From NCBI GenBank assembly GCA_016788165.1, contig JAEUTH010000022.1, positions 1-64,000 of the forward strand: a DNA stretch of 64,000 nucleotides. The letters are read 5' to 3'. Positions 1-64,000 of the stretch are shown here, in pieces (the first letter of the stretch is position 1; every line of letters begins with the position of its first letter). Source of the DNA: Bacteroidia bacterium. Lineage in GTDB: Bacteria; Bacteroidota; Bacteroidia; AKYH767-A; OLB10. The position numbers and the translations under genes were made by a program. The notes under the pieces were generated by a model that had not been told where the DNA came from, searched no databases, and saw only the letters and a program-made list of their open reading frames with translations.

Positions 1-175
1 CATCGCATGTGGTGGTATGCGTGTCCGATACACGCACCCAGCGTATGGTATCGCCTACGGTTGCACTTACGGTTTGTGGCGTAAACGAGAAATTACTTAC
101 TGCAACTGTAATTTTAGTTGCTTGGGCTTGCATTGCCATTAACGAGGCAAAAAATGCGGTGTAAATTTTTTTCAT
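1..175 (-). CDS. Cupredoxin/plastocyanin-like secreted protein, 5' part only
   Basis: The frame opens at an ATG at 173-175 and runs off the left edge; the first 58 residues are visible. A signal peptide (about residues 1-19, MKKIYTAFFASLMAMQAQA) is followed by VSNFSFTPQTVSATVGDTI-RWV, the opening strands typical of plastocyanin-like domains in Bacteroidota, where a beta-sandwich often precedes a T9SS tail. The HTTTC stretch lies where copper-site residues can occur, but the later Cys/His/Met ligands are outside the window, so metal binding cannot be judged. The gene is transcribed leftward, 76 bp downstream of the TlpA-like gene's stop on the same strand. A perfect palindrome at 198-211 lies just upstream of the start. 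Family placement is an inference from a short stretch. Confidence 0.6.
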   Translation of the reverse strand, partial: MKKIYTAFFASLMAMQAQATKITVAVSNFSFTPQTVSATVGDTIRWVRVSDTHTTTCD

Positions 176-197
176 GTATATGAGTTTAAGTGTTAAG

Positions 198-211
198 TAC
201 TTTACAAAGTA
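198..211. promoter_or_regulatory. Perfect palindrome upstream of the cupredoxin gene
   Basis: TACTTT-AC-AAAGTA is a perfect inverted repeat with a 2-base centre, 23 bp upstream of the start codon at 175 on the minus strand. It could be an operator or part of a promoter. The same AAAGTA/TACTTT words recur in palindromes at 16547-16566 and 63125-63134. No function is demonstrated. Confidence 0.3.
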
Positions 212-251
212 GGTATTTCAATATGTAATTAATGTCATAAAACCGAAAAAA

Positions 252-797
252 TTATTTTACAAGTAATGCATCTAAGTCGGTTTCAACGCCCATGCTTGGG
301 CGTTTGGCATCGGCACTTACTACCATGCCTTTTTTATCAATAAGTATATAGCGTGGTATAGTTGTAAGGTTATACGCTGTTGCAAATTTTCCATTATCAC
401 CTTTGGCTAATAATTGGATACCTGCGGGCAAAAAATCGGTTAAACACTTACGCCATGCGGCTTCATTGGCATCAATAGAAACGGCTAAAAAAACAATGTC
501 CTTGCCTTTATATTTTTCTTCTAAAGTTTTTGCTGCCGGAAACTGTTGCCTGCAAGGGCCGCACCAGCTTGCCCAGGCATCCAGATAAACCACCTTGCCT
601 TTAAAATCTTTTAATGCATATTTTTTTCCATTGGCATCGGCAAATTCAAATGCAGGGGCCGGTTTACCAACTACCAGACCGCCCATAGCCATAGCGGTTT
701 GCTGCATTTGTTGCTGTTGTTTGTTTACATCGGCATGTTGTGCCCAACTAATACAAGTTAGCATTAAGAAACCGGATAAAACTAAAGTACCTTTCAT
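252..797 (-). CDS. TlpA/ResA-type thiol-disulfide oxidoreductase
   Basis: A 181-residue secreted thioredoxin-fold protein. Residues 1-19 form a signal peptide (ending CISWAQ), followed by a Gln/Met-rich linker to about residue 40 and an AhpC/TSA-Redoxin domain. The catalytic pair is in WASWCGPCRQQFP (Cys79 and Cys82), and TTIPRYILID holds the cis-proline loop expected opposite the active site. TlpA/ResA proteins reduce disulfides of exported proteins, for example during cytochrome c maturation, in the periplasm. The electron donor and client are not shown. It is read leftward toward the cupredoxin gene, and a long non-coding region separates it from divergent nrdB. Confidence 0.9.
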   Translation of the reverse strand: MKGTLVLSGFLMLTCISWAQHADVNKQQQQMQQTAMAMGGLVVGKPAPAFEFADANGKKYALKDFKGKVVYLDAWASWCGPCRQQFPAAKTLEEKYKGKDIVFLAVSIDANEAAWRKCLTDFLPAGIQLLAKGDNGKFATAYNLTTIPRYILIDKKGMVVSADAKRPSMGVETDLDALLVK

Positions 798-870
798 GTT
801 CGTTTAAATTTTTGTTGCGATAATACATTTTTGATTTATAGGTTAAAATGAAGAATAAATGCAATAGGAT

Positions 871-997
871 AAAGCCTTGTATGTATATGTATGTTTTAAA
901 ATTACTTTTTGCATGGTAGCGGCATTTAGCTAAATTATTTTTTTACCGCCACCATACTTTTAAATAGTTATTAAAAATGCTTTATACACAAGGCTTT
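871..997. repeat. Nested inverted-repeat element with equal spacers
   Basis: The outer arms AAAGCCTTGT (871-880) and ACAAGGCTTT (988-997) match perfectly. The inner arms ATGGTAGCGG (913-922) and CCGCCACCAT (946-955) match at 9 of 10 positions. The spacer between outer and inner arm is 32 bases on both sides, so the halves are collinear although the spacers are themselves poorly complementary. The loop contains the palindrome ATTTAGCTAAAT (924-935) and a T-rich run. It could be a structured RNA, a degenerate miniature inverted-repeat element or a DNA-binding site. Confidence 0.5.
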
Positions 998-1090
998 GCA
1001 GGGTGTTTTTAGCTTTAAAAGTTCACTTTCATAAGGCTTTATTCTTTATTATCAAAACAAAATGCCATTTAATTTTTCAAACATGCTTTT

Positions 1091-1141
1091 TGTGGATAAT
1101 TGAACCCATATGTGTAAAAATTCAACTTTGATTGTGGATAG
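1091..1141. promoter_or_regulatory. Two DnaA-box-like sites upstream of nrdBA
   Basis: TGTGGATAA at 1091-1099 is the exact reverse complement of the classical DnaA box TTATCCACA. TGTGGATAG at 1133-1141 differs at the last base. Both have the same orientation and start 42 bases apart, about four helical turns. They lie 230-280 bp upstream of nrdB. In Escherichia coli DnaA binds and regulates the nrdAB promoter; similar control here is an inference. Confidence 0.4.
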
Positions 1142-1374
1142 CTTTAGGTAAAATTTGTGCCGCAAAATTATGGTGCGCTATCAGGTTTGTAAGTAATCAT
1201 TTCAATGTTTTTTAACGCAGCGTTCCTTTTTTGCAATTCAACGGACAGGATATAAATATAACAGGCTTTAATGCTTGATGCATGTGTAACAAGTTCATGC
1301 TTAAAGAATTAAAGTGTGGGATTTTTAGCCCCTTTCCTTTAGTAGTAGTACAACACATTAATTAATTGAATAAA

Positions 1375-2349
1375 ATGGAAATATTATTAGAAGAAAATAA
1401 AGACCGCTTTGTGTTATTCCCCATTAAGCACCCGGCCATTTGGGAGATGTATAAAAAATCGGAAGCCAGTTTTTGGACTGCAGAAGAGGTGGACCTAAGT
1501 GCCGACCTAATTGACTGGCGCGAAAAACTTACCGATAACGAACGCCATTTTATTAAACATGTATTAGCCTTTTTTGCGGCAAGCGATGGTATTGTAAATG
1601 AAAACCTGGCCGTAAATTTTTTGCAAGAAGTACAATTGCCCGAAGCACGTTGCTTTTACGGCTTTCAGGTGATGATTGAAAATATACACAGCGAAATGTA
1701 CTCGCTGCTAATTGACACCTACATAAGCGACAGTGCCGAAAAACACCATTTGCTGCATGCTATCGACACTGTACCCTGTGTGCAGAAAAAAGCCGAGTGG
1801 GCTTTGCGCTGGATAGGCAAAGGCTCCTTTGCCGAACGTTTAATTGCTTTTGCTGCCGTTGAAGGCATTTTCTTTAGCGGTTCGTTCTGCTCCATATTTT
1901 GGCTTAAAAAGCGCGGCCTAATGCCCGGCCTTAGTTTTAGTAATGAATTAATTAGCCGTGACGAAGGCATGCACTGCGATTTTGCATGCCTGTTATACAG
2001 CATGTTAAACGAAAAACTACCGGTAACAACCGTTCAAAAACTTATTGCCGATGCAGTAACCATCGAAAAAGAATTTGTAAGCGATGCCTTGCCCGTAAAT
2101 TTAATTGGTATGAATGCCGAACTTATGTGCCAATACATTGAATTTGTTGCCGACCGTTTATTGGTTGCATTAGGGGCTTCAAAAATTTACAATGCCACCA
2201 ATCCATTCGATTTTATGGATATGATTTCTATTCAAGGCAAAACCAATTTTTTCGAAAAACGGGTTTCCGAATATAAAAAAGCAGGTGTTAACACATCAGC
2301 AAACAACGATACCAATACACAAGGCATCAGCTTTAACGAAGACTTTTAA
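1375..2349 (+). CDS. nrdB: Ribonucleoside-diphosphate reductase class Ia, beta subunit
   Basis: The radical-bearing subunit of ribonucleotide reductase, which pairs with NrdA to convert NDPs to dNDPs in the cytoplasm. I chose ATG at 1375 ([12 protein letters not shown]) over an in-frame TTG nine bases earlier, giving 324 residues. Diiron ligands are visible: Glu102 and His105 in [10 protein letters not shown], with the radical tyrosine at Tyr109, the spacing of E. coli E115/H118/Y122. Further Glu/His ligands lie in [12 protein letters not shown] and RDEGMHCDF. Tyr109 supports class Ia chemistry rather than the Phe-containing class Ic. The short length and sequence resemble the eukaryote-like branch. 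It leads a two-gene operon, 44 bp ahead of nrdA. Confidence 0.96.
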
Positions 2350-2393
2350 TACTACCCATCATTTAACCTCAACTCATAATAAATAAATAGCCC

Positions 2394-4802
2394 ATGTATG
2401 TTATAAAAAGAAACGGCAAACAAGAGAATGTGAAGTTTGATAAAATTACTGCACGCATTCAAAAGCTTTGCTACGGCCTTAATCCCGACCATGTAAACCC
2501 GCTTACAGTTGCACAAAAAGTTGTGCAAGGTGTTTATGATGGTGTTTCAACCAGTGAGTTAGATAACCTGGCTGCCGAAACTGCTGCTTCGCTTACGGTG
2601 CAACACCCCGATTATGCCCTGTTAGCCAGCAGAGTGGCCGTTAGTAATTTGCATAAAAACACCAACAAAAGTTTTAGCCAAACCATGCAGGTGTTGCACC
2701 GGTACATCGACCCTAAAACGGGTAAAAACGCACCCCTTATTGCCGATGATGTTTGGGAAGTGATTGAGGCACATGCCGATATGTTAGACTCTACCATAAT
2801 CTACGATCGCGATTTTGGTTACGATTTTTTTGGTTTCAAAACTTTAGAAAAATCATACTTGCTCAAAGTTAATGGTAAGGTAGTAGAACGCCCGCAACAC
2901 ATGCTTATGCGTGTAGCCGTTGGTATTCACAAAAACGATGTAGCCGAAGCCATTAAAACCTATGAATTAATGAGCGAGCGTTGGTTTACACATGCAACAC
3001 CCACATTATTTAATGCAGGTACACCCAAGCCGCAACTATCATCTTGCTTTTTATTAACCATGCGCAGCGATAGCATTGATGGCATTTACGAAACCTTGCA
3101 TCAAACCGCTAAAATATCGCAAAGTGCCGGTGGTATTGGGCTTAGCATACATAATGTACGCGCTACCGGATCCTATATACGTGGTACCAATGGTACTTCA
3201 AATGGTATCGTACCCATGCTACGTGTGTTTAACGATACTGCCCGTTATGTTGACCAAGGTGGCGGCAAACGCAAAGGCTCTTTTGCCATTTATTTAGAAC
3301 CCTGGCATGCCGATGTTTTCGACTTTTTGGATTTAAAGAAAAATCACGGTAAAGAAGAAGCACGTGCCCGCGATTTATTTTATGCCATGTGGATACCCGA
3401 TTTGTTTATGAAACGGGTGAAAGCAGAAGGAAGCTGGACTTTATTTTGCCCCAACGAAGCACCGGGTTTAGCCGATTGCTACGGAGCCGAATTTGAAACC
3501 CTGTATGCCAAATACGAAGCCGAAGGACGTGGCCGCAAAACCGTGCCTGCACGCGAGTTGTGGCTTAAAATTATGGAAAGCCAAATAGAAACCGGCACAC
3601 CCTACATGCTTTACAAAGATGCCTGCAATGAAAAATCAAATCAAAAAAACTTAGGCACTATAAAAAGCTCAAACCTGTGTACTGAAATTATGGAATACAC
3701 AGCCCCCGATGAAGTAGCTGTATGTAACCTGGCTTCAATTGCACTGCCACGCTTTGTTATAAATGGCAAATTTGATCATGATAAATTGTTTGATATAACC
3801 TATCAGGTTACCAAAAACCTGAATAAGATTATTGATGTAAATTACTACCCTGTAGAAGAAGCGCGCAACAGTAATTTTAGGCACAGGCCTATTGGTATTG
3901 GTGTACAAGGTTTAGCCGATGCTTTTATTTTAATGCGATATCCGTTCGAAAGCGAAGAAGCAAAAAAACTAAACCGCGAAATTTTCGAAACCATTTACTA
4001 TGCATCGCTTACAGCCAGTAAAGATTTAGCTATAAAAGATGGCTCTTACCAAACTTTTGCCGGTTCGCCCATTTCGCAAGGCATATTTCAGTTTGATATG
4101 TGGCAGGTAAAACCCAGCAACCGTTGGGAGTGGGATGTATTGCGCGAAGAAGTAAAAAAACACGGTGTTCGCAATTCACTGTTACTGGCACCAATGCCCA
4201 CTGCAAGCACTTCGCAAATACTGGGTAATAACGAATGTTTCGAGCCCTATACATCTAACATTTATGTAAGACGTGTTTTAAGTGGCGAATTTGTAGTAGT
4301 TAACAAACACCTGCTAAACGATTTAATTCGTGTAGGACTTTGGAATGCCGATGTACGCAATACCCTAATTGCAGCCAATGGCTCTATACAAAACATTGAC
4401 GGTATGCCCCAAGAATTAAAAGACTTGTATAAAACCGTTTGGGAAATTAAACAACGTACCGTAATTGATATGGCTGCCGACCGTGGTGCTTACATTTGCC
4501 AAAGCCAGAGCATGAACCTTTTTGTGCAGGATGTAAACTTTGCAAAACTTACCAGCATGCATTTTTATGCATGGGAAAAAGGTTTAAAAACAGGCATGTA
4601 CTATTTGCGAACCAAAGCCGCTGCCGACCCAATTAAATTTACCATTGATGCAGCCTATCTGCAAAAACCCATACCCGCTGATGAAATGGCTAAGCGTGAA
4701 AAAATATTGGATGCAAAACCATCCATAGATAATGAACAGGCGGTTAAAGAACTGTCATGCAGTTTGGATAACCCCGAAGACTGTATTTCTTGCGGAAGCT
4801 AA
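2394..4802 (+). CDS. nrdA: Ribonucleoside-diphosphate reductase class Ia, alpha subunit
   Basis: The catalytic and allosteric subunit, 802 residues. An ATP-cone (about residues 1-90) should carry the dATP/ATP activity switch. The active-site residues are visible: Cys218 in LSSCFLL, Asn427/Cys429/Glu431 in SNLCTEI and Cys444 in AVCNLAS. The C-terminal tail CISCGS supplies the Cys pair (797, 800) that re-reduces the active site. The protein is strikingly like animal RRM1 from the first residues to the CSL-N-CxxCGS tail, consistent with the eukaryote-like subclass found in Bacteroidota. It lies directly downstream of nrdB and is closed by a strong terminator. Confidence 0.97.
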
Positions 4803-4808
4803 ACGCAT

Positions 4809-4855
4809 AAAACAAAAGCGGCTGTATCGTTTACTGATACAGCCGCTTTTGTTTT
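4809..4855 (+). terminator. Rho-independent terminator after nrdA
   Basis: A perfect 20-bp stem (4809-4828 with 4836-4855) around the 7-base loop GTTTACT, with a GC-rich core (GCGGCTGTATC) and flanking A/T runs. It starts 7 bases past the nrdA stop. The A and T runs on both sides would let it work in both directions. Confidence 0.95.
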
Positions 4856-5241
4856 ATACAACTTCGGCAGATAAGGGTTAGTGCTTTATTTAGATTAAAG
4901 GATAAATTATCGTTTAACTTACATCGCCATAACGAAGTTTACAATAGTAATGGGTTTTGTAATTTACCGCTACGCATAAGCTTAGCGTGTAGCGTGAACC
5001 ATAGTTTGAAATAGCCGTTGCCAAATTAGCAAGTTTTTTCAATGGGCAATTGCTGCATGAATTATAAATGTGCAATTGACACACCCGATAAAAATTAAAA
5101 CGGGTATAAAATTTTAATTTGTTTAAGGAAATTGGCTTAAACAAATGTTTGCTGCTTGTTTTATAATCATAATAAGCCTGTACTTACCCTATAAATTTTA
5201 ATAGACGTTTAGTATGTTCGTAACCACTTTTGTATTTTAAA
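4856..5241. other. 386-bp intergenic region, nrdA to dprA
   Basis: No credible gene: a 76-codon minus-strand frame here has no recognisable features. The only structure seen is an 11-bp perfect inverted repeat, ATTTGTTTAAG at 5117-5127 and CTTAAACAAAT at 5136-5146, around GAAATTGG. It lacks a following T-run, so it reads more like an operator or RNA hairpin than a terminator. The dprA promoter must lie in this region. Confidence 0.5.
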
Positions 5242-6351
5242 ATGCAGCAAGAAATACCGGATCATATTTACAAAATTGCCCTTACCCAAATACCGGGTGT
5301 AGGGCCGGTGTTAGCAAAAAACCTGCTAAGCTATTGTGGTAATGTAGCCGCTGTGTTTAACGATAAAGTTGCACACCTGTCGAAAATACCGGGCATTGGG
5401 CCACATTTGGCCAAAACCATACACCACTATAAAAATTTTGACAAAGCGTTTGCCGAGCATGCCTTTATTAATAAAAATAATATTCAAGCCATTTTTTTTG
5501 CAGACGATGCATATCCGCAACGTTTAAAACATTGTGCCGATGGGCCTGTAATGTTATATTATAAAGGTCAAGCCAATCTTAATCAAAGTCGTATGTTGGC
5601 TATTGTAGGCACACGCATGGCTACTGATTATGGCAAAGCGCAAACCGAAAAAATTATAGAAACGTTGTTGCCCTTTCAACCCACAATTGTAAGTGGTTTG
5701 GCTTATGGTATTGATGTATGCGCACATAAAAGTGCATTAAAAAACAACTTACAAACCATTGCTGTATTGGCGCATGGGTTAGATAGAATGTATCCGGCAG
5801 TACATAAAAGTGTAGCTGATAAAATGGTGCACAGTGGCGGCCTTTTAACCGAATATGGTCAAAATACAAACCCCGATAGAGAAAACTTTCCGGCACGTAA
5901 CCGGATTGTGGCCGGTTTATGTGATGCCGTAATCGTTATAGAAGCCGGTGTGGGTGGTGGCGCACTTATTACTGCCGATTTAGCCAACGGTTATAATCGG
6001 GATGTTTTTGCAATACCTGGACGTGTGGATGATGCAGCATCGGCAGGTTGTAACCAACTTATAAAATCCAACAAAGCCAATTTAATCGAAAGCGCTGCCG
6101 ATATTGTTTACTTATTAGGATGGAAAAACGAAAAGCAAAAGCAAAAAACCATACAGCGAAATTTATTTGCCGAAATAAGTAAAGACGAACAAATGTTAGT
6201 TGACCTGTTAAGCCAGCAAGGCGCCATGAATATTGATAACCTGTTGGCACAAAACCAATTACCTGCCAGTAAAATTGCAGCACTGTTGCTTAATCTCGAA
6301 TTTAATGGCATTGTAAAATCATTGCCCGGAAAAATGTTTACTTTAATATGA
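5242..6351 (+). CDS. dprA: DNA-processing protein DprA (Smf)
   Basis: A RecA/ssDNA loader in natural transformation, acting in the cytoplasm on incoming single strands. ATG at 5242 (MQQEIPDHIYKI) is preferred to an in-frame TTG at 5230, giving 369 residues. The N-terminus has helix-hairpin-helix motifs (TQIPGVGPVLAKNLL and SKIPGIGPHLAKTI). The Rossmann-like core follows: LAIVGTRMATDYGK, SGLAYGIDVCAHKSAL, ENFPARNRIVAGL, GALITADLANGYNRDVFAIPG. The C-terminal 60 residues form the winged-helix DprA_WH domain. The stop overlaps the start of the next gene by 4 bases. Other competence genes are not present in the window. Confidence 0.95.
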   Translation: MQQEIPDHIYKIALTQIPGVGPVLAKNLLSYCGNVAAVFNDKVAHLSKIPGIGPHLAKTIHHYKNFDKAFAEHAFINKNNIQAIFFADDAYPQRLKHCADGPVMLYYKGQANLNQSRMLAIVGTRMATDYGKAQTEKIIETLLPFQPTIVSGLAYGIDVCAHKSALKNNLQTIAVLAHGLDRMYPAVHKSVADKMVHSGGLLTEYGQNTNPDRENFPARNRIVAGLCDAVIVIEAGVGGGALITADLANGYNRDVFAIPGRVDDAASAGCNQLIKSNKANLIESAADIVYLLGWKNEKQKQKTIQRNLFAEISKDEQMLVDLLSQQGAMNIDNLLAQNQLPASKIAALLLNLEFNGIVKSLPGKMFTLI

Positions 6352-8042
6352 TGTCTATGAAACAAATCAGCAATACCCAAATATTTATAGAAATTGCATT
6401 GCTTTCATTTCAGCATGTCAAAGCGCAAAACGATTCGTTAGAGCGTAGCATTTGCTTCGGTTTATATAATAAAGTAACAGCGGCATTAGCCGAGGACGAT
6501 GCACATAGTTTTTATGTAGCGTATCAAACTACGGATACAGATGCCGTTTACCACCGGCCATATCTTGCTAAACTGGCCGAGTTAGGCGGCACTATTTGGC
6601 AACGCATTCCGTTCGACTCTGCTTACGAAACCGGTGGCGTATTACATATTCACCACGATTACGACAGCAACTTAATTGTAAGTGGATTAACAACCATTTG
6701 TGATGTAGTTGATGGTAATGGATATGTTGAAAAAGTAATGCGTAGCGATGGCAGCCGCATTTGGCTTAAATCTTTTAAACGAAATAAAAACTTTGGAAAC
6801 AGCGCAATTACACTTTCCGATAGCACCTACTGGGTTACCGATGGTGATGGTATATTACACTTAGATCAAAATGGCGACAGCATAAATTATTTCATAAGTA
6901 ACCTGGGGGCTGTACGCAAAATAATGTATCAGTCCGATGGATATTATATTGCACAAGCCGACAGTGGTTTGCTTCGGTTTAATGCAGCAGGTAGTGCTAT
7001 TAATGGATACTATACCAACCTGGGTATTAATCATGCTGTGGTGGCGGATAGTGGCAATGTATTTCTAAATTCCAGCGTGGCCATATTCAGGGTGGACAGT
7101 ACGCTCAATGGTTTGTTAGCATACTACCCGCCAGCCAATGTTACCGCTATAACCGATATGGTTGACAATGAAAACCGATTATGGATTTTAGCGCAATTGA
7201 ATAATAACACCAGCCGTTTAATTAAACTGAGTTATGACCTGACATTTTTAGCCGGCCATACATTTAATTATTTTAATGACAGCGATATGACGGCTCAAAA
7301 AATTTTGGTAAACATTCATGACTATGATTTATTGTTTGACGAAAAGCTATCATCGGGACAAGCATTGGTTTTAAAATCGTGGGCTAAAACAGGTAATATA
7401 ACATATCACTACAATAACGATTTGGGTGTAACAAATATTCAAATTGACAGCAGCTATGCACAGGTAAATCAAACAGGAGGCAACACATTTTTGCAGGCTT
7501 TTATGCATACGAAAGTATGTGTTAAAAATTTTGGTACCAGGCCGGCAAATACATTTCAACTGCATGCACTTATTCCTAATACAATGGGTATTTGTGCGCA
7601 ACCTGCTTATGTAATTCAGGTGGATACAATTTTAAATACAAACGATTCAGCATGGGTTGATTTAGGCTGGCTGCAAACCGGCTACTTCGATACCATACAA
7701 AATCCATTTAATTTATGTTTTTACACGGCTGCTGCCGACCAACTTATGGACTATAACCACAGCAACGACCAAACATGTGTAACGGTTAGTATAAATACAT
7801 TTACAGGGTGGGACGAAAAAATATTGCCGGTGCGTTTAATGCCTAATCCGGCAATGCATCAAATTACAATTAGCCATGTAAACAGCGGCAACCATTATTA
7901 CAAAATTATAGATACAACAGGCCGAATGTTAATGGCGCAACAATACAACAGTAACCAACTGATAGTAAATATAAACAAGTTACATAGCGGGTTATATTTT
8001 GTAATTACCGATGATGGTGTAATGCGCTTAGTAAAGCAGTAA
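6348..8042 (+). CDS. T9SS type A sorting-domain protein, function unknown
   Basis: A 564-residue exported protein. ATGs at 6348, 6351 and 6357 are all possible starts; the one at 6357 (MKQISNTQIF) gives the most usual signal peptide, ending VKAQ. The middle has repeated short beta-strand segments (SDGSRIWLKSF, SDSTYWVTDGDGILHL, DSGLLRFNAAG) consistent with a propeller-like fold, and then an Ig/CARDB-like section with paired HALIPNTMG and DSAWVDLGW strands. The last 70 residues are a T9SS sorting domain (VRLMPNPAMHQITI...GLYFVITDDGVMRLVKQ). It should therefore be secreted or surface-anchored. Substrate or partner is unknown. The ATG overlaps the dprA stop, and its own stop overlaps the next start. 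Confidence 0.85.
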   Translation: MMSMKQISNTQIFIEIALLSFQHVKAQNDSLERSICFGLYNKVTAALAEDDAHSFYVAYQTTDTDAVYHRPYLAKLAELGGTIWQRIPFDSAYETGGVLHIHHDYDSNLIVSGLTTICDVVDGNGYVEKVMRSDGSRIWLKSFKRNKNFGNSAITLSDSTYWVTDGDGILHLDQNGDSINYFISNLGAVRKIMYQSDGYYIAQADSGLLRFNAAGSAINGYYTNLGINHAVVADSGNVFLNSSVAIFRVDSTLNGLLAYYPPANVTAITDMVDNENRLWILAQLNNNTSRLIKLSYDLTFLAGHTFNYFNDSDMTAQKILVNIHDYDLLFDEKLSSGQALVLKSWAKTGNITYHYNNDLGVTNIQIDSSYAQVNQTGGNTFLQAFMHTKVCVKNFGTRPANTFQLHALIPNTMGICAQPAYVIQVDTILNTNDSAWVDLGWLQTGYFDTIQNPFNLCFYTAAADQLMDYNHSNDQTCVTVSINTFTGWDEKILPVRLMPNPAMHQITISHVNSGNHYYKIIDTTGRMLMAQQYNSNQLIVNINKLHSGLYFVITDDGVMRLVKQ

Positions 8043-9124
8043 TGAAAAAAGTTTTGGTTGCACCATTAAATTGGGGTTTAGGACATGCAACACGATGTAT
8101 GCCTGTAATTGAAACACTGCAACATAAAGGTGCAAAGGTTTATGTGGCCAGCAGCGGCCAGGCATTACAATGGCTAAAACAGGCTTGCAATGATGTTACA
8201 TTTATAAACTTGCCCGACTACAACATTGCTTACAGTAAAAACAATCAGGCAATTGCAGTATTAAAAACTTGGTTTAAAATAAACAAATCAATTGCAAACG
8301 AACATAAGCTGCTGTTACAATTACAGCAGCAATACCATTTCGATATTGTTATAAGCGACAACCGTTATGGCATGTGGCATGCCGATGTATTAAGCATTTT
8401 TATTTGTCATCAAATCCAGATACCGGTTTATGGTTTTTTTAGTTGGCTGCGTAAACCACTTTTAAATTATCACTATAAAAAAATTAAAAAATTTAATCGC
8501 TGCTGGATACCGGATGCTGAAACCGAAAACAATTTAAGTGGCATCATGTCGCATGGTTTTAAGCAACTACTGCCAACAAATTATATTGGTTTGTTGAGCC
8601 GTTTTGTATTGAACGATACACGTTTGCAACCCATACATAAAACGCTGCTGACATTAGGCCCTTTCCAGATTATTGTAGTATTAAGCGGACCCGAACCACA
8701 ACGCACCATGCTGCAACAAATAGTAAGCAAACAATTGATTGATTCAGGTATTAAAACATTGGTGGTGCAAGGACTGCCTAACGCTGAACAAATAGTTACG
8801 GTAGACAACATAACATACGTAAGTTATTTAAACACGGCTACATTAAAATACTGGCTGCAACATATACCGGTTATTATTTGCCGTAGCGGATACTCAACTT
8901 TAATGGATTTATCTGCTTTAAACCTAAAAGCAATCGTAATACCCACACCGGGGCAATATGAGCAAATGTACCTGGCACAATATCATCACCAGGCAGGTAA
9001 TGTGTGGGCAGTAAATCAAAATCGGTTTAATTTAAACGAAGCCATTAATGGGTACCATAAAACCAAAGGGTTTCAAGTATCATTGCCGCTTGATTACATG
9101 CAATTTATTGACGAAATAATTTAA
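8042..9124 (+). CDS. Glycosyltransferase, MurG/GT28-like (COG1819 type)
   Basis: A 360-residue GT-B type enzyme without signal peptide or clear membrane segment. The N-terminal APLNWGLGHATRCMPVIETL is the glycine-rich acceptor loop seen in UDP-glucuronosyl and MurG-like transferases. In the C-terminal half, IICRSGYSTLMDLSALNLKA followed by IPTPGQYEQ corresponds to the nucleotide-sugar-binding loop. Donor and acceptor cannot be read from sequence. The start codon overlaps the preceding stop by one base (TAATG), implying translational coupling, and the 3' end overlaps the convergent lipoprotein gene by 4 bases. Confidence 0.85.
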   Translation: MKKVLVAPLNWGLGHATRCMPVIETLQHKGAKVYVASSGQALQWLKQACNDVTFINLPDYNIAYSKNNQAIAVLKTWFKINKSIANEHKLLLQLQQQYHFDIVISDNRYGMWHADVLSIFICHQIQIPVYGFFSWLRKPLLNYHYKKIKKFNRCWIPDAETENNLSGIMSHGFKQLLPTNYIGLLSRFVLNDTRLQPIHKTLLTLGPFQIIVVLSGPEPQRTMLQQIVSKQLIDSGIKTLVVQGLPNAEQIVTVDNITYVSYLNTATLKYWLQHIPVIICRSGYSTLMDLSALNLKAIVIPTPGQYEQMYLAQYHHQAGNVWAVNQNRFNLNEAINGYHKTKGFQVSLPLDYMQFIDEII

Positions 9125-9591
9125 GGGGTAGTTATAATTAAAGGGCTGGTTTCGAAAACATTGCTTTTATGATTGGCCCTGTCAATAATATATACTTCAA
9201 ACTTTATAGTGTCGCTAACTGCAGCAGGAGGCAATATCAGGTTGTAGGTAATATCGCCACTTATGGATTTGTTTTTTGCTTTGGGGGTCAGATTGGGTAT
9301 TTGTGCATCAAAACCAACGGGTAATGTTGGTGTAATGTAAATGCCATTTTGCATAATCATGTACTTTACAAATAAATTACGATATCCGGTCGAGTCGCTG
9401 CTAAGCGAACCCAAATCGCCATCGCCATCTTCGTATTCAAATTTTAAAACGGCTATCGAGTCTTTGCCACTGCTATATTGAATACCGGTTAGTGATGTAA
9501 ATGTTATTTTGGGTATGTTGGATATATTACTCGTTTTACGGCAACTGTACACACTAATGGCAATTAACAATACAAAGAGTAGTTTTTTCAT
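9121..9591 (-). CDS. Small lipoprotein, Bacteroidota-specific
   Basis: 156 residues with a lipoprotein signal (MKKLLFVLLIAISVYSC, lipidated Cys17). The mature part is one beta-rich domain beginning KITFTSLTGIQYSSGKDSI and containing EYEDGDGDLGSLSSD, an acidic loop common in Bacteroidota outer-membrane lipoproteins and possibly calcium-binding. No enzymatic motif is seen. The gene is read leftward and meets the glycosyltransferase tail to tail with a 4-base overlap, so each transcript would run into the other. Function unknown. Confidence 0.8.
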   Translation of the reverse strand: MKKLLFVLLIAISVYSCRKTSNISNIPKITFTSLTGIQYSSGKDSIAVLKFEYEDGDGDLGSLSSDSTGYRNLFVKYMIMQNGIYITPTLPVGFDAQIPNLTPKAKNKSISGDITYNLILPPAAVSDTIKFEVYIIDRANHKSNVFETSPLIITTP

Positions 9592-9719
9592 AGTTCAAAA
9601 ATAATCAGTTTTGTATTAATGATTATAATAAAATATATTTTTGCTTTTACATGACAACAAAGCAACCCGCATCTTGCCGTTTGCTTTGTTAAGCAGATAA
9701 GTAATTTAGCAAGCAACAA

Positions 9720-10232
9720 ATGGCATTAATTAAAACAGTTTTAGATAAAACGCCTGTTATGGGCCAACATTGTTACCTGGCCGAAAACGCCACCTTAATT
9801 GGCGATGTAACTATGGGCAACAACTGCAGTGTATGGTTTACAGCCGTAGTGCGTGGTGATGTAAACAGCATCGTAATGGGCAATAATGTAAATGTGCAGG
9901 ATGGAGCCATTATCCATTGCACCTATCAGCAAGCCGCCACGGTTATTGGTAACAATGTTTCAATAGGGCACCGAGCTATAGTGCATGGCTGCACTATTAA
10001 AGATAATGCACTTATTGGCATGGGGGCAATTGTTATGGACCATGCCATTGTAGAAGAAAATGCATTGGTAGCTGCAGGTGCTGTAGTGCTCGAAAACACC
10101 GTTGTTGAAAGTGGTTGTATTTATGCCGGTGTGCCTGCTAAAAAAGTAAAACAATTAAGTTCGCAACACTTTAAAGATATCAATATGCGCATAGCCAATA
10201 ATTATGCATTGTATGCAAGTTGGTTCCAATAA
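9720..10232 (+). CDS. Gamma-carbonic-anhydrase-like hexapeptide protein (YrdA/PaaY type)
   Basis: 170 residues forming a left-handed beta-helix of hexapeptide repeats (LIGDVTMGNNCSVWF, VIGNNVSIGHRAIV, LIGMGAIVMDHAIV). Three histidines fit the trimer-interface metal ligands of gamma carbonic anhydrases: His66 in IIHCT and His84 and His89 in IGHRAIVHG. The family includes active Cam enzymes and homologues with other or no known activity. The acidic loop needed for Cam-level activity is absent, so carbonic anhydrase function is possible but not certain. It is cytoplasmic, with no signal peptide. The next gene follows 10 bases downstream. Confidence 0.9.
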   Translation: MALIKTVLDKTPVMGQHCYLAENATLIGDVTMGNNCSVWFTAVVRGDVNSIVMGNNVNVQDGAIIHCTYQQAATVIGNNVSIGHRAIVHGCTIKDNALIGMGAIVMDHAIVEENALVAAGAVVLENTVVESGCIYAGVPAKKVKQLSSQHFKDINMRIANNYALYASWFQ

Positions 10233-10242
10233 TTTAAAAATC

Positions 10243-10863
10243 ATGAAAACATTAGCAACCTATCTTTTAATTTTACTCCAAGCATGTAGTTATGCTCAGG
10301 GCCAAACCGCCATGCGCGATATGGCATACAAACAATTGATTGCATTGAGCCAGGGTACATTGCTGGTACAATTGCCCGAGTATAAAAACACGATTGATGC
10401 TATGCGCAAAGCCGATGCAAAAAAGGCCGATCAGTTTGCAGCCGAATTAAACACAATGCATCAGCAAATAATAAGCGCTTTTAATTCATATTACACTTAT
10501 AGTAAGGTTTACTATTTTTATGCGAGCAATACACAATTAGTAATTGATAAAAATTTCACCCGTACCATACTTGATGCGCAATTGCAGCCGGGCAAATTTG
10601 TTGCCGATGGCAATGCCCTGTTTATTGCCACATTCGGCCAAACCGACCCGGATTATGCAGCACGTACCGAAAATTATAAAAACAATTACAAGGCAAACAA
10701 CATCAGCTTGTCGGGCTTAATAATTCATACCGATAAAATGGTGCCTTGTCAAAAGCCGTTTCCATACATTATACGCACACATGAAACCGGTCAGATTATC
10801 AGCGATAAAAAAATAATCAAAGCCGTTAAGCAGTTGCAGAAAAAACTAAAAAAAGGTTTTTAA
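10243..10863 (+). CDS. Exported protein of unknown function
   Basis: 206 residues from ATG at 10243 (MKTLATYLLILLQACSYAQG), chosen because it opens a normal signal peptide and avoids overlap with the preceding gene; an upstream in-frame ATG at 10204 would bury it. The mature protein is rich in Lys, Gln and Tyr with a helical middle (EYKNTIDAMRKADAKKADQFAAELNTMHQQI) and a beta-strand second half including PGKFVADGNALFIATFG. There are no catalytic motifs I recognise. It probably shares a transcript with the hexapeptide gene and converges on pheT. Confidence 0.7.
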   Translation: MKTLATYLLILLQACSYAQGQTAMRDMAYKQLIALSQGTLLVQLPEYKNTIDAMRKADAKKADQFAAELNTMHQQIISAFNSYYTYSKVYYFYASNTQLVIDKNFTRTILDAQLQPGKFVADGNALFIATFGQTDPDYAARTENYKNNYKANNISLSGLIIHTDKMVPCQKPFPYIIRTHETGQIISDKKIIKAVKQLQKKLKKGF

Positions 10864-10885
10864 TACGAGTGATGAAGTGGTGATT

Positions 10886-13297
10886 TTATTTTCTGATTTC
10901 GGCACCTAATTTTTGTTCGAAAGCAGCCATCAGCTTTTTCATTACTTTATCAATATCGGCATCTTGCAACGTTTTTTCGGCATCGTATAAAGTAAAACTC
11001 AGTGCATAAGATTTTTTATCGGGTGGTATGTTTTTGCCTTCATAAACATCAAACAAATTAACCTGCTTTAAATATTTGCGCTCGGTTTCAAATGCAAGTT
11101 TTTCTAATTCATTATAAGCAACACCTTTTTCTAAAAGCATACTTAAGTCGCGTTTTACTTCGGGGTATTTGGGTACTTCGGTAATGGCCATCGTTGCTTT
11201 GCCGGCAAATTGGAATAATACATCCAGATTAATTTCAGCAAAATAAACCGCACCCTCTAAATCAAATTGTTTGGTAAGCGATTTTTGTAACATGCCATAA
11301 CTTGCCACCAGCGTTTTGCCTACGTTTAAATGGATAAGTTGTGCATAGTTTGAAGTAGCAGTTTGTACCATTTCTTTAAACGAAACACATACACTTTTAA
11401 ACACGTTTTGCACCAATGCCTTTAAGTAAAATATATCCTGTGCAGGTGTAACAAACCTGCTGCCGGTTTGCCTTTGTCCGGTAAGTATCAGGCTTAAAAA
11501 ATTGGTTTCTTTATATCCGTTATCAAGCACATAGCCATTACCTGTTTCAAATAATTTCAAATCAGAATTTTTGCGGTTACTGTTATACTGTGCTGCTTCT
11601 AAAGCGCTAAATAACAAGTTGGTTCGCAAGCTGTTTAAATCGGTGCTTAATGGATTTAATAGCACAACGGGTGTTGGTTTTGCATCGCACATATCGGCAT
11701 AAGCCTGCTTGGTTAATGAGTTGCTCCATATTTCGTTAAAGCCCTGTGCAATTAAGTAATTGCTTATACGGTTTTTGTATGCATACCGTTGCTGACTTTT
11801 ACTGCTAACTGTGGCTGTGCGTAGTTGTGCAGGCAAATCAATTTTATTGAAGCCGTAAATGCGCATTACTTCTTCAATCACATCTATTTCGCGTTGCACA
11901 TCCACCTTAAAGGCTGGCACCATTAATTGCAATGCTTCATCACTTTCGTTTAAAATGTTTATACCTAAAGCTATCAGTATTTTTTTTACGTCTTCGGTAT
12001 TTATTTGTTTACCAATCATGGCAAATAGCCGTTTATATCTTAATGTAACTTCAAAACCATTAATTGGGTTGGGATAAATATCCGTAATGGTTGATGCTAC
12101 TGCACCACCGGCAATTTGTGTAATTAATATTGCAGCACGTTGCAATGCATATACCGTAATGTTGGGGTCGGTGCCGCGCTCGAACCGGAAACTTGCATCG
12201 GTTTTTAAGTTGTGGTGTTTGGATGCTTTTCTGATATCGGTGGCATTAAAACAAGCCGATTCTAAAAATACTACTGTTGTTTCGTTGCTGATACCTGAGT
12301 TAAGGCCACCAAAAATACCGGCCATACACATAGGTGTATCGGTATTGCAAATCATTAATTCGTCACCGTTTAAAACACGGCTTACACCATCTAATGTAAC
12401 AAAGGGTGTACCCGCAGGCAGCTTTTTTACAGCAACCTTTTTTGTGTCAATTTTTTGAGCATCAAAGGCATGTAATGGTTGTCCGGTTTCATGCAAAACA
12501 TAGTTGGTTACATCTACAATGTTGTTAATTGGCTTAACGCCAATTGCTTTTAACGCATCCTGTAGCCATTCAGGCGATGCAGCTACTTTAACACCTGTAA
12601 TTTCTACAGCCGTATATCTGATACAAGCTGCTGCATCAGTACTTATCGTTATTGTAGGTGCATGGCTGCTTGCAAAAAAAGTTTGAACTGACGGATATTG
12701 CAGTACAGGCATGGTATCCAATGCTAACAATGCCTGTATATCACGTGCTACACCAATATGCGATGCAGCATCGGCACGGTTGGGCGTTAGGCCTATTTCT
12801 AATACGGTATCTGAAAAAAGATTTAAATATTTTGCGGCTTCCATACCAACTGTGGCATTGGTTGCTAATACTTCGATACCGTCATGTCCGTTGCCAATTC
12901 CTAACTCATCGGCAGCGCATAGCATACCCTGGCTTATTTCGCCTCTTATTTTAGATTGTTGTATTACAAATGAGCCACCTTTGGTGGGGTACAATGTGGT
13001 ACCTATGGTGGCTACCAAAACTTTTTGTCCAACAGCTACATTAGGTGCACCACACACAATTTGTAACGGAGTATCATTACCTATTGATACCGTTGTAAGT
13101 TTTAGTTTATCGGCATTGGGGTGTTGTACACAAGTAAGCACTTCGCCAACCACCACACCGGCTAAACCACCTTCAATTGATTCGAAAGGTACTATTGCCT
13201 CAACCTCTAAACCGCTTTCGGTAAGTTTATATGCTAATTGTTCGGGCGTTAAGTCAAACGAAATGTATTGTTTGAGTTGGGCGTAAGAAATTTTCAT
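10886..13297 (-). CDS. pheT: Phenylalanine--tRNA ligase beta subunit
   Basis: 803 residues, the normal bacterial PheT length. It forms the alpha2-beta2 enzyme that charges tRNA-Phe. The order is complete: an OB-fold tRNA-binding domain at about 40-150 (VVGEVLTCVQHPNADKLKL), the B3/B4 editing domain at about 210-370 (KPINNIVDVTNYVLHETGQP), B5 at about 405-480, the catalytic-like core, and the FDX-ACB anticodon-binding domain from about 710 (EVPKYPEVKRDLSMLL). pheS is not in the window; separated pheS and pheT are common in Bacteroidota. It lies 71 bp downstream of the anti-sigma-like gene on the same strand. Confidence 0.97.
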   Translation of the reverse strand: MKISYAQLKQYISFDLTPEQLAYKLTESGLEVEAIVPFESIEGGLAGVVVGEVLTCVQHPNADKLKLTTVSIGNDTPLQIVCGAPNVAVGQKVLVATIGTTLYPTKGGSFVIQQSKIRGEISQGMLCAADELGIGNGHDGIEVLATNATVGMEAAKYLNLFSDTVLEIGLTPNRADAASHIGVARDIQALLALDTMPVLQYPSVQTFFASSHAPTITISTDAAACIRYTAVEITGVKVAASPEWLQDALKAIGVKPINNIVDVTNYVLHETGQPLHAFDAQKIDTKKVAVKKLPAGTPFVTLDGVSRVLNGDELMICNTDTPMCMAGIFGGLNSGISNETTVVFLESACFNATDIRKASKHHNLKTDASFRFERGTDPNITVYALQRAAILITQIAGGAVASTITDIYPNPINGFEVTLRYKRLFAMIGKQINTEDVKKILIALGINILNESDEALQLMVPAFKVDVQREIDVIEEVMRIYGFNKIDLPAQLRTATVSSKSQQRYAYKNRISNYLIAQGFNEIWSNSLTKQAYADMCDAKPTPVVLLNPLSTDLNSLRTNLLFSALEAAQYNSNRKNSDLKLFETGNGYVLDNGYKETNFLSLILTGQRQTGSRFVTPAQDIFYLKALVQNVFKSVCVSFKEMVQTATSNYAQLIHLNVGKTLVASYGMLQKSLTKQFDLEGAVYFAEINLDVLFQFAGKATMAITEVPKYPEVKRDLSMLLEKGVAYNELEKLAFETERKYLKQVNLFDVYEGKNIPPDKKSYALSFTLYDAEKTLQDADIDKVMKKLMAAFEQKLGAEIRK

Positions 13298-13368
13298 GCA
13301 GCTAATTTTTGTAAAACAAAGGCTGCGAAATTAATGGAAACACTACGATAACAAAGCGTACAGTTATT

Positions 13369-14661
13369 TTAAAAGCCGCGGCTATGTTCAATCGAAAATT
13401 TTGAGCCTGTAATGTTGATGTTTGATACCTGGTCGGCAGCATCTAAATCGGTTTCCATTTTTACTTTTTTACCACCAATACGATTAAATGCCCAGGCTAT
13501 TACCTGCCATTTTTTACTACTTGCAGTTGCAGCTACGGGGGCTCCGGTTACTTGTTGTATTTTATTGGCAGCAACTTCGGAAACGCTTTGTGCCAAGGTG
13601 TTGTTTTTACTGCCTGTACTTAAATCGGGCTGATACACAATTGTGGTTTTGTTAGTGCCGTTGTTATGTAATACGTTTTCGTTTTGCCGTTGAGACGTAT
13701 TGGATGCAACCATTGGGTTTTGTACCGTAGGTTGTGGCGATGGTGCTATACTGCCGGGCATCTTTAAGCCCGGTTTTATTTTTTGTTTTGGGCCGTTTGT
13801 TTTTGTAACCACCGTTTGTGTTGGTGTAATGTTTTTATGCGTGGTTGTGTTTATTGTAGTGCTGTATGTAGCGCTGTCAATGGCAGCAAGGCTGCTGCTA
13901 TCTGCCGGTATTGCTTGCGTAGTTTTATTGGGTTTTGTTGCCGAAGCTACCACTTGTTGTTGCTGCGCTTGTTTTTGATAAATATCTGTAAACACAAAGT
14001 AGCCTACAAATAATATTAATGCGGCTGCTATGGCTAACAATTGGTTTAAATTATTGTTGCCAAGCCAAGCTACCGTACGTTTTAATTTGGCTTTGTGTGG
14101 ATAAATTTCATTGGTGGGTTCAAGTTTTGTTTTGCCATATAAGTGCTGTTGTGCACGCAGGTTTGGTTGCGCAGCCAATGCTTCATGCAACAGGTTTAAT
14201 TCATGGCCTGTTAAATCGCCTTCAACTTGTGCAATAAGCCATTTGTTTAAAATGGTTTGCTCAATTACATTATGCTTTAATTGTGCCTTGTTGGGATATG
14301 AAACTGTTTGCGCTTGTAACTTGGTTTTGGTAAATAATTGATGGTTTTTTTGCTGTATTGGATTGCCTGCTAAAAACAATTCCAATTGTTTTAAATCCGT
14401 ATCTGATAAATTACCTTCAACAGCATCAATCAGGTACGTGTTTATGTTTTCAGTGGTGATTTCGGTTTTTTTTAAACGCCATTTATCCGGAAAATCAGAA
14501 CCATCAAGGGCACTAACCGTTAGTGGTTCATAAGCATCAAATGATTTTTTAAGTTGTGGATTGTCAGCTAAAAACAAAAACAAAGCGGCCACATCGGGTG
14601 GTTGTAAATTACCTTCATGGTAATCTAAAAAATATGCTTCGTAATTTTCTTTATTAATCAT
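13369..14661 (-). CDS. Membrane anti-sigma-like protein with three N-terminal repeats
   Basis: 430 residues from ATG at 14661 (MINKENYEAYF); an in-frame TTG at 14679 seems less likely. The cytoplasmic part holds three tandem units of about 60 residues, with cores YEAYFLDYHEGNLQPPDVAA, INTYLIDAVEGNLSDTDLKQ and LNKWLIAQVEGDLTGHELNL, each followed by an LFLAxNP-like helix and, in units 2 and 3, a LxxTKL...YPxKAxLK end. This pattern resembles the sigma-binding region of Bacteroidota anti-sigma factors but lacks the Cys/His zinc motif. One membrane helix follows (LLAIAAALILFVGYFVF) and then a Thr/Gln/Pro-rich periplasmic part. It starts 24 bases after the ECF sigma gene, supporting a sigma/anti-sigma pair. 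Confidence 0.75.
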   Translation of the reverse strand: MINKENYEAYFLDYHEGNLQPPDVAALFLFLADNPQLKKSFDAYEPLTVSALDGSDFPDKWRLKKTEITTENINTYLIDAVEGNLSDTDLKQLELFLAGNPIQQKNHQLFTKTKLQAQTVSYPNKAQLKHNVIEQTILNKWLIAQVEGDLTGHELNLLHEALAAQPNLRAQQHLYGKTKLEPTNEIYPHKAKLKRTVAWLGNNNLNQLLAIAAALILFVGYFVFTDIYQKQAQQQQVVASATKPNKTTQAIPADSSSLAAIDSATYSTTINTTTHKNITPTQTVVTKTNGPKQKIKPGLKMPGSIAPSPQPTVQNPMVASNTSQRQNENVLHNNGTNKTTIVYQPDLSTGSKNNTLAQSVSEVAANKIQQVTGAPVAATASSKKWQVIAWAFNRIGGKKVKMETDLDAADQVSNINITGSKFSIEHSRGF

Positions 14662-14685
14662 GATTTTGGTTGATGCCAACCGTTT

Positions 14686-15171
14686 TTAAATTAATGCGGC
14701 TACACTGCCTAAGTATTCTTTAAGTGTTTGGCGGCCGCGGTATATATAAACCTTTACCTGGCTTTCGGTTAAAGTTGTTATTTCTCCTATTTCGCGATAA
14801 TCGTATCCCTCATAATCGCGCAAAAGAATTACGGTACGCTGTATTTCGGGCAAACGGTCTAACGCTTCGTTTAGTATGTTTTTTAAATCGCTGTATTGTT
14901 TGTTGTGTATGTGGTTGCTAAAATCAACTTCATTAAAATCGGTTTGTTTTTTATCGCGTCTTATTTTCGAAATCATGGTATGATAAGCTGTGGTAAAAAG
15001 GTATGACTTAACCTTTTCAAAGTTTACAGTGTCCTTATGCATCCATAATTTTTCAAACGAATCTTGTACAATATCCTGTGCATCATCGCTGTTTTTAATG
15101 TTATGCAGTATAAACCTATAAACACTGTCGCTGTGTGCATCCACACATTGATTATATTGAGTAGTAGTCAC
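14686..15171 (-). CDS. RNA polymerase ECF-type sigma factor
   Basis: 161 residues. The likely start is GTG at 15171 (MTTTQYNQCVDAHSDSVYRF); no ATG lies in a suitable place. Region 2 includes DDAQDIVQDSFEKLWMHKD and SYLFTTAYHTMISKIRRDKK, which bind core polymerase and the -10 element. Region 4 (LPEIQRTVILLRDYEGYDYREIGEITTLTES) carries the helix-turn-helix for the -35 element. It is probably released by the adjacent membrane anti-sigma-like protein. The regulon is unknown; the divergently placed surface-protein genes at 15.3-22.4 kb are candidates by position only. Confidence 0.92.
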   Translation of the reverse strand: MTTTQYNQCVDAHSDSVYRFILHNIKNSDDAQDIVQDSFEKLWMHKDTVNFEKVKSYLFTTAYHTMISKIRRDKKQTDFNEVDFSNHIHNKQYSDLKNILNEALDRLPEIQRTVILLRDYEGYDYREIGEITTLTESQVKVYIYRGRQTLKEYLGSVAALI

Positions 15172-15339
15172 CGTTTTTTCGAAGCTTTAAATTTTAAATA
15201 TGTTTCATTTTATTGAATTAATTTAATCTGCATGAACTTTATATTTGGTATGACGGACAAGTATTTTTAAAAGTTACAGGCCGCTACAATTATTATAACT
15301 TTTACTGAAACTTTTTTCACTTAGAAAGAACTTATCGGT

Positions 15340-16391
15340 TTGCTGTTTATGTATTTGAACTTTTTGTACTGGCCATTTTTCGATTTCTCGAATACGGTAG
15401 GACAAACTTTAAGATTTTACCAGAAGTATGACACGGAAATTATGTGGGATGGCCATAGAATGGAGTATCGTTTCGGGGAAGGCCCATGGCAAGTATTAGG
15501 CAGTTTTGGTATGACAGCGGCATTAAATTGGTATAACATTGATAGCTTAATTGAAACCAATTTGCCTGCCTGGGCCGGCCAAGTATCCAACTGGCAAAAG
15601 GTAGAGTTGTATGATTTAAATGCAATGGCAGGCAAACAATCTGTACAGTTCAGATTTGTGTTTAACTCAGATATGGTAATTTCTAATATAGGCTCTTTTA
15701 TTGATAATTTTGAAATTGATGAGCCTAAATACAATTCAGTAGCCAACCAAACGCTTGATTTGGTTACCAACCTCATATTTAGCTATTCGGCTAAAAAAAT
15801 TAAAACCGAAATAAAAAGTGTAGGGTACAATCCATTGTACAGTTGTAAGCTTAGTGTTATAGTTGATAACACCGTATTAGTTACCGATACGGTTTATTTT
15901 AACCCACCTATATTATATGGAAAAGTTTATTGGGTTACCAGTATGTTTAATCTTACCCAGGGTAATCATACCATCTGCACACATACATTCTTTCCAAATG
16001 GTGTTAGCGATTCTATAGCTTACGATGATATAAAATGTAAAACCACCTTCGTATATCCTATGGTAAATAATATACCGTCACATCTTAATATTGATAGTAT
16101 TGCCAATGGTTTTAATACACAACGTTCGCCTAGTAATCAAACAACGGATTTGCCTAACACTGATAAAACTATAAAGGTGCATCCCAATCCGGTTAGCCAG
16201 TTTTTATACGTTAACTTTACTGGCAAAGTGCCCGATGTATTACAAATTTTTACAACCACAGGCCTGTTGGTAAAACAAGAAAACCTGAACACACAAAACC
16301 ATAATTTTTTATCGGCACCCTAGAAAATGGGGTGTATTATATAAAATTAAAATCGGCACTTACAGGACAAAAATTTGTTGTTATGCATTAA
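15340..16391 (+). pseudogene. Truncated, frameshifted paralogue of the downstream T9SS protein
   Basis: The frame from 15340 to 16323 encodes residues clearly related to the third module of the 1162-residue protein that follows: WDGHRMEYRFGEGPWQVLGS matches WDGFRLEYKLGSGIWQVLGS, then VQFRFVFNSD, VYFNPPILYG and ...WVTSMFNL also match. There is no signal peptide; homology begins at about 15352, inside a module. The sorting domain (KVHPNPVSQFLYVNF) is cut by a stop at 16321-16323. Continuing in another frame from the T6 run at 16305-16310 gives GTLENGVYYIKLKS...KFVVMH to a stop at 16391, the expected sorting-domain end. One base lost in the T run explains this. It lacks both an export signal and an intact tail, so it is a decayed copy. 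Confidence 0.82.
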
Positions 16392-16537
16392 ACAGCATCA
16401 TATAATCAAACTAAATAACGCAGTATTGGTTTTTATTAACGGGCAAGTTTTTTTAGTGTTTGCAACACAAAAGTTAGTGCACCATCAGTAAAATTAAATA
16501 TTGCCCTTGCTCAGTTATGTCAAACCCAATTACATAA

Positions 16538-16566
16538 AACTTATTTAAAGTAAAATAAGTTACTTT
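16538..16566. promoter_or_regulatory. Overlapping inverted repeats upstream of the large T9SS gene
   Basis: AACTTATTT (16538-16546) pairs with AAATAAGTT (16553-16561), and overlapping it AAAGTAA (16547-16553) pairs with TTACTTT (16560-16566). Both are perfect and lie about 40 bp ahead of the ATG at 16605. The two alternative pairings cannot form at once. This could be an operator, or chance in AT-rich DNA. Confidence 0.3.
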
Positions 16567-16604
16567 AACAAGCACATTTTGCGAATTGTAATTTATAATC
16601 CACC

Positions 16605-19600
16605 ATGAAAACCATCAACATATTATTTAGCGCTATAATTTTTTTTACTATTCATCATGTACATGCGCAAATAAACATACCCCATTGCAGCAACTTTAAT
16701 GGAGCAAACCTTTGGAATGTAACTACCGTTAGTGGTTCGGCATGGCAACTGGGTTTGCCGCAATATGGTGCTACCAACAGCACACACTCGCCACCAAGTT
16801 GCTTCGATATTGAGTTAAATGCAGCATACTTGCCAAATACAGTTGCTTACCTGCAATCGCCTGCATTTAATTTATTATCGACACCTAATAGCCGCATGTC
16901 GTTTTGGCTAAATTATAATAGCGAATTAAATTGGGACGGTGCCCGCCTGGAATATACCATTGACAATGGCGTAACCTGGCTTGTGTTGGGCAGTATGAAT
17001 GATGTATTGGCAAGCAACTGGTATAATTCAAATGCAATACTATCATCAAATTTGCCGGCATGGCATGGCGGTTCGGGCGGCTGGAAAAAAAGCACGTACA
17101 ACTTAAACTCATTTAATAACCAACCCAATATTTCTTTCAGGTTTGTGTTTACTTCAGATGGTGCAATTTGTACCGATGGCTTTTCAGTTGACGATTTTTG
17201 TATAACACAGGCGCCCGATGTGGATTTACGTATGGATTCAGTGTACATACCTGCCATAGTTTCGGCTAATGCTGTGGTGCCGGTTAATGCAAAAGTCATT
17301 AACATGGGTTTATTACCAATAAGTAACTTTAATGTTTATTATAATCAAAACGGAACCGTACAAGGCCCGTTTGTTTATAATGGCACATTGCAACCGGGTG
17401 GCTCAGCCATTGTAAATTGTGGCAATTTAACAACCATTGCAGGAGCCAACAACATTAAAATATATACAGCGGCAACCAACGATGCCGATTTATCTAACGA
17501 CACCCTTATACGTCAAATGTTTGTTGTGGGTAGCAGCTCTTTGGGATGTGATGATTTTGAAAATCAAAGCAGTTGGGTTGCAATGCCGGCAACAGGTGCT
17601 AATAGTTGGATGCTGGGTATGCCAAACTACAGTTTAACTACCGGAACACATTCGGGTAATAATGCATGGGATGTTAATTTAACCACAGGTATAGGAGCGG
17701 GTACAGCAACTTTACAATCGCCTACATATACTTTAAGTGGTAATCAGGCACATCAAATTTCGTTTTGGATAAACCATGCTTTGTCAACCGGGTATAACGG
17801 CACCACACTTTTATATTCATTAAACGGTAGCCCCTATCAACCGTTAGGTATTGTTAACGACCCCAATGCTACAAATTGGTTTAATCAGTTTAGTACGCAA
17901 GGAGTGCCTATGCCATGTTGGGGTGGCAATACCAATGGATGGAAAAAATGTACTTATACATTGCCTGCATCGTTTGCCGGACAGTTGCAATTGCAACTAC
18001 TTTTTGGCGCAGTGCAGTTTGACATTGGCTTTTCGTTTGACGATTTTTGTATCAATCCGGTTGCAAATAATAATGCAGCAGTTGATGCCATTGTTAGCCC
18101 CGGTATTAATTCGATAAGCGGTTTTAAGTTACCGCTCGTTGCACGCATTGCCAATCACGGCATAAACGCTATAAGCAATGTACCTGTATATTATCAGTTA
18201 AATGGAGCAACACCGGTTGGGCCATTTATTATTTCATCAACAGTTTTGCCGGCAGCCGATACCTTATTTGTATTGGACAGCATTGTTTTAAATGCCGGTT
18301 TAAATAATGTTTGTGTTTACACACAATACCCAAACGATACGTTGTTAATGAATGATACGGCATGCCAGGATATAGCTGCAATAGTACCACTGGGGTTACC
18401 CTATTTTAATAATTTTGATTTAGGCGATACTTTATGGCACAACGAACAAAATTCGATTGCAACAGTTTGGCAGTTGGGCACACCAACATTTGGCGCAACC
18501 AACTCAGCTTATACGGCACCCAATTGTTGGGATATAAACCTGAACACCGGTTACAACAATATGGCACAGGCGTTTTTATACACACCTATATTTAATTTTT
18601 CAACGGCCGTTAATCCGGGTTTACGGTTTTATTATAACTGCAATATAGAACCCAACTGGGATGGCTTCAGGTTAGAATATAAATTAGGCAGCGGCATCTG
18701 GCAGGTATTAGGCAGCATGGGTTTGCCCGGCAGTACAAACTGGTATAACACGGCTAATATTATCTCATCAAGTTTACCCGGGTGGTCGGGCAATAGTTTA
18801 GGTTGGAAAGAAGCAGTGCTACCCAATTTAAGCGCATTTATTGGCCAGCCGTCCGTACAATTTCGATTTGTTTTTACCTCGGATAATACAGGCCAGTTAG
18901 ACGGTGTTTCTATTGATAATTTCGAAGTAACCGAACCTTTAAACAATGCCGTAGCCAATTTGGGTATTAACATAGGTCCGGTACCGTTAGTTGCAGGCAA
19001 TAATAAAACTGTAGAAACCTTAGTAACCAATTCGGGCATATTGCCATTAAACCATTGCCGCATACATGTTTTGGTAAATAACGTATTGGTAACTAACGAT
19101 AGTGTAAACTTTAATCCACCATTACTTTATAACCAAAGCCAATGGGTAACATCGGTTTATAATTTACCCGCAGGTAATAACACCGTTTGTACTCAAACCT
19201 TACTGCCAAACAGCGTTATTGATGGTGCAGCATTTGATAACGAACAATGCGTTACGCATCCCGTGCTTAATGTGGTAAGCAACTATCCCGATTGCAGCGA
19301 TTTTGAAGGTGGCAATGAAACATACCTGAGCATTAATGTATCAAACAATGGTTACAACAATTTTTGGGCTAAAGGCAAACCAAACAAACCAACGCTTAAC
19401 AGTGCTTATAGTGGTAACAACTGTTTGGTAACCGGTATCAGTAATAATTACGCCTCCAACACCGATGTGGCACTATATACTGCTGCTTACAATGTAACAC
19501 AAGGCAATTGTTATAAGTTAAGTTTTATGCATCACCTAAAAACCGAATATTTGGTTGACGGTGGTTTGGTTGAGTATAGTTATGATGGTATTTTTTGGTT

Positions 19601-20093
19601 TGCATTGGGCTATGTAGGCGATGTAACCTGGTACAATACCAATGCACTGAGTGCATTTGTCGGTTTGCCTAAACAAGGATGGAGTGGCGCAACCTTTAAT
19701 TGGACACAAGCCTGGCATGAGTTTTATCCAACAACAACAGGCACTTGTTTATTTAGGTTCAGATTTAAATCAAACCAAACAAATAGTGACGAAGGCTGGG
19801 CTATTGATGATATATGTATGGAACAAATTGCCACACCTTGCATTGCATCGCTTGATGAGCAGGAACAACAGATAAAAATATACCCGAACCCGGTAAGTCA
19901 AATTTTGCAAATAAATTTTGACGCCAAAGGCAATGATGTATTTGAAATATATAACACGAAAGGACAACCGGTTTTAGAAAAAAGTATAACCGGCAGCACA
20001 CATTTTATTAATGTATCGTCATTAATTGATGGTGTTTACTATATCAGAATAAAATCTAATGCGATATGGCAAAAGTTTGTAGTAGTGCATTAA
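16605..20093 (+). CDS. Large modular T9SS surface protein (MAM-like and CARDB-like modules)
   Basis: 1162 residues with a signal peptide (about 1-21, ending HHVHAQ). Four jelly-roll modules resemble MAM or immune-inhibitor-A carbohydrate-binding-like domains. Each has a WxxG start, an N-WDG-LEY strand, a VLGSM...NWYN loop and an F-FRFVFxSD...SVDDFCI end, at about 25-205, 310-480, 600-785 and 900-1085. CARDB-like linkers (VPVNAKVINMGLLPISNF; NDTLIRQ) separate them. The tail from about 1090 is a T9SS sorting domain (IKIYPNPVSQILQINF...GVYYIRIKS). A role in binding glycans or proteins at the surface is likely; no catalytic residues are seen. The TonB receptor gene follows 67 bp downstream. Confidence 0.88.
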   Translation: MKTINILFSAIIFFTIHHVHAQINIPHCSNFNGANLWNVTTVSGSAWQLGLPQYGATNSTHSPPSCFDIELNAAYLPNTVAYLQSPAFNLLSTPNSRMSFWLNYNSELNWDGARLEYTIDNGVTWLVLGSMNDVLASNWYNSNAILSSNLPAWHGGSGGWKKSTYNLNSFNNQPNISFRFVFTSDGAICTDGFSVDDFCITQAPDVDLRMDSVYIPAIVSANAVVPVNAKVINMGLLPISNFNVYYNQNGTVQGPFVYNGTLQPGGSAIVNCGNLTTIAGANNIKIYTAATNDADLSNDTLIRQMFVVGSSSLGCDDFENQSSWVAMPATGANSWMLGMPNYSLTTGTHSGNNAWDVNLTTGIGAGTATLQSPTYTLSGNQAHQISFWINHALSTGYNGTTLLYSLNGSPYQPLGIVNDPNATNWFNQFSTQGVPMPCWGGNTNGWKKCTYTLPASFAGQLQLQLLFGAVQFDIGFSFDDFCINPVANNNAAVDAIVSPGINSISGFKLPLVARIANHGINAISNVPVYYQLNGATPVGPFIISSTVLPAADTLFVLDSIVLNAGLNNVCVYTQYPNDTLLMNDTACQDIAAIVPLGLPYFNNFDLGDTLWHNEQNSIATVWQLGTPTFGATNSAYTAPNCWDINLNTGYNNMAQAFLYTPIFNFSTAVNPGLRFYYNCNIEPNWDGFRLEYKLGSGIWQVLGSMGLPGSTNWYNTANIISSSLPGWSGNSLGWKEAVLPNLSAFIGQPSVQFRFVFTSDNTGQLDGVSIDNFEVTEPLNNAVANLGINIGPVPLVAGNNKTVETLVTNSGILPLNHCRIHVLVNNVLVTNDSVNFNPPLLYNQSQWVTSVYNLPAGNNTVCTQTLLPNSVIDGAAFDNEQCVTHPVLNVVSNYPDCSDFEGGNETYLSINVSNNGYNNFWAKGKPNKPTLNSAYSGNNCLVTGISNNYASNTDVALYTAAYNVTQGNCYKLSFMHHLKTEYLVDGGLVEYSYDGIFWFALGYVGDVTWYNTNALSAFVGLPKQGWSGATFNWTQAWHEFYPTTTGTCLFRFRFKSNQTNSDEGWAIDDICMEQIATPCIASLDEQEQQIKIYPNPVSQILQINFDAKGNDVFEIYNTKGQPVLEKSITGSTHFINVSSLIDGVYYIRIKSNAIWQKFVVVH

Positions 20094-20160
20094 ATTTCAT
20101 TTATAGTTAGAAGCATTGGTTTCAACTAATTTTTTTAATGTTGATGTTTTTAACATCGCT

Positions 20161-22440
20161 ATGAATTTTTTACGCAAACTATTTGCACAACACATACTTA
20201 CAATTTTTTTAAGTCTGTTTTTTATAACAACAGCCATATGCGCGCAAAGTCCCGAAGTTATAGGAATTGTAATTGATGTAGATACAGGCGAACCGTTACC
20301 CGGTGTAAATGTTGTGTCGGGCAAACAGGCAACCACAACAACGGTTGATGGCAGGTACCGGATGCAGTTGGCTGTTGGTACGCATCAACTGATGTTTAGT
20401 TATATTGGCTATAATACCTACACCAAAGAAATAGTGTTGGCTGCTACCAATGCACTGATTGTAAATGCGGCATTAAAGAACAAAGCCAATGAAATGAATT
20501 TAGTAGTGGTTTCGGCAAGTAAGTTTGAGCAAAAATTAAGTGATGTAGTGGTTTCTATGAATGTGCTATCGCCTCAGTTTATAACCCAAACCAACAAACT
20601 AACGCTTGACGATGCCATTGAACAGGTGCCCGGTGTAACGGTAATTGATGGCCAGGCTAACATACGTGGCGGTAGTGGTTTTAGCTATGGTGCAGGTAGC
20701 AGGGTATTGGTTTTGGTTGATGACATGCCCTTATTGGCAGCCGATGCCAACGATGTTAAGTGGAGTTTTTTGCCCATCGAAAGTATGGCACAAACCGAGG
20801 TAATAAAAGGTGCATCATCGGCACTGTTTGGTTCTTCAGCCCTGAATGGCGTTATAAACTTGCGCACGCAATATGCCACAAACACACCGGCAACCCATGC
20901 GCAAATGTTTTCAGGCATTTATGATATACCGGCCAACTACCGTTTTGGCACAACGCATAACAAATCATTTATTAGTGCAGCAAACTTTAACCATGCACAA
21001 AAATTTGGCGCATTAGATTTGGTGTTAGGTGGCCAGGTGTTTAAGGATGACGGATATCGCCTTGGCGAATACGAAGAGCGCATCAGAGGTAATGTGGGGT
21101 TACGTTACAGCTTTAAAAAGATAGCAGGCTTGCAAACAGCCGTTAAAGTAAATACACAAAAAGCGCTGGGCAGTTTGTTTTTTATCTGGGCTAATGATAC
21201 GGCAGGCGCTTTATTACCCTTAGGCGGCACCGATACCGCTACCACCACCTTAAGCCAATATGAAACCAAACGCACCTATGTTGATAATGAATGGACGTAC
21301 CTGACAGCCAAAGGTGCAATGCATAAATTGCGTGGCCGCTATTATTATACGGGTAATAAAAACAATACCAATCAGGAGGCGTTTGGACATGTTTATTTTG
21401 CCGAATATCAGTTTCAAAAAAAGGTAACCTCCTGGCTAACCACTACAGCCGGCTTGTTGCATCAATACAATAAAGTAACCAGTCAGTTATATGGCAATCA
21501 CACATCCAGAAATGTTGCAGGTTATGTGCAAGCCGATGCAACCTACAAGCGGTTTAATTTTTCATTAGGAGGCCGGGTTGAGTGGAATAAAATTGATACC
21601 GTAACCAGCGATGCCACACCGGTGTTTCGTGCCGGTTTAAATTATAAAGTAGCTAACGGTACTAATATACGTGCTTCATACGGCCAGGGGTATCGTTTCC
21701 CAAGTATTGCCGAAAAATTTGTGCAAACCGAAGTTAGCAGCATTGTTATTTTTCCGAACGATAGTTTAACCAGCGAAAAAGGCTGGAGTGCCGAGTGGGG
21801 TTTGCAACAGGCATTTGCAATAAGTAATTGGAAAGCCTATGCCGATGTGGCTTTGTTTGTTAACCGATATACCAATATGATGGAGTTTACATTTGGTATA
21901 TATGGCCCACCGGCACCACCATTATTTGGTGCAGGTTTTCAGTCGCAAAACATTGGCAACACTTTAATAAAAGGTATTGATTTTACTTTAGCAGGGCAGG
22001 GTAACATAGGTATGTTGCCACTACAGGTTTTAGCAGGCTATACTTTTATTGATCCTACTTATACCGATTTTGATGCTGCGCATGATACACTTTACAACAG
22101 TTCAACTAAAAATATTTTAAAGTATCGCTACCAGCACATGTTTAAAAGCGATGTGCAGTTATCCATAAAAAAGTTTAGTGTAGGTTTCAGCACACGCTAT
22201 TTTAGCTTTATGGAAAACATTGACAAGCCTTTCGAATTACTGATACCCGGAGTGCAACATTATCGCAAAAACAACCATCAAGGCGATTGGATTGTGGACG
22301 CCCGCATTGCTTATGCCTTTGATAAAAATGTAAGCGTAGCTTTTATAACTAAAAACATATTTAATAATGTGTATGTATCAAGGCCGGCCGATGTACAACC
22401 GGTACGCACTTTTACACTGCAATTGGTTTTGAAATACTAA
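20161..22440 (+). CDS. TonB-dependent outer-membrane receptor
   Basis: 759 residues from ATG at 20161 (MNFLRKLFAQ), chosen for the signal peptide ending AICAQ. A carboxypeptidase-regulatory-like domain (VIDVDTGEPLPGVNVVSGKQ, about 25-105) precedes the plug (ALDDAIEQVPGV-type segment, RGGSGFSYGAGSRVLVLVDD, VIKGASSALFGSSALNGVINL) and a 22-strand-type barrel ending in the aromatic FTLQLVLKY. Such receptors import siderophores, cobalamin, metals or glycans using TonB energy. No SusD partner is adjacent, so glycan uptake by a SusCD pair is unlikely. The ligand is unknown. It lies close behind the large T9SS gene on the same strand. Confidence 0.93.
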   Translation: MNFLRKLFAQHILTIFLSLFFITTAICAQSPEVIGIVIDVDTGEPLPGVNVVSGKQATTTTVDGRYRMQLAVGTHQLMFSYIGYNTYTKEIVLAATNALIVNAALKNKANEMNLVVVSASKFEQKLSDVVVSMNVLSPQFITQTNKLTLDDAIEQVPGVTVIDGQANIRGGSGFSYGAGSRVLVLVDDMPLLAADANDVKWSFLPIESMAQTEVIKGASSALFGSSALNGVINLRTQYATNTPATHAQMFSGIYDIPANYRFGTTHNKSFISAANFNHAQKFGALDLVLGGQVFKDDGYRLGEYEERIRGNVGLRYSFKKIAGLQTAVKVNTQKALGSLFFIWANDTAGALLPLGGTDTATTTLSQYETKRTYVDNEWTYLTAKGAMHKLRGRYYYTGNKNNTNQEAFGHVYFAEYQFQKKVTSWLTTTAGLLHQYNKVTSQLYGNHTSRNVAGYVQADATYKRFNFSLGGRVEWNKIDTVTSDATPVFRAGLNYKVANGTNIRASYGQGYRFPSIAEKFVQTEVSSIVIFPNDSLTSEKGWSAEWGLQQAFAISNWKAYADVALFVNRYTNMMEFTFGIYGPPAPPLFGAGFQSQNIGNTLIKGIDFTLAGQGNIGMLPLQVLAGYTFIDPTYTDFDAAHDTLYNSSTKNILKYRYQHMFKSDVQLSIKKFSVGFSTRYFSFMENIDKPFELLIPGVQHYRKNNHQGDWIVDARIAYAFDKNVSVAFITKNIFNNVYVSRPADVQPVRTFTLQLVLKY

Positions 22441-22461
22441 CATCAGAAATTAATTATTATC

Positions 22462-22842
22462 ATGAAAAACATAAAAAAGTATTATACCATTCCGGTACCA
22501 CCAACACAATTATATCAGGCATTAACCAATCAATTCACCATAGAACTATGGACCGGTGGCGATGCAGTTATGCAGGCAGTTGCCGATACAGAATTTTCGC
22601 TATGGGATGGAAGCATTGTAGGCCGTAACCTCCAGTTCGAAACCGATAAGCTAATAAAACAACAATGGTATTTTGGCGATGAAGAAACACCGTCAATTGT
22701 AACCATTAAATTGCACGCTGATAAAAAAGGAACATCGGTTGAATTGTTGCATACTAATATTCCGGACGATGCTTTTGAAGATATGTTGGATGGGTGGGAT
22801 AATAGTTACTTTGGTTCTTTGTTAGAATTTTACCAGGAATAA
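22462..22842 (+). CDS. SRPBCC/AHSA1-like START-fold protein
   Basis: 126 residues, cytoplasmic. The sequence opens with IKKYYTIPVPPTQLYQALTN and continues IELWTGGDAVMQ, LWDGSIVGRNLQFETDKLIKQQWYF and SVELLHTNIPDD, the order of the helix-grip fold in activator-of-Hsp90-ATPase-like (AHSA1) proteins. These bind hydrophobic ligands or act as co-chaperones; the ligand here is unknown. It sits 21 bp after the TonB receptor and 12 bp before kdsB, so the three could share a transcript. Confidence 0.8.
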   Translation: MKNIKKYYTIPVPPTQLYQALTNQFTIELWTGGDAVMQAVADTEFSLWDGSIVGRNLQFETDKLIKQQWYFGDEETPSIVTIKLHADKKGTSVELLHTNIPDDAFEDMLDGWDNSYFGSLLEFYQE

Positions 22843-22854
22843 ACTTGAAATAGC

Positions 22855-23565
22855 ATGCAAAAAATATTAGGTGTTATACCGGCACGTTATGCCTCAACCC
22901 GTTTTCCGGGCAAGCCCTTGGTTTTAATTGATGGTATGCCCATGATTGAAAGAGTTTATAAACAAGCGATACTGTCCAATGCTTTACATCAGGTTATTGT
23001 TGCAACTGATGATAGCCGCATATATGAATGTGTAGTAGGTTTTGGAGGAAAAGCCATGCTTACTTCGGCATTGCACAATAGCGGTACCGACAGGTGTGCC
23101 GAAGTTGCATTACATTACAATCAGTTTGATATTGTAGTAAATATTCAGGGCGATGAGCCTTACATTGATCCACAGCAAATTGATGATGTTTGTAAATGTT
23201 TTGAAAACCCGGAGGTGCAAATAGCTACTTTAATAAAACCCATTTTAAATCAAGAGGAAGTAAACAATGCCAACGTTGTAAAGTGTGTGGTTAGTAATAG
23301 TTATAAAGCATTGTACTTTAGCCGAAGTGTTATACCATTTCAGCGTCAAGGTCAGGCAAGTTATTTCAAGCATATTGGTATTTATGCTTACCAAAACAAT
23401 GTATTACAGGCACTGGCACAATTGCCTGCTTCGGCTTTAGAGCAAACCGAAGCATTAGAGCAATTGCGTTGGATACAGAACGATTACTACATTCAAACAG
23501 CAGTTACCACAATCGAAACAATTGCAATAGATACACCCGCTGATTTAAAGAAACTGGGTATATAA
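22855..23565 (+). CDS. kdsB: 3-deoxy-manno-octulosonate cytidylyltransferase (CMP-Kdo synthetase)
   Basis: 236 residues. It activates Kdo with CTP for attachment to lipid A, in the cytoplasm. The nucleotide-binding start VIPARYASTRFPGKPL and the substrate motifs ATDDSRI, SGTDRCAEVA and VNIQGDEPYIDP are all present, as are FSRSVIPFQR, HIGIYAY and LEQTEALEQLRW near the C-terminus. This is a complete, typical enzyme and shows that the organism makes Kdo-containing LPS or LOS. It converges on the GH19-type gene with 39 bp between the stops and no visible terminator. Confidence 0.96.
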   Translation: MQKILGVIPARYASTRFPGKPLVLIDGMPMIERVYKQAILSNALHQVIVATDDSRIYECVVGFGGKAMLTSALHNSGTDRCAEVALHYNQFDIVVNIQGDEPYIDPQQIDDVCKCFENPEVQIATLIKPILNQEEVNNANVVKCVVSNSYKALYFSRSVIPFQRQGQASYFKHIGIYAYQNNVLQALAQLPASALEQTEALEQLRWIQNDYYIQTAVTTIETIAIDTPADLKKLGI

Positions 23566-23604
23566 CGTAACAAGCCTTAACGATTGAAAAACCTTAAATG
23601 AGAT

Positions 23605-24189
23605 TTAAACCAAAACGGTTTTGGCTTTCAGGTAATTCAGCTTTCTGTCTTCGATACCATTAAAGCCGCCATTTATGGTCATGCTTATAAATTCTACAGG
23701 CGATACATTGTACAATTTGCTGCGGAGTTTTTTTACCAGTACTTTATCATCAGCATGATTGCTGATATCGTCTAAATTACGTGTACGCCAATATTCGCAG
23801 GCACTCCAAACCGCATGCTCGGCTTGCTCCAATAACTCAGGGTTATTGATAAACAAGTCGCGCTGACCCTTAATAACACCCAGTTGCAAATAGTTAGCGC
23901 GGCCTGTGGTTTGAAAAATACCACGTCCTTTAAATTTTACCCCATCACCCGGATACTTGTTTCCCAAATCCAAACGGCCTTCATAAGCTTTGCCCGATGC
24001 ATACTCGCGCAACACTTTAAAATGATCGGTTTCGTGGCAGGCTTGTGCTAAAAAATGTGCAATTTCCTGTGGTGTATCAATTTCATAGTTCGGAAAAATG
24101 GTATTCATCCATTGTGCTAAAGCAGGCATGTGCGATGTGTTGCGGCCGGCAATAGCTTTTAAGTGTTCAACGGTTACTGTGTAAGGCAT
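23605..24189 (-). CDS. GH19-type chitinase/endolysin-like protein
   Basis: 194 residues without a signal peptide. The catalytic region of glycoside hydrolase 19 is recognisable: FLAQACHETDHFKVLREYASG contains the catalytic Glu in CHETDHF, and the second motif is GVKFKGRGIFQTTGRANYLQLG. The family cleaves chitin or peptidoglycan, and short forms often serve as phage endolysins or interbacterial toxins. Lack of a signal peptide means release would need a holin, a secretion system or lysis; none is encoded nearby, and no phage genes surround it. It is divergent from the helicase gene with 91 bp between starts. Confidence 0.85.
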   Translation of the reverse strand: MPYTVTVEHLKAIAGRNTSHMPALAQWMNTIFPNYEIDTPQEIAHFLAQACHETDHFKVLREYASGKAYEGRLDLGNKYPGDGVKFKGRGIFQTTGRANYLQLGVIKGQRDLFINNPELLEQAEHAVWSACEYWRTRNLDDISNHADDKVLVKKLRSKLYNVSPVEFISMTINGGFNGIEDRKLNYLKAKTVLV

Positions 24190-24280
24190 GGCATTTAGGT
24201 TTTATGGTTATGTGTTGTGTAAATATTTTGAAGTAAATATAATATCAAATGCGACTTTTGCAAGTGTTTTCTGCTTTAAT

Positions 24281-25573
24281 ATGTCATTCTTAAAAAACGT
24301 TTCACACTTAGGTATCAGCAACCTCAATCAATTACAAAATGATGTACTGCAAGCTACATATCAACATATACATGTTATTGCACCAACGGGCAGTGGTAAA
24401 ACAGTGGCTTTTTTACTGCCTGTATTAAGTAGTTTAGATGTAAACAATAAAGCGTTGCGGGCACTTATTGTAGTACCTATGCGCGAGTTGGCATTACAAA
24501 TAGCGCAGGTATTTACACAAATGCAAACCGGTTATAAATGTGTTTGTTGTTATGGTGGCCATAACATGCAGGCCGAGGTGCGTAGTTTACAGCAAACCCC
24601 TACACTTATTATTGGCACACCGGGTCGTTTGCAAAAGCACATCAGCCTAAATAATATTGATACATCACACTTAAAAGTACTGGTGTTAGACGAGTTTGAT
24701 AAATCGTTGGAAATTGGTTTTGCCGAATCAATGCAAACTATTGTCGCCTCTTGCAACAACACCAAAATCATACTTACATCGGCAACAGCTATGCCTGCCT
24801 TGCCTGATTTTTTAAAACATTATAACTGGCACTATATACGTAGCGAACATCAAATACCTGAAATAACCTGTTATAGTGCCAAAGTATTGGGCGATGATAA
24901 AGCCGAAGCACTGTTACTTATGCTTAATAGCTTTGCAGCCGAACCGGCCATTGTTTTTTGCAACCACCGCGATGCAGCCCAGCGGCTTAGTTCTTTTATG
25001 CAAACACATAAGATAAGCCATAGTTTGTACCACGGTAAATTAGAGCAACAACAACGCGAAATGGCCTGGATTCAATTTGCAAACGGCAGCAACCGCTTGT
25101 TAATTACCACCGATTTGGCTTCGCGTGGTTTAGATATTGCCCGGGTAAAACACATCATACATTATCAGTTGCCACAAACTGCAGAAACCAATACACACCG
25201 CAATGGCCGCACCGCACGCATGCAAGCCACAGGTAATGCCTATTATTTGTTAGATAAAGGCGATGTTATGCCACTGTTTATTACTGCAAAGCTTAACCCA
25301 TTTCAATGGCCGCAACAAATGCAACCATGGCCTAAAATACAATGGGTTACTTTATACATAGCTTCCGGTAAAAAAGACGGGCTAAGCAAAACCGATGTTT
25401 TAGGAGTGTTGTATAAAAAAGCATCATTTCAGAAAAACGATTTGGGGTTAATGAGTGTTTTCGACCATTTTATTTTAATAGCCATAACAGCCAATTTGGC
25501 AAGCATTGCTTGGCAAACACTTACAAATTATAAAGTAAAAAACAAAAAAGTAAAAGTGAGTTTACTCCCATAA
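24281..25573 (+). CDS. DEAD-box family RNA helicase (DEFD variant)
   Basis: 430 residues from ATG at 24281 (MSFLKNVSHLGISNLNQLQ); an earlier in-frame ATG at 24188 would overlap the divergent gene's start. Helicase motifs run in order: Q-motif region, I (APTGSGKT), Ia (VPMRELALQ), Ib (TPGRL), II (LDEFDKSLEIGF), III (TSAT), IV (AIVFCNHRDAA), V (TTDLASRGLD), VI (HRNGRTAR). Motif II is DEFD rather than DEAD. The C-terminus is short, with a basic end (KVKNKKVKVS). It probably remodels RNA in ribosome assembly or cold adaptation; the exact substrate is unknown. Confidence 0.93.
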   Translation: MSFLKNVSHLGISNLNQLQNDVLQATYQHIHVIAPTGSGKTVAFLLPVLSSLDVNNKALRALIVVPMRELALQIAQVFTQMQTGYKCVCCYGGHNMQAEVRSLQQTPTLIIGTPGRLQKHISLNNIDTSHLKVLVLDEFDKSLEIGFAESMQTIVASCNNTKIILTSATAMPALPDFLKHYNWHYIRSEHQIPEITCYSAKVLGDDKAEALLLMLNSFAAEPAIVFCNHRDAAQRLSSFMQTHKISHSLYHGKLEQQQREMAWIQFANGSNRLLITTDLASRGLDIARVKHIIHYQLPQTAETNTHRNGRTARMQATGNAYYLLDKGDVMPLFITAKLNPFQWPQQMQPWPKIQWVTLYIASGKKDGLSKTDVLGVLYKKASFQKNDLGLMSVFDHFILIAITANLASIAWQTLTNYKVKNKKVKVSLLP

Positions 25574-25651
25574 TGGGTTTGATTTTGTAGATAAACCTTT
25601 ACAATTGATAGTTGCTTTATTGTCGTAATTGCCCTCCAAAATAATTACAAG

Positions 25652-27208
25652 ATGAAACAAAAGTTTTTGGGCTTTGCTGTGCTTTTGCAATGCATGTTTA
25701 TATCCCTGTTTGCCCAACAGGTAAATTATGTAGCCGATTCGACCTTTAGCAGCAATGGGCAACTCACGTTCAATTTTTATAATAATATTGACAGGGCTTT
25801 TGGCAGCGCTTTGCAACCGGATAATAAACTGGTAGTTGTGGGGCTTAGTAAAAATGCACAAAGCGGTTTTTTTGAATTATGTTTTGTACGCCTTAATGAT
25901 GATGGCAGTAACGATATGTTGTTTGGTACCAATGGGGTACAAAAAGTAAGCTTAGGCAATCAAGGCAGTATAGGCGGTATGACACCCGTTGTGCGCATTG
26001 CAAACGATGGCAAAATTGTAGCCTGCAATAGTGGCCGCAGTGCTGCCGGTACCAGTCAGGATATGATGGTTTGCAGGTTAGATACCAATGGTGTGTTAGA
26101 TAATACATTTGGTAATAACGGAGTGGCCTTTATTGATGTAATGGGTACCGGGTCGCAGCCCGATTTAGCCAGCGATTTTATTATTGACCCAACAAACAAT
26201 ATTTATATAGTAGGCGCTTGCCGCACCGGTTTTTCGCCATTAGATAATGATATTGCCATGGCTAAGCTAAATTCGAACGGACAATTAGATGTTTCGTTTA
26301 ACAGCACCGGAACAAAACTATTTAACCCCACCGGAATGGCTGAATTTGCCCGTGCTGTACGATTACGCAACGATGGTAAAATAGCAGTAGGTGCTGCAGC
26401 TGGTAACAATATGATGGTAATGGTTATGGATACTACCGGAACCTTAGATAATAGTTTTGGTACGGCCGGTGTGTTTAGTGTATCGTTTGCAAGTGGGTTT
26501 CCTTCGTTTTACACCATGCAATTATATAGTGATAACCGATTATTAATTGGAGGCAATGTATCGGCCGCCAATGAAGATATGGCTTTGGCGCGTATTTTAC
26601 CTAATGGCACATTGGATCCAACTTTTGGTGTGGGTGGCAAACAAACGTATAATCTTAAAAATACTGACGAGGCACTAACAACCATAATCATCGGTAGTGA
26701 TGAAAAAATTTGGTTAGGAGGTTCGGTACAAAATACAACTACCAATTTCGATTTTATGGCTGCGCGCTTAGATAGTACAGGCACATTGGATACAGATTTT
26801 AATGCAACCGGTTATGTAAGTTATAATGCAGCTATAAGCAATGCCCCCGATTTATGTAATAGTTTAATACTAATGCCCGATAGTAAACTGTTTTTTGTTG
26901 GTATTATCGAGATAAGTGCTGCTGTAAATGAAGACATTGGTATGGTGCGATTAAAACCCGAAGCACCGGTAACATCGGCAATTGCCGAAAACCAAAATAT
27001 AATGTTTCCATACCCCAATCCTTGCCAACAAATACTAATGATTAAGAGCAACGTTACCGATGTTGTTCAAATAATAAATGCACAAGGCAACGTTTGCAGA
27101 AATGTACCATTGGCAAAAGGAGTAAATACCATTAACACACACACATTACCTGATGGTTTATACTTTGTAAACGGCCCCAAAACCAAACTTACTTTTATAA
27201 AAAATTAG
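25652..27208 (+). CDS. Delta-60-repeat T9SS type A protein
   Basis: 518 residues. The signal peptide spans about 1-21 (MKQKFLGFAVLLQCMFISLFAQ). The body is a series of delta-60 repeats of roughly 55-60 residues, each with an L-D-x-F/T-F-G-x-x-G-V core: LDNTFGNNGVAFIDV, LDVSFNSTGTKLF, LDNSFGTAGVFSVSF, LDPTFGVGGKQTYNL and LDTDFNATGYVSY. These probably form a beta-propeller. The last 75 residues are a T9SS sorting domain (MFPYPNPCQQILMI...GLYFVNGPKTKLTFIKN). No enzymatic motif is seen. A terminator follows. Confidence 0.9.
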   Translation: MKQKFLGFAVLLQCMFISLFAQQVNYVADSTFSSNGQLTFNFYNNIDRAFGSALQPDNKLVVVGLSKNAQSGFFELCFVRLNDDGSNDMLFGTNGVQKVSLGNQGSIGGMTPVVRIANDGKIVACNSGRSAAGTSQDMMVCRLDTNGVLDNTFGNNGVAFIDVMGTGSQPDLASDFIIDPTNNIYIVGACRTGFSPLDNDIAMAKLNSNGQLDVSFNSTGTKLFNPTGMAEFARAVRLRNDGKIAVGAAAGNNMMVMVMDTTGTLDNSFGTAGVFSVSFASGFPSFYTMQLYSDNRLLIGGNVSAANEDMALARILPNGTLDPTFGVGGKQTYNLKNTDEALTTIIIGSDEKIWLGGSVQNTTTNFDFMAARLDSTGTLDTDFNATGYVSYNAAISNAPDLCNSLILMPDSKLFFVGIIEISAAVNEDIGMVRLKPEAPVTSAIAENQNIMFPYPNPCQQILMIKSNVTDVVQIINAQGNVCRNVPLAKGVNTINTHTLPDGLYFVNGPKTKLTFIKN

Positions 27209-27230
27209 CCTGCTGCCATGCCCCCATTAC

Positions 27231-27262
27231 GGCCGGATAACTTGCGTTATACCGGCCTTTTT
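27231..27262 (+). terminator. Terminator after the delta-60 protein
   Basis: GGCCGGATAAC (27231-27241), loop TTGC, then GTTAT, one unpaired A, and CCGGCC (27252-27257), followed by TTTTT. An 11-bp stem with a single bulge and a T-run, 22 bases past the stop. Confidence 0.85.
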
Positions 27263-27390
27263 AATGGATTTTAGTAAACTTTATAACATATACCCTCGCC
27301 CCAAACACATCGGGTTTGTTTACGTAGCCATAAAGGTTACTTTTGCCCACCCGATTTACAGGTTGTTATTAAGGTTAATTTATATCAATA

Positions 27391-28248
27391 GTGTTTGTTT
27401 TTAATCTGAAAGATTATGCCCAACTAACCAAAATGCGGTTAGCGTCATTAGTTGTTTTTAGTGCAGCCATGACGTTTTTATTAGGCTCGGGCGATAGTAT
27501 TGATTGGGTTAAGTTTGCATGGCTTTTAACCGGTGGTGTTTTAATTACCGGAAGCAGTAATGCCTTTAATCAGATAATGGAGCGCGAGTTGGATAAACTA
27601 ATGGAGCGCACCAGTAACAGGCCCTTGCCCGACTACCGCATGTCGTTAACCGAAGCCTATGCAGTTGCTTTAGTAAGCGGATTAGGTGGTAGTTTTATAC
27701 TCTATTATTTTGTAAATTTTTACAGCGGTATTTTAGGTACCATAGCCTTGTTTAGCTATGTTTTTGCCTATACGCCACTTAAACGTATTACGCCTTTTGC
27801 CGTTTTTGTAGGCGCTATACCGGGTGCTATACCTACAGCCTTGGGCTACATTGCAGCCACAAACACCTTAAGCTTTGAAGCATTTATTCTGTTTGCATTG
27901 CAGTTTTTTTGGCAATTCCCACATTTTTGGGCTATTGCCTGGGTTGTAAATGACGATTACTTAAAAGCCGGTTTCGAATTGCTGCCCACACGCAAACGCG
28001 ATAAAGGCAGTGCCATGCAAACGGTAGTATATACTTTGGCATTATTGCCGGTTAGTATAATGCCCTGGTTAGTAAAACTTAGTGGCGTTTATTCGATGGT
28101 AGTTTTGGTAATAATGGCACTTTGGTTTTTATACAAAGCCCTGGTGCTTTACAATGAATGCAGTATTGAGGCAGCACGCAAACTTATGTTTGCATCGTTT
28201 GTGTACCTGCCTATAGTTTTAATTGCATTGGTTCTGGATAAAATTTAA
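27391..28248 (+). CDS. ctaB/cyoE: Protoheme IX farnesyltransferase (heme O synthase)
   Basis: 285 residues, a UbiA-family inner-membrane prenyltransferase that makes heme O for terminal oxidases. GTG at 27391 is the probable start (MFVFNLKDYAQLTKMRLASL), as the KDYAQLTK opening matches the usual N-terminus. The first Asp-rich motif is NAFNQIMERELDKLMERTSNRPLP, and the second is in the WVVNDDYLKAGFELLP region. About eight or nine hydrophobic helices are visible. The cytochrome oxidase subunit III gene follows 17 bp downstream, consistent with a respiratory operon. Confidence 0.94.
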   Translation: MFVFNLKDYAQLTKMRLASLVVFSAAMTFLLGSGDSIDWVKFAWLLTGGVLITGSSNAFNQIMERELDKLMERTSNRPLPDYRMSLTEAYAVALVSGLGGSFILYYFVNFYSGILGTIALFSYVFAYTPLKRITPFAVFVGAIPGAIPTALGYIAATNTLSFEAFILFALQFFWQFPHFWAIAWVVNDDYLKAGFELLPTRKRDKGSAMQTVVYTLALLPVSIMPWLVKLSGVYSMVVLVIMALWFLYKALVLYNECSIEAARKLMFASFVYLPIVLIALVLDKI

Positions 28249-28265
28249 ACTTAATAATATACAAG

Positions 28266-28838
28266 ATGAATGTTTCGCAACAACAAACCTATACTGGAAT
28301 AAAATCGTACCGCATACTTATGTGGCTGGCTATGGTAAGCATGTTTATGATTTTTGCCGGCTACACCAGCGGCTACATTGTACGCATGGCCGAAGGCAAC
28401 TGGACAACTTTTAAACTGCCACAGCAGTTTTTATATTCAACTATTGTAATTTTAGTTAGCAGTGTATTTATGCAGGCTGCTGTTTTTGCAGCAAAAGCCA
28501 ATAAATATCAAACCATTAAAAGCACCTTGTTAATTACATTGTTACTGGGTCTTGTTTTTGTTTTACTGCAGTTTTTAGGGTGGAATGATATGGTTAGCCG
28601 CAATTTATTTTTTGTAGCCAAAAACCCCGCAACTTCATTTGTATATGTAATTACAGGTGTGCATTTACTGCATTTGTTGGGTGGTATTATTTACCTGATG
28701 TATGTAAACTACTTTGCATTACGCGATCGTTACAACAGCAACAATTATTTTGCAATTACACAATGCGCTACATACTGGCATTTTCTCGGTGCATTATGGT
28801 TGTACCTCTATTTGTTTTTTGTGGTTACAGGTAGCTAA
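28266..28838 (+). CDS. Cytochrome c oxidase subunit III family protein
   Basis: 190 residues with five hydrophobic helices, the short form of heme-copper oxidase subunit III. Diagnostic pieces are FAGYTSGYIVR in helix 1, WNDMVSRNLFFV before helix 4, ITGVHLLHLLGGI in helix 4 and CATYWHFLGALWLYLYLFF in the last helix. Subunit III stabilises the oxidase and its proton delivery. Subunits I and II are not in the window, so this is a detached part of the oxidase locus or a second subunit-III copy. It is co-oriented with heme O synthase and ends at a terminator. Confidence 0.92.
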   Translation: MNVSQQQTYTGIKSYRILMWLAMVSMFMIFAGYTSGYIVRMAEGNWTTFKLPQQFLYSTIVILVSSVFMQAAVFAAKANKYQTIKSTLLITLLLGLVFVLLQFLGWNDMVSRNLFFVAKNPATSFVYVITGVHLLHLLGGIIYLMYVNYFALRDRYNSNNYFAITQCATYWHFLGALWLYLYLFFVVTGS

Positions 28839-28863
28839 AAAAAATTTTATATCTATAAACCTT

Positions 28864-28897
28864 ACCTGTATGGCAACATGCCATACAGGTTTTTTTG
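28864..28897 (+). terminator. Terminator after oxidase subunit III
   Basis: A perfect 11-bp stem ACCTGTATGGC / GCCATACAGGT (28864-28874 and 28880-28890) with loop AACAT, followed by a run of seven T. It closes the heme O synthase/oxidase unit. Confidence 0.95.
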
Positions 28898-29023
28898 TGG
28901 CCTTACTAATTAGCACTTTTTTTAAATTACACTGTAACTTTAAATAGCTGCAAATCGTATTATGAAAACAAAACCAACGAGTTGTAATGTTTTAAAAACA
29001 TGTAACCCTTAAAAATTCTTTTT

Positions 29024-30376
29024 ATGAAAAAAGCAATAACCTGTTTACTGTTACTCGTAAGTACTGCCATAGTAGCCCAAAACGAAGTAAATGGAACGTT
29101 TACATCCATCGAAATTTCGGGCTCAGCAAAGGTGTTTATCAAACAAAGTGAGCAAAGCAGTGTAATGATAACCGGTAACCGCCAACCCGATGATGTAGAT
29201 ATAAAAGATAACACCTTGCATTTGTCAAACCTTTATGCACAACCGATATATGTACAAATGCCCACCTTAAACAAGATAGAAATTAGTGGTAATGGCGAAA
29301 TAACTATTGACTCGGCCTTTACAATTGATGTATTAAACATTGAAGTATCGGGCAATGGAAAAAACAAATTAAATATTAACGGAGGCATTGTAAATATTGA
29401 AGCAAGCGGTAATTACAATGCTACTTTATCGGGCAAAGCCGATGTACTTAATGCAAAAATTTCGGGCAAGTCGTCTGTTGATGCCGATAATTTAGTGGTT
29501 AAAAACAGCCACATTAAAATAAGCGGCTTGGGTAAGTTTTCGTTAGATGTGCGCGATAGCTTAGAAACACAAATTAGCGGCAAAGGCACCGTAGCTTATA
29601 AAACCACACCTGCCTATTTACAAACCGACAACAGCGGTACGGCACGTATGGGGCAAGGTAGTGATTGTGGCAACGATACCACACGTATTAATATTGGCAA
29701 AACCGAAGTATTAATTGTTGACGATGGTCACATCAGTTTTGATATGGATGAGCCACGCAAAGCCCAGTTTCATTGGGCTGGTTTCGAAATGGGTTTAAAT
29801 AATTACCTCAATGCCGATGGCAAGTTAGAAGCGCCCGATGGCTACAGCCATTTAGAATTGCGTACTGGCAAGGCTGTTTTTGTAAACCTAAACCTGGCCG
29901 AATACAAAATAAAACTACCCGATGAGCGCTTTATGATTGGCACCGGCTTTGGCTTTGCTTTTCGTAATTATTACTTCGCCAATAAAGATTCGATACTGGT
30001 ATCAGGTGTATCGCCACTAACAGTAGAGGCAGCAACCAAAACGTATGATAAATACAAATTAGCGGTTGATTATATTACTGTACCACTGCTGTTCGAATTA
30101 AATACCAATACCGTAAACAAACATTCCTTTCATATTAATGCCGGTTTGGTGTTTGGCTGCCGCATAGGCTCACGCGTAAAAGTACGCAGCGATGATGGTA
30201 AAGAAAAAGTGTATAACGATTTTAATCTGAATCAGTTTATGGTTGATACACGTGTTGGTATTGGTTTTGGTTCGTTTAATGTGTTTGCAACTTACAGCCT
30301 TACCGATTTGTTTAAGGAAAACAAAGGCCCACAATTAACACCCGTTACTGTAGGTATTACACTGCTTGGCTTTTAG
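29024..30376 (+). CDS. DUF2807 (GIN-domain) protein fused to an outer-membrane-barrel-like half
   Basis: 450 residues with signal peptide MKKAITCLLLLVSTAIVAQ. Residues about 25-200 are the DUF2807 putative adhesin fold: FTSIEISGSAKVFIKQSEQ and repeated I-SGxG/SGN turns (KIEISGNGEITI, IEVSGNGKNKL, IEASGNYNATL, KISGLGKFSL), which form a beta-helix. The second half (from about 250) has alternating strands such as HWAGFEMGLNNYL, FMIGTGFGFAFRNYYF and VDTRVGIGFGSFNVFATYSL, ending with PVTVGITLLGF, like small PorT-type outer-membrane barrels. The fusion suggests a surface-exposed adhesin-like part anchored by a barrel. Ligand unknown. Confidence 0.82.
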   Translation: MKKAITCLLLLVSTAIVAQNEVNGTFTSIEISGSAKVFIKQSEQSSVMITGNRQPDDVDIKDNTLHLSNLYAQPIYVQMPTLNKIEISGNGEITIDSAFTIDVLNIEVSGNGKNKLNINGGIVNIEASGNYNATLSGKADVLNAKISGKSSVDADNLVVKNSHIKISGLGKFSLDVRDSLETQISGKGTVAYKTTPAYLQTDNSGTARMGQGSDCGNDTTRINIGKTEVLIVDDGHISFDMDEPRKAQFHWAGFEMGLNNYLNADGKLEAPDGYSHLELRTGKAVFVNLNLAEYKIKLPDERFMIGTGFGFAFRNYYFANKDSILVSGVSPLTVEAATKTYDKYKLAVDYITVPLLFELNTNTVNKHSFHINAGLVFGCRIGSRVKVRSDDGKEKVYNDFNLNQFMVDTRVGIGFGSFNVFATYSLTDLFKENKGPQLTPVTVGITLLGF

Positions 30377-30430
30377 GTATCTGCCAGATTTAGTGCGTTT
30401 AACTACTTTTAAAACGCTACCTGCTTTTTT

Positions 30431-30475
30431 ATTAAATCAAAGGCTGCCCGATACAGGCAGCCTTCGCTTTTTAAA
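30431..30475 (+). terminator. Terminator-like hairpin, repeat copy A
   Basis: AAGGCTGCC, loop CGATACA, GGCAGCCTT, then CGCTTTTT. The 34 bases 30431-30464 are identical to 58571-58604, the terminator behind the malate-synthase-like gene. It lies about 55 bp past the DUF2807 gene. Confidence 0.8.
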
Positions 30476-30585
30476 CATTGGTTTCCGACAAAAATAAGAA
30501 GAGAAAATCAATCACAGATAAACTATGCATAAAAGCAGCTTTTAGAACCAAATATAGAAAGCAAGCCCCCTTTTAAGAATCGAAG

Positions 30586-30876
30586 ATGGAAATTTGCTTG
30601 GATTTGATAAGCGGTTTCCGCCAATCTTTTTCAGGGTTTTTCCAGAATGTAACCTTGCACCCCAACCCGGCCAGCACACAGCTTACAGTGCAGGTGCCTA
30701 ATGCAAACATGGTATATGTAACTGTTGCTATTTATGATGTTATAGGCAACATATTGCAAGCACCTGCAATAAAAGAAATAAGCAATGACAGTTTTACAGT
30801 TGATATAAACCATTTAAGCACCGGTATGTATTTTATAAAAGTAAACCACCGGGTGTTACGGTTTGTAAAACAGTAA
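30586..30876 (+). pseudogene. Orphan T9SS sorting domain (gene remnant)
   Basis: A 96-codon frame that is only a T9SS sorting domain: a 20-residue non-signal leader (MEICLDLISGFRQ...) and then LHPNPASTQLTVQVPNAN...YDVIGNILQAP...GMYFIKVNHRVLRFVKQ. There is no export signal and no passenger, so it cannot function as a T9SS client. From base 30657 to the stop it is nearly identical to the end of the gene at 61458-63020. It is best read as a displaced copy or the remnant of a deleted gene. Confidence 0.8.
30657..30873 (+). repeat. Sorting-domain DNA repeat, copy 1
   Basis: 217 bases aligned without gaps to 62801-63017, about 207 identical by hand count. Similarity starts sharply at GCACCCCAACCCGG and ends at the stop codon; flanks are unrelated. 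Confidence 0.9.
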
Positions 30877-30884
30877 AGTACTTA

Positions 30885-30918
30885 AAAACAAAGCCCCGCA
30901 TTTGCGGGGCTTTGTTTT
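30885..30918. terminator. Bidirectional terminator between convergent genes
   Basis: A stem of up to 16 bp, AAAACAAAGCCCCGCA (30885-30900) against TGCGGGGCTTTGTTTT (30903-30918), with T-runs on both strands. It serves the orphan domain from the left and the 708-residue T9SS gene from the right, overlapping the latter's stop codon. Confidence 0.93.
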
Positions 30919-33043
30919 AATGCATAATAATCAGTTTTTCGAGCAATGAAATTTCTTCGTTTTCGACCTGTATAAAATACATGCCATCGTTTAAAAACGA
31001 AGCATCTAAACGCAAGGTTGCTTGTTGGCTATCACTTGCAACATATTGTTTTACCTGCTTTATTAATTGCATGTTCAGGTTATAAATTTTTAGTTGTACT
31101 GCACCGCTCACATTGTTCAACTGCATATAAAACTCAGTTTTAGCCGGGTTGGGAAACAACAGCATACTTGCCTTTTGTTGGTTTGGCTGTACGGTATGGT
31201 TTTCGGGTTTGTTATTACCTATACGGTAACCGTTACAACCATCAATATAAGCATTAAACACCGTACCGTATTGTGCAATAAACCCATTGGCAAGTACCAC
31301 TTCGGTTCCGGCATCATAATCAACAATGGATGGTGCCATAATCATTTCGGCCGATGTAATAGTACCCGATGCTTCATTTTTAGTATTACCATACCAGTTT
31401 ACATTACTAAAACTGGTGTTGGTAAAGCAACCATAATAAGCAGGTAGCATGGCATAGTAGGTTTCCCAAATACCGGTAGCTACCTGGTTTACCACCCACA
31501 TCGACATATCGTCAAGCGGGTCAACAGCGCATTGGCTATAATCGCCTCCGCGGCCATCGGCATCGGTATTTGTGCCACTATGATAAAACACACCATTAGG
31601 TAATGTGCCCAATGGGTCGCCACTGTTACGCGAGTTATAGGCTGCACTTTGATAGTAACTGGCATTAAAAATACTGTAAGTAACCACTGCATCGTTAGCT
31701 GCATTAACTGCAATACTGGGGTGGTAGGTAGAGGTATTGCCATTGACATCGTCAATAAAACCGGTTTGATACACGGTGTTATTACCCGGGTTAACAGCCC
31801 AAAAAAGTGTAGAAGTACGGGTGGTTAAACCGGTTGCCGGTAAAAATACAGGATGTGTACACCACAGATAACCATTACGATATACGCTGTTTGATAACAT
31901 GCTGGCACCAAATGTATTTACGAATGTAAAAGTTTGCCCGCCTAATTGTTTGGGGCAACGGCTACTATCGCTGGCAAAGGCTTGCCAGGGCGATGTGGCA
32001 TAGCTGGTTGATGTAACTAATTGTGCCGAGCTGTTTATGTAATAGGTTGACAAGTACCCTAAGCCTCCACTATTGGGGTTGCCAGTTTTGGTAAGGTATA
32101 ATTTGTCGAGGGTATTATCGTATGTAAAGGCGGGTGCAGCCAACCAAAGCTGTGGGAATGTATAATAAGATGTTGATGCAGCAGCATAAACTTGCGATTT
32201 ATTAAAAACATAAATACCGTTTACGTTGTTGCCGCAAAGTATGTTGCCCGCAACACATATCCAATCTTTATTAAAACCTATCATGGCAAAATCCATCCAG
32301 GATGTGTTATTGGCATCCACATCTAAATCGTACCAATACCAACCTTGTGTAGGGTCGTTGTTGTTGCTTACCAATAATCTGAAATTGGAGTTGATGTTGC
32401 CGGCACTACAACCATTGGGGCCACTTTTACCTAATGCCAAGGCTACAAAACGTTGTCCAAAAGGGTCGTACATAATGCGTGGGTCAAACACAAAACCGCT
32501 CATGCCGAAAAAAGCCCCTAATGTAACTTCGCTAATTATGGCACCGGTTTGTTTGTTTAATATACGTGCATCGTCATTAGCCATCACCACAATGTGATTA
32601 GGGCCTGCAGCAATTTGTGCATCGCTTGGATTTAAATTACCCGGTTGGTTACCCAAGCCCGTGCGGCCGGGAGTTTGCGAGGTAATTTTTTGTGCAACCA
32701 TATTTTCGGGAGGTGCGCTTACATTGGGTTGTGTGGGTAAATAAGTGGGTGCTGTTTTATATGAATCGTGCACTACGGTAAACTGTTCAATCGTTTTTTG
32801 TAGTTCGGCTTCATGTAATGCTTTTTGAGCATCGGCATCTAAACGTAATTTTTTAGGATAAAACTGTTCAACCAAACGTGGTTCTGCTTTATACTTAATA
32901 TTTAGTGGCGATGCTTCGGCTTCCTTAATAGATAACATGTATCCACTCGGTGCCGAAATAACTCCCGGTGTGCCATTTATTATTTCTTGCGCTATTGCCT
33001 GGCTGGCACTTATGAGGCAACAGAGTACAATGAGTTTTTTCAT
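30917..33043 (-). CDS. T9SS type A sorting-domain protein, 708 residues
   Basis: Signal peptide at about 1-18 (MKKLIVLCCLISASQAIAQ). The N-terminal third is charged and probably extended. The core from about 130 has AAGPNHIVVMANDDARILNK, FVFDPRIMYDPFGQRFVALALG, WYWYDLDVDANNTSWMDFAMIGF and SWQAFASD-type strands, which look like a propeller; DGRGGDYSQCAVDPLDDMSMW near 490 may bind calcium. Cysteines are frequent. The tail (MLLFPNPAKTEFYMQLN...GMYFIQVENEEISLLEKLIIMH) is a T9SS sorting domain. The gene starts 2 bp after the stop of the tail-fibre-like gene, so the two are almost certainly co-transcribed. Function unknown. Confidence 0.88.
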   Translation of the reverse strand: MKKLIVLCCLISASQAIAQEIINGTPGVISAPSGYMLSIKEAEASPLNIKYKAEPRLVEQFYPKKLRLDADAQKALHEAELQKTIEQFTVVHDSYKTAPTYLPTQPNVSAPPENMVAQKITSQTPGRTGLGNQPGNLNPSDAQIAAGPNHIVVMANDDARILNKQTGAIISEVTLGAFFGMSGFVFDPRIMYDPFGQRFVALALGKSGPNGCSAGNINSNFRLLVSNNNDPTQGWYWYDLDVDANNTSWMDFAMIGFNKDWICVAGNILCGNNVNGIYVFNKSQVYAAASTSYYTFPQLWLAAPAFTYDNTLDKLYLTKTGNPNSGGLGYLSTYYINSSAQLVTSTSYATSPWQAFASDSSRCPKQLGGQTFTFVNTFGASMLSNSVYRNGYLWCTHPVFLPATGLTTRTSTLFWAVNPGNNTVYQTGFIDDVNGNTSTYHPSIAVNAANDAVVTYSIFNASYYQSAAYNSRNSGDPLGTLPNGVFYHSGTNTDADGRGGDYSQCAVDPLDDMSMWVVNQVATGIWETYYAMLPAYYGCFTNTSFSNVNWYGNTKNEASGTITSAEMIMAPSIVDYDAGTEVVLANGFIAQYGTVFNAYIDGCNGYRIGNNKPENHTVQPNQQKASMLLFPNPAKTEFYMQLNNVSGAVQLKIYNLNMQLIKQVKQYVASDSQQATLRLDASFLNDGMYFIQVENEEISLLEKLIIMH

Positions 33044-33045
33044 AC

Positions 33046-34491
33046 TTATTTTTTTGCCTCTAAGTTTTCAATTTGTGTTTGCATGGCATCCATACGCTTT
33101 TGTTGCTGTATGATATATAAGGTAAGTTCTTCAATTTTTCTGATCATCTCAGCCGAAGTTTTACCTACTTCCAAACCTTCGCTTTCAATGATGGAGCCTT
33201 TGGTTACATCGGGTAAATGTTTGTTCTCTTTAATAAATGATTCTACTTCGCTAAGGGGGCGTAGGTTATAATCATCAGCAAAAACATAATCGCACCAGCC
33301 CGTTGATACGCGTACTTCGGTTGCACGCACAGTACCGCAAACATTTAATTTGTACGCATTTACTGCTGTACCAATAGATACACTGCCATCGTTGTGCACA
33401 AACATGGCTTCGGGGGTAGTAACTATTGCACCGGCATTGGCACCCGATGTGGGGCTTACATTAAAAGTTAAATAGCCTGATGTAGGATTAAAGTTTACCA
33501 AACCTGCATAGCCGGTAGTCATAACCCTGGTTCCGCCATCGTAATATGAATTAAAGTACAAGCCGGGCCAGTCGGCTACAATGGATATACCGGCACTGTT
33601 TGTACTTCTGCGAAACAAACTCACCGTGTTACCTATAGCACCGTTTACGGTTAATTTGGCTAATGTAGGCGATGTAGTACCAATACCTACATTACCCGAT
33701 TTAAATAAGCCTGACGAGCTGCACAAAAATAAGTTACCCGGTGTAGCTGATATGGGTGCATAAGGCAATATAGCCAAATCGTTGCCACTACGGTAGATAG
33801 AACTTGTGTTTGCCTCGCCCACATTTAAAGTGCCCGAGTTTACCAAAACCGTATTGCTTGTCGAGATTGTAACGGCATTAGTCCCCGATATTTCGTTTTT
33901 AATAACATACTCGGCAGCTCCACTATTGTTTACCAGTAAACCTGTTTTCCATTGTGGTACTCCTGTTTGTGAGTATTGGGTTACTGCTTCGTAACCATTA
34001 GCCGTACGGTCTAACGATAATTTGGTGCCATTGGTGGTAGAAGTAATTTTAAGCTCTGCCAGTCCATTGTCGTTTACATGCAACCTGGAGGCAGGTGCAT
34101 TGGTGCCTATACCAATATAATTGGTTGCAGCAGTTACCGATAACGATGAGTTGCCCAATGCAATGTTTCTGATTGCAAAATTATCGGTACCCAGTGTACC
34201 TGTTTGCCATGTGGGGCTACCATTGGTGCGATAACTTACTGACGAGGTTGAGGCGCTGTTAGCACGGTCTAAAATCAGGTTAGCGGTACCGGTAGTTGAT
34301 TTAAAGTTCATACTGGCATTGCCGGCACGTTGTACATCTAAAACAAATGCCGGGTTGGTTGTGCCGATACCAACCAGGTCGCCATTGTTTTGTAAAATAG
34401 TTTTGCCTGCACCGCCACTAATAAATTGCGCCTGTGCTTGTAAGCATAATAGGGTGCTTACGGTTACCAATAAGTAGGTGATTTTTTTCAT
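33046..34491 (-). CDS. Tail-fibre-like secreted protein with coiled-coil C-terminus
   Basis: 481 residues from ATG at 34491 (MKKITYLLVTVSTLLCLQAQAQ), chosen for the signal peptide. The body has repeating beta segments with VGIGTTNPAFVLDVQ, YIGIGTNAPASRLHV and GNVGIGTTSPTLAKLTV, typical of Bacteroidota tail-fibre-domain proteins. The C-terminus has the common WCDYVFADDYNLRPLSEVES...NKHLPDV segment followed by a trimerising coiled coil (MIRKIEELTLYIIQQQKRMD). Such ends act as intramolecular chaperones in phage fibres; cleavage or assembly is not shown here. It lies between the sensor kinase and a T9SS gene on the same strand. Confidence 0.85.
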   Translation of the reverse strand: MKKITYLLVTVSTLLCLQAQAQFISGGAGKTILQNNGDLVGIGTTNPAFVLDVQRAGNASMNFKSTTGTANLILDRANSASTSSVSYRTNGSPTWQTGTLGTDNFAIRNIALGNSSLSVTAATNYIGIGTNAPASRLHVNDNGLAELKITSTTNGTKLSLDRTANGYEAVTQYSQTGVPQWKTGLLVNNSGAAEYVIKNEISGTNAVTISTSNTVLVNSGTLNVGEANTSSIYRSGNDLAILPYAPISATPGNLFLCSSSGLFKSGNVGIGTTSPTLAKLTVNGAIGNTVSLFRRSTNSAGISIVADWPGLYFNSYYDGGTRVMTTGYAGLVNFNPTSGYLTFNVSPTSGANAGAIVTTPEAMFVHNDGSVSIGTAVNAYKLNVCGTVRATEVRVSTGWCDYVFADDYNLRPLSEVESFIKENKHLPDVTKGSIIESEGLEVGKTSAEMIRKIEELTLYIIQQQKRMDAMQTQIENLEAKK

Positions 34492-34542
34492 AAGATTAAG
34501 TAATTTTTGTTTGACGAATATACGTTGTCTGCAAGCAAAAGC

Positions 34543-34575
34543 ACCCCCATAAACATGTAGGTTGTTTATGGGGGT
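34543..34575 (-). terminator. Hairpin downstream of the sensor kinase gene
   Basis: A perfect 12-bp stem ACCCCCATAAAC / GTTTATGGGGGT (34543-34554 and 34564-34575) with a 9-base loop. On the minus strand it follows the kinase stop and is trailed by a weak T-rich stretch (GCTTTTGC). It is probably a terminator or attenuator between the kinase and the next gene. Confidence 0.65.
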
Positions 34576-34604
34576 TAAGCATTGCAAATTTGTTTTAACA
34601 GTTA

Positions 34605-37600
34605 CTATAACTGCACAGTTAAAACAATAGTAGTTCCCTGTGTTTTGTATGAGGCTATGTGCAATGTTCCATTTATAGCTTGGGCCCTATACCGCATATT
34701 GGCCAAGCCATATCCATTGCCAGGGTTTAAAGTTGCACCAACATCAAAGCCTACACCATTATCAGTTATATTAAGGGTAAGTTTTTTCTTGTAAAAATGC
34801 AGGTTAATTTTCAGGTGATTGCATTGGGCATATTTTGCAGCATTGTTAACGGCTTCTTTAAAAATTAAATAAATATGGTTCTTCACTTCTAATGTGAGCA
34901 TTTGTTTATTGGCAAAGTCGGGCATGTTTATTTCGTATGCAATATTTTTTGCCTCCAGTAAAGTTGATGCATAACTACGCATGCGTGTAGTTAAATCGTT
35001 CATCGAATCGTTAGCAGGATTTATGCTCCAAATTATATCATACATACTGTTTAATAATTTTTGGCTGCGTTCATTAATTTTAATCAATGCATTTCTGCTT
35101 TCGTTGTCGGCCTTGGGTTGAAATGCTTTACTGATAATATTAATACTGCTTAAAGTGCCACCAATTTCATCGTGTAAATCGCGTGATATGCGTTCGCGGA
35201 TAGCCTGTAATTTTTTTATGTTCCGTTGTTTGATATAAAAGTAGGTGTAAATACCACCGGAAGTAACAATTAGTATGCTAGCGTAAAACCACCAGGTTTG
35301 CCACCAGGGTTGTTGTATTATGAAATGATACACAGCCGGTTTCGACCATAAATTACCATCTAAGGTACTACGTACTTCAAAAGTATAATTGCCCGGTTTT
35401 AAAAAATAAAACGAAAGATTTTGAGTGTTGTTAATGGTAGTAAAGCTGCTCATTAAAGGTTGAAGCCTGTATGCATATATAAAGTTGTTCGATGCATTTA
35501 AGCATACAGCAGTATATGTAAGGTTAAGTTGATTACTGCTATTTGTAAAGTTGCCCCTTAAGTTTATGGGTAAATCGTTTCCGCTGTTGCTAACCTGGGT
35601 AATGTACGTATTAGGTATGTTTTGGTTTGTTGTTAAGTTGTTTAAATTAATTTGCTGCAAAGTTAAATTACCCGAAGCCACTAAATAATCAACACCGCCC
35701 TGGGTCTTGTGCATAAGTGTTATTTGGGGGCATTGTTTTAATGCATTTGTATAAGGAATGGTTGTAAATTTTAGCGTTCGCACATCTAAGGCCACAATGT
35801 GTTGTATGGTAGCTACGTATAATATGTGGTTAATTAAAACACCGCTGTAGCAATAGTTTTTAATGGGATAGTGTGGTAAATTATAGCGCATACTACGCTT
35901 GGTTTTGGTATTGTAACTAAAAACACCATGACTTTGTGTGATAATCCAGATGTTGCTATTGCTATCGGCTACAAGTCCGGTTACAATAAAGTAGTCGTAG
36001 TTTTTTTGGTTTACAACTAAAGGTACTTTTTCAAACCTGCCTGTTTTATTATTAAAGCAGACTAACGGACCGCCCTGATTGTAACCGGCATACAAAGTTT
36101 CATTAGAAAAAGCATAGTACGATATGTTACGAATGGGCAAATAATCGGGATGATTGGGCGCCAAATAATTTGCGAAAAAACGTTTATAGCTATCGTTACT
36201 ATCTAACATAATAACACCTTTGCCGGCACCATAACACAACCATTTTCGTTTTTCCGAGTCGGTAAACAGTGCAGTAGTGCCTTTGTTTTGCAATGTGTCA
36301 TTAATAATACTAAATGGCTTAAGTACAGGCCCGTCAGTATCTAACTTATAAAAACCGGTTGTGCTTGATACATATAATTTATTGTTGATGTTAGAAATAG
36401 ATGCGATATAATTAGAAGTGGGGTTGCTATATTTTTTTTTGATATTAAAGCTGCTGTCAGTACAAATAATGCCGGCTCCAAATGTGTACCAACAATATAA
36501 ATCGGCTACTTGTAACACACCTTCAACTGATGCTGTTGAAGTGCCATCGTCCAAACTGTATATATTACTTTTTGTATCAGTAGCCTTAATTAAAAACAAG
36601 CCCGTTGCACTGCTAATCCAAAAGTTATTAAAGGCATCTTTACACACATGCATAAATACTTTTTTTATTTGCAGTTTGCCATTAACATTCAGTGTAAAAG
36701 TGGTTAGTTGTTGGGTATTCAAATCTAATGTATGCAAACCGTCTTCGGCACCAATCCATAAGGTGTTGTTATCTGCGTAAAGCGATTTAGCCGAGTTTAT
36801 TCCATTTTTTGTTGCGGTAGTTGGTAGTTTTAAAATTTGAAGCTTATTATCTTTTACAACTTCAAACTGTTTCATGTATTTGCTGAAATAATACGTATTG
36901 CGGGGCACATCAAAATACACAGCACTTAAAGCAAAATCAGAATCGGTTAAACAACGTATTGGCTCAAATTCCGAAAAAAAGGTTTTTGTATTTACATTCA
37001 GAAATCCATATTTATTGGATGTTTTAAAGCAGCCAAAAATTAATATGCTGCTGTCGGCATCCATAAATGAAATGCCTCCTATAAAATTTTCGACTTTGCC
37101 ATTAATCATGCATGTGTGCTGTGCCGTGCAATTGAGATACCGGTCAAAAAAAAACACTTGGTCAAACGTACCAATTACCACACTGCCATTTTTAAGCATT
37201 TGAATGGTTGTTATATTGGCATTGTTGCCTGCTTTAATTGCGGCAGGCTTTATCATTTCATTTACAAATTGAAAACTATTAGTATTAAAAACATGTAACC
37301 CCGATACGGTAGCTATCAGCAGCAAACTATCGTTAAACACCACAATATTTTGTACGATGCCATTTTGTAATGCATTTGGTTTACTTATATCTTCATAATA
37401 ATTATAAAATTTTTGGCCATCAAAACGGCTTAAACCTTCATGTGTGGCAAGCCATAAAAAGCCCTTACTATCAACCACCGTTTTGTAAATGATATTGCTG
37501 GGCAAACCATCGCTAAATGTAAACAACTGCGCATCTATTTGCTTCGAAATATATTGCCCGTTCACATTTGAAAAAAACAAAAGGCAAAACACTAAAAACA

Positions 37601-37625
37601 AAAAGCTATTTCTTACTGGTAACAT
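34605..37625 (-). CDS. Propeller-type sensor histidine kinase
   Basis: 1006 residues. Signal peptide at about 1-24. About 600 periplasmic residues hold two-component-regulator propeller repeats (FSDGLPSNIIYKTVVDSKGFLWLATHEGLSRFDG and later SLYADNNTLWIGAEDGLHTLD), followed by a Y_Y_Y domain ending FEVRSTLDGNLWSKPAVYHF. One membrane helix follows (TWWFYASILIVTSGGIYTYFYI). The HisKA_3 dimerisation segment has the phospho-acceptor His in ISRDLHDEIGGTLSSIN; the ATPase end has N-box EAVNNAAKYA and ITDNGVGFD with NGYGLANM. No receiver or DNA-binding domain is fused and no response regulator is nearby, so its partner is elsewhere. The ligand is unknown. Confidence 0.93.
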   Translation of the reverse strand: MLPVRNSFLFLVFCLLFFSNVNGQYISKQIDAQLFTFSDGLPSNIIYKTVVDSKGFLWLATHEGLSRFDGQKFYNYYEDISKPNALQNGIVQNIVVFNDSLLLIATVSGLHVFNTNSFQFVNEMIKPAAIKAGNNANITTIQMLKNGSVVIGTFDQVFFFDRYLNCTAQHTCMINGKVENFIGGISFMDADSSILIFGCFKTSNKYGFLNVNTKTFFSEFEPIRCLTDSDFALSAVYFDVPRNTYYFSKYMKQFEVVKDNKLQILKLPTTATKNGINSAKSLYADNNTLWIGAEDGLHTLDLNTQQLTTFTLNVNGKLQIKKVFMHVCKDAFNNFWISSATGLFLIKATDTKSNIYSLDDGTSTASVEGVLQVADLYCWYTFGAGIICTDSSFNIKKKYSNPTSNYIASISNINNKLYVSSTTGFYKLDTDGPVLKPFSIINDTLQNKGTTALFTDSEKRKWLCYGAGKGVIMLDSNDSYKRFFANYLAPNHPDYLPIRNISYYAFSNETLYAGYNQGGPLVCFNNKTGRFEKVPLVVNQKNYDYFIVTGLVADSNSNIWIITQSHGVFSYNTKTKRSMRYNLPHYPIKNYCYSGVLINHILYVATIQHIVALDVRTLKFTTIPYTNALKQCPQITLMHKTQGGVDYLVASGNLTLQQINLNNLTTNQNIPNTYITQVSNSGNDLPINLRGNFTNSSNQLNLTYTAVCLNASNNFIYAYRLQPLMSSFTTINNTQNLSFYFLKPGNYTFEVRSTLDGNLWSKPAVYHFIIQQPWWQTWWFYASILIVTSGGIYTYFYIKQRNIKKLQAIRERISRDLHDEIGGTLSSINIISKAFQPKADNESRNALIKINERSQKLLNSMYDIIWSINPANDSMNDLTTRMRSYASTLLEAKNIAYEINMPDFANKQMLTLEVKNHIYLIFKEAVNNAAKYAQCNHLKINLHFYKKKLTLNITDNGVGFDVGATLNPGNGYGLANMRYRAQAINGTLHIASYKTQGTTIVLTVQL

Positions 37626-37786
37626 TATGGAATAAAATAGTTACTAAATAATGTGTTTTATTTTCAGTAATTAAATAGTTGGGCTCAATTTTGTTTTACA
37701 TGCAAAGTCAACAATTTTTTACAGATGTTAGGCAGTAACGCTATTTAAGTATCATTGCAACCCTATTAGCAAATGATATTTAAACC

Positions 37787-39325
37787 ATGACAAATAAGTT
37801 AGATCAACTGCAGCAAAATATTGCACAAGCAAAATTAGGAGGAGGCCAAAAGCGAATTGATTCGCAACACAGCAAAGGCAAATTAACAGCGCGCGAGCGG
37901 TTACATTTATTGTTTGATGATGGCGTGTTTGAAGAAATTGGTATGTTGGTAACCCATCGTTCGGTTGAGTTTGGTTTAGATAGAGAGAAATATTTAGGCG
38001 ATGGCGTTATTACCGCTTATGGCAACATTAATGGTCGCCTGACTTATGTTTTTGCACAGGATTTTACGGTATTTGGCGGCTCGCTTAGCGAAGCACATGC
38101 CGGTAAAATTTGCAGGCTTATGGATTTGGCCATGCAAAATGGTGCACCGGTAGTTGGCTTAAACGATAGTGGCGGTGCACGCATACAGGAAGGTGTGGTA
38201 AGCTTGGGCGGCTATGCCGATATTTTTTATCGCAATACATTGGCATCGGGCGTAGTGCCACAAATAAGCGCCATTATGGGCCCATGTGCCGGTGGCGCAG
38301 TTTATTCGCCTGCCATTACCGATTTTATTTTGATGGTGGAAAACACCAGCTATATGTTTGTTACCGGCCCCAACGTAGTAAAAACCGTAACACATGAAGA
38401 AGTAACCAGCGAAGAGTTAGGAGGTGCATCGGCACACAGCATTAAAAGTGGTGTAACACATTTTTCATGTGCTAACGAAATTGCATGTATTGCCGATGTA
38501 AAACGCTTATTAAGCTACATGCCGCAAAATTGTGAAGATACAGCCCCCGCAGTTGCTTACACAGCGGGTAATGAATTGCGCCCTGCATTAAACAATATAA
38601 TCCCACCTAACGCCAATCAACCATACGACATGCGCGAAATAATTGCACAAGTGGTTGATAACGATTTTTTTGAAGTACATAAAAACTATGCTGAAAATAT
38701 AGTGGTAGGTTTTGCACACCTAGCCGGCCAAAGTATTGGTATTGTTGCTAATCAGCCGGCTGTATTAGCGGGTGTGCTGGATATTCACTCATCAAAAAAA
38801 GCAGCACGTTTTGTTCGCTTTTGCGATTGTTTCAACATACCCTTATTGGTGTTTGAAGATGTACCCGGTTTTTTACCCGGCACCGACCAGGAGTGGAATG
38901 GCATTATAAGTAATGGTGCCAAACTGTTATTTGCATTTAGCGAAGCAACCGTACCACGTATTACGGTTATTACCCGCAAGGCTTATGGCGGTGCTTATGA
39001 TGTAATGAACAGCAAGCACATTGGTGCCGATATGAACTTTGCATGGCCCACTGCCGAAATTGCTGTAATGGGTGCAGCCGGTGCAGCCGAAATAATTTTT
39101 AAAAACGAAATAGCTGCTTCTGCTGATAAATCAGCCAAATTAAAAGAGAAGGAACTTGAATACACGCAACACTTTGCTAATCCATACCGCGCTGCCGAAC
39201 GTGGTTATGTTGACGAAGTTATAATGCCCGATCAAACACGTCAGAAATTAATTGCTGCATTCAACATGCTTAAAAACAAAGTAGCCAAATTACCTCGTAA
39301 AAAGCATGCTAACATTCCGTTGTAA
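37787..39325 (+). CDS. pccB: Acyl-CoA (propionyl-CoA) carboxylase, carboxyltransferase beta subunit
   Basis: 512 residues, the biotin-dependent carboxyltransferase half. It moves CO2 from carboxybiotin to propionyl-CoA or a related acyl-CoA, in the cytoplasm. N- and C-terminal crotonase-like halves are complete: [40 protein letters not shown] and [12 protein letters not shown] form the first oxyanion region, and [25 protein letters not shown] with [15 protein letters not shown] the second. The biotin-carboxylase subunit is not adjacent. Propionyl-CoA is the most likely substrate by overall similarity; methylcrotonyl-CoA is less likely. A 161-bp region separates it from the divergent kinase. 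Confidence 0.92.
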
Positions 39326-39586
39326 TTTATTGCAGTGTAATTTAGGTTACAAAATAATTGTCTGCCAATGCATCATCAGCTACGAAATCGTTTGCACGCT
39401 CATGAAAAGAATGACGAAAAACTACATGTTGCATGTATGACAGCAGCATTTTCCAAATCAATAAATCAAAAAATTGTAGTGTAGTATTGGCATAGTATCC
39501 TTGTTATGGGCCACATTTTACAAATTTAAAACACGGCTGCAATGGTATCTTTGGCTTTAAGCTTTTTACCATTAGCTTTGACGCCC

Positions 39587-39967
39587 ATGAAATATGCAGG
39601 GCTCATTTTTTTGCTAATACTCGCAGCTTGCCAGGATGATATTTTTACAACAGTAGAAGTAACCTATGCTGTTAAAGTTAAAGCCGGTAACACCGTTACC
39701 ATTACCTGTAATAACGACTATTATTTTGATACAGGCATTCATAAACCCATTGTGCATACCAGTACAGGCAGTACTTTTTTTATTAAACGATTGGTGTTTA
39801 AAGAAGAGCCTTATTATATACGGGTAAACTACACCGACAGTACCAAGGCTGCCGAAGACAATTATCGCGTGCAGGTTTTTTATAACGATACCATCCAAAT
39901 ACAATCGCTCATTGTAAACTATGCACAACCAACAGTAACATTTGAAGGAATTGTAAAAGAGCTCTAA
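39587..39967 (+). CDS. Small lipoprotein, function unknown
   Basis: 126 residues from ATG at 39587 (MKYAGLIFLLILAACQDD), chosen because it gives a clean lipobox LAAC; an in-frame ATG 45 bases earlier adds a hydrophobic leader of no use. The mature domain is short and beta-rich (TVEVTYAVKVKAGNTVTITCNNDYYFD, FFIKRLVFKEEPYYIRVNY, YRVQVFYNDTIQIQS). No catalytic motif is seen. It lies 13 bp ahead of the enoyl-CoA hydratase family gene, which suggests co-transcription but not a shared function. The 261 bp upstream hold nothing recognisable. Confidence 0.75.
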   Translation: MKYAGLIFLLILAACQDDIFTTVEVTYAVKVKAGNTVTITCNNDYYFDTGIHKPIVHTSTGSTFFIKRLVFKEEPYYIRVNYTDSTKAAEDNYRVQVFYNDTIQIQSLIVNYAQPTVTFEGIVKEL

Positions 39968-39980
39968 ACAAAAATTAAAT

Positions 39981-40742
39981 ATGAACGGCAACGTAACCAT
40001 GCAACACCAAAATGGTATTGCTACCATCACATTTTATCACCCCCAAAGCAATTCGATGCCCGGTGTTTTATTACGCCAGTTAGCCGATGTTATTACCGAT
40101 GCAGGCAACAACGATGCAATAAAAGTTATTGTGCTTCAAAGCAGTGGCGATAAATCGTTTTGTGCCGGAGCATCGTTCGATGAGCTGATAAGTATCGAAA
40201 ACTTAGAACAAGGCAAATACTTTTTTAGCGGCTTTGCATCCGTAATAAATGCCATGCGTAAAGCACCAAAATTTATAATTGCACGCATACAGGGCAAAGC
40301 TGTTGGCGGTGGCGTAGGTATAGCAGCCGCAGCTGATTACACGGTGGCAACCATTGCTGCACAAGTTAAGTTAAGCGAGTTAGCAGTGGGTATTGGCCCC
40401 TTTGTTGTTGGCCCTGCAGTTGAACGCAAGCTGGGTACAGCGGCATTCAGTCAGTTAGCTATTAATGCCACAGCCTGGCAAAGTGCCGAGTGGGCACACC
40501 AACATGGTTTATACAGCCATATTTATAATGATGCCGCTGCAATGGACGAAGCAATAGCATCATTAACACAAACATTAGCGGCTTCAAATCCCGAGGCTAT
40601 GATGATGCTGAAACAAGTTTTTTGGCAAGGCACACAGCACTGGGACCAACTCTTATTAGAACGTGCACAAATGAGTGGCACCTTAGTACTCAGCAATTTT
40701 ACACGTAATGCCATACAAGCATTTAAAAAGGGCGTCAGGTAG
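39981..40742 (+). CDS. Enoyl-CoA hydratase/isomerase family protein
   Basis: 253 residues with the crotonase fold. The first oxyanion segment is SSGDKSFCAGASFDELIS and the second is IQGKAVGGGVGIAAAADYTVA; LSELAVGIGPFVVGPAVERKLG follows, with the Glu that commonly takes part in hydration. The short form and the GPFVVGPA segment resemble the methylglutaconyl-CoA hydratase/PaaG-like group. Together with pccB nearby this suggests branched-chain or odd-chain acyl-CoA breakdown. The exact substrate cannot be fixed from sequence. Confidence 0.88.
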   Translation: MNGNVTMQHQNGIATITFYHPQSNSMPGVLLRQLADVITDAGNNDAIKVIVLQSSGDKSFCAGASFDELISIENLEQGKYFFSGFASVINAMRKAPKFIIARIQGKAVGGGVGIAAAADYTVATIAAQVKLSELAVGIGPFVVGPAVERKLGTAAFSQLAINATAWQSAEWAHQHGLYSHIYNDAAAMDEAIASLTQTLAASNPEAMMMLKQVFWQGTQHWDQLLLERAQMSGTLVLSNFTRNAIQAFKKGVR

Positions 40743-40842
40743 TAAACCACCTGATTGTAATCAAAATTTTGTAAACAAATAATGTGCTTTGTAACATCTG
40801 TTATTAAGGTTACGTCACATGCAAACTAAATAAACTAAGAAT

Positions 40843-43191
40843 ATGAAAAACTGGTACATTTCAGTACTTTTAGCATGGGCTTTTTGCTCAGCTACACAAG
40901 CGCAAAATTTTAATATGGTTATGCGCGACTCATTAGCCTATACCGACAGAACCAGCAATATTGGTGGTATAGCAATTAACGGTTATGAGTTTGCATTAGT
41001 AGGTTGGGGCGGTGGCCTTTCTATTGTGGATGTAACCGACCCCGACTCGATATTTGAAGTAATAAACATACCGGGTATTCAATCGAACTGGCGCGAGGTA
41101 AAAACATTTGGTAACTATGCATACGTTACTAACGAAGGCGGTGGTGGTTTACAAATAATTGATTGTAGCAACCTGCCTGCATCAGCACCTTATACAACTT
41201 ATGTTGGCGATGGCGCTATAACAGGTCAGCTTAACACCATACATGCATTACATATTGATGCAGGCTACCTGTATTTATATGGCTGTAGTTTTTGGGGAGG
41301 CACTGCAATAATTTGCAACCTTAATAACAACCCATTGGCTCCTGAATACATGGGGCATACACCAACCAATTATGTGCATGATGGCTATGTACGTAACGAT
41401 ACTTTATATGCCTGCGAAATTTATAATGGCTTGCTTGCTGTGTATGATGTAACCAATAAAGCAAACCCTACGCTTATAAATTCAGTAACCACTCCCAATG
41501 CATTTACGCATAACTCCTGGCTTAACGATGCAGGTACCGTTGTGTTTACAACCGATGAAACAGCCAATAGCTTTTTAACAGCTTACGATATTACCGACAT
41601 AACAAACATTACCGAGTTAGACCGCATACAAACAGCACCGGGCAGCAACTCAATAGTACACAATACACACACCCTTAACGATTATGAAATAGTAAGCTGG
41701 TACACCGAAGGTGTGGTTATTGTTGATGCATCAAAACCAACCAACTTAGTTGAAGTTGCTAAGTTTGATATGTCGCCATTTAGTGGTGGTACTTTTAATG
41801 GTGCATGGGGTGTTTATCCATACTTACCTTCAGGCAATTTAGTGGTAAGCGATATCGAAGGCGGCTTATATGTTTTAACCCCCACTTACAAACGTGCTTG
41901 CTTTTTAGAAGGGTTGGTTACAGATAGTACCACAGGCTTACCCATAAATGCAGCAACTATAAAAGTATTGCCAATTAATATCCAATCGGCTTCAAACTTC
42001 TTAGGCAATTACAGCATGGGTGTAGCTGACAGCGGTACGTATGATATAGAAGTTTCGGCATTTGGTTACCAAACAAAAACCTATACAGGTATTTCGCTAA
42101 CCAATGGCAATACAACAATTTTAAATGCGGAAATAAATAAGGTACCAACCATTTCAGTTAGTGGCAACATTACCAATGCTGGCAACGGCTTACCGGTACC
42201 CAATGCCAAAGTACGAATTAAAAACAGCTTCCTTAGTTTAGACACCGTAGCCGATGCCAACGGAAATTTTTCGGTAAGCAGTATTATACCTGGCAACTAC
42301 GATGTGGTTGCACAACAATGGGGTTTTCATACCGATTGTATAAATATGAATTTAGCAGCCGGAAGCAGCATTGCTTTGGTGCTACCAGAGGGCATATACG
42401 ATGATTTTACTTTTGATTGGGGCTGGACTGTTACCGGCAATGCAACTATGGGCATGTTTGTCCGCGATGTACCTTTAGGCACATCAACATCAGGTATAAC
42501 CATTAATCCGGCTGAGGACGACTTAACCGACTGTGGCGATATGTGCTATGTTACCGGCAACACCGGTGTTCAGTTTTTTGACGATTATCTGGCCGATGGT
42601 TACACCCAATTAGAGTCACCCGTATTTGATGCAACCGTTATGTTAAACCCACGTGTAACATACAAGCGCTGGTTTTTTAATTATGGCGATCCCAGCACCG
42701 GTGCAGTAGCCGATGATACTTTAATTGTAAGCATCAGTAATGGTACACAAACGGCTGTACTCGAAGCACATCACCCGGGTAATACCTTTGCCTCATGGTT
42801 TTTTAAATCGTTTAAGCTAAGCAATTACGTGCCACTTACTTCAACCATGAAACTTATTGTTTATACATCAAACCAACCTTTTTCGCCTGATGTTTTAGAA
42901 GTTGGATTTGATAAGTTTAGTATCGTGCAAGGTTTGGCAGGGGTTGATGATGTTGCAGATGCTGCATTTCAAATTTTTCCAAACCCGGCCCAATCATCCA
43001 TTACACTTGTAAGTGATAAGCCAATGCAACAAGTTGAAATATTTGATTTAACCGGACGGATTTTGCAAACCGAAAAACAGGTATTTGCACCACAAGTTAT
43101 TTCATTGTCAAATTTAGAATCGGGCACTTATATTGTACGCACTACCTTTAGCGATGGGCATACAGCACAACAAAAACTTATAAAACAATAA
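40843..43191 (+). CDS. Choice-of-anchor B family T9SS protein
   Basis: 782 residues. Signal peptide at about 1-20 (ending SATQAQ). Residues 30-350 contain LVIVD-type repeats of the choice-of-anchor B family (GGGLSIVDVTDPDSIFEV, GGGLQIIDCSNLPA, YNGLLAVYDVTNKANP, EGVVIVDASKPTNLVEV), likely a propeller. Two carboxypeptidase-regulatory-like domains follow (TDSTTGLPINAATIKVL; NAGNGLPVPNAKVRIKN), then a jelly-roll section around 525-690 and a T9SS sorting domain (FQIFPNPAQSSITLVS...GTYIVRTTF). It should be surface-exposed. The function of the family is not established. Confidence 0.9.
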   Translation: MKNWYISVLLAWAFCSATQAQNFNMVMRDSLAYTDRTSNIGGIAINGYEFALVGWGGGLSIVDVTDPDSIFEVINIPGIQSNWREVKTFGNYAYVTNEGGGGLQIIDCSNLPASAPYTTYVGDGAITGQLNTIHALHIDAGYLYLYGCSFWGGTAIICNLNNNPLAPEYMGHTPTNYVHDGYVRNDTLYACEIYNGLLAVYDVTNKANPTLINSVTTPNAFTHNSWLNDAGTVVFTTDETANSFLTAYDITDITNITELDRIQTAPGSNSIVHNTHTLNDYEIVSWYTEGVVIVDASKPTNLVEVAKFDMSPFSGGTFNGAWGVYPYLPSGNLVVSDIEGGLYVLTPTYKRACFLEGLVTDSTTGLPINAATIKVLPINIQSASNFLGNYSMGVADSGTYDIEVSAFGYQTKTYTGISLTNGNTTILNAEINKVPTISVSGNITNAGNGLPVPNAKVRIKNSFLSLDTVADANGNFSVSSIIPGNYDVVAQQWGFHTDCINMNLAAGSSIALVLPEGIYDDFTFDWGWTVTGNATMGMFVRDVPLGTSTSGITINPAEDDLTDCGDMCYVTGNTGVQFFDDYLADGYTQLESPVFDATVMLNPRVTYKRWFFNYGDPSTGAVADDTLIVSISNGTQTAVLEAHHPGNTFASWFFKSFKLSNYVPLTSTMKLIVYTSNQPFSPDVLEVGFDKFSIVQGLAGVDDVADAAFQIFPNPAQSSITLVSDKPMQQVEIFDLTGRILQTEKQVFAPQVISLSNLESGTYIVRTTFSDGHTAQQKLIKQ

Positions 43192-43202
43192 GGCATTATT
43201 TA

Positions 43203-43661
43203 ATGGAAGTATTAAATGTATTTGATGCAAACACCACTGCATCAGTTTTACAACGGCTATCAAACTTAAAACCTGAAAGCCGGGGTAGTTGGGGCAAAAT
43301 GGATGCCGCGCAAATGCTTGCACACTTAAATGTTGCTTATGATATTGCATTCGAAAGGCAAGTAGTTAAGCACAATGCATTTCAAAAACTGTTGATGAAG
43401 CTGGTTGTAAAAAATGCCGTAACCAATACAAAGCCTTATGCTAAAAACCTGCGTACAGCACCGCAGTTTGTAATTTCAAGTAATAAGCATTTTGAAACCG
43501 AATGCGATGCGCTAATCCAAAACATTAAACTGGTTGAACAAAAAGGCATAAACTATTTTGATGGGAAAGTTAACCAATCGTTTGGCCCGCTTACAGCCAA
43601 ACAATGGAGCAACATGTTTTACAAACACATTGACCATCATTTTAACCAGTTTGGTATTTAA
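43203..43661 (+). CDS. DUF1569 protein (DinB-like fold)
   Basis: 152 residues, cytoplasmic. It matches the DUF1569 pattern: LQRLSNLKPESRGSWGKMDAAQMLAHLNVAYDIAF near the start, with the His typical of the four-helix DinB superfamily, KPYAKNLRTAPQF in the middle, and FGPLTAKQWSNMFYKHIDHHFNQFGI at the end with a His-x-x-His-His cluster. A metal site formed by these histidines is plausible. Its role is unknown. It starts 11 bp after the choice-of-anchor B gene and is followed by a terminator. Confidence 0.82.
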   Translation: MEVLNVFDANTTASVLQRLSNLKPESRGSWGKMDAAQMLAHLNVAYDIAFERQVVKHNAFQKLLMKLVVKNAVTNTKPYAKNLRTAPQFVISSNKHFETECDALIQNIKLVEQKGINYFDGKVNQSFGPLTAKQWSNMFYKHIDHHFNQFGI

Positions 43662-43671
43662 AAACACCATT

Positions 43672-43706
43672 AAAAACGGATATTCATAAAAGGGATATCC
43701 GTTTTT
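43672..43706 (+). terminator. Terminator after DUF1569 gene
   Basis: A perfect 12-bp stem AAAAACGGATAT / ATATCCGTTTTT (43672-43683 and 43695-43706) with an 11-base loop and a terminal T-run. It sits 11 bases after the stop. Confidence 0.9.
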
Positions 43707-43791
43707 GTTGACAAACAGTTATAAAAATTAAAGCCTTAATGATTTGCGCTTTTTATTCAAAGCATTTACTTTGAACCAAACATTATTGCAC

Positions 43792-44472
43792 ATGGAAACA
43801 ACTTTTGCTATTGACCAGGTAATGGTTAGGTACGATTTGGATAAAGCACATCGTATTTTATACTCATACGATGCATTAAAACAATTAGATGTAAACCATG
43901 CATTTATAATGCAATTGCTTGACTTGTTTGAAAACGAAGCCTCGTTTAAAGCCGAAAATTTTGATGCATTTTCATTGGCGGTTATTGTTGATTATATTCA
44001 AAAAACACATCATTATTATTTAAGTAAAAAATTACTTGAAATTGAGCAGAATATCACACTGCTTTTGAAAGACTACGAATCGCAACATCCGTTGCTGGCA
44101 GTATTGCATAATTTCTACACACGCTATCACAAACATCTGGCCGACCATATTCAGGAGGAAGAGGCAGTACTATTACCCTATATTTTAGCTTTAGAAAGTA
44201 AAAATCTGACCATTACCAATTCATTTAAAAGTATGCACGTTGGATTTTCATTACAACATTTTATCGAAAGTCACCACGATGTGGAGGACGATTTAAATGT
44301 TGCCCGGCAGGCCATTTTAAAATATAATCCTCCGGCAACCAACAGCACACCATACCGCATTTTATTATCGCAATTGCAGGCATTAGAAAAAGACTTGGCT
44401 ATACATGCTTTAATAGAAGACCACGTATTAATTCCCCGTGCTTTACAGTTAGAACGTGATTTGTACAACTAA
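43792..44472 (+). CDS. Hemerythrin-domain protein, RIC/YtfE-like
   Basis: 226 residues from ATG at 43792 (METTFAIDQVMV). It is a four-helix bundle with histidine and acid ligands spaced like RIC/YtfE diiron proteins: THHYYLSKKL, NFYTRYHKHLADHIQEEEAVLLPYI, ESHHDVEDDLN and AIHALIEDHVLIPRAL. RIC proteins help repair iron-sulfur clusters damaged by nitric oxide or oxidants. The usual N-terminal ScdA_N domain with its cysteines is missing, replaced by about 60 residues of other sequence, so the function may be narrower, for example di-iron storage or NO sensing. Confidence 0.8.
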   Translation: METTFAIDQVMVRYDLDKAHRILYSYDALKQLDVNHAFIMQLLDLFENEASFKAENFDAFSLAVIVDYIQKTHHYYLSKKLLEIEQNITLLLKDYESQHPLLAVLHNFYTRYHKHLADHIQEEEAVLLPYILALESKNLTITNSFKSMHVGFSLQHFIESHHDVEDDLNVARQAILKYNPPATNSTPYRILLSQLQALEKDLAIHALIEDHVLIPRALQLERDLYN

Positions 44473-44539
44473 TTGAACTACTGCTTAAAAAGCACCACTA
44501 AAACAAATACATTTACATTCATCAATTGAAATTAATACC

Positions 44540-45115
44540 ATGTCACAAAAAGTAAAATTACAGGTTGGCTTTATAGCGTTGCTCATATTTTTGGCTGCAT
44601 TTAGCCGCGTTATCCCTCACATGCTAAATTTTTCGCCATTGGCAGCTATAGGTTTATTTGGTGCTGCTCATTTCTCAAAAAAATGGTTGGCTTTTGTAAT
44701 ACCATTGGCAGCCACCTGGCTAAGCGATTTGTTTATTAATAATGTAATTTATGGTCAGTATTACGATGGCTTTGTTTGGTTTTACGATGGTTTTCATTGG
44801 CAATATGGTAGCTATGCTTTTATAACACTTTTAGCATTACCATTGTTTAGTAAGATAACAGCAGGTCGTGTGGCTACCGGTTCGTTAATGGCTACCGTTG
44901 TGTTTTTTCTGGTGTCTAATTTTGGATGTTGGGTTGGTAGCGTAATGTATGCACCTGATGCAAGTGGGCTAACAGCATGTTATATAGCCGGTTTGCCTTT
45001 TTTAAAAGGTACTTTTATGGGCGATGTTTTTTATAGCACCGTTTTGTTTGGCGGATATTATTTACTGCAAAACCGTTATAGTGCGTTTAAGTTATCGCAT
45101 GTTACCTATAACTGA
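44540..45115 (+). CDS. DUF6580-type integral membrane protein
   Basis: 191 residues with five or six hydrophobic segments (GFIALLIFLAAFSRVI, NFSPLAAIGLFGAAHF, WLAFVIPLAATWLSDLFI, SYAFITLLALPLF, SLMATVVFFLVSNFGCWVG, VFYSTVLFGGYYLL). The order NFSPLAAI...FVSNFGCW matches DUF6580, a family resembling the substrate-binding (S) components of ECF vitamin transporters. That resemblance is a family-level inference; no energising ECF module is in the window. It converges on thrC; no clear terminator is visible in the 66-bp gap. Confidence 0.8.
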   Translation: MSQKVKLQVGFIALLIFLAAFSRVIPHMLNFSPLAAIGLFGAAHFSKKWLAFVIPLAATWLSDLFINNVIYGQYYDGFVWFYDGFHWQYGSYAFITLLALPLFSKITAGRVATGSLMATVVFFLVSNFGCWVGSVMYAPDASGLTACYIAGLPFLKGTFMGDVFYSTVLFGGYYLLQNRYSAFKLSHVTYN

Positions 45116-45181
45116 TTTGATGCAATAAATTAAACAATGGTTTTAAAACGATTTTCGATTTAGCTGCTAAGCACTTTAAAT

Positions 45182-46459
45182 TTATCGTTGCATTAAATAG
45201 TGCTTAAAGGTTTCATACGTTTTAGGCAATAACAGTGCATCTTTTTTAAGCCTCAATAAATTGGTAACTGATGCCGGCATTGGAACCTGTGTATTTATTG
45301 CAGATTCGACAGTAGTATTAAATTTAATAGGATGAGCAGTTTCTAAAATTATACCGGTTGGGCTGTAACGTTGCAAAGCTGCATAAGCAACTGCACCATG
45401 CGGATCTAAAATATAGCCATATTTTTGGTACACATCTTTAATAGTTGCCTTAGTTTCAGCATCGCTTATGCTATAACTTACAACTGCTTCTTTAACCAGG
45501 TTGTAATGGTTGTTAAACAGGTGCATTATACGCACAAAGTTACTGGGGTTGCCCACATCCATGGCATTTGAAATGGTAGCAATAGCTTGTTGAGGCTTAT
45601 AGGTGCCATTTTCAAGGTATTGCATAAATACCTGGTTGGCATTACAGGCCGCTACAAATTTTGTAATGGGCAAGCCGGCAACTTTAGCTAAAAGCCCTGC
45701 GCAAATATTTCCAAAATTGCCACTGGGCACACTCATTATTGCCGGTCGGTTTTGATTTTGTTTAATGGCATAGAAATAATAAAACTGCTGCGACAACCAG
45801 CGCGCCACATTTATTGAATTGGCCGAAGTAAGTGCCAAATGGCTTTTAATTTCAGCATCGGTAAAGGCTTGTTTTACCAAACTTTGGCAATCGTCAAAGG
45901 TGCCTTCAATTTCGAGTGCTGTAATATTGTGGCCCAATGTGGTTAGTTGCAATTCCTGTATATAGCTTACTTTATTTTTTGGATATAAAATAACCACATC
46001 AACACCGGGTACGTTTAAAAAACCATTAGCTACAGCACTGCCCGTATCGCCCGATGTTGCTACAAGTACGGTGGTTTTTTTATCGTTGTTTTTCGAAAAG
46101 TAACTTAAACAACTACTCATAAACCGTGCGCCAATATCTTTAAAAGCCAGTGTGGGGCCATGATACAATTCAAGCGCAGCTACATCAGCGTTTATATTTA
46201 TAAGCGGTATTTCGAAATCAACAGTATAATTACAAATGGCAGCTAAAGCATCGGGCGTAATGCAACTTCCAACATAAGGTTTAATAACCTGGTATGCTAT
46301 TTCGGCATTAGATAAATGCGGTAATGCATTAATAAAACCGGCATCAAGCTTGGCTACTTTTTCCGGAAAATATAGTCCGCCATCTTCGGCCTGTCCTTGT
46401 AACACAGCCATTTCAAAGTCAACCAAATGATTTCGATTATTGGTACTAAAGTATTGCAT
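45182..46459 (-). CDS. thrC: Threonine synthase
   Basis: 425 residues, the PLP enzyme that converts O-phosphohomoserine to threonine. The PLP-lysine is in GPTLAFKDIGARFMSS, and ATSGDTGSAVANGF and SVPSGNFGNICAGLLA bind the cofactor phosphate and substrate. The N-terminal MQYFSTNNRNHLVDFEMAVLQG with DGGLYFPE is the long-form threonine synthase start. It is the last gene of thrA-thrB-thrC, 6 bp after thrB, ending the pathway from aspartate in this operon. Confidence 0.96.
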   Translation of the reverse strand: MQYFSTNNRNHLVDFEMAVLQGQAEDGGLYFPEKVAKLDAGFINALPHLSNAEIAYQVIKPYVGSCITPDALAAICNYTVDFEIPLININADVAALELYHGPTLAFKDIGARFMSSCLSYFSKNNDKKTTVLVATSGDTGSAVANGFLNVPGVDVVILYPKNKVSYIQELQLTTLGHNITALEIEGTFDDCQSLVKQAFTDAEIKSHLALTSANSINVARWLSQQFYYFYAIKQNQNRPAIMSVPSGNFGNICAGLLAKVAGLPITKFVAACNANQVFMQYLENGTYKPQQAIATISNAMDVGNPSNFVRIMHLFNNHYNLVKEAVVSYSISDAETKATIKDVYQKYGYILDPHGAVAYAALQRYSPTGIILETAHPIKFNTTVESAINTQVPMPASVTNLLRLKKDALLLPKTYETFKHYLMQR

Positions 46460-46465
46460 AATATT

Positions 46466-47395
46466 TTATGTGTTTGAAATTACCCTTACACCATTCATGT
46501 TTATTGAAGTAACATGCGTACGATATGCAATATCTGTTTTGTTATAAACGTGTTGCATAGCCAGCTCAATTTGTTTTGCTTCTTTTTCTGTTTTGCTTAG
46601 CATAAACATTGCAGGGCCGGCACCCGATATGCCTCCGCCTATAGCACCGGCTTGCATGCATGCATCTTTAACCGTATCAAATTGTGGTATTAAAATTTTT
46701 CGCATGGGTTCAACAATTACGTCTTGCAATGCCCTGCCCATTAATTCATAATTGCTCTGCAAAATGCCAGCAACCAAAGCACCCACATTGGCCCATTGCG
46801 TAATAGCTTGTTGCATACTTACATGTGGTTTTAAAATTTTGCGTGCATCGGCAGTGCGTACTTCTATTTGCGGATGCAATACGGTTACTGCCAACGGTGG
46901 TGGTGTTAACGCAATAATATCTAAAGGCTTATGGCTACGGATTAACGTAATACCGCCATAAATACAGGGAGCAATGTTGTCGGCATGGCGTGCACCGGAG
47001 GCAATATACTCGCCTGCTAAAGCAAAATCTACCAATGCTTTTTTATCAAATCGTTGGTTTAATAAATAATTGGCTGCAACTACTACACCTGCAGCACTTG
47101 ATGCACTGCTGCCTATACCACTGCCCGGTTTAATTACCTTATGGCAAACTACTTCAAAACCATTTACATCGGGGCAGGCATCTAACAATGCCTGTAATGC
47201 CACGGCACTTATATTTTTGGCATTATCGGTTGGCAGGTTAAATCCATCAGTGTGTTTTAAACTGATACCTTTTGCATTGGATAGCTTTACCGTAAAAGTA
47301 TCGCAAGGCTCATTAATGGCTAAGCCCATAACATCAAACCCGCACACCAAGTTGGCTATGGTTGCCGGAGCAGCAACCGTTATTTCAGACATCAT
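46466..47395 (-). CDS. thrB: Homoserine kinase
   Basis: 309 residues of the GHMP-kinase family; phosphorylates homoserine for ThrC. Two ATGs stand in tandem (47395 and 47392, MMSEITVAAPATIANL); upstream in-frame codons would overlap thrA, so this start is preferred. The ATP loop is VIKPGSGIGSSASSAAGVVVAA, and the C-terminal GHMP motif is AGAIGGGISGAGPAMFMLS. ANLVCGFDVMGLA is the typical substrate-side start. It is separated from thrA by 19 bp and from thrC by 6 bp. Confidence 0.95.
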   Translation of the reverse strand: MMSEITVAAPATIANLVCGFDVMGLAINEPCDTFTVKLSNAKGISLKHTDGFNLPTDNAKNISAVALQALLDACPDVNGFEVVCHKVIKPGSGIGSSASSAAGVVVAANYLLNQRFDKKALVDFALAGEYIASGARHADNIAPCIYGGITLIRSHKPLDIIALTPPPLAVTVLHPQIEVRTADARKILKPHVSMQQAITQWANVGALVAGILQSNYELMGRALQDVIVEPMRKILIPQFDTVKDACMQAGAIGGGISGAGPAMFMLSKTEKEAKQIELAMQHVYNKTDIAYRTHVTSINMNGVRVISNT

Positions 47396-47414
47396 ACTGC
47401 GTATATTGCTTAGG

Positions 47415-49862
47415 TTAATAATTAAACTTGATGGCGCGAACAATATCGGCAAATACACCTGAGGCTGTAACCTCGGCACCTGCACCTGCACCTTTTACAA
47501 CCAACGGCTGTTCCTGATATCTACGACTGTAAAACAGCACTACATTATCTTTTCCATATAAATGATATAAGTCGTGGCCGGCATCAATGTGTTGTAATCC
47601 TACACTGGCTTTACCCGCATTAAGCTGCGCTACAAATTTTAATTTGCATGCAGCCTGCTTTGCATCATTATAAAGTTTTTTAAAATGAGGTTCATGAATT
47701 TCGAGTTGTGCGTAAAAGTCATCTACACTCCCATTCATGCATGAGGGTGGCAAAAAGCTGTTGTTTTCAATCGCCCCTAATTCAAGTATTAATCCACTTT
47801 CGCGTGCAAGAATTAATATTTTACGCATCACATCCATGCCGCTTAAATCTAAGCGTGGGTCGGGTTCGGTAAGACCTAAATCTTGTGCTTGTTTAACTAC
47901 TTGTGCAAACGGAATTTCGGCATTGTAATTATTAAACACATAATTAAGTGTACCCGATAACACGGCTTGAATATTATAAATCTCATCGCCACTTTGTACC
48001 AAGTCGTTTAAAGTGCTAATTACAGGTAGCCCGGCACCCACATTGGTTTCGAATAAAAAGGAAGCATGAAACTCGTTTGCCAAATCTTTTAACTGGCGGT
48101 AATGTTCATAAGCCGAGGCACATGCAATTTTATTACTTGTAACAACAGATATACTTTTTTCGAGCAAATGCGCATAACTTAAACCAACTTCGGCATTGGC
48201 AGTATTATCTACAAAAATGGAGTTGCGTAAATTTTTTTCAATAATCAGTTTTTGTAATTCTTTAATGTTTGAAGCAGGTTGGGCTAACAATGTACTTAGA
48301 CAGTTATCTAAATCAATACCATCTTCACTAAAGTAATATTGTTTGCTATTGGCAACAGCAACCACACGCAGTTGTATGCGCATTTTTTGCATCAGAAAAG
48401 TTTGTTGCAGTTTTATTTGTTCGATTAGGCGTTTGCCCACATTACCTACGCCTACCAAAAATAAATTTACCTGTTTGTATTGATTTTCGAAAAACGATTC
48501 GTGCAACACATTAATAGCTTTTCGAACATCATGTGTTTTAATTACAGCCGAAATATTTTTTTCGGACGAGCCTTGTGCTATAGCGCGTATATTAATACCG
48601 TTACGGCCTAATGCAGCAAACATGCGCCCGCTTATACCACTGTGGTTTTTCATGTTATCGCCAACTACAGCTACTATCGAAAGCGATTGTTCAATTTGTA
48701 ATGGTTCAATAAGTTTGGTAAGTATCTCGTAATGGAATGCTTCATCAACCACTTTTTTAGCATGCGATGCATATTTGCTTTCTATTGCTACGCAAATAGA
48801 ATGTTCGGATGAGCTTTGCGTAATAAGTATCACATTAATTTTTGCAAAAGCTAACACTTCGAACAAGCGTTTCGAAAAACCCGGAATACCCACCATGCCA
48901 CTACCTTCGAGTAATAGCATAGCCATTTTATCCATACTGGTTATACCACAAATTGCATTGTTGGTGGCTGATTTATGGGCCTGAATGATGGTGCCTGCAT
49001 CATCAGGTGCAAACGTGTTTTTAATTATTAACGGCATGCCTAAACGCATTACCGGCACTATTGTAGGCGGGTAAATTACTTTGGCGCCAAAGTGCGAAAG
49101 CTCTAAAGCTTCGTGATAGGAAACTTGCTGTATTACTTTAGCGTTGTTTACAATGCGCGGGTCGGCAGTAAGCATACCGCTTACATCGGTCCAAATTTCT
49201 AGTACGGATGCATTAACTGCAGCAGCATAAATGGCAGCGGTATAATCGCTGCCGCCTCGGCCCAACGTTGTTGTTATGCCTGTTGCTGTTGATGCAATAA
49301 AACCGGGCATTACATATAACTTGGTCTCAGCTTTAATAGCCGCTTTTACCTTTGCATTTGTGTTCTCAAAATTTACAGTTGCATACCCAAAATTATCGTT
49401 GGTTTCGATTAGTGTACGCGAGTCAATCCATTGGTGTGAAAGGTGTATGCTATGCAATTTAGCCGATAATATTTGTGATAGCATAAGCTCGCCAAAACTC
49501 ACAATATGATCTAAGGTGCGGGCCGATAGCTCCTTCAATAAAAACACACCATCATAAAGCTGCTCCAGTGCATTGCATTGCATTTGTATTTGACTTAAAG
49601 TGCTGCTAAGCATTTGAGCCGGTAGCAACTGTTGTGCAGCAATTAAGTGTTGCTGTGTAATTTTTTCTATGCCGGCTTTGTATGCTATATCTCCGGCTTC
49701 GGCCAATTTGCCTGTTTGAATTAATGCATCGGTTATACCACTCATAGCCGACACAACTACAATGGCCGGGTCGGTTTTTACGGTTTTTAAAATGATTGCT
49801 GCAACCTTAGTTAAGTTTTCGGCTTGCGCTACTGATGTCCCCCCGAACTTTAAAACTTTCAT
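47415..49862 (-). CDS. thrA: Bifunctional aspartokinase / homoserine dehydrogenase I
   Basis: 815 residues from ATG at 49862 (MKVLKFGGTSVAQAENLT), chosen because KFGGTS is the canonical start; longer in-frame codons lead nowhere. Aspartokinase occupies about 1-290 (TTLGRGGSDYTAAI, WTDVSGMLTADPRIV), two ACT domains about 300-455 (GVGMVGIPG- and NIRAIAQGSSEKNIS-like segments, the threonine-sensing region), and homoserine dehydrogenase the rest (FLVGVGNVGKRLIEQI, ETNVGAGLPVI, LSGTLNYVFN, DPRLDLSGMDVMRKILI). It performs the first and third steps from aspartate to threonine. No leader peptide or attenuator is visible upstream. Confidence 0.96.
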   Translation of the reverse strand: MKVLKFGGTSVAQAENLTKVAAIILKTVKTDPAIVVVSAMSGITDALIQTGKLAEAGDIAYKAGIEKITQQHLIAAQQLLPAQMLSSTLSQIQMQCNALEQLYDGVFLLKELSARTLDHIVSFGELMLSQILSAKLHSIHLSHQWIDSRTLIETNDNFGYATVNFENTNAKVKAAIKAETKLYVMPGFIASTATGITTTLGRGGSDYTAAIYAAAVNASVLEIWTDVSGMLTADPRIVNNAKVIQQVSYHEALELSHFGAKVIYPPTIVPVMRLGMPLIIKNTFAPDDAGTIIQAHKSATNNAICGITSMDKMAMLLLEGSGMVGIPGFSKRLFEVLAFAKINVILITQSSSEHSICVAIESKYASHAKKVVDEAFHYEILTKLIEPLQIEQSLSIVAVVGDNMKNHSGISGRMFAALGRNGINIRAIAQGSSEKNISAVIKTHDVRKAINVLHESFFENQYKQVNLFLVGVGNVGKRLIEQIKLQQTFLMQKMRIQLRVVAVANSKQYYFSEDGIDLDNCLSTLLAQPASNIKELQKLIIEKNLRNSIFVDNTANAEVGLSYAHLLEKSISVVTSNKIACASAYEHYRQLKDLANEFHASFLFETNVGAGLPVISTLNDLVQSGDEIYNIQAVLSGTLNYVFNNYNAEIPFAQVVKQAQDLGLTEPDPRLDLSGMDVMRKILILARESGLILELGAIENNSFLPPSCMNGSVDDFYAQLEIHEPHFKKLYNDAKQAACKLKFVAQLNAGKASVGLQHIDAGHDLYHLYGKDNVVLFYSRRYQEQPLVVKGAGAGAEVTASGVFADIVRAIKFNY

Positions 49863-49913
49863 AAAATAAAAATTTGCGTAATAGGCTGGCAACATTACCA
49901 AAAATTACGTCAA

Positions 49914-49936
49914 ACCATAAACTGAAAATTTATGGT
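49914..49936 (-). other. Small AT-rich hairpin ahead of thrA
   Basis: ACCATAAA (49914-49921) and TTTATGGT (49929-49936) form a perfect 8-bp stem with a 7-base loop in the 81-bp gap between the permease gene and thrA. There is no T-run after it on the minus strand, so transcription probably continues. A weak processing or regulatory element is possible. Confidence 0.3.
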
Positions 49937-49943
49937 GTAAGAC

Positions 49944-51203
49944 TTAACTTCTGATGTATTTACTTACAACAAAATGTGCTGTATAAAATGAGGCAATGGC
50001 ACCTATACAAGTAACAATTAACATACAAATTATAAAGTCGGCAGCAACTATTGCAACGGGGTATGCATCAACCACAAACGATTGTGAGTTGGCTATTTTT
50101 ATAATGCCGAAATGTTGTTGGCAAAAGCAAACTATAAAACCTAACAGTAACCCGCCCATGCTGCCAACGGCAGTTATCATCAAACCTTGTATTACAAATA
50201 CTTGTTTAATTTTTTTAGGCGTTGCACCCATGCTTAAAAACAGTTTCAAATCTTTTTGTTTTTCGATAATGAGCATAGTAAGCGAGCCCAGTATATTAAA
50301 AGTAGAAATAATAAGAATGAGCACTAAAATAAAGTAGGCTATAAATTTTTCGGAATTAATTATGGCATATAAAAAAGCATGTTGTTGTTGCCGTGTTTGC
50401 ACCTGCCAGTTTTTATTTTCAAGTGCTTGCTGCACAAGTTTGGTGGGTGCGTTGGGTTTTAGTGTAACCTCAATGGCAGTAGCTTTTTGTGGGGCATCAA
50501 AAAGTGTTTGCGCAAAGGTAAGCGGCACAAAAACGTATTGGTTATCGAAATCCTGCTGAAGCGAAAATACACCTGTAGGCAATGCCGATGCTTGATTAAA
50601 TGCATCATCAACATTTACCGGATTATCAATACCTGTTTTGGGTACATACATTTGAATGGGTTGCGTTACATGGTCTAAATCCATGCCTAATTGATAAGCA
50701 ATACCGGCACCAAAAACAGCAAAATGTTGGTATGCATCGGCAGCAAAACTGCCGTCAATAATGGTTTTTTGAAGTGCAGCATCGGCATACTGCAATGGTA
50801 TGCCTTTAAGTTTGCCAATTACTTGTTTATCGCCATATTTAAAAAGTACGTTTTCTTCGTAAACGGCAAATACGTGTGCAACGCCTTCGATATGCTGAAT
50901 TTCTGTTAATGTACTATCAGTTACCGAAATGGTTTTGCCGGTAGTTGCTGTAATTTTTATGTCGGCATCAAACGTATCGTATAACGATACCATTAAGTTG
51001 CCAAAACCATTAAAAACACTTAAAACAATTACCAGTCCGGCCGTACCTACCATTACACCAATAATTGAAATAAGTGTAATAATATTTATAGCCTGTTGCG
51101 ATTTTTTGGCAATCAAATAACGTTTGGCTATGAAGTACTGGAAAATCAAATCGAAGTAATTTTTGTTGCTAAATGTACCGGTTAAATACAGCGCATACGG
51201 CAC
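49944..51203 (-). CDS. LolC/LolE-FtsX family ABC transporter permease
   Basis: About 419 residues. The start is uncertain: GTG at 51203 is 3 bases past the methyltransferase stop; a TTG at 51149 would give the more usual opening IFQYFIAKRYLIAKKSQQAI. The MacB_PCD periplasmic domain lies between helix 1 (LISIIGVMVGTAGLVIVLSVFNGF) and the three C-terminal helices of the FtsX domain (FIAYFILVLILIISTFNILGSL, VIQGLMITAVGSMGGLLLGF, VAIVAADFIICMLIVTCIGAIA). Lol-type permeases extract lipoproteins from the inner membrane for outer-membrane sorting. The ATPase subunit is not adjacent. Confidence 0.9.
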   Translation of the reverse strand: MPYALYLTGTFSNKNYFDLIFQYFIAKRYLIAKKSQQAINIITLISIIGVMVGTAGLVIVLSVFNGFGNLMVSLYDTFDADIKITATTGKTISVTDSTLTEIQHIEGVAHVFAVYEENVLFKYGDKQVIGKLKGIPLQYADAALQKTIIDGSFAADAYQHFAVFGAGIAYQLGMDLDHVTQPIQMYVPKTGIDNPVNVDDAFNQASALPTGVFSLQQDFDNQYVFVPLTFAQTLFDAPQKATAIEVTLKPNAPTKLVQQALENKNWQVQTRQQQHAFLYAIINSEKFIAYFILVLILIISTFNILGSLTMLIIEKQKDLKLFLSMGATPKKIKQVFVIQGLMITAVGSMGGLLLGFIVCFCQQHFGIIKIANSQSFVVDAYPVAIVAADFIICMLIVTCIGAIASFYTAHFVVSKYIRS

Positions 51204-51206
51204 GGG

Positions 51207-52016
51207 TTATTTCCATGCTTTAACCACCAGGCCGGTGCCCGTACTATGTTGCATGTTGGTATCGCAGTAATTAAGTACAAAGCAAAACGGATAAACTAAG
51301 AGGTAGTAAAACGGCAGCAGTACAAAAAACAGCTTGCTTATGCCCAGCACCTGTATGGGATATTTCATAGATAAACGCCATGATATTTTACCCGGTGTGC
51401 CATAGTTATAACGTGCTTCTATTTTAGAAAAGCCGGCAGCTTTAAGTTTATTTTCGATGTCGGTAATGTTGTAGCCATCACGTACATGTTCTTCAATAAA
51501 CGATGCATCAGCACCATCATGTACATCGCTGCCACCCTGGTCGCTGGGGGTCGAAATAAGTAACATGCCACCCGGTTTTAATGATGCATGATAGTTTTTG
51601 AAACAGGCATTATCGTCTTCAATATGTTCCATCACATCAACACATAATACCAGATTAAAGTTGTTGGGGTTTTGATATTGGGTTAAGTCGCCTACAATAA
51701 ACGTTACGTTTGAAGTTGCGCCTATCTTATTAAAAAACTGATTGCAATCGGCTACCTGCTCATCTTTTACATCTACCGCTAAAATATTGCAAGGTTTAAA
51801 AAAGTTGTACATCCAATAGCTGTATTGGCCAAAGCCTGCCCCGGCATCAAAAATTTGCAAATTACTGCCGGCTGTTTTTTTATAAGTGCGTAACTCTTTG
51901 TGTATATGCCAACAGCGTAACAGTAATAAGTCTAACAGGTTGTAAAAAACTTTACGTAAAAAAACCGATTGGTTAAAAACGTTACCTAACGAACGTTTAA
52001 TAGGGTCGTATTGCAT
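51207..52016 (-). CDS. SAM-dependent methyltransferase, class I
   Basis: 269 residues. The SAM-binding motif I is IFDAGAGFGQYSYWMYN, motif II is ILAVDVKDEQVADC, and post-motif FNLVLCVDVMEHIEDD is the Methyltransf_11/25-like acidic strand with the conserved V-MEHI pattern. The C-terminus has two hydrophobic stretches (VLGISKLFFVLLPFYYLLVYPFCFVL) suggesting membrane association, as seen for methyltransferases acting on lipids or polysaccharides. The substrate is unknown. It sits between rbfA (33 bp upstream) and the Lol-type permease (3 bp downstream), so all three should be co-transcribed. Confidence 0.88.
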   Translation of the reverse strand: MQYDPIKRSLGNVFNQSVFLRKVFYNLLDLLLLRCWHIHKELRTYKKTAGSNLQIFDAGAGFGQYSYWMYNFFKPCNILAVDVKDEQVADCNQFFNKIGATSNVTFIVGDLTQYQNPNNFNLVLCVDVMEHIEDDNACFKNYHASLKPGGMLLISTPSDQGGSDVHDGADASFIEEHVRDGYNITDIENKLKAAGFSKIEARYNYGTPGKISWRLSMKYPIQVLGISKLFFVLLPFYYLLVYPFCFVLNYCDTNMQHSTGTGLVVKAWK

Positions 52017-52049
52017 ACCGATGTTTGTGTGCTTTATTTAGTAAAAAAA

Positions 52050-52442
52050 CTATTCTTCAGATTTGTAGTCAGCCGGATTAACCTGTGTGTGGTCAGGTAT
52101 AACAATGTTATTCATCACCTTATTTATATTGTCAACATAATCCAGCGAATCGTCAATAAAAAACAAGAGTTGTGGTATATGGTGTATGGTGTTTTTAATT
52201 CGATTACCTAACAATTTGCGTATATCACCTTTGTGTTTATTCAGATGTGTGATAAAGGTTACAGGGTTGGCAGGTTTAAGTACACTTAGATGAATGCGCG
52301 CTTCGCCTAAGTCGGGTGTTATTTTTACCTGTGTAACGGTAACAAAGGTTTGCCCAATAATAGCCTTGCCTTCTTTAATAAATATATCTCCTATTTCGCG
52401 CTGTATTTGCCGCGCAAACTTTTGTTGACGAGTGCTTTCCAT
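52050..52442 (-). CDS. rbfA: Ribosome-binding factor A
   Basis: 130 residues, the KH-fold 30S maturation factor needed for 16S rRNA processing and cold growth. The sequence opens MESTRQQKFARQIQREIGDIF and includes VTVTQVKITPDLGEARIHLSVLK and LLGNRIKNTIHHIPQLLFFIDDSLDYVDNINKVM, the standard RbfA order. It heads the leftward cluster leading to the Lol-type permease; rbfA beside such a permease is a recurrent arrangement in Bacteroidota. Confidence 0.95.
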   Translation of the reverse strand: MESTRQQKFARQIQREIGDIFIKEGKAIIGQTFVTVTQVKITPDLGEARIHLSVLKPANPVTFITHLNKHKGDIRKLLGNRIKNTIHHIPQLLFFIDDSLDYVDNINKVMNNIVIPDHTQVNPADYKSEE

Positions 52443-52584
52443 GCAGCAAAAGTATTATTTTTTATCGGGCAATTGTGAATGGCACTGCCATGGTGCATAG
52501 GTGTAAATGCTTTTAACCTTATATTTGCAGTTATTATAAATTGCGCCTCAAAATTTATTTACACCGTTTAAACGCATCCACTTT

Positions 52585-54429
52585 TTGAAAGACTACTTAA
52601 AATTACTGGTGTATGTGCGCAGCTATAAAAAGTTTGCCATACTTAATGTGATTTGCAACATACTGGCCGCTATTTTTGGTGTATTCAGCATAACGTTGGT
52701 TATTCCATTTATCGGCTTTTTGTTTGGCAAGGAAGCATTGGTAACTGTGGCGCCACCATTGGCTTTTAATATGCAAAGCCTTAAAGAGAATTTTTATTTT
52801 TTCATCAGTAAAATTATTGCCGACAACAGTTTGCCCGGTAATGAAGCTGCCGGAAAAATTAAAGCTTTAATTATTATTTGCTGTGGCTTTTTAGTGGCTT
52901 TGTTTTTAAAGAACCTGTTTCGGTATTTGGCCATGTATTACATAGCATTTATGCGCAATGGTGTAATACGTGATATCAGAAACGCCATGCACAAACGTGT
53001 GCTTGAGCTACCTATGCAATATTATAGCAATGAGCGTAAAGGCGATATTATGTCGCGTATGAGTAACGATGTAATGGAAATTGAATGGAGTATATTAAGT
53101 GGGTTAGAGTTTTTGTTTCGTGAGCCATTTACCATTGCATTAACGCTGGCAATTTTAATTGGCTTAAGCGGCCAGTTAACACTTACAGTATTTATTGTAT
53201 TACCGGTAGCAGGCTTAATTATTGGCATATTGGGCAGCAGCTTACGCAGATCGTCAGGTAAAGCACAGGGCCTAATGGGCCAACTGTTTAGCAATATGGA
53301 AGAAACGCTGGGCGGATTAAGAATTATTAAAGCATTTACTGCCGAAAAATTTCAACAACAAAAATTTGAAGCACTAAATCAATCCTATACCAAGGTTATG
53401 ATTAAAGTGTTTAATAAGCGTGATGCCGCATCGCCCGTATCCGAAGTATTTGGTGCCATTGCAACGGTGGTTATTTTGTATTTTGGAGGCAAGCTGGTGT
53501 TGCAAAACCAAGGCTTTAGTGCCGAAGATTTGATAGGGTATATAGCTATGTTTTCGCAAATTATTACACCTGCCAAAGCATTTAGTACGGCTTATAACAA
53601 TATGCAAAAAGGCATTGCTTCGGTTGATAGAATTAATCGGATTTTAAATACAGAAATTACCATTGCCAACCGTAGCAATGCCATCGAAAAAAAGTCGTTC
53701 GAAAACGAAATAGCTTATAAAGACGTAATGTTTAAATATGTTGATGACTATGTGCTTCAGCAAATAAACCTTACAGTTACAAAGGGAAAAACCATTGCTT
53801 TGGTTGGCCCATCGGGCAGTGGCAAAAGCACCTTGGCTGATTTGCTGCCACGGTTTTATGATGTATCGGCAGGGAATATTTTTATTGATGGTGTTGATGT
53901 AAGAGATATTACATTAGATGCTTTGCGCAAACTTATTGGCGTAGTTACACAGGAGTCAATACTGTTTAACGATACGGTTAAAAATAACATTGCATTTGGT
54001 ATGCCCCATGCAAGCGATTTGGCTGTTGAAGAAGCAGCACGCATTGCCAATGCACATGAATTTATTGAATTGTTGCCCGATGGGTATGAAACCAACATTG
54101 GCGACAGAGGTAATAAATTAAGCGGTGGTCAACGGCAGCGCATCAGCATAGCACGCGCCATATTAAAAAATCCACCCATACTTATTTTAGATGAGGCCAC
54201 ATCGGCATTAGATACTGAAAGCGAACGTTTGGTGCAGGATGCATTAATTAAACTGATGCAACACCGCACCACTTTAGTTATTGCCCACCGCTTAAGCACC
54301 ATACAACATGCCGATGAAATTATTGTTTTACAACGTGGCCAAATTGTTGAACGTGGCAATCATCAGCAGCTAATAGCCATGCAAGGTGTTTATAAAAAGC
54401 TGTACGATATGCAGGGCTTTGCAGTTTAG
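52585..54429 (+). CDS. ABC-type exporter, MsbA-like half-transporter
   Basis: 614 residues. The start appears to be TTG at 52585 (MKDYLKLLVYVRSYKKFA), with no in-frame ATG placed well. Six membrane helices span about 1-320, with the RKGDIMSRMSNDVMEIEW coupling region. The ATPase has Walker A LVGPSGSGKSTLADLL, Q-loop VVTQESILF, signature LSGGQRQRISIARAIL, Walker B ILILDEATSALDTESE and H-loop IAHRLST. It matches lipid A/multidrug exporters; the substrate is not certain. Its stop directly abuts the convergent DNA glycosylase gene (54429/54430). Confidence 0.93.
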   Translation: MKDYLKLLVYVRSYKKFAILNVICNILAAIFGVFSITLVIPFIGFLFGKEALVTVAPPLAFNMQSLKENFYFFISKIIADNSLPGNEAAGKIKALIIICCGFLVALFLKNLFRYLAMYYIAFMRNGVIRDIRNAMHKRVLELPMQYYSNERKGDIMSRMSNDVMEIEWSILSGLEFLFREPFTIALTLAILIGLSGQLTLTVFIVLPVAGLIIGILGSSLRRSSGKAQGLMGQLFSNMEETLGGLRIIKAFTAEKFQQQKFEALNQSYTKVMIKVFNKRDAASPVSEVFGAIATVVILYFGGKLVLQNQGFSAEDLIGYIAMFSQIITPAKAFSTAYNNMQKGIASVDRINRILNTEITIANRSNAIEKKSFENEIAYKDVMFKYVDDYVLQQINLTVTKGKTIALVGPSGSGKSTLADLLPRFYDVSAGNIFIDGVDVRDITLDALRKLIGVVTQESILFNDTVKNNIAFGMPHASDLAVEEAARIANAHEFIELLPDGYETNIGDRGNKLSGGQRQRISIARAILKNPPILILDEATSALDTESERLVQDALIKLMQHRTTLVIAHRLSTIQHADEIIVLQRGQIVERGNHQQLIAMQGVYKKLYDMQGFAV

Positions 54430-55023
54430 TTATGCATCTTTATATTTCCACAAATACAAACAGGCATAAGTGCGGTAAGGATGCCAGTTTTGTGCATGTT
54501 GCAGCATGGTAGCTTTCAATTGTTTTTTATTGGTAGCATCTAATTTATATAAATTTATCATGGCTTGTTGTATGCCTAAATCGTCAACAGCAAAAACGTT
54601 TTCGCGCCCCAGTGTAAACATAAGCAGCATTTCAACCGTCCAGCGGCCCACACCTTTAATTTGCGTCAGGTAGGCTATCACTTCTTCATCAGTCATTTTA
54701 TTTAACTGCCTTAATGCCATACCGTTATTAATGGCAAAATGTGCCACATTTTTAATATAAGCTACTTTTGCATTACTTAATCCAATATTGCGCAAATCGG
54801 TGTCGGGTAGTTGCCAAACTTGTTTGGGCACAGGCGATTTGGAGCCAACCAATACCACAAATCTTTGTTGAATGATATCGGCAACTTTTGTACTGAGTTG
54901 TTGCGACATAATACTATTACACAAACTCAAAAAAACATTTTTACGGGTTGTTAAAACCAATCCTTCGGCAGGCAATATTTTTTTTAAATATTTATCCTTA
55001 GCTAAAACTTTTAAATGCGCCAT
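54430..55023 (-). CDS. DNA-3-methyladenine glycosylase II-like (HhH-GPD)
   Basis: 197 residues of the HhH-GPD superfamily; excises alkylated purines in base-excision repair. The helix-hairpin-helix is LTQIKGVGRWTVEMLLMFTLG, and the catalytic Asp is in ENVFAVDDLGIQQAM. The N-terminal NVFLSLCNSIMSQQLSTKVADII is the usual start of AlkA-type catalytic cores. The N-terminal TBP-like domain of E. coli AlkA is missing, as in the short single-domain forms. It is the last gene of a leftward group, 38 bp after the TM2 gene. Confidence 0.92.
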   Translation of the reverse strand: MAHLKVLAKDKYLKKILPAEGLVLTTRKNVFLSLCNSIMSQQLSTKVADIIQQRFVVLVGSKSPVPKQVWQLPDTDLRNIGLSNAKVAYIKNVAHFAINNGMALRQLNKMTDEEVIAYLTQIKGVGRWTVEMLLMFTLGRENVFAVDDLGIQQAMINLYKLDATNKKQLKATMLQHAQNWHPYRTYACLYLWKYKDA

Positions 55024-55061
55024 AAAGAGTACTTAATAATTTTAGTGAAGTTAAGTATTGA

Positions 55062-55409
55062 TTACCTGCAAATTTGTAATGCTTCCATGGCCATTTGCTG
55101 GTTGTAGGTAAACGTCATTTTTTTGAAATTTATCAAGTCAATAATGGTACCTATTAAACATAAACCTCCGGTGAAGAAATAAAGCAAGCCCATGCCTATT
55201 TGGTTAAGCATAAAACGCTGAATACCGGCAACCACAACAAAACCTAAAATAGTAACCAACATAATGGTTTGTGGGTCTTTACGTCTGCTTTGATAAATCA
55301 TAAAAAAATTACGATCCTGATCGGCAGTTAAGTCTTTGGTTACATTTTGCAAAAACATTATTTCTTCGGCTTCGATGTTAGGTAACATCATCAGTTGGTT
55401 CTTGTCCAT
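55062..55409 (-). CDS. TM2-domain membrane protein
   Basis: 115 residues with two helices. The TM2 pattern is visible as TMLVTILGFVVVAGIQRFMLNQIGMGLLYFFTGGLCLIGTIIDLINF, with the central glycine-rich turn between the helices. The N-terminal 50 residues are soluble and acidic. Its function is unknown; TM2 proteins are often found near DUF2752 genes in Bacteroidota. The start at 55409 overlaps the 3' end of the DUF2752 gene by 32 bases, implying coupled translation. Confidence 0.88.
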   Translation of the reverse strand: MDKNQLMMLPNIEAEEIMFLQNVTKDLTADQDRNFFMIYQSRRKDPQTIMLVTILGFVVVAGIQRFMLNQIGMGLLYFFTGGLCLIGTIIDLINFKKMTFTYNQQMAMEALQICR

Positions 55410-55719
55410 GGGTTGGATTATTAAGGGTTAAATTTTGGTAGTACTGTTTGCTAAGTATAAAAATGCGGTGTAATAATATTATTAATGCAATAATACCCAA
55501 GTAATGAGATTCAAAGCTGGCCGAAATGTTACCATGCAGGGCAAATGAAATTGAATGGCCTATACCACAACCCGGGCACCATGTTAGCCCAAGCCACCCG
55601 AATGCGCAAAGGCTTGTTGTTTCCTGATACGGATTTAAGAAACCTAAATACGTAATAACCACAATCCAAACAATAAGCTCAAAAGGCGGAAGTTTTTTCA
55701 AAAGTTTTGAAAGCTGCAA
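55378..55719 (-). CDS. DUF2752 membrane protein
   Basis: 113 residues. The DUF2752 signature is LCAFGWLGLTWCPGCGIGHSISFALHGNISASFESHYLG, with the conserved CPGCG turn and a following helix (IIALIILLHRIFIL). An N-terminal helix (FELIVWIVVITYLGFL) precedes it. The cysteine pair may bind metal, but this is unproven. It follows the sugar dehydrogenase gene by 13 bp and overlaps the TM2 gene. Confidence 0.88.
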   Translation of the reverse strand: MQLSKLLKKLPPFELIVWIVVITYLGFLNPYQETTSLCAFGWLGLTWCPGCGIGHSISFALHGNISASFESHYLGIIALIILLHRIFILSKQYYQNLTLNNPTHGQEPTDDVT

Positions 55720-55732
55720 TACGTTTATGGTT

Positions 55733-56932
55733 TTAAGGTGCTATTTTATACAATACTCCGGTTTTGTCAAATGGGCCTGTTAATTGTTGCATCAGCACAT
55801 AAAGTTCGCCATTTGCATCAATACCCAATGCATTTATGTTGCCTAATGCAGACATGTTTTTTACATCCAGATTAAAATTTTTCCAAGCGGTATTTTGCGT
55901 TAAGTTAAAAAGCTTACCACTCCAATCGGCATAAACATAAGCACCCTTAAGCCAAGCAATTTGCGAACCATTATAAACATAACCACCGGTTACACTATTA
56001 CCAACACTATGCGGATATGCATAGATTGGCAAAACAGCATCGGGCAAATTTATTTCGGGGTCATATACTTCAAATGCTTCCATACCACGCCAACCGTAAT
56101 TTTTCCCGTTTTCAATCAGGTTTATTTCTTCAAATTTATTTTGACCTACATCACCACAAAACAAGCGACCTGTTTTGTTATCAAATGAAAAACGCCAGGG
56201 ATTTCGTAATCCATAAGCAAAAATTTCGGGGCGTTGGTTTGTTTCAGTAAATACATTACCACGTGGTATTTTATACGGCAATGTATCCACATCAATGCGT
56301 AAAATTTTACCAAGCAAAGTGTTTAAATTTTGTCCGTTGCCATTGCTACCATGTTTATCGCCTGCTCCACCACCATCGCCCACACCAATATACAACATAC
56401 CATCGGGCCCAAAATCTAACTGACCGCCATTGTGATTACGCTCGGGCTGATTAATTACTAATACAACCTGGCCAACGGTATCAGCAGTTGTACTACCGGG
56501 CTTTGCATAATAACGAGCCACTACTGATTGATGTGAGCCTTCTGTTGATGGGGCACTGTAGTAAATAAAAAAGTAGCCGTTGTTTTTAAAGTTGGGATGA
56601 AATGCCATGCCTAACAAGCCCATCTCGCTATATCCTTCATTAAGTGAAGCGAGTTTTGAGGATACATCTAAAAAAGGTTTTACTAACAATGCACCATCTT
56701 TAAATAACCTGATACGCCCACATTGTTCCGCTATATAAATGCATGAGTCGTAACCCGTAACGGCCATATTTACAGGCGATGTTAACAGGCCCGTTACTTT
56801 AACCAATGAAATGGTTTGATTGGGCTTATTAGTTTTTGAATTACATGCTGTTAATAAAATAACACATACAGTAAAAATAGCATGGTAGGTATTGCCGTAC
56901 TTTTTCAGCGCATTTTTAAATTGATTTTGCAT
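55733..56932 (-). CDS. PQQ-type sugar dehydrogenase (glucose/sorbosone dehydrogenase family), lipoprotein
   Basis: 399 residues. A long N-terminal segment ends in the lipobox LLTAC (Cys30), so the mature protein is a membrane-anchored lipoprotein. The six-bladed propeller fold of soluble PQQ aldose dehydrogenases follows: EMGLLGMAFHPNFKNNGYFFIYYS, ERNHNGGQLDFGPDGMLYIGVGDGGGAGD (the active-site His and calcium-site loops), RNPWRFSFDNKTGRLFCGDVGQNKFEEIN. It oxidises sugars in the periplasm or at the surface. PQQ biosynthesis genes are not in the window, so cofactor supply is unknown. It is the first gene of a four-gene leftward group. Confidence 0.92.
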   Translation of the reverse strand: MQNQFKNALKKYGNTYHAIFTVCVILLTACNSKTNKPNQTISLVKVTGLLTSPVNMAVTGYDSCIYIAEQCGRIRLFKDGALLVKPFLDVSSKLASLNEGYSEMGLLGMAFHPNFKNNGYFFIYYSAPSTEGSHQSVVARYYAKPGSTTADTVGQVVLVINQPERNHNGGQLDFGPDGMLYIGVGDGGGAGDKHGSNGNGQNLNTLLGKILRIDVDTLPYKIPRGNVFTETNQRPEIFAYGLRNPWRFSFDNKTGRLFCGDVGQNKFEEINLIENGKNYGWRGMEAFEVYDPEINLPDAVLPIYAYPHSVGNSVTGGYVYNGSQIAWLKGAYVYADWSGKLFNLTQNTAWKNFNLDVKNMSALGNINALGIDANGELYVLMQQLTGPFDKTGVLYKIAP

Positions 56933-56985
56933 GCAATAAAGTTAGCAATGCAAATGGCAATTAAGCAATGCACAAATTTAAATAC

Positions 56986-58575
56986 ATGAGCGAAACGCTA
57001 ATTCAAACCAAAAGCATAGAGCAATCAATTGCACAGCAACAAACATTTATAACAGAAAACACATGGCTGCTCACGCCTGATTTTTTGCTACTGTTGGAAA
57101 AATTGCAGCAGTGCCTTGTTGCCGAACATCAGGCAATATTGCAATATGGCTTGCAACTATCGCAAGCGATGCAAAAAGATTTCGAACCGGTAGTACAACA
57201 ATTGAAGGATGATATAGAGGTTGCACCTTTTTTGTGCGCCCCAATACCAGAGTGGATGCATGGCCTTAAAACGCAAATTGTATGTCCGGCAAATCAAACA
57301 AGCCAATTGGTAAAACTGATTAATAATAATGAGCGCTATCAAAAACCCGACAGTTTGGTGCTTGATTTTGCATACACCATCAAACCTACATGGCAAGCAA
57401 TAGTAGATGGTTTAAAAAATGCTATCGAAATTGCAGGCGGCAATGCAAAATATACCCAACAAGGTTTTGCTTCGTTTAACCTGGATGCAACTAAAAGCAA
57501 TTTGCCACAAGTAATTTATAAGCCACGTACATGGCATCAGTTAGAAATGAATGTTATGGTTGGCGAAAGCCCTTTGCCGGCAATTATTTTTGATATAGCG
57601 GCTTTGGTGTATCATGCAAGTATTCATAATAACGAAAGGAAAATAGTTTTTGAAGTTGCATTGCAAAATGCTTATGAAGCGCAATGGCTGAACGAGCTTT
57701 TACATTTGTTGGAAACTGTAATGGACTATGACGCAAATACTTTAAAAGTTATTGCCGGCATAGGCAGTGTCAGCAGCATGTTGCACATACATGCCATTAC
57801 CGAACAATTGCAGGAAAGGATAGTTGGCATAGCTGCCGATTTTAAAGCAAAAGTTTTTAGCGATTTAAAACTACTTCGTAAAACGTCTAAAAATATAATC
57901 ACCGAACGTAAAAATATTAATCAAGCAGCACCGGGCTTGCAAGCATTGGCAGCAATGGTTAGCAACACTGCCCAACAATATAATGTATTGTCAATGGCCG
58001 GTTTAAGCGTAAATGCTGCCGGCAAGTTTGTTGATTATAAAGATGTTGATGTAGCGCATTATGAAGGTGAAATTGAGCATTTATTTGCATCGGGTTTTGA
58101 TGTGGTAACATTATCGCATCAGGAGTATATAAATTTTGCTTTGCAACAACATAAAGGCAAAGCAATTAGCAACGATACCTTATTGTGCAAACATGATGAC
58201 AAAATTTCGGAAAAGGGATTGCGCGATAATATCAGAACAGCCATAACTTATTTGCAGGCATGGAATCAAGGGTTGGGCTATGCAGTATTTGATAACCGAT
58301 GGGAAGATGTACAAACCTTTGAAATTATCAGAGCACAAATTTATCAATGGGTACGTAATTCAGTACATCTTACCGTAAGTAATGAGCGTATAAACAGCAG
58401 GGCTATAACAACCATCATTTTAGAAGAAGCCGAAAAATTAAAAGATGAAATAAACGAAGAGTTTGCCGGCAACCCCATATCAGAAATTCAAACCATAAGC
58501 AATACCTATACACAAGCTGCATTGGAGGTTGAGCAGTTGTTTTTAAACGATGAGCTTGCCGAGTTTTTTAATTAA
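56986..58575 (+). CDS. Malate-synthase-like protein lacking metal ligands (likely pseudoenzyme)
   Basis: 529 residues from ATG at 56986 (MSETLIQTKS). It aligns over its full length with malate synthase A, clearest at the C-terminus: LRDNIRTAITYLQAWNQGLG, then WEDVQTFEIIRAQIYQWV where the enzyme has MEDAATAEISRTSIWQW. The catalytic-base Asp (441) and the arginine in KPRTWHQLE (181) are kept. The Mg-binding Glu (LLIETLPA) is replaced by Gly260 (AGIGSVSS), the Mg-binding Asp (RWDYIFS) by Ala288 (FKAKVFS), and ADFEDS by LDFAYT. It should not bind Mg-glyoxylate normally. Isocitrate lyase is not nearby. A new activity or a regulatory role are both open. Confidence 0.78.
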   Translation: MSETLIQTKSIEQSIAQQQTFITENTWLLTPDFLLLLEKLQQCLVAEHQAILQYGLQLSQAMQKDFEPVVQQLKDDIEVAPFLCAPIPEWMHGLKTQIVCPANQTSQLVKLINNNERYQKPDSLVLDFAYTIKPTWQAIVDGLKNAIEIAGGNAKYTQQGFASFNLDATKSNLPQVIYKPRTWHQLEMNVMVGESPLPAIIFDIAALVYHASIHNNERKIVFEVALQNAYEAQWLNELLHLLETVMDYDANTLKVIAGIGSVSSMLHIHAITEQLQERIVGIAADFKAKVFSDLKLLRKTSKNIITERKNINQAAPGLQALAAMVSNTAQQYNVLSMAGLSVNAAGKFVDYKDVDVAHYEGEIEHLFASGFDVVTLSHQEYINFALQQHKGKAISNDTLLCKHDDKISEKGLRDNIRTAITYLQAWNQGLGYAVFDNRWEDVQTFEIIRAQIYQWVRNSVHLTVSNERINSRAITTIILEEAEKLKDEINEEFAGNPISEIQTISNTYTQAALEVEQLFLNDELAEFFN

Positions 58576-58610
58576 ATCAAAGGCTGCCCGATACAGGCAG
58601 CCTTTGATTT
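58571..58610 (+). terminator. Terminator after malate-synthase-like gene, repeat copy B
   Basis: A 15-bp perfect stem AAATCAAAGGCTGCC / GGCAGCCTTTGATTT (58574-58588 and 58596-58610) with loop CGATACA and terminal T-run. Its first bases overlap the stop codon. 58571-58604 equals 30431-30464. Confidence 0.92.
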
Positions 58611-58770
58611 TTAATGTAGGTACTAATTAAAATAAGCTGATTGTGTTATTGTAAAATAGCTACATTCACAAAGCATCTAACTTGCAATAAAAGGATTGTG
58701 TTACACTTGGTATAAATGCATTATAAAAGTTTATCAATATAATTAATCTTAACCCAAAAACTACAAGCGT

Positions 58771-61444
58771 ATGAAAAACAAAAACACCTACATTATGTTT
58801 TGCCTGATATGCATTCAAACAGCTACAACAGCAGCCAATAGCCGCACTCCCGCGGGGGGGGGTAAACGCCCAACAAGCCGAAATGGCATTAAACACTGCG
58901 CATACAGGCTTTATTAAAAATGCAGGGCAGGTGTATGATTATAATAAGCAAGTAACACCGGATGTTTTTTATAGTTTACATACCAAAGCAGTTTCAGTTT
59001 TTTTAACCCCCAAAGGACTTACTTATTCAATTGTTCAAAGAGAAATAGTAAATGACGAAACTGACTTAAAATTTAGTAACAAATCGAATTTTACAGTTAT
59101 TGATAAAAAAGTCGCTCGTGTAGATATGTGCTTGATTGATGCCAACATAAAGGCTGACAACATTATCGAACTTAGTTATATAAACGATGTTTTTGTAAAT
59201 TTTTATGGCAGCACATTGAATAGAGGCGCATTAAATCTCAAACAGTGTAATCAAATAATTATCAAAGAAGTTTACCCTCATATTGATTGGTTGCTTCATG
59301 TTTTGGAAGATGAATCATTTAAATATGATTTTATTGTGCGCCCAGGTGGCAATGTCTCAAGTATAAAATACAAGTTTATGGGAGCAAAAAATATAATTGC
59401 TAATAATTCGGCTGATGTCATTACCATAGAAACACCGTTAGGAAAATTAACAGAAGGCGCATTGTATTGCTTTACTTCGGGAAATGACAAACAGATTCCT
59501 GCTACCTATACATTAGTTGATGACGGTGTGAGTTTGAACATTTCAGTTTATGATAAATCAGAAACATTAATAATTGATCCGGCAGTTATGGTATTAACCT
59601 GGGCTACGTTTTATGGTGGAAGTTCGGCTATAGGCATTGGCGCTACATTTTGTCGCGCTATTAAAACCGATTCAGTCAACAACCGTGTTTATATTGTAGG
59701 TGATTGTTTTAGTAGCCCTTTTCCAAATATGAATAATAATGTTGCATATTACTTTAGTCCAGCTATTGGGGGTAGCAGTGCTGAAGCATTTATTACAGCC
59801 TTTGACTTAACAGGCAAACAAAAGTGGGCAACTTACTATTTAAGTACCGAGCCTGATGTAGCTTTTGATGTTGAAGTAGATAACAATGGAAATATTTATA
59901 TGGTAGGCAGCACAGAGTCGCACAATGCACCGGGTGGTATAAATTTCTTTACCACCCAGTATCAGGGTGGGTTTATTCAAACAACAAATAATGCAAAACC
60001 CATTGTGCCAGGAATTTATAGTTATCAGGAAGGATTTATTGTAAGGTTTAACGCATTAGGCCATTTACAATGGGCTACTTTATTGGGTGGCGACAGATAT
60101 GATGTGTTGCTTAGTGTAACATGCGATAAAAACAATAATATATATGTTTGTGGTGTAACTGATTCGCAATCAAAATTGCCCACCAATAAGCAAGGCAATG
60201 GATATTATGCCGCTTTACCCGGTACAATAGCACCGGTTGGATTTATAGCATCCTTTAAAAGCCAAACAGCAAAAAGCTGGTGCACTTATTATGGCACAGG
60301 GGCAACGGGTGCCGGTTGTTACGATATGGTTTGCGATGCTTCCAACAACTTATATGTGGTTGGTGTGATTGGTTCTTCAACTACCGGTTTCCCATTTTAT
60401 AATCCGGGCAATGGTGCTTTTTTTAGTAATGAAACAGGTAGTTATTTGGCTGTTTTTAGTCCAACCAGTAATCAGAAATGGTGTACAAGTTTTAAAGTTG
60501 GACAACAACTCAGGAGTGTTGATATTAATCATGCCGATGGTACCATTTTAGTAGGTGGATTTACCACAGCGGGTTCATTATTCCCCTGGCAAAATGTACC
60601 TGTACCTAATAGCACCTTTTTTGATAATACTTATAATGGGGGTGCTTTTGATGGTTTTGTGGCACTTATTAATCCGGATTATAAAATATATTATGCCTCC
60701 ATATTAGGCGGCAATGGCGATGAAATCATTCAAAAAGTAGCCATCAGTAATACCGGACGAATATTTGTGGCAGGTAATACTCACACAAACGGATTGCCTG
60801 CTTTTTCAAACTTTCCTACCATTACACCTCATGCAAATGCCTATTTTGAGTCATCTTTAGCCAACAACTTACCCAACGACATTTTTATTTCACATTTAGA
60901 AACGCGCAGTGCATTAACGCCACTAAAATTAACGTGGAGCACATTTTTTGGCGATGATGCAGGCCATGAATTTGTAAGGGACATTAACCTATTAGGTAAG
61001 TATCTTTTCTTAACAGGATGGACATTTTTAGAACCTGCCTCACCCAGTTTTCCATTAGTAAACGAAATAGGTGGCTTTTTACAACACAACAACAACCCTG
61101 TAGTTGCAGGCTTTAATCAAAGTGGTAGTAATGGATTGATATTAAAATTTATGAATGAAGAAGGGGCTAATTTAAGAGCGGGTAAAACCTTCGAAAATAA
61201 AATTTCAATATCCCCTAACCCAAGCCAAGCAGATATTGTTAACATAAACGCAAATTTTGAAATGAGAGGCCATGCACAAATTAGCATAAATGATTTAACG
61301 AGCAATTGTATTAAGCTTTATAATATAAACTTAAACGAGCAACCGTTACAAATAAATACTTCGGGTATAGAAACCGGATATTACTTGATAACAATTAGAA
61401 CCACAAATTTTTCGCAAAGTTTCCCATTTGTAAAAATTAATTAA
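58771..61444 (+). CDS. SBBP-repeat T9SS protein, out of frame at a G9 tract
   Basis: The signal-peptide start is ATG at 58771 (MKNKNTYIMFCLICIQTATTA). A run of nine G (58854-58862) follows, after which this frame ends at 58915-58917 (48 residues). With eight G the frame continues GGVNAQQAEMALNTAHTGFIKNAGQ and runs to 61444, about 890 residues. The body has a DUF7948-like N-terminus (SVFLTPKGLTYSIVQRE), SBBP propeller repeats (LTWATFYGGSSA, QKWATYYLS...DNNGNIYMVGSTES, LQWATLLGGDRYD, DKNNNIYVCGVTDS) and a T9SS sorting domain (ISISPNPSQADIV...GYYLITIRT). As given the protein is not made whole; internal initiation at 58883 would lack an export signal. Confidence 0.85.
58854..58862. repeat. Poly-G tract (G9), possible phase-variation switch
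   Basis: Nine consecutive G in AT-rich DNA, at codons 28-31 of the SBBP gene just past the signal peptide. Eight G restores the frame; nine, as here, gives a 48-residue product. No other G or C run of this length was noticed in the window. Confidence 0.85.
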
Positions 61445-61449
61445 GGAGG
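61443..61449 (+). promoter_or_regulatory. Strong Shine-Dalgarno AAGGAGG
   Basis: AAGGAGG lies directly after the preceding stop. Its spacing is 8 bases to ATG 61458 but only 2 to ATG 61452, so it selects MHKISTIL as the start. Bacteroidota genes seldom carry so full a site. Confidence 0.7.
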
Positions 61450-61457
61450 TAATGGTT

Positions 61458-63020
61458 ATGCATAAAATATCAACTATTTTAATGATTTGCTTATGTTCTA
61501 TTATTTCTAATGCACAAAACAACTATGTAAAAATATTTTCTGACAATTATGGAATATTAGATATATGTGAGAATCCGGATTCAACTATTAGCATTTCTGG
61601 TATTGGATTTGACACAATCTATAACTCAGGCCAGCCATCCGATGAAGGTATTATTGGAGTGCAATTTGCAAAAGTAGATTGGTTTGGCAATTTAATTTAT
61701 CGCAGGGTGTATGGTTCGCTACGCGATGAAATGGCAGGCCATATTTGTCGTGTTGAAGAAAACGGTAATGTAAATTACATTATGTCGGGCCAAACCTGGA
61801 GCTTTTCTCCACCATCACCTGCACCTCCCAGTTACAGTCAGGCATATTTGGTAAAAGTAAATAGCAATGGTGATACACTTTGGACACGTGCCGTTGATTA
61901 TGGTGGTCATGTTAATTATCAGGATTTAACAATTGCAACCGATAGCAATTATGTGTATTGTGGCTCAAATGGCGCTGCCACATTAACCAAAGTAAATAAA
62001 ACCGATGGCGATACGCTATGGACGCGGCAATACATACAACCCATATCGGGCTCTATTGGCAGTACTGGATTACACCTTGCCCCCGATTCAGGATTTTATA
62101 TGGGTGGCCTTGTAATACCTCCGGCATATAACAAATCGTATTTTTTATTATTGAAAACCGATGTGGTTGGTATGCTTCAATGGTGCAAAGCTTATGGCAA
62201 CAACCTAAAACCCATGATTTGTTGGGACATGACTGTTTTATCAACGCAGGAAGTTTTATTGGTAGGCCAAACCGATGTAACTTTAAAATCAGATTTTGGG
62301 GTAATAAAACTTAATGCTCTGGGCGATACGCTTTGGTGTTATAAGTACAACTTTTTACCCGACCAATATGATGTTGGAGTTTCTGTTATGGAAGATACCG
62401 ATGGAAATTATTTAATATTAGGTTACACAAACGATAATACGGGTGCATCTAAGCTTTTAAAAATTGATACAGCAGGCAATGTACTTTGGGCTTGGCGGTA
62501 TAAGTGGAATGGCGGTCCGCATCTTAAAATAAAAAAAGCCTATGACGGTGGTTTTTGGATAGCATCAGGTGTATTGGTAAAATTAGATTCGGCAGGTTAT
62601 GGCTGCACAGCTTTAGCACATCCGGTTTCGCGCAAAGCATTTGCATTAAATATTGAAACCATAAACCTACAAATGGCAGGAGGAGCAGTTGCCTGCTTTC
62701 GCACACCTACCATTGAATTTACCGACACAGCATCGTTAACGGATTATTGCATTTATTTAGGACAAAATGATTTTACGTTTACAAATAAGTCAGTTCATAT
62801 GCACCCCAACCCGGCCAGCACACAGCTTACAGTGCAACTACCCAATGCAAACACGGGATATGTAACTGTTGCTATATATGATGTTATAGGCAACATATTG
62901 CAAGCACCTGCAAGAAAAGAAATAAGCAATGACAGTTTTACAGTTGATATAAACCATTTAAGCACAGGTATGTATTTTATAAAAGTAAACCACTGGGTGT
63001 TACGGTTTGTAAAACAGTAG
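61458..63020 (+). CDS. T9SS type A protein with propeller-like repeats
   Basis: 520 residues from ATG at 61458 (MHKISTILMICLCSIISNAQ), favoured by the Shine-Dalgarno spacing and signal peptide. The body has repeats with KVNSNGDTLWTRAVDYGG, KVNKTDGDTLWTRQY, KLNALGDTLWCYKYN and KIDTAGNVLWAWRYKW, the W-W propeller pattern seen in Bacteroidota secreted proteins. The last 75 residues (MHPNPASTQLTVQLPNAN...YFIKVNHWVLRFVKQ) are a T9SS sorting domain, nearly identical in DNA to the orphan domain at 30657-30873. It starts 13 bases after the SBBP gene and is probably co-transcribed with it. Function unknown. Confidence 0.87.
   Translation: MHKISTILMICLCSIISNAQNNYVKIFSDNYGILDICENPDSTISISGIGFDTIYNSGQPSDEGIIGVQFAKVDWFGNLIYRRVYGSLRDEMAGHICRVEENGNVNYIMSGQTWSFSPPSPAPPSYSQAYLVKVNSNGDTLWTRAVDYGGHVNYQDLTIATDSNYVYCGSNGAATLTKVNKTDGDTLWTRQYIQPISGSIGSTGLHLAPDSGFYMGGLVIPPAYNKSYFLLLKTDVVGMLQWCKAYGNNLKPMICWDMTVLSTQEVLLVGQTDVTLKSDFGVIKLNALGDTLWCYKYNFLPDQYDVGVSVMEDTDGNYLILGYTNDNTGASKLLKIDTAGNVLWAWRYKWNGGPHLKIKKAYDGGFWIASGVLVKLDSAGYGCTALAHPVSRKAFALNIETINLQMAGGAVACFRTPTIEFTDTASLTDYCIYLGQNDFTFTNKSVHMHPNPASTQLTVQLPNANTGYVTVAIYDVIGNILQAPARKEISNDSFTVDINHLSTGMYFIKVNHWVLRFVKQ
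62801..63017 (+). repeat. Sorting-domain DNA repeat, copy 2
   Basis: The second copy of the 217-base segment at 30657-30873, here in its full gene context. Differences cluster near the 5' part of the segment. Confidence 0.9.
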
Positions 63021-63113
63021 GGTGTATTACAAAGCAGGGATTGCGATATCATATTTTGAGATTGGCCTAAAATTTTTTTTAAAAAATTTGCAGGTAATTT
63101 TTATTTGTATTTG

Positions 63114-63134
63114 CTTTGTAACGCAAAGTACTTT
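63114..63134. promoter_or_regulatory. Overlapping palindromes before the membrane protein/HTH pair
   Basis: CTTTG-TAACG-CAAAG (63114-63128) overlaps the perfect 10-base palindrome AAAGTACTTT (63125-63134). They lie 16-36 bp before the ATG at 63150. The downstream gene pair includes a winged-helix regulator, so an autoregulatory operator is a reasonable inference. Confidence 0.45.
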
Positions 63135-63149
63135 ATAAAAATTGTAAAA

Positions 63150-63794
63150 ATGAGCTCAGAGCATATACAAGCTATACATGATATACGTAATATTATGCAA
63201 CGCAGCAGCCGGTTTATTTCGCTAAGTGGTTTATCGGGTGTGTTTGCAGGTGTTTACGCATTATGTGGTGCTGCTGCCGCTTACCTTTATACAAGCCTTG
63301 AGTACAGCCAGGGGCCCTATTGGGCTGCCGCGCGCGATTCGGTTGGTAATATTAACATGGGCTGGTACACATTCTTTTTTGCCAATGCATGTACGGTGTT
63401 ACTACTATCGGTTATTACTGCATTTGTTTTTACGTATCGCAAGTCGCGCAAACAAGGTTTGCCAATATGGGATTATACGGCCAAGCGGTTAATAATTAAC
63501 ATGGCAATTCCATTAGTTGCCGGAGGTGTTTTTATACTTATTATTTTTTGGCATTATCATTTGGCAGGTTTAGTAGCGCCCGCTATGCTATTGTTTTACG
63601 GTTTGGCACTGCTTAATGCAGGTAAATACACTTTAGTAGAAATAAGATATTTAGGCATTACACAAATTGTTATTGGCTTAATAGCTACGTATGATATTGG
63701 CCATGGCTTGTTTTATTGGGCTTTAGGTTTTGGTGTATGTCATATTGTGTATGGCTCCTGGATGTGGTTTAAGTACGAAAAGCATATAAAGTAA
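63150..63794 (+). CDS. Integral membrane protein paired with HTH_34 regulator
   Basis: 214 residues from ATG at 63150 (MSSEHIQAIHDIRNIMQRSS); an upstream in-frame ATG at 63105 lies in the operator region. Six hydrophobic segments are visible: SLSGLSGVFAGVYALCGAAAAYLY, YTFFFANACTVLLLSVITAFVF, LIINMAIPLVAGGVFILIIFW, HLAGLVAPAMLLFYGLALL, ITQIVIGLIATYDI and LFYWALGFGVCHIVYGSWMWF. No transport or enzyme signature is recognised. The HTH regulator gene starts 18 bp downstream, so they form a regulator/membrane-protein unit common in Bacteroidota. Confidence 0.8.
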   Translation: MSSEHIQAIHDIRNIMQRSSRFISLSGLSGVFAGVYALCGAAAAYLYTSLEYSQGPYWAAARDSVGNINMGWYTFFFANACTVLLLSVITAFVFTYRKSRKQGLPIWDYTAKRLIINMAIPLVAGGVFILIIFWHYHLAGLVAPAMLLFYGLALLNAGKYTLVEIRYLGITQIVIGLIATYDIGHGLFYWALGFGVCHIVYGSWMWFKYEKHIK

Positions 63795-63812
63795 TTTTGG
63801 CTTGATATAAAT

Positions 63813-64000
63813 ATGATTCGTAAATTAAATAAAGCATTTGAAAGCCGTGTGCGGTTAGGTATAATGAGTGCCTTATTGGTTAACGAGGAAATTGATTTTA
63901 TTACACTTAAACAATTGCTTGATGTAAGTGACGGTAATTTATCAAGCCATCTTACCGCCCTCGAAACACTTAAATACATTGATATTGAAAAAAAGTTTAT
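63813..64000 (+). CDS. Winged-helix transcriptional regulator (HTH_34 type), 5' part only
   Basis: Starts at ATG 63813 and is cut by the right edge; 62 codons are visible. MIRKLNKAFESRVRLGIMSALLVNEEI leads into FITLKQLLDVSDGNLSSHLTALETLKYIDIEKKF, the recognition-helix and wing region of MarR/ArsR-like HTH_34 proteins, where DGNLSSHL is the usual signature. Such proteins bind DNA as dimers and often repress their own operon. The overlapping palindromes at 63114-63134 are a likely target by position. Confidence 0.88.
   Translation, partial: MIRKLNKAFESRVRLGIMSALLVNEEIDFITLKQLLDVSDGNLSSHLTALETLKYIDIEKKF

Follow-up and report, generated by a model that had tools for sequence, protein, structure and literature searches.

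Phase variation by changes in homopolymer length is long established, familiar from Campylobacter, Neisseria and Helicobacter, and in Bacteroidota DNA inversion is the main form of phase variation known. A review of phase variation cites Bacteroides for invertible DNA (PMC11868660), which, in the same phylum as the locus described here and as proposed for it, turns surface structures on and off at random, and which differs from it in acting by site-specific recombination, not by slippage. In a survey of 99 genomes, Orsi et al. (2010) treated homopolymer tracts close to gene starts, positions at which a frameshift does away with the product, and saw a 5' bias for poly-A/T of 5–8 bases that was absent for poly-G/C (PMC2831843); the tracts reported below share this placement and consequence, but the biased ones are G/C runs of 9–14 bases. 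A search of open-access papers turned up none that describes slipped-strand phase variation in type IX secretion cargo.

The locus lies in a window of 64 kb (the whole stretch of DNA that was analysed), with the following features.

58577–58608, plus strand: terminator-like hairpin 3' of the upstream gene, with a T run behind it (fold −23.7 kcal/mol, z −4.7)
58771–58917, plus strand: signal-peptide start and 48-residue stub as assembled, including the stop codon; translation MKNKNTYIMFCLICIQTATTAANSRTPAGGGKRPTSRNGIKHCAYRLY, then stop
58854–58862, plus strand: G9 tract, candidate slipped-strand switch; sole G/C run of at least 7 bases in the window
58883–61444, plus strand: intact body with DUF7948, SBBP beta-propeller region and type IX secretion tail; 853 amino acids, stop-free
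61452–63020, plus strand: next gene, tract-free, for a secreted protein with a type IX tail (Por_Secre_tail 4e-13) and delta-60-like repeats

Reading frame and domains of the focal gene

The initial annotation had singled out the G9 run, which was confirmed, and had stated that start and body are joined only by eight (or 5, 11) G and that nine stop translation after 48 residues, with which frame analysis agrees. From ATG 58771, where a signal-peptide-like N-terminus reads MKNKNTYIMFCLICIQTATTA..., the first G of the tract is reached after 83 bases; the body joins this frame, and with it the signal peptide, only at G counts of 2 mod 3 (5, 8, 11), the G9 allele (0 mod 3) has the signal peptide out of frame and gives the 48-residue stub, and at 1 mod 3 the frame runs into a TAA immediately 3' of the tract. 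The signal peptide was called by eye and with a hydrophobicity scan, not with a trained predictor. Behind G9, 859 codons are open in the body frame, of which the first ATG, at 58883, opens 853 residues ending at the stop at 61444, and this frame has no start codon 5' of 58883, which leaves the G9 allele without an exported full-length product. Of the window's 50 coding frames, none but that of the focal gene is clearly broken.

Pfam searches of the body gave DUF7948 (PF25778, 3e-38, 132 bits) and SBBP (PF06739, 2e-14, 53 bits), domains that make it an SBBP beta-propeller protein with DUF7948, and Por_Secre_tail (PF18962, 7e-7, 29.9 bits, above the cut-off of 27), a C-terminal sorting domain of the kind that type IX secretion cargo carries; TIGR04183 scored 18.3, below its cut-off of 23. 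An AlphaFold model of the body had a mean pLDDT of 67.5, and its best solved-structure matches were beta-propeller proteins. As is characteristic of slipped-strand phase-variable genes, the tract exceeds the length of about 7 bases from which a G/C run can slip, and by frame analysis it is sited so that unit changes turn the product on or off.

Gene neighbourhood

The terminator-like hairpin would set the focal gene apart from the gene upstream as its own transcription unit, and the tract-free gene behind it, which begins 8 bases downstream, is probably cotranscribed with it, judging by the spacing. That upstream gene, at 56968–58575 of the window, encodes a protein resembling malate synthase whose domain scores are weak (62 and 55 bits), a divergent homologue that is possibly not an ordinary malate synthase. 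PADLOC gave no match that would place the locus in a defence system, tandem repeats in the window amounted to three short, weak arrays, and a sigma-70 promoter scan gave no excess of hits over shuffled sequence.

Tracts in the family and among homologues

In the family to which the window belongs, 21/24 genomes had tracts of at least 9 bases. Of 68 tracts analysed, 28 lay at a gene's 5' end (10% of random window positions, P = 2e-11), and for 16 that gene also encoded a signal-peptide-like N-terminus (4.0% at random, P = 9e-9). The control, runs of 5–6 bases in the same loci, gave an odds ratio of 5.2 (P = 4e-4). All these P values are optimistic, because homologues and paralogues are not independent and were treated as if they were. 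The 49 host proteins included 16 with a type IX tail, 5 with SprB repeats, 4 PD40 propellers, 3 with PKD and 2 with DUF7948.

Tract length and presence differed among homologues. SprB-repeat genes with a tract just behind the start came from genera g6, g4, g7 and g1 (C9 and C6 in two paralogues of G005, C11 and C10 in G019, C9 in G006, C11 in G000), and close homologues in G003, G011 and G016 begin with ATGAAA and are tract-free. In a second family, from G004 and G006 (30% identity), the start codon runs straight into a G tract of 10, 10, 10, 12, 10 and 10 bases. A large PD40/type IX family carries G12, G12, G10 and G9 at a single mid-gene site; a paralogue has the same glycines there, encoded by interrupted codons. 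A gene of the focal gene's kind, with DUF7948 and SBBP, from another genus, g7 (G006), has C10 at its 5' end; apart from this gene, no long tract was found at the start of the DUF7948 homologues fetched, and the C7 in L056 lies inside a reading frame, not at a gene start. In 60 relatives the search for close focal orthologues reached no more than about 35% identity, and GTDB representatives gave one weak match.

Class-wide census of start-proximal tracts

Across the class a layout recurs in which ATGAAA is followed by a short AT-rich segment, in many cases with TTTA or TTA as its last bases, then by C9 to C14, a signal peptide and a long body; it is also found in other families of the class, in subtilases, GH16-like enzymes, and beta-helix and coiled-coil-tailed proteins; in all, start-proximal tracts in secreted-protein genes were seen in at least nine families. 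The focal tract departs from this commoner module in having G on the sense strand and in lying behind the hydrophobic core, not before it, and at G9 it is at the short end of the range of lengths. A search for ATGA...C9 against the reversed pattern gave no large excess overall in the class, so the pattern is not diagnostic unless a signal peptide and a long body lie behind it. The longest start-proximal tract seen, a C23 near 126071–126093 of L289 (G303, contig C2), follows an ATG by ten-odd bases and precedes a signal-peptide-like stretch. Contig C95 of G009 opens with 84 C (bases 1–84; G on the other strand), most likely an assembly or sequencing artefact, and this run was excluded.

For the frame census, non-redundant start-proximal poly-C tracts were taken from nine families (loci including L129, L130, L175, L176, L217, L219, L221, L275–L284, L287 and L007), and 22/22 were out of frame with a secreted-protein body that was itself open; one phase accounted for 13 of them and the other for 9. 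Neutral random switching predicts that one third should be ON, almost none were, and 22/22 OFF has a probability of about 1e-4, so neutral switching fails to explain the uniform OFF state. Either OFF is the selected default, with rare ON cells, or the product is made through polymerase or ribosome slippage. A broader proposal, which we consider doubtful, is that start-proximal poly-C/poly-G is a class-wide default-OFF control module for secreted proteins of Bacteroidia, whose offset would be kept on purpose and in which slippage in replication, transcription or translation would yield rare expressing cells or low, leaky expression.

The improbability of the census under random DNA switching, with every body open, speaks for an explanation by slippage at the level of expression alone, in which the DNA would stay out of frame and slipping RNA polymerase or ribosomes would make a fraction of full-length product in every cell, a throttle and not a heritable switch. 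Homopolymers of at least 8 bases are known slippage sites (PMC3711429), and in Buchnera in-frame mRNAs are reported to arise by polymerase slippage on poly-A tracts (PMC2831843). Known slippery tracts are mostly A/T runs, however, and programmed slippage usually holds one phase, whereas both phases occur here (13 and 9) and the tract lengths of homologues differ. With both out-of-frame phases and many lengths, DNA slippage fits better than programmed frameshifting, and we regard slippage confined to expression as unlikely.

Long G/C runs in the same genome

The 3.34-Mb genome contains 84 G/C runs of at least 6 bases, 10 of at least 8, and 6 of at least 9 (up to 14). Long G/C runs are suppressed in this genome, as the count of only 84 of at least 6 bases indicates; if runs decayed at the GG/CC rate of the window (about 0.22 per base), these 84 would predict about 1 run of at least 9 and 0.05 of at least 11, against 6 and 4 observed. 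Under a plain first-order Markov model 6.5 runs of at least 9 are expected, close to the 6 found, which makes a single G9 unremarkable by length, and length alone was dropped as evidence. What is remarkable about the G9 is its position and its company, of which position is the stronger signal.

Five of the six runs of at least 9 bases are inside exported-protein genes, and the sixth is upstream of one. Runs of C11, C11 and C14 lie 7–14 bases behind an ATG and directly before signal peptides, another G9 lies within a second type IX gene and throws it out of frame, and all tracts within coding genes are out of frame as assembled. A C11 at 7955–7965 of L067, which precedes a signal-peptide gene on the other strand by about 95 bases, is possibly a promoter or leader tract and not a frame switch. 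Two tract genes, L059:5147–6701 (contig C2) and L061:6662–7281 (contig C27), have one further in-frame TAA each besides the out-of-frame tract, and decay is therefore real for some tract genes. Both sit on short contigs with a common repeated SprB-like 5' end. The genome encodes about 150 type IX proteins.

These additional nonsense codons and the broken focal frame itself would fit an ordinary homopolymer frameshift that had recently inactivated the focal gene and set it on the way to a pseudogene. The initial annotation had held the lesion-free body against decay; freedom from lesions was borne out by the 859 open codons, but intactness by itself is compatible with a recent inactivation. A body of this length with no further lesion nevertheless tells against it, and recent inactivation would leave unexplained the tracts of up to 14 bases at the starts of exported-protein genes in 38% GC DNA and their recurrence at homologous sites, and we take it to be very unlikely.

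Mid-gene tracts and sequencing error

Mid-gene tracts of at least 9 bases were in frame in 12/16 cases, and L170, one of the four exceptions, is actually start-proximal; the difference from start-proximal tracts, with 0/22 in frame, was strong (Fisher P = 7e-7). Error is blind to gene position, and given this contrast it is not the general cause of the OFF frames. That the true focal run is eight G and the gene constitutively intact has only a slight chance of being right: long G runs are prone to sequencing and assembly error, but 22/22 start-proximal tracts were out of frame against 4/16 mid-gene ones, independent assemblies of many genera are alike, the window has no other obvious frame breaks, and an eight-G ON allele would still be a tract-bearing gene. 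Homopolymer error, named earlier as the main alternative, thus fails as a general cause where frames depend on position, and a one-off error at the focal site is possible.

Phase variation as the preferred reading

With a probability of roughly three in four, the G9 tract is a slipped-strand phase-variation contingency locus assembled in its OFF form. Slipped-strand mispairing in replication would alter the G run by one base at a time, and a count of 2 mod 3 would join the signal peptide to the body; the ON product, a beta-propeller protein of nearly 900 residues, would be exported via Sec and then carried to the surface by the type IX system. With any other count the translated product would be 31 or 48 residues long, and the cell would lack the surface protein. 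Reversible changes of this kind may serve cell-surface heterogeneity, for example against phages or for attachment. The phase-variation layout proposed in the initial annotation gains support from the tracts of 9–14 bases elsewhere in the genome, from the start-proximal tracts of the class, from the length differences among homologues and from the tract in the SBBP/DUF7948 gene of genus g7, and it is from these comparisons that we infer switching.

If the tracts do switch, the choice of type IX proteins on display could be randomised within one organism, the type IX adhesins and enzymes of uncultured Bacteroidota would need to be read as population mixtures, and automated annotation would be throwing out functional surface proteins as truncated.

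Comparison with known systems

In the poly-G/poly-C loci of Campylobacter jejuni, Neisseria and Helicobacter (PMC4965091, PMC5084427, PMC2823697), as here, a long G/C homopolymer lies in a surface-protein gene, one-base changes shift the frame, and several loci occur per genome; the present tracts differ in belonging to Bacteroidota and to type IX secreted proteins (SBBP propellers, SprB repeats, subtilase, GH16), and in assembled states that are almost uniformly OFF. The autotransporter NalP/MspA of Neisseria meningitidis (PMC3723659) is likewise a large exported protein switched by a homopolymer; it takes another secretion route, and its phase-variable expression was examined experimentally, whereas that of the focal gene is inferred from frame and comparison.
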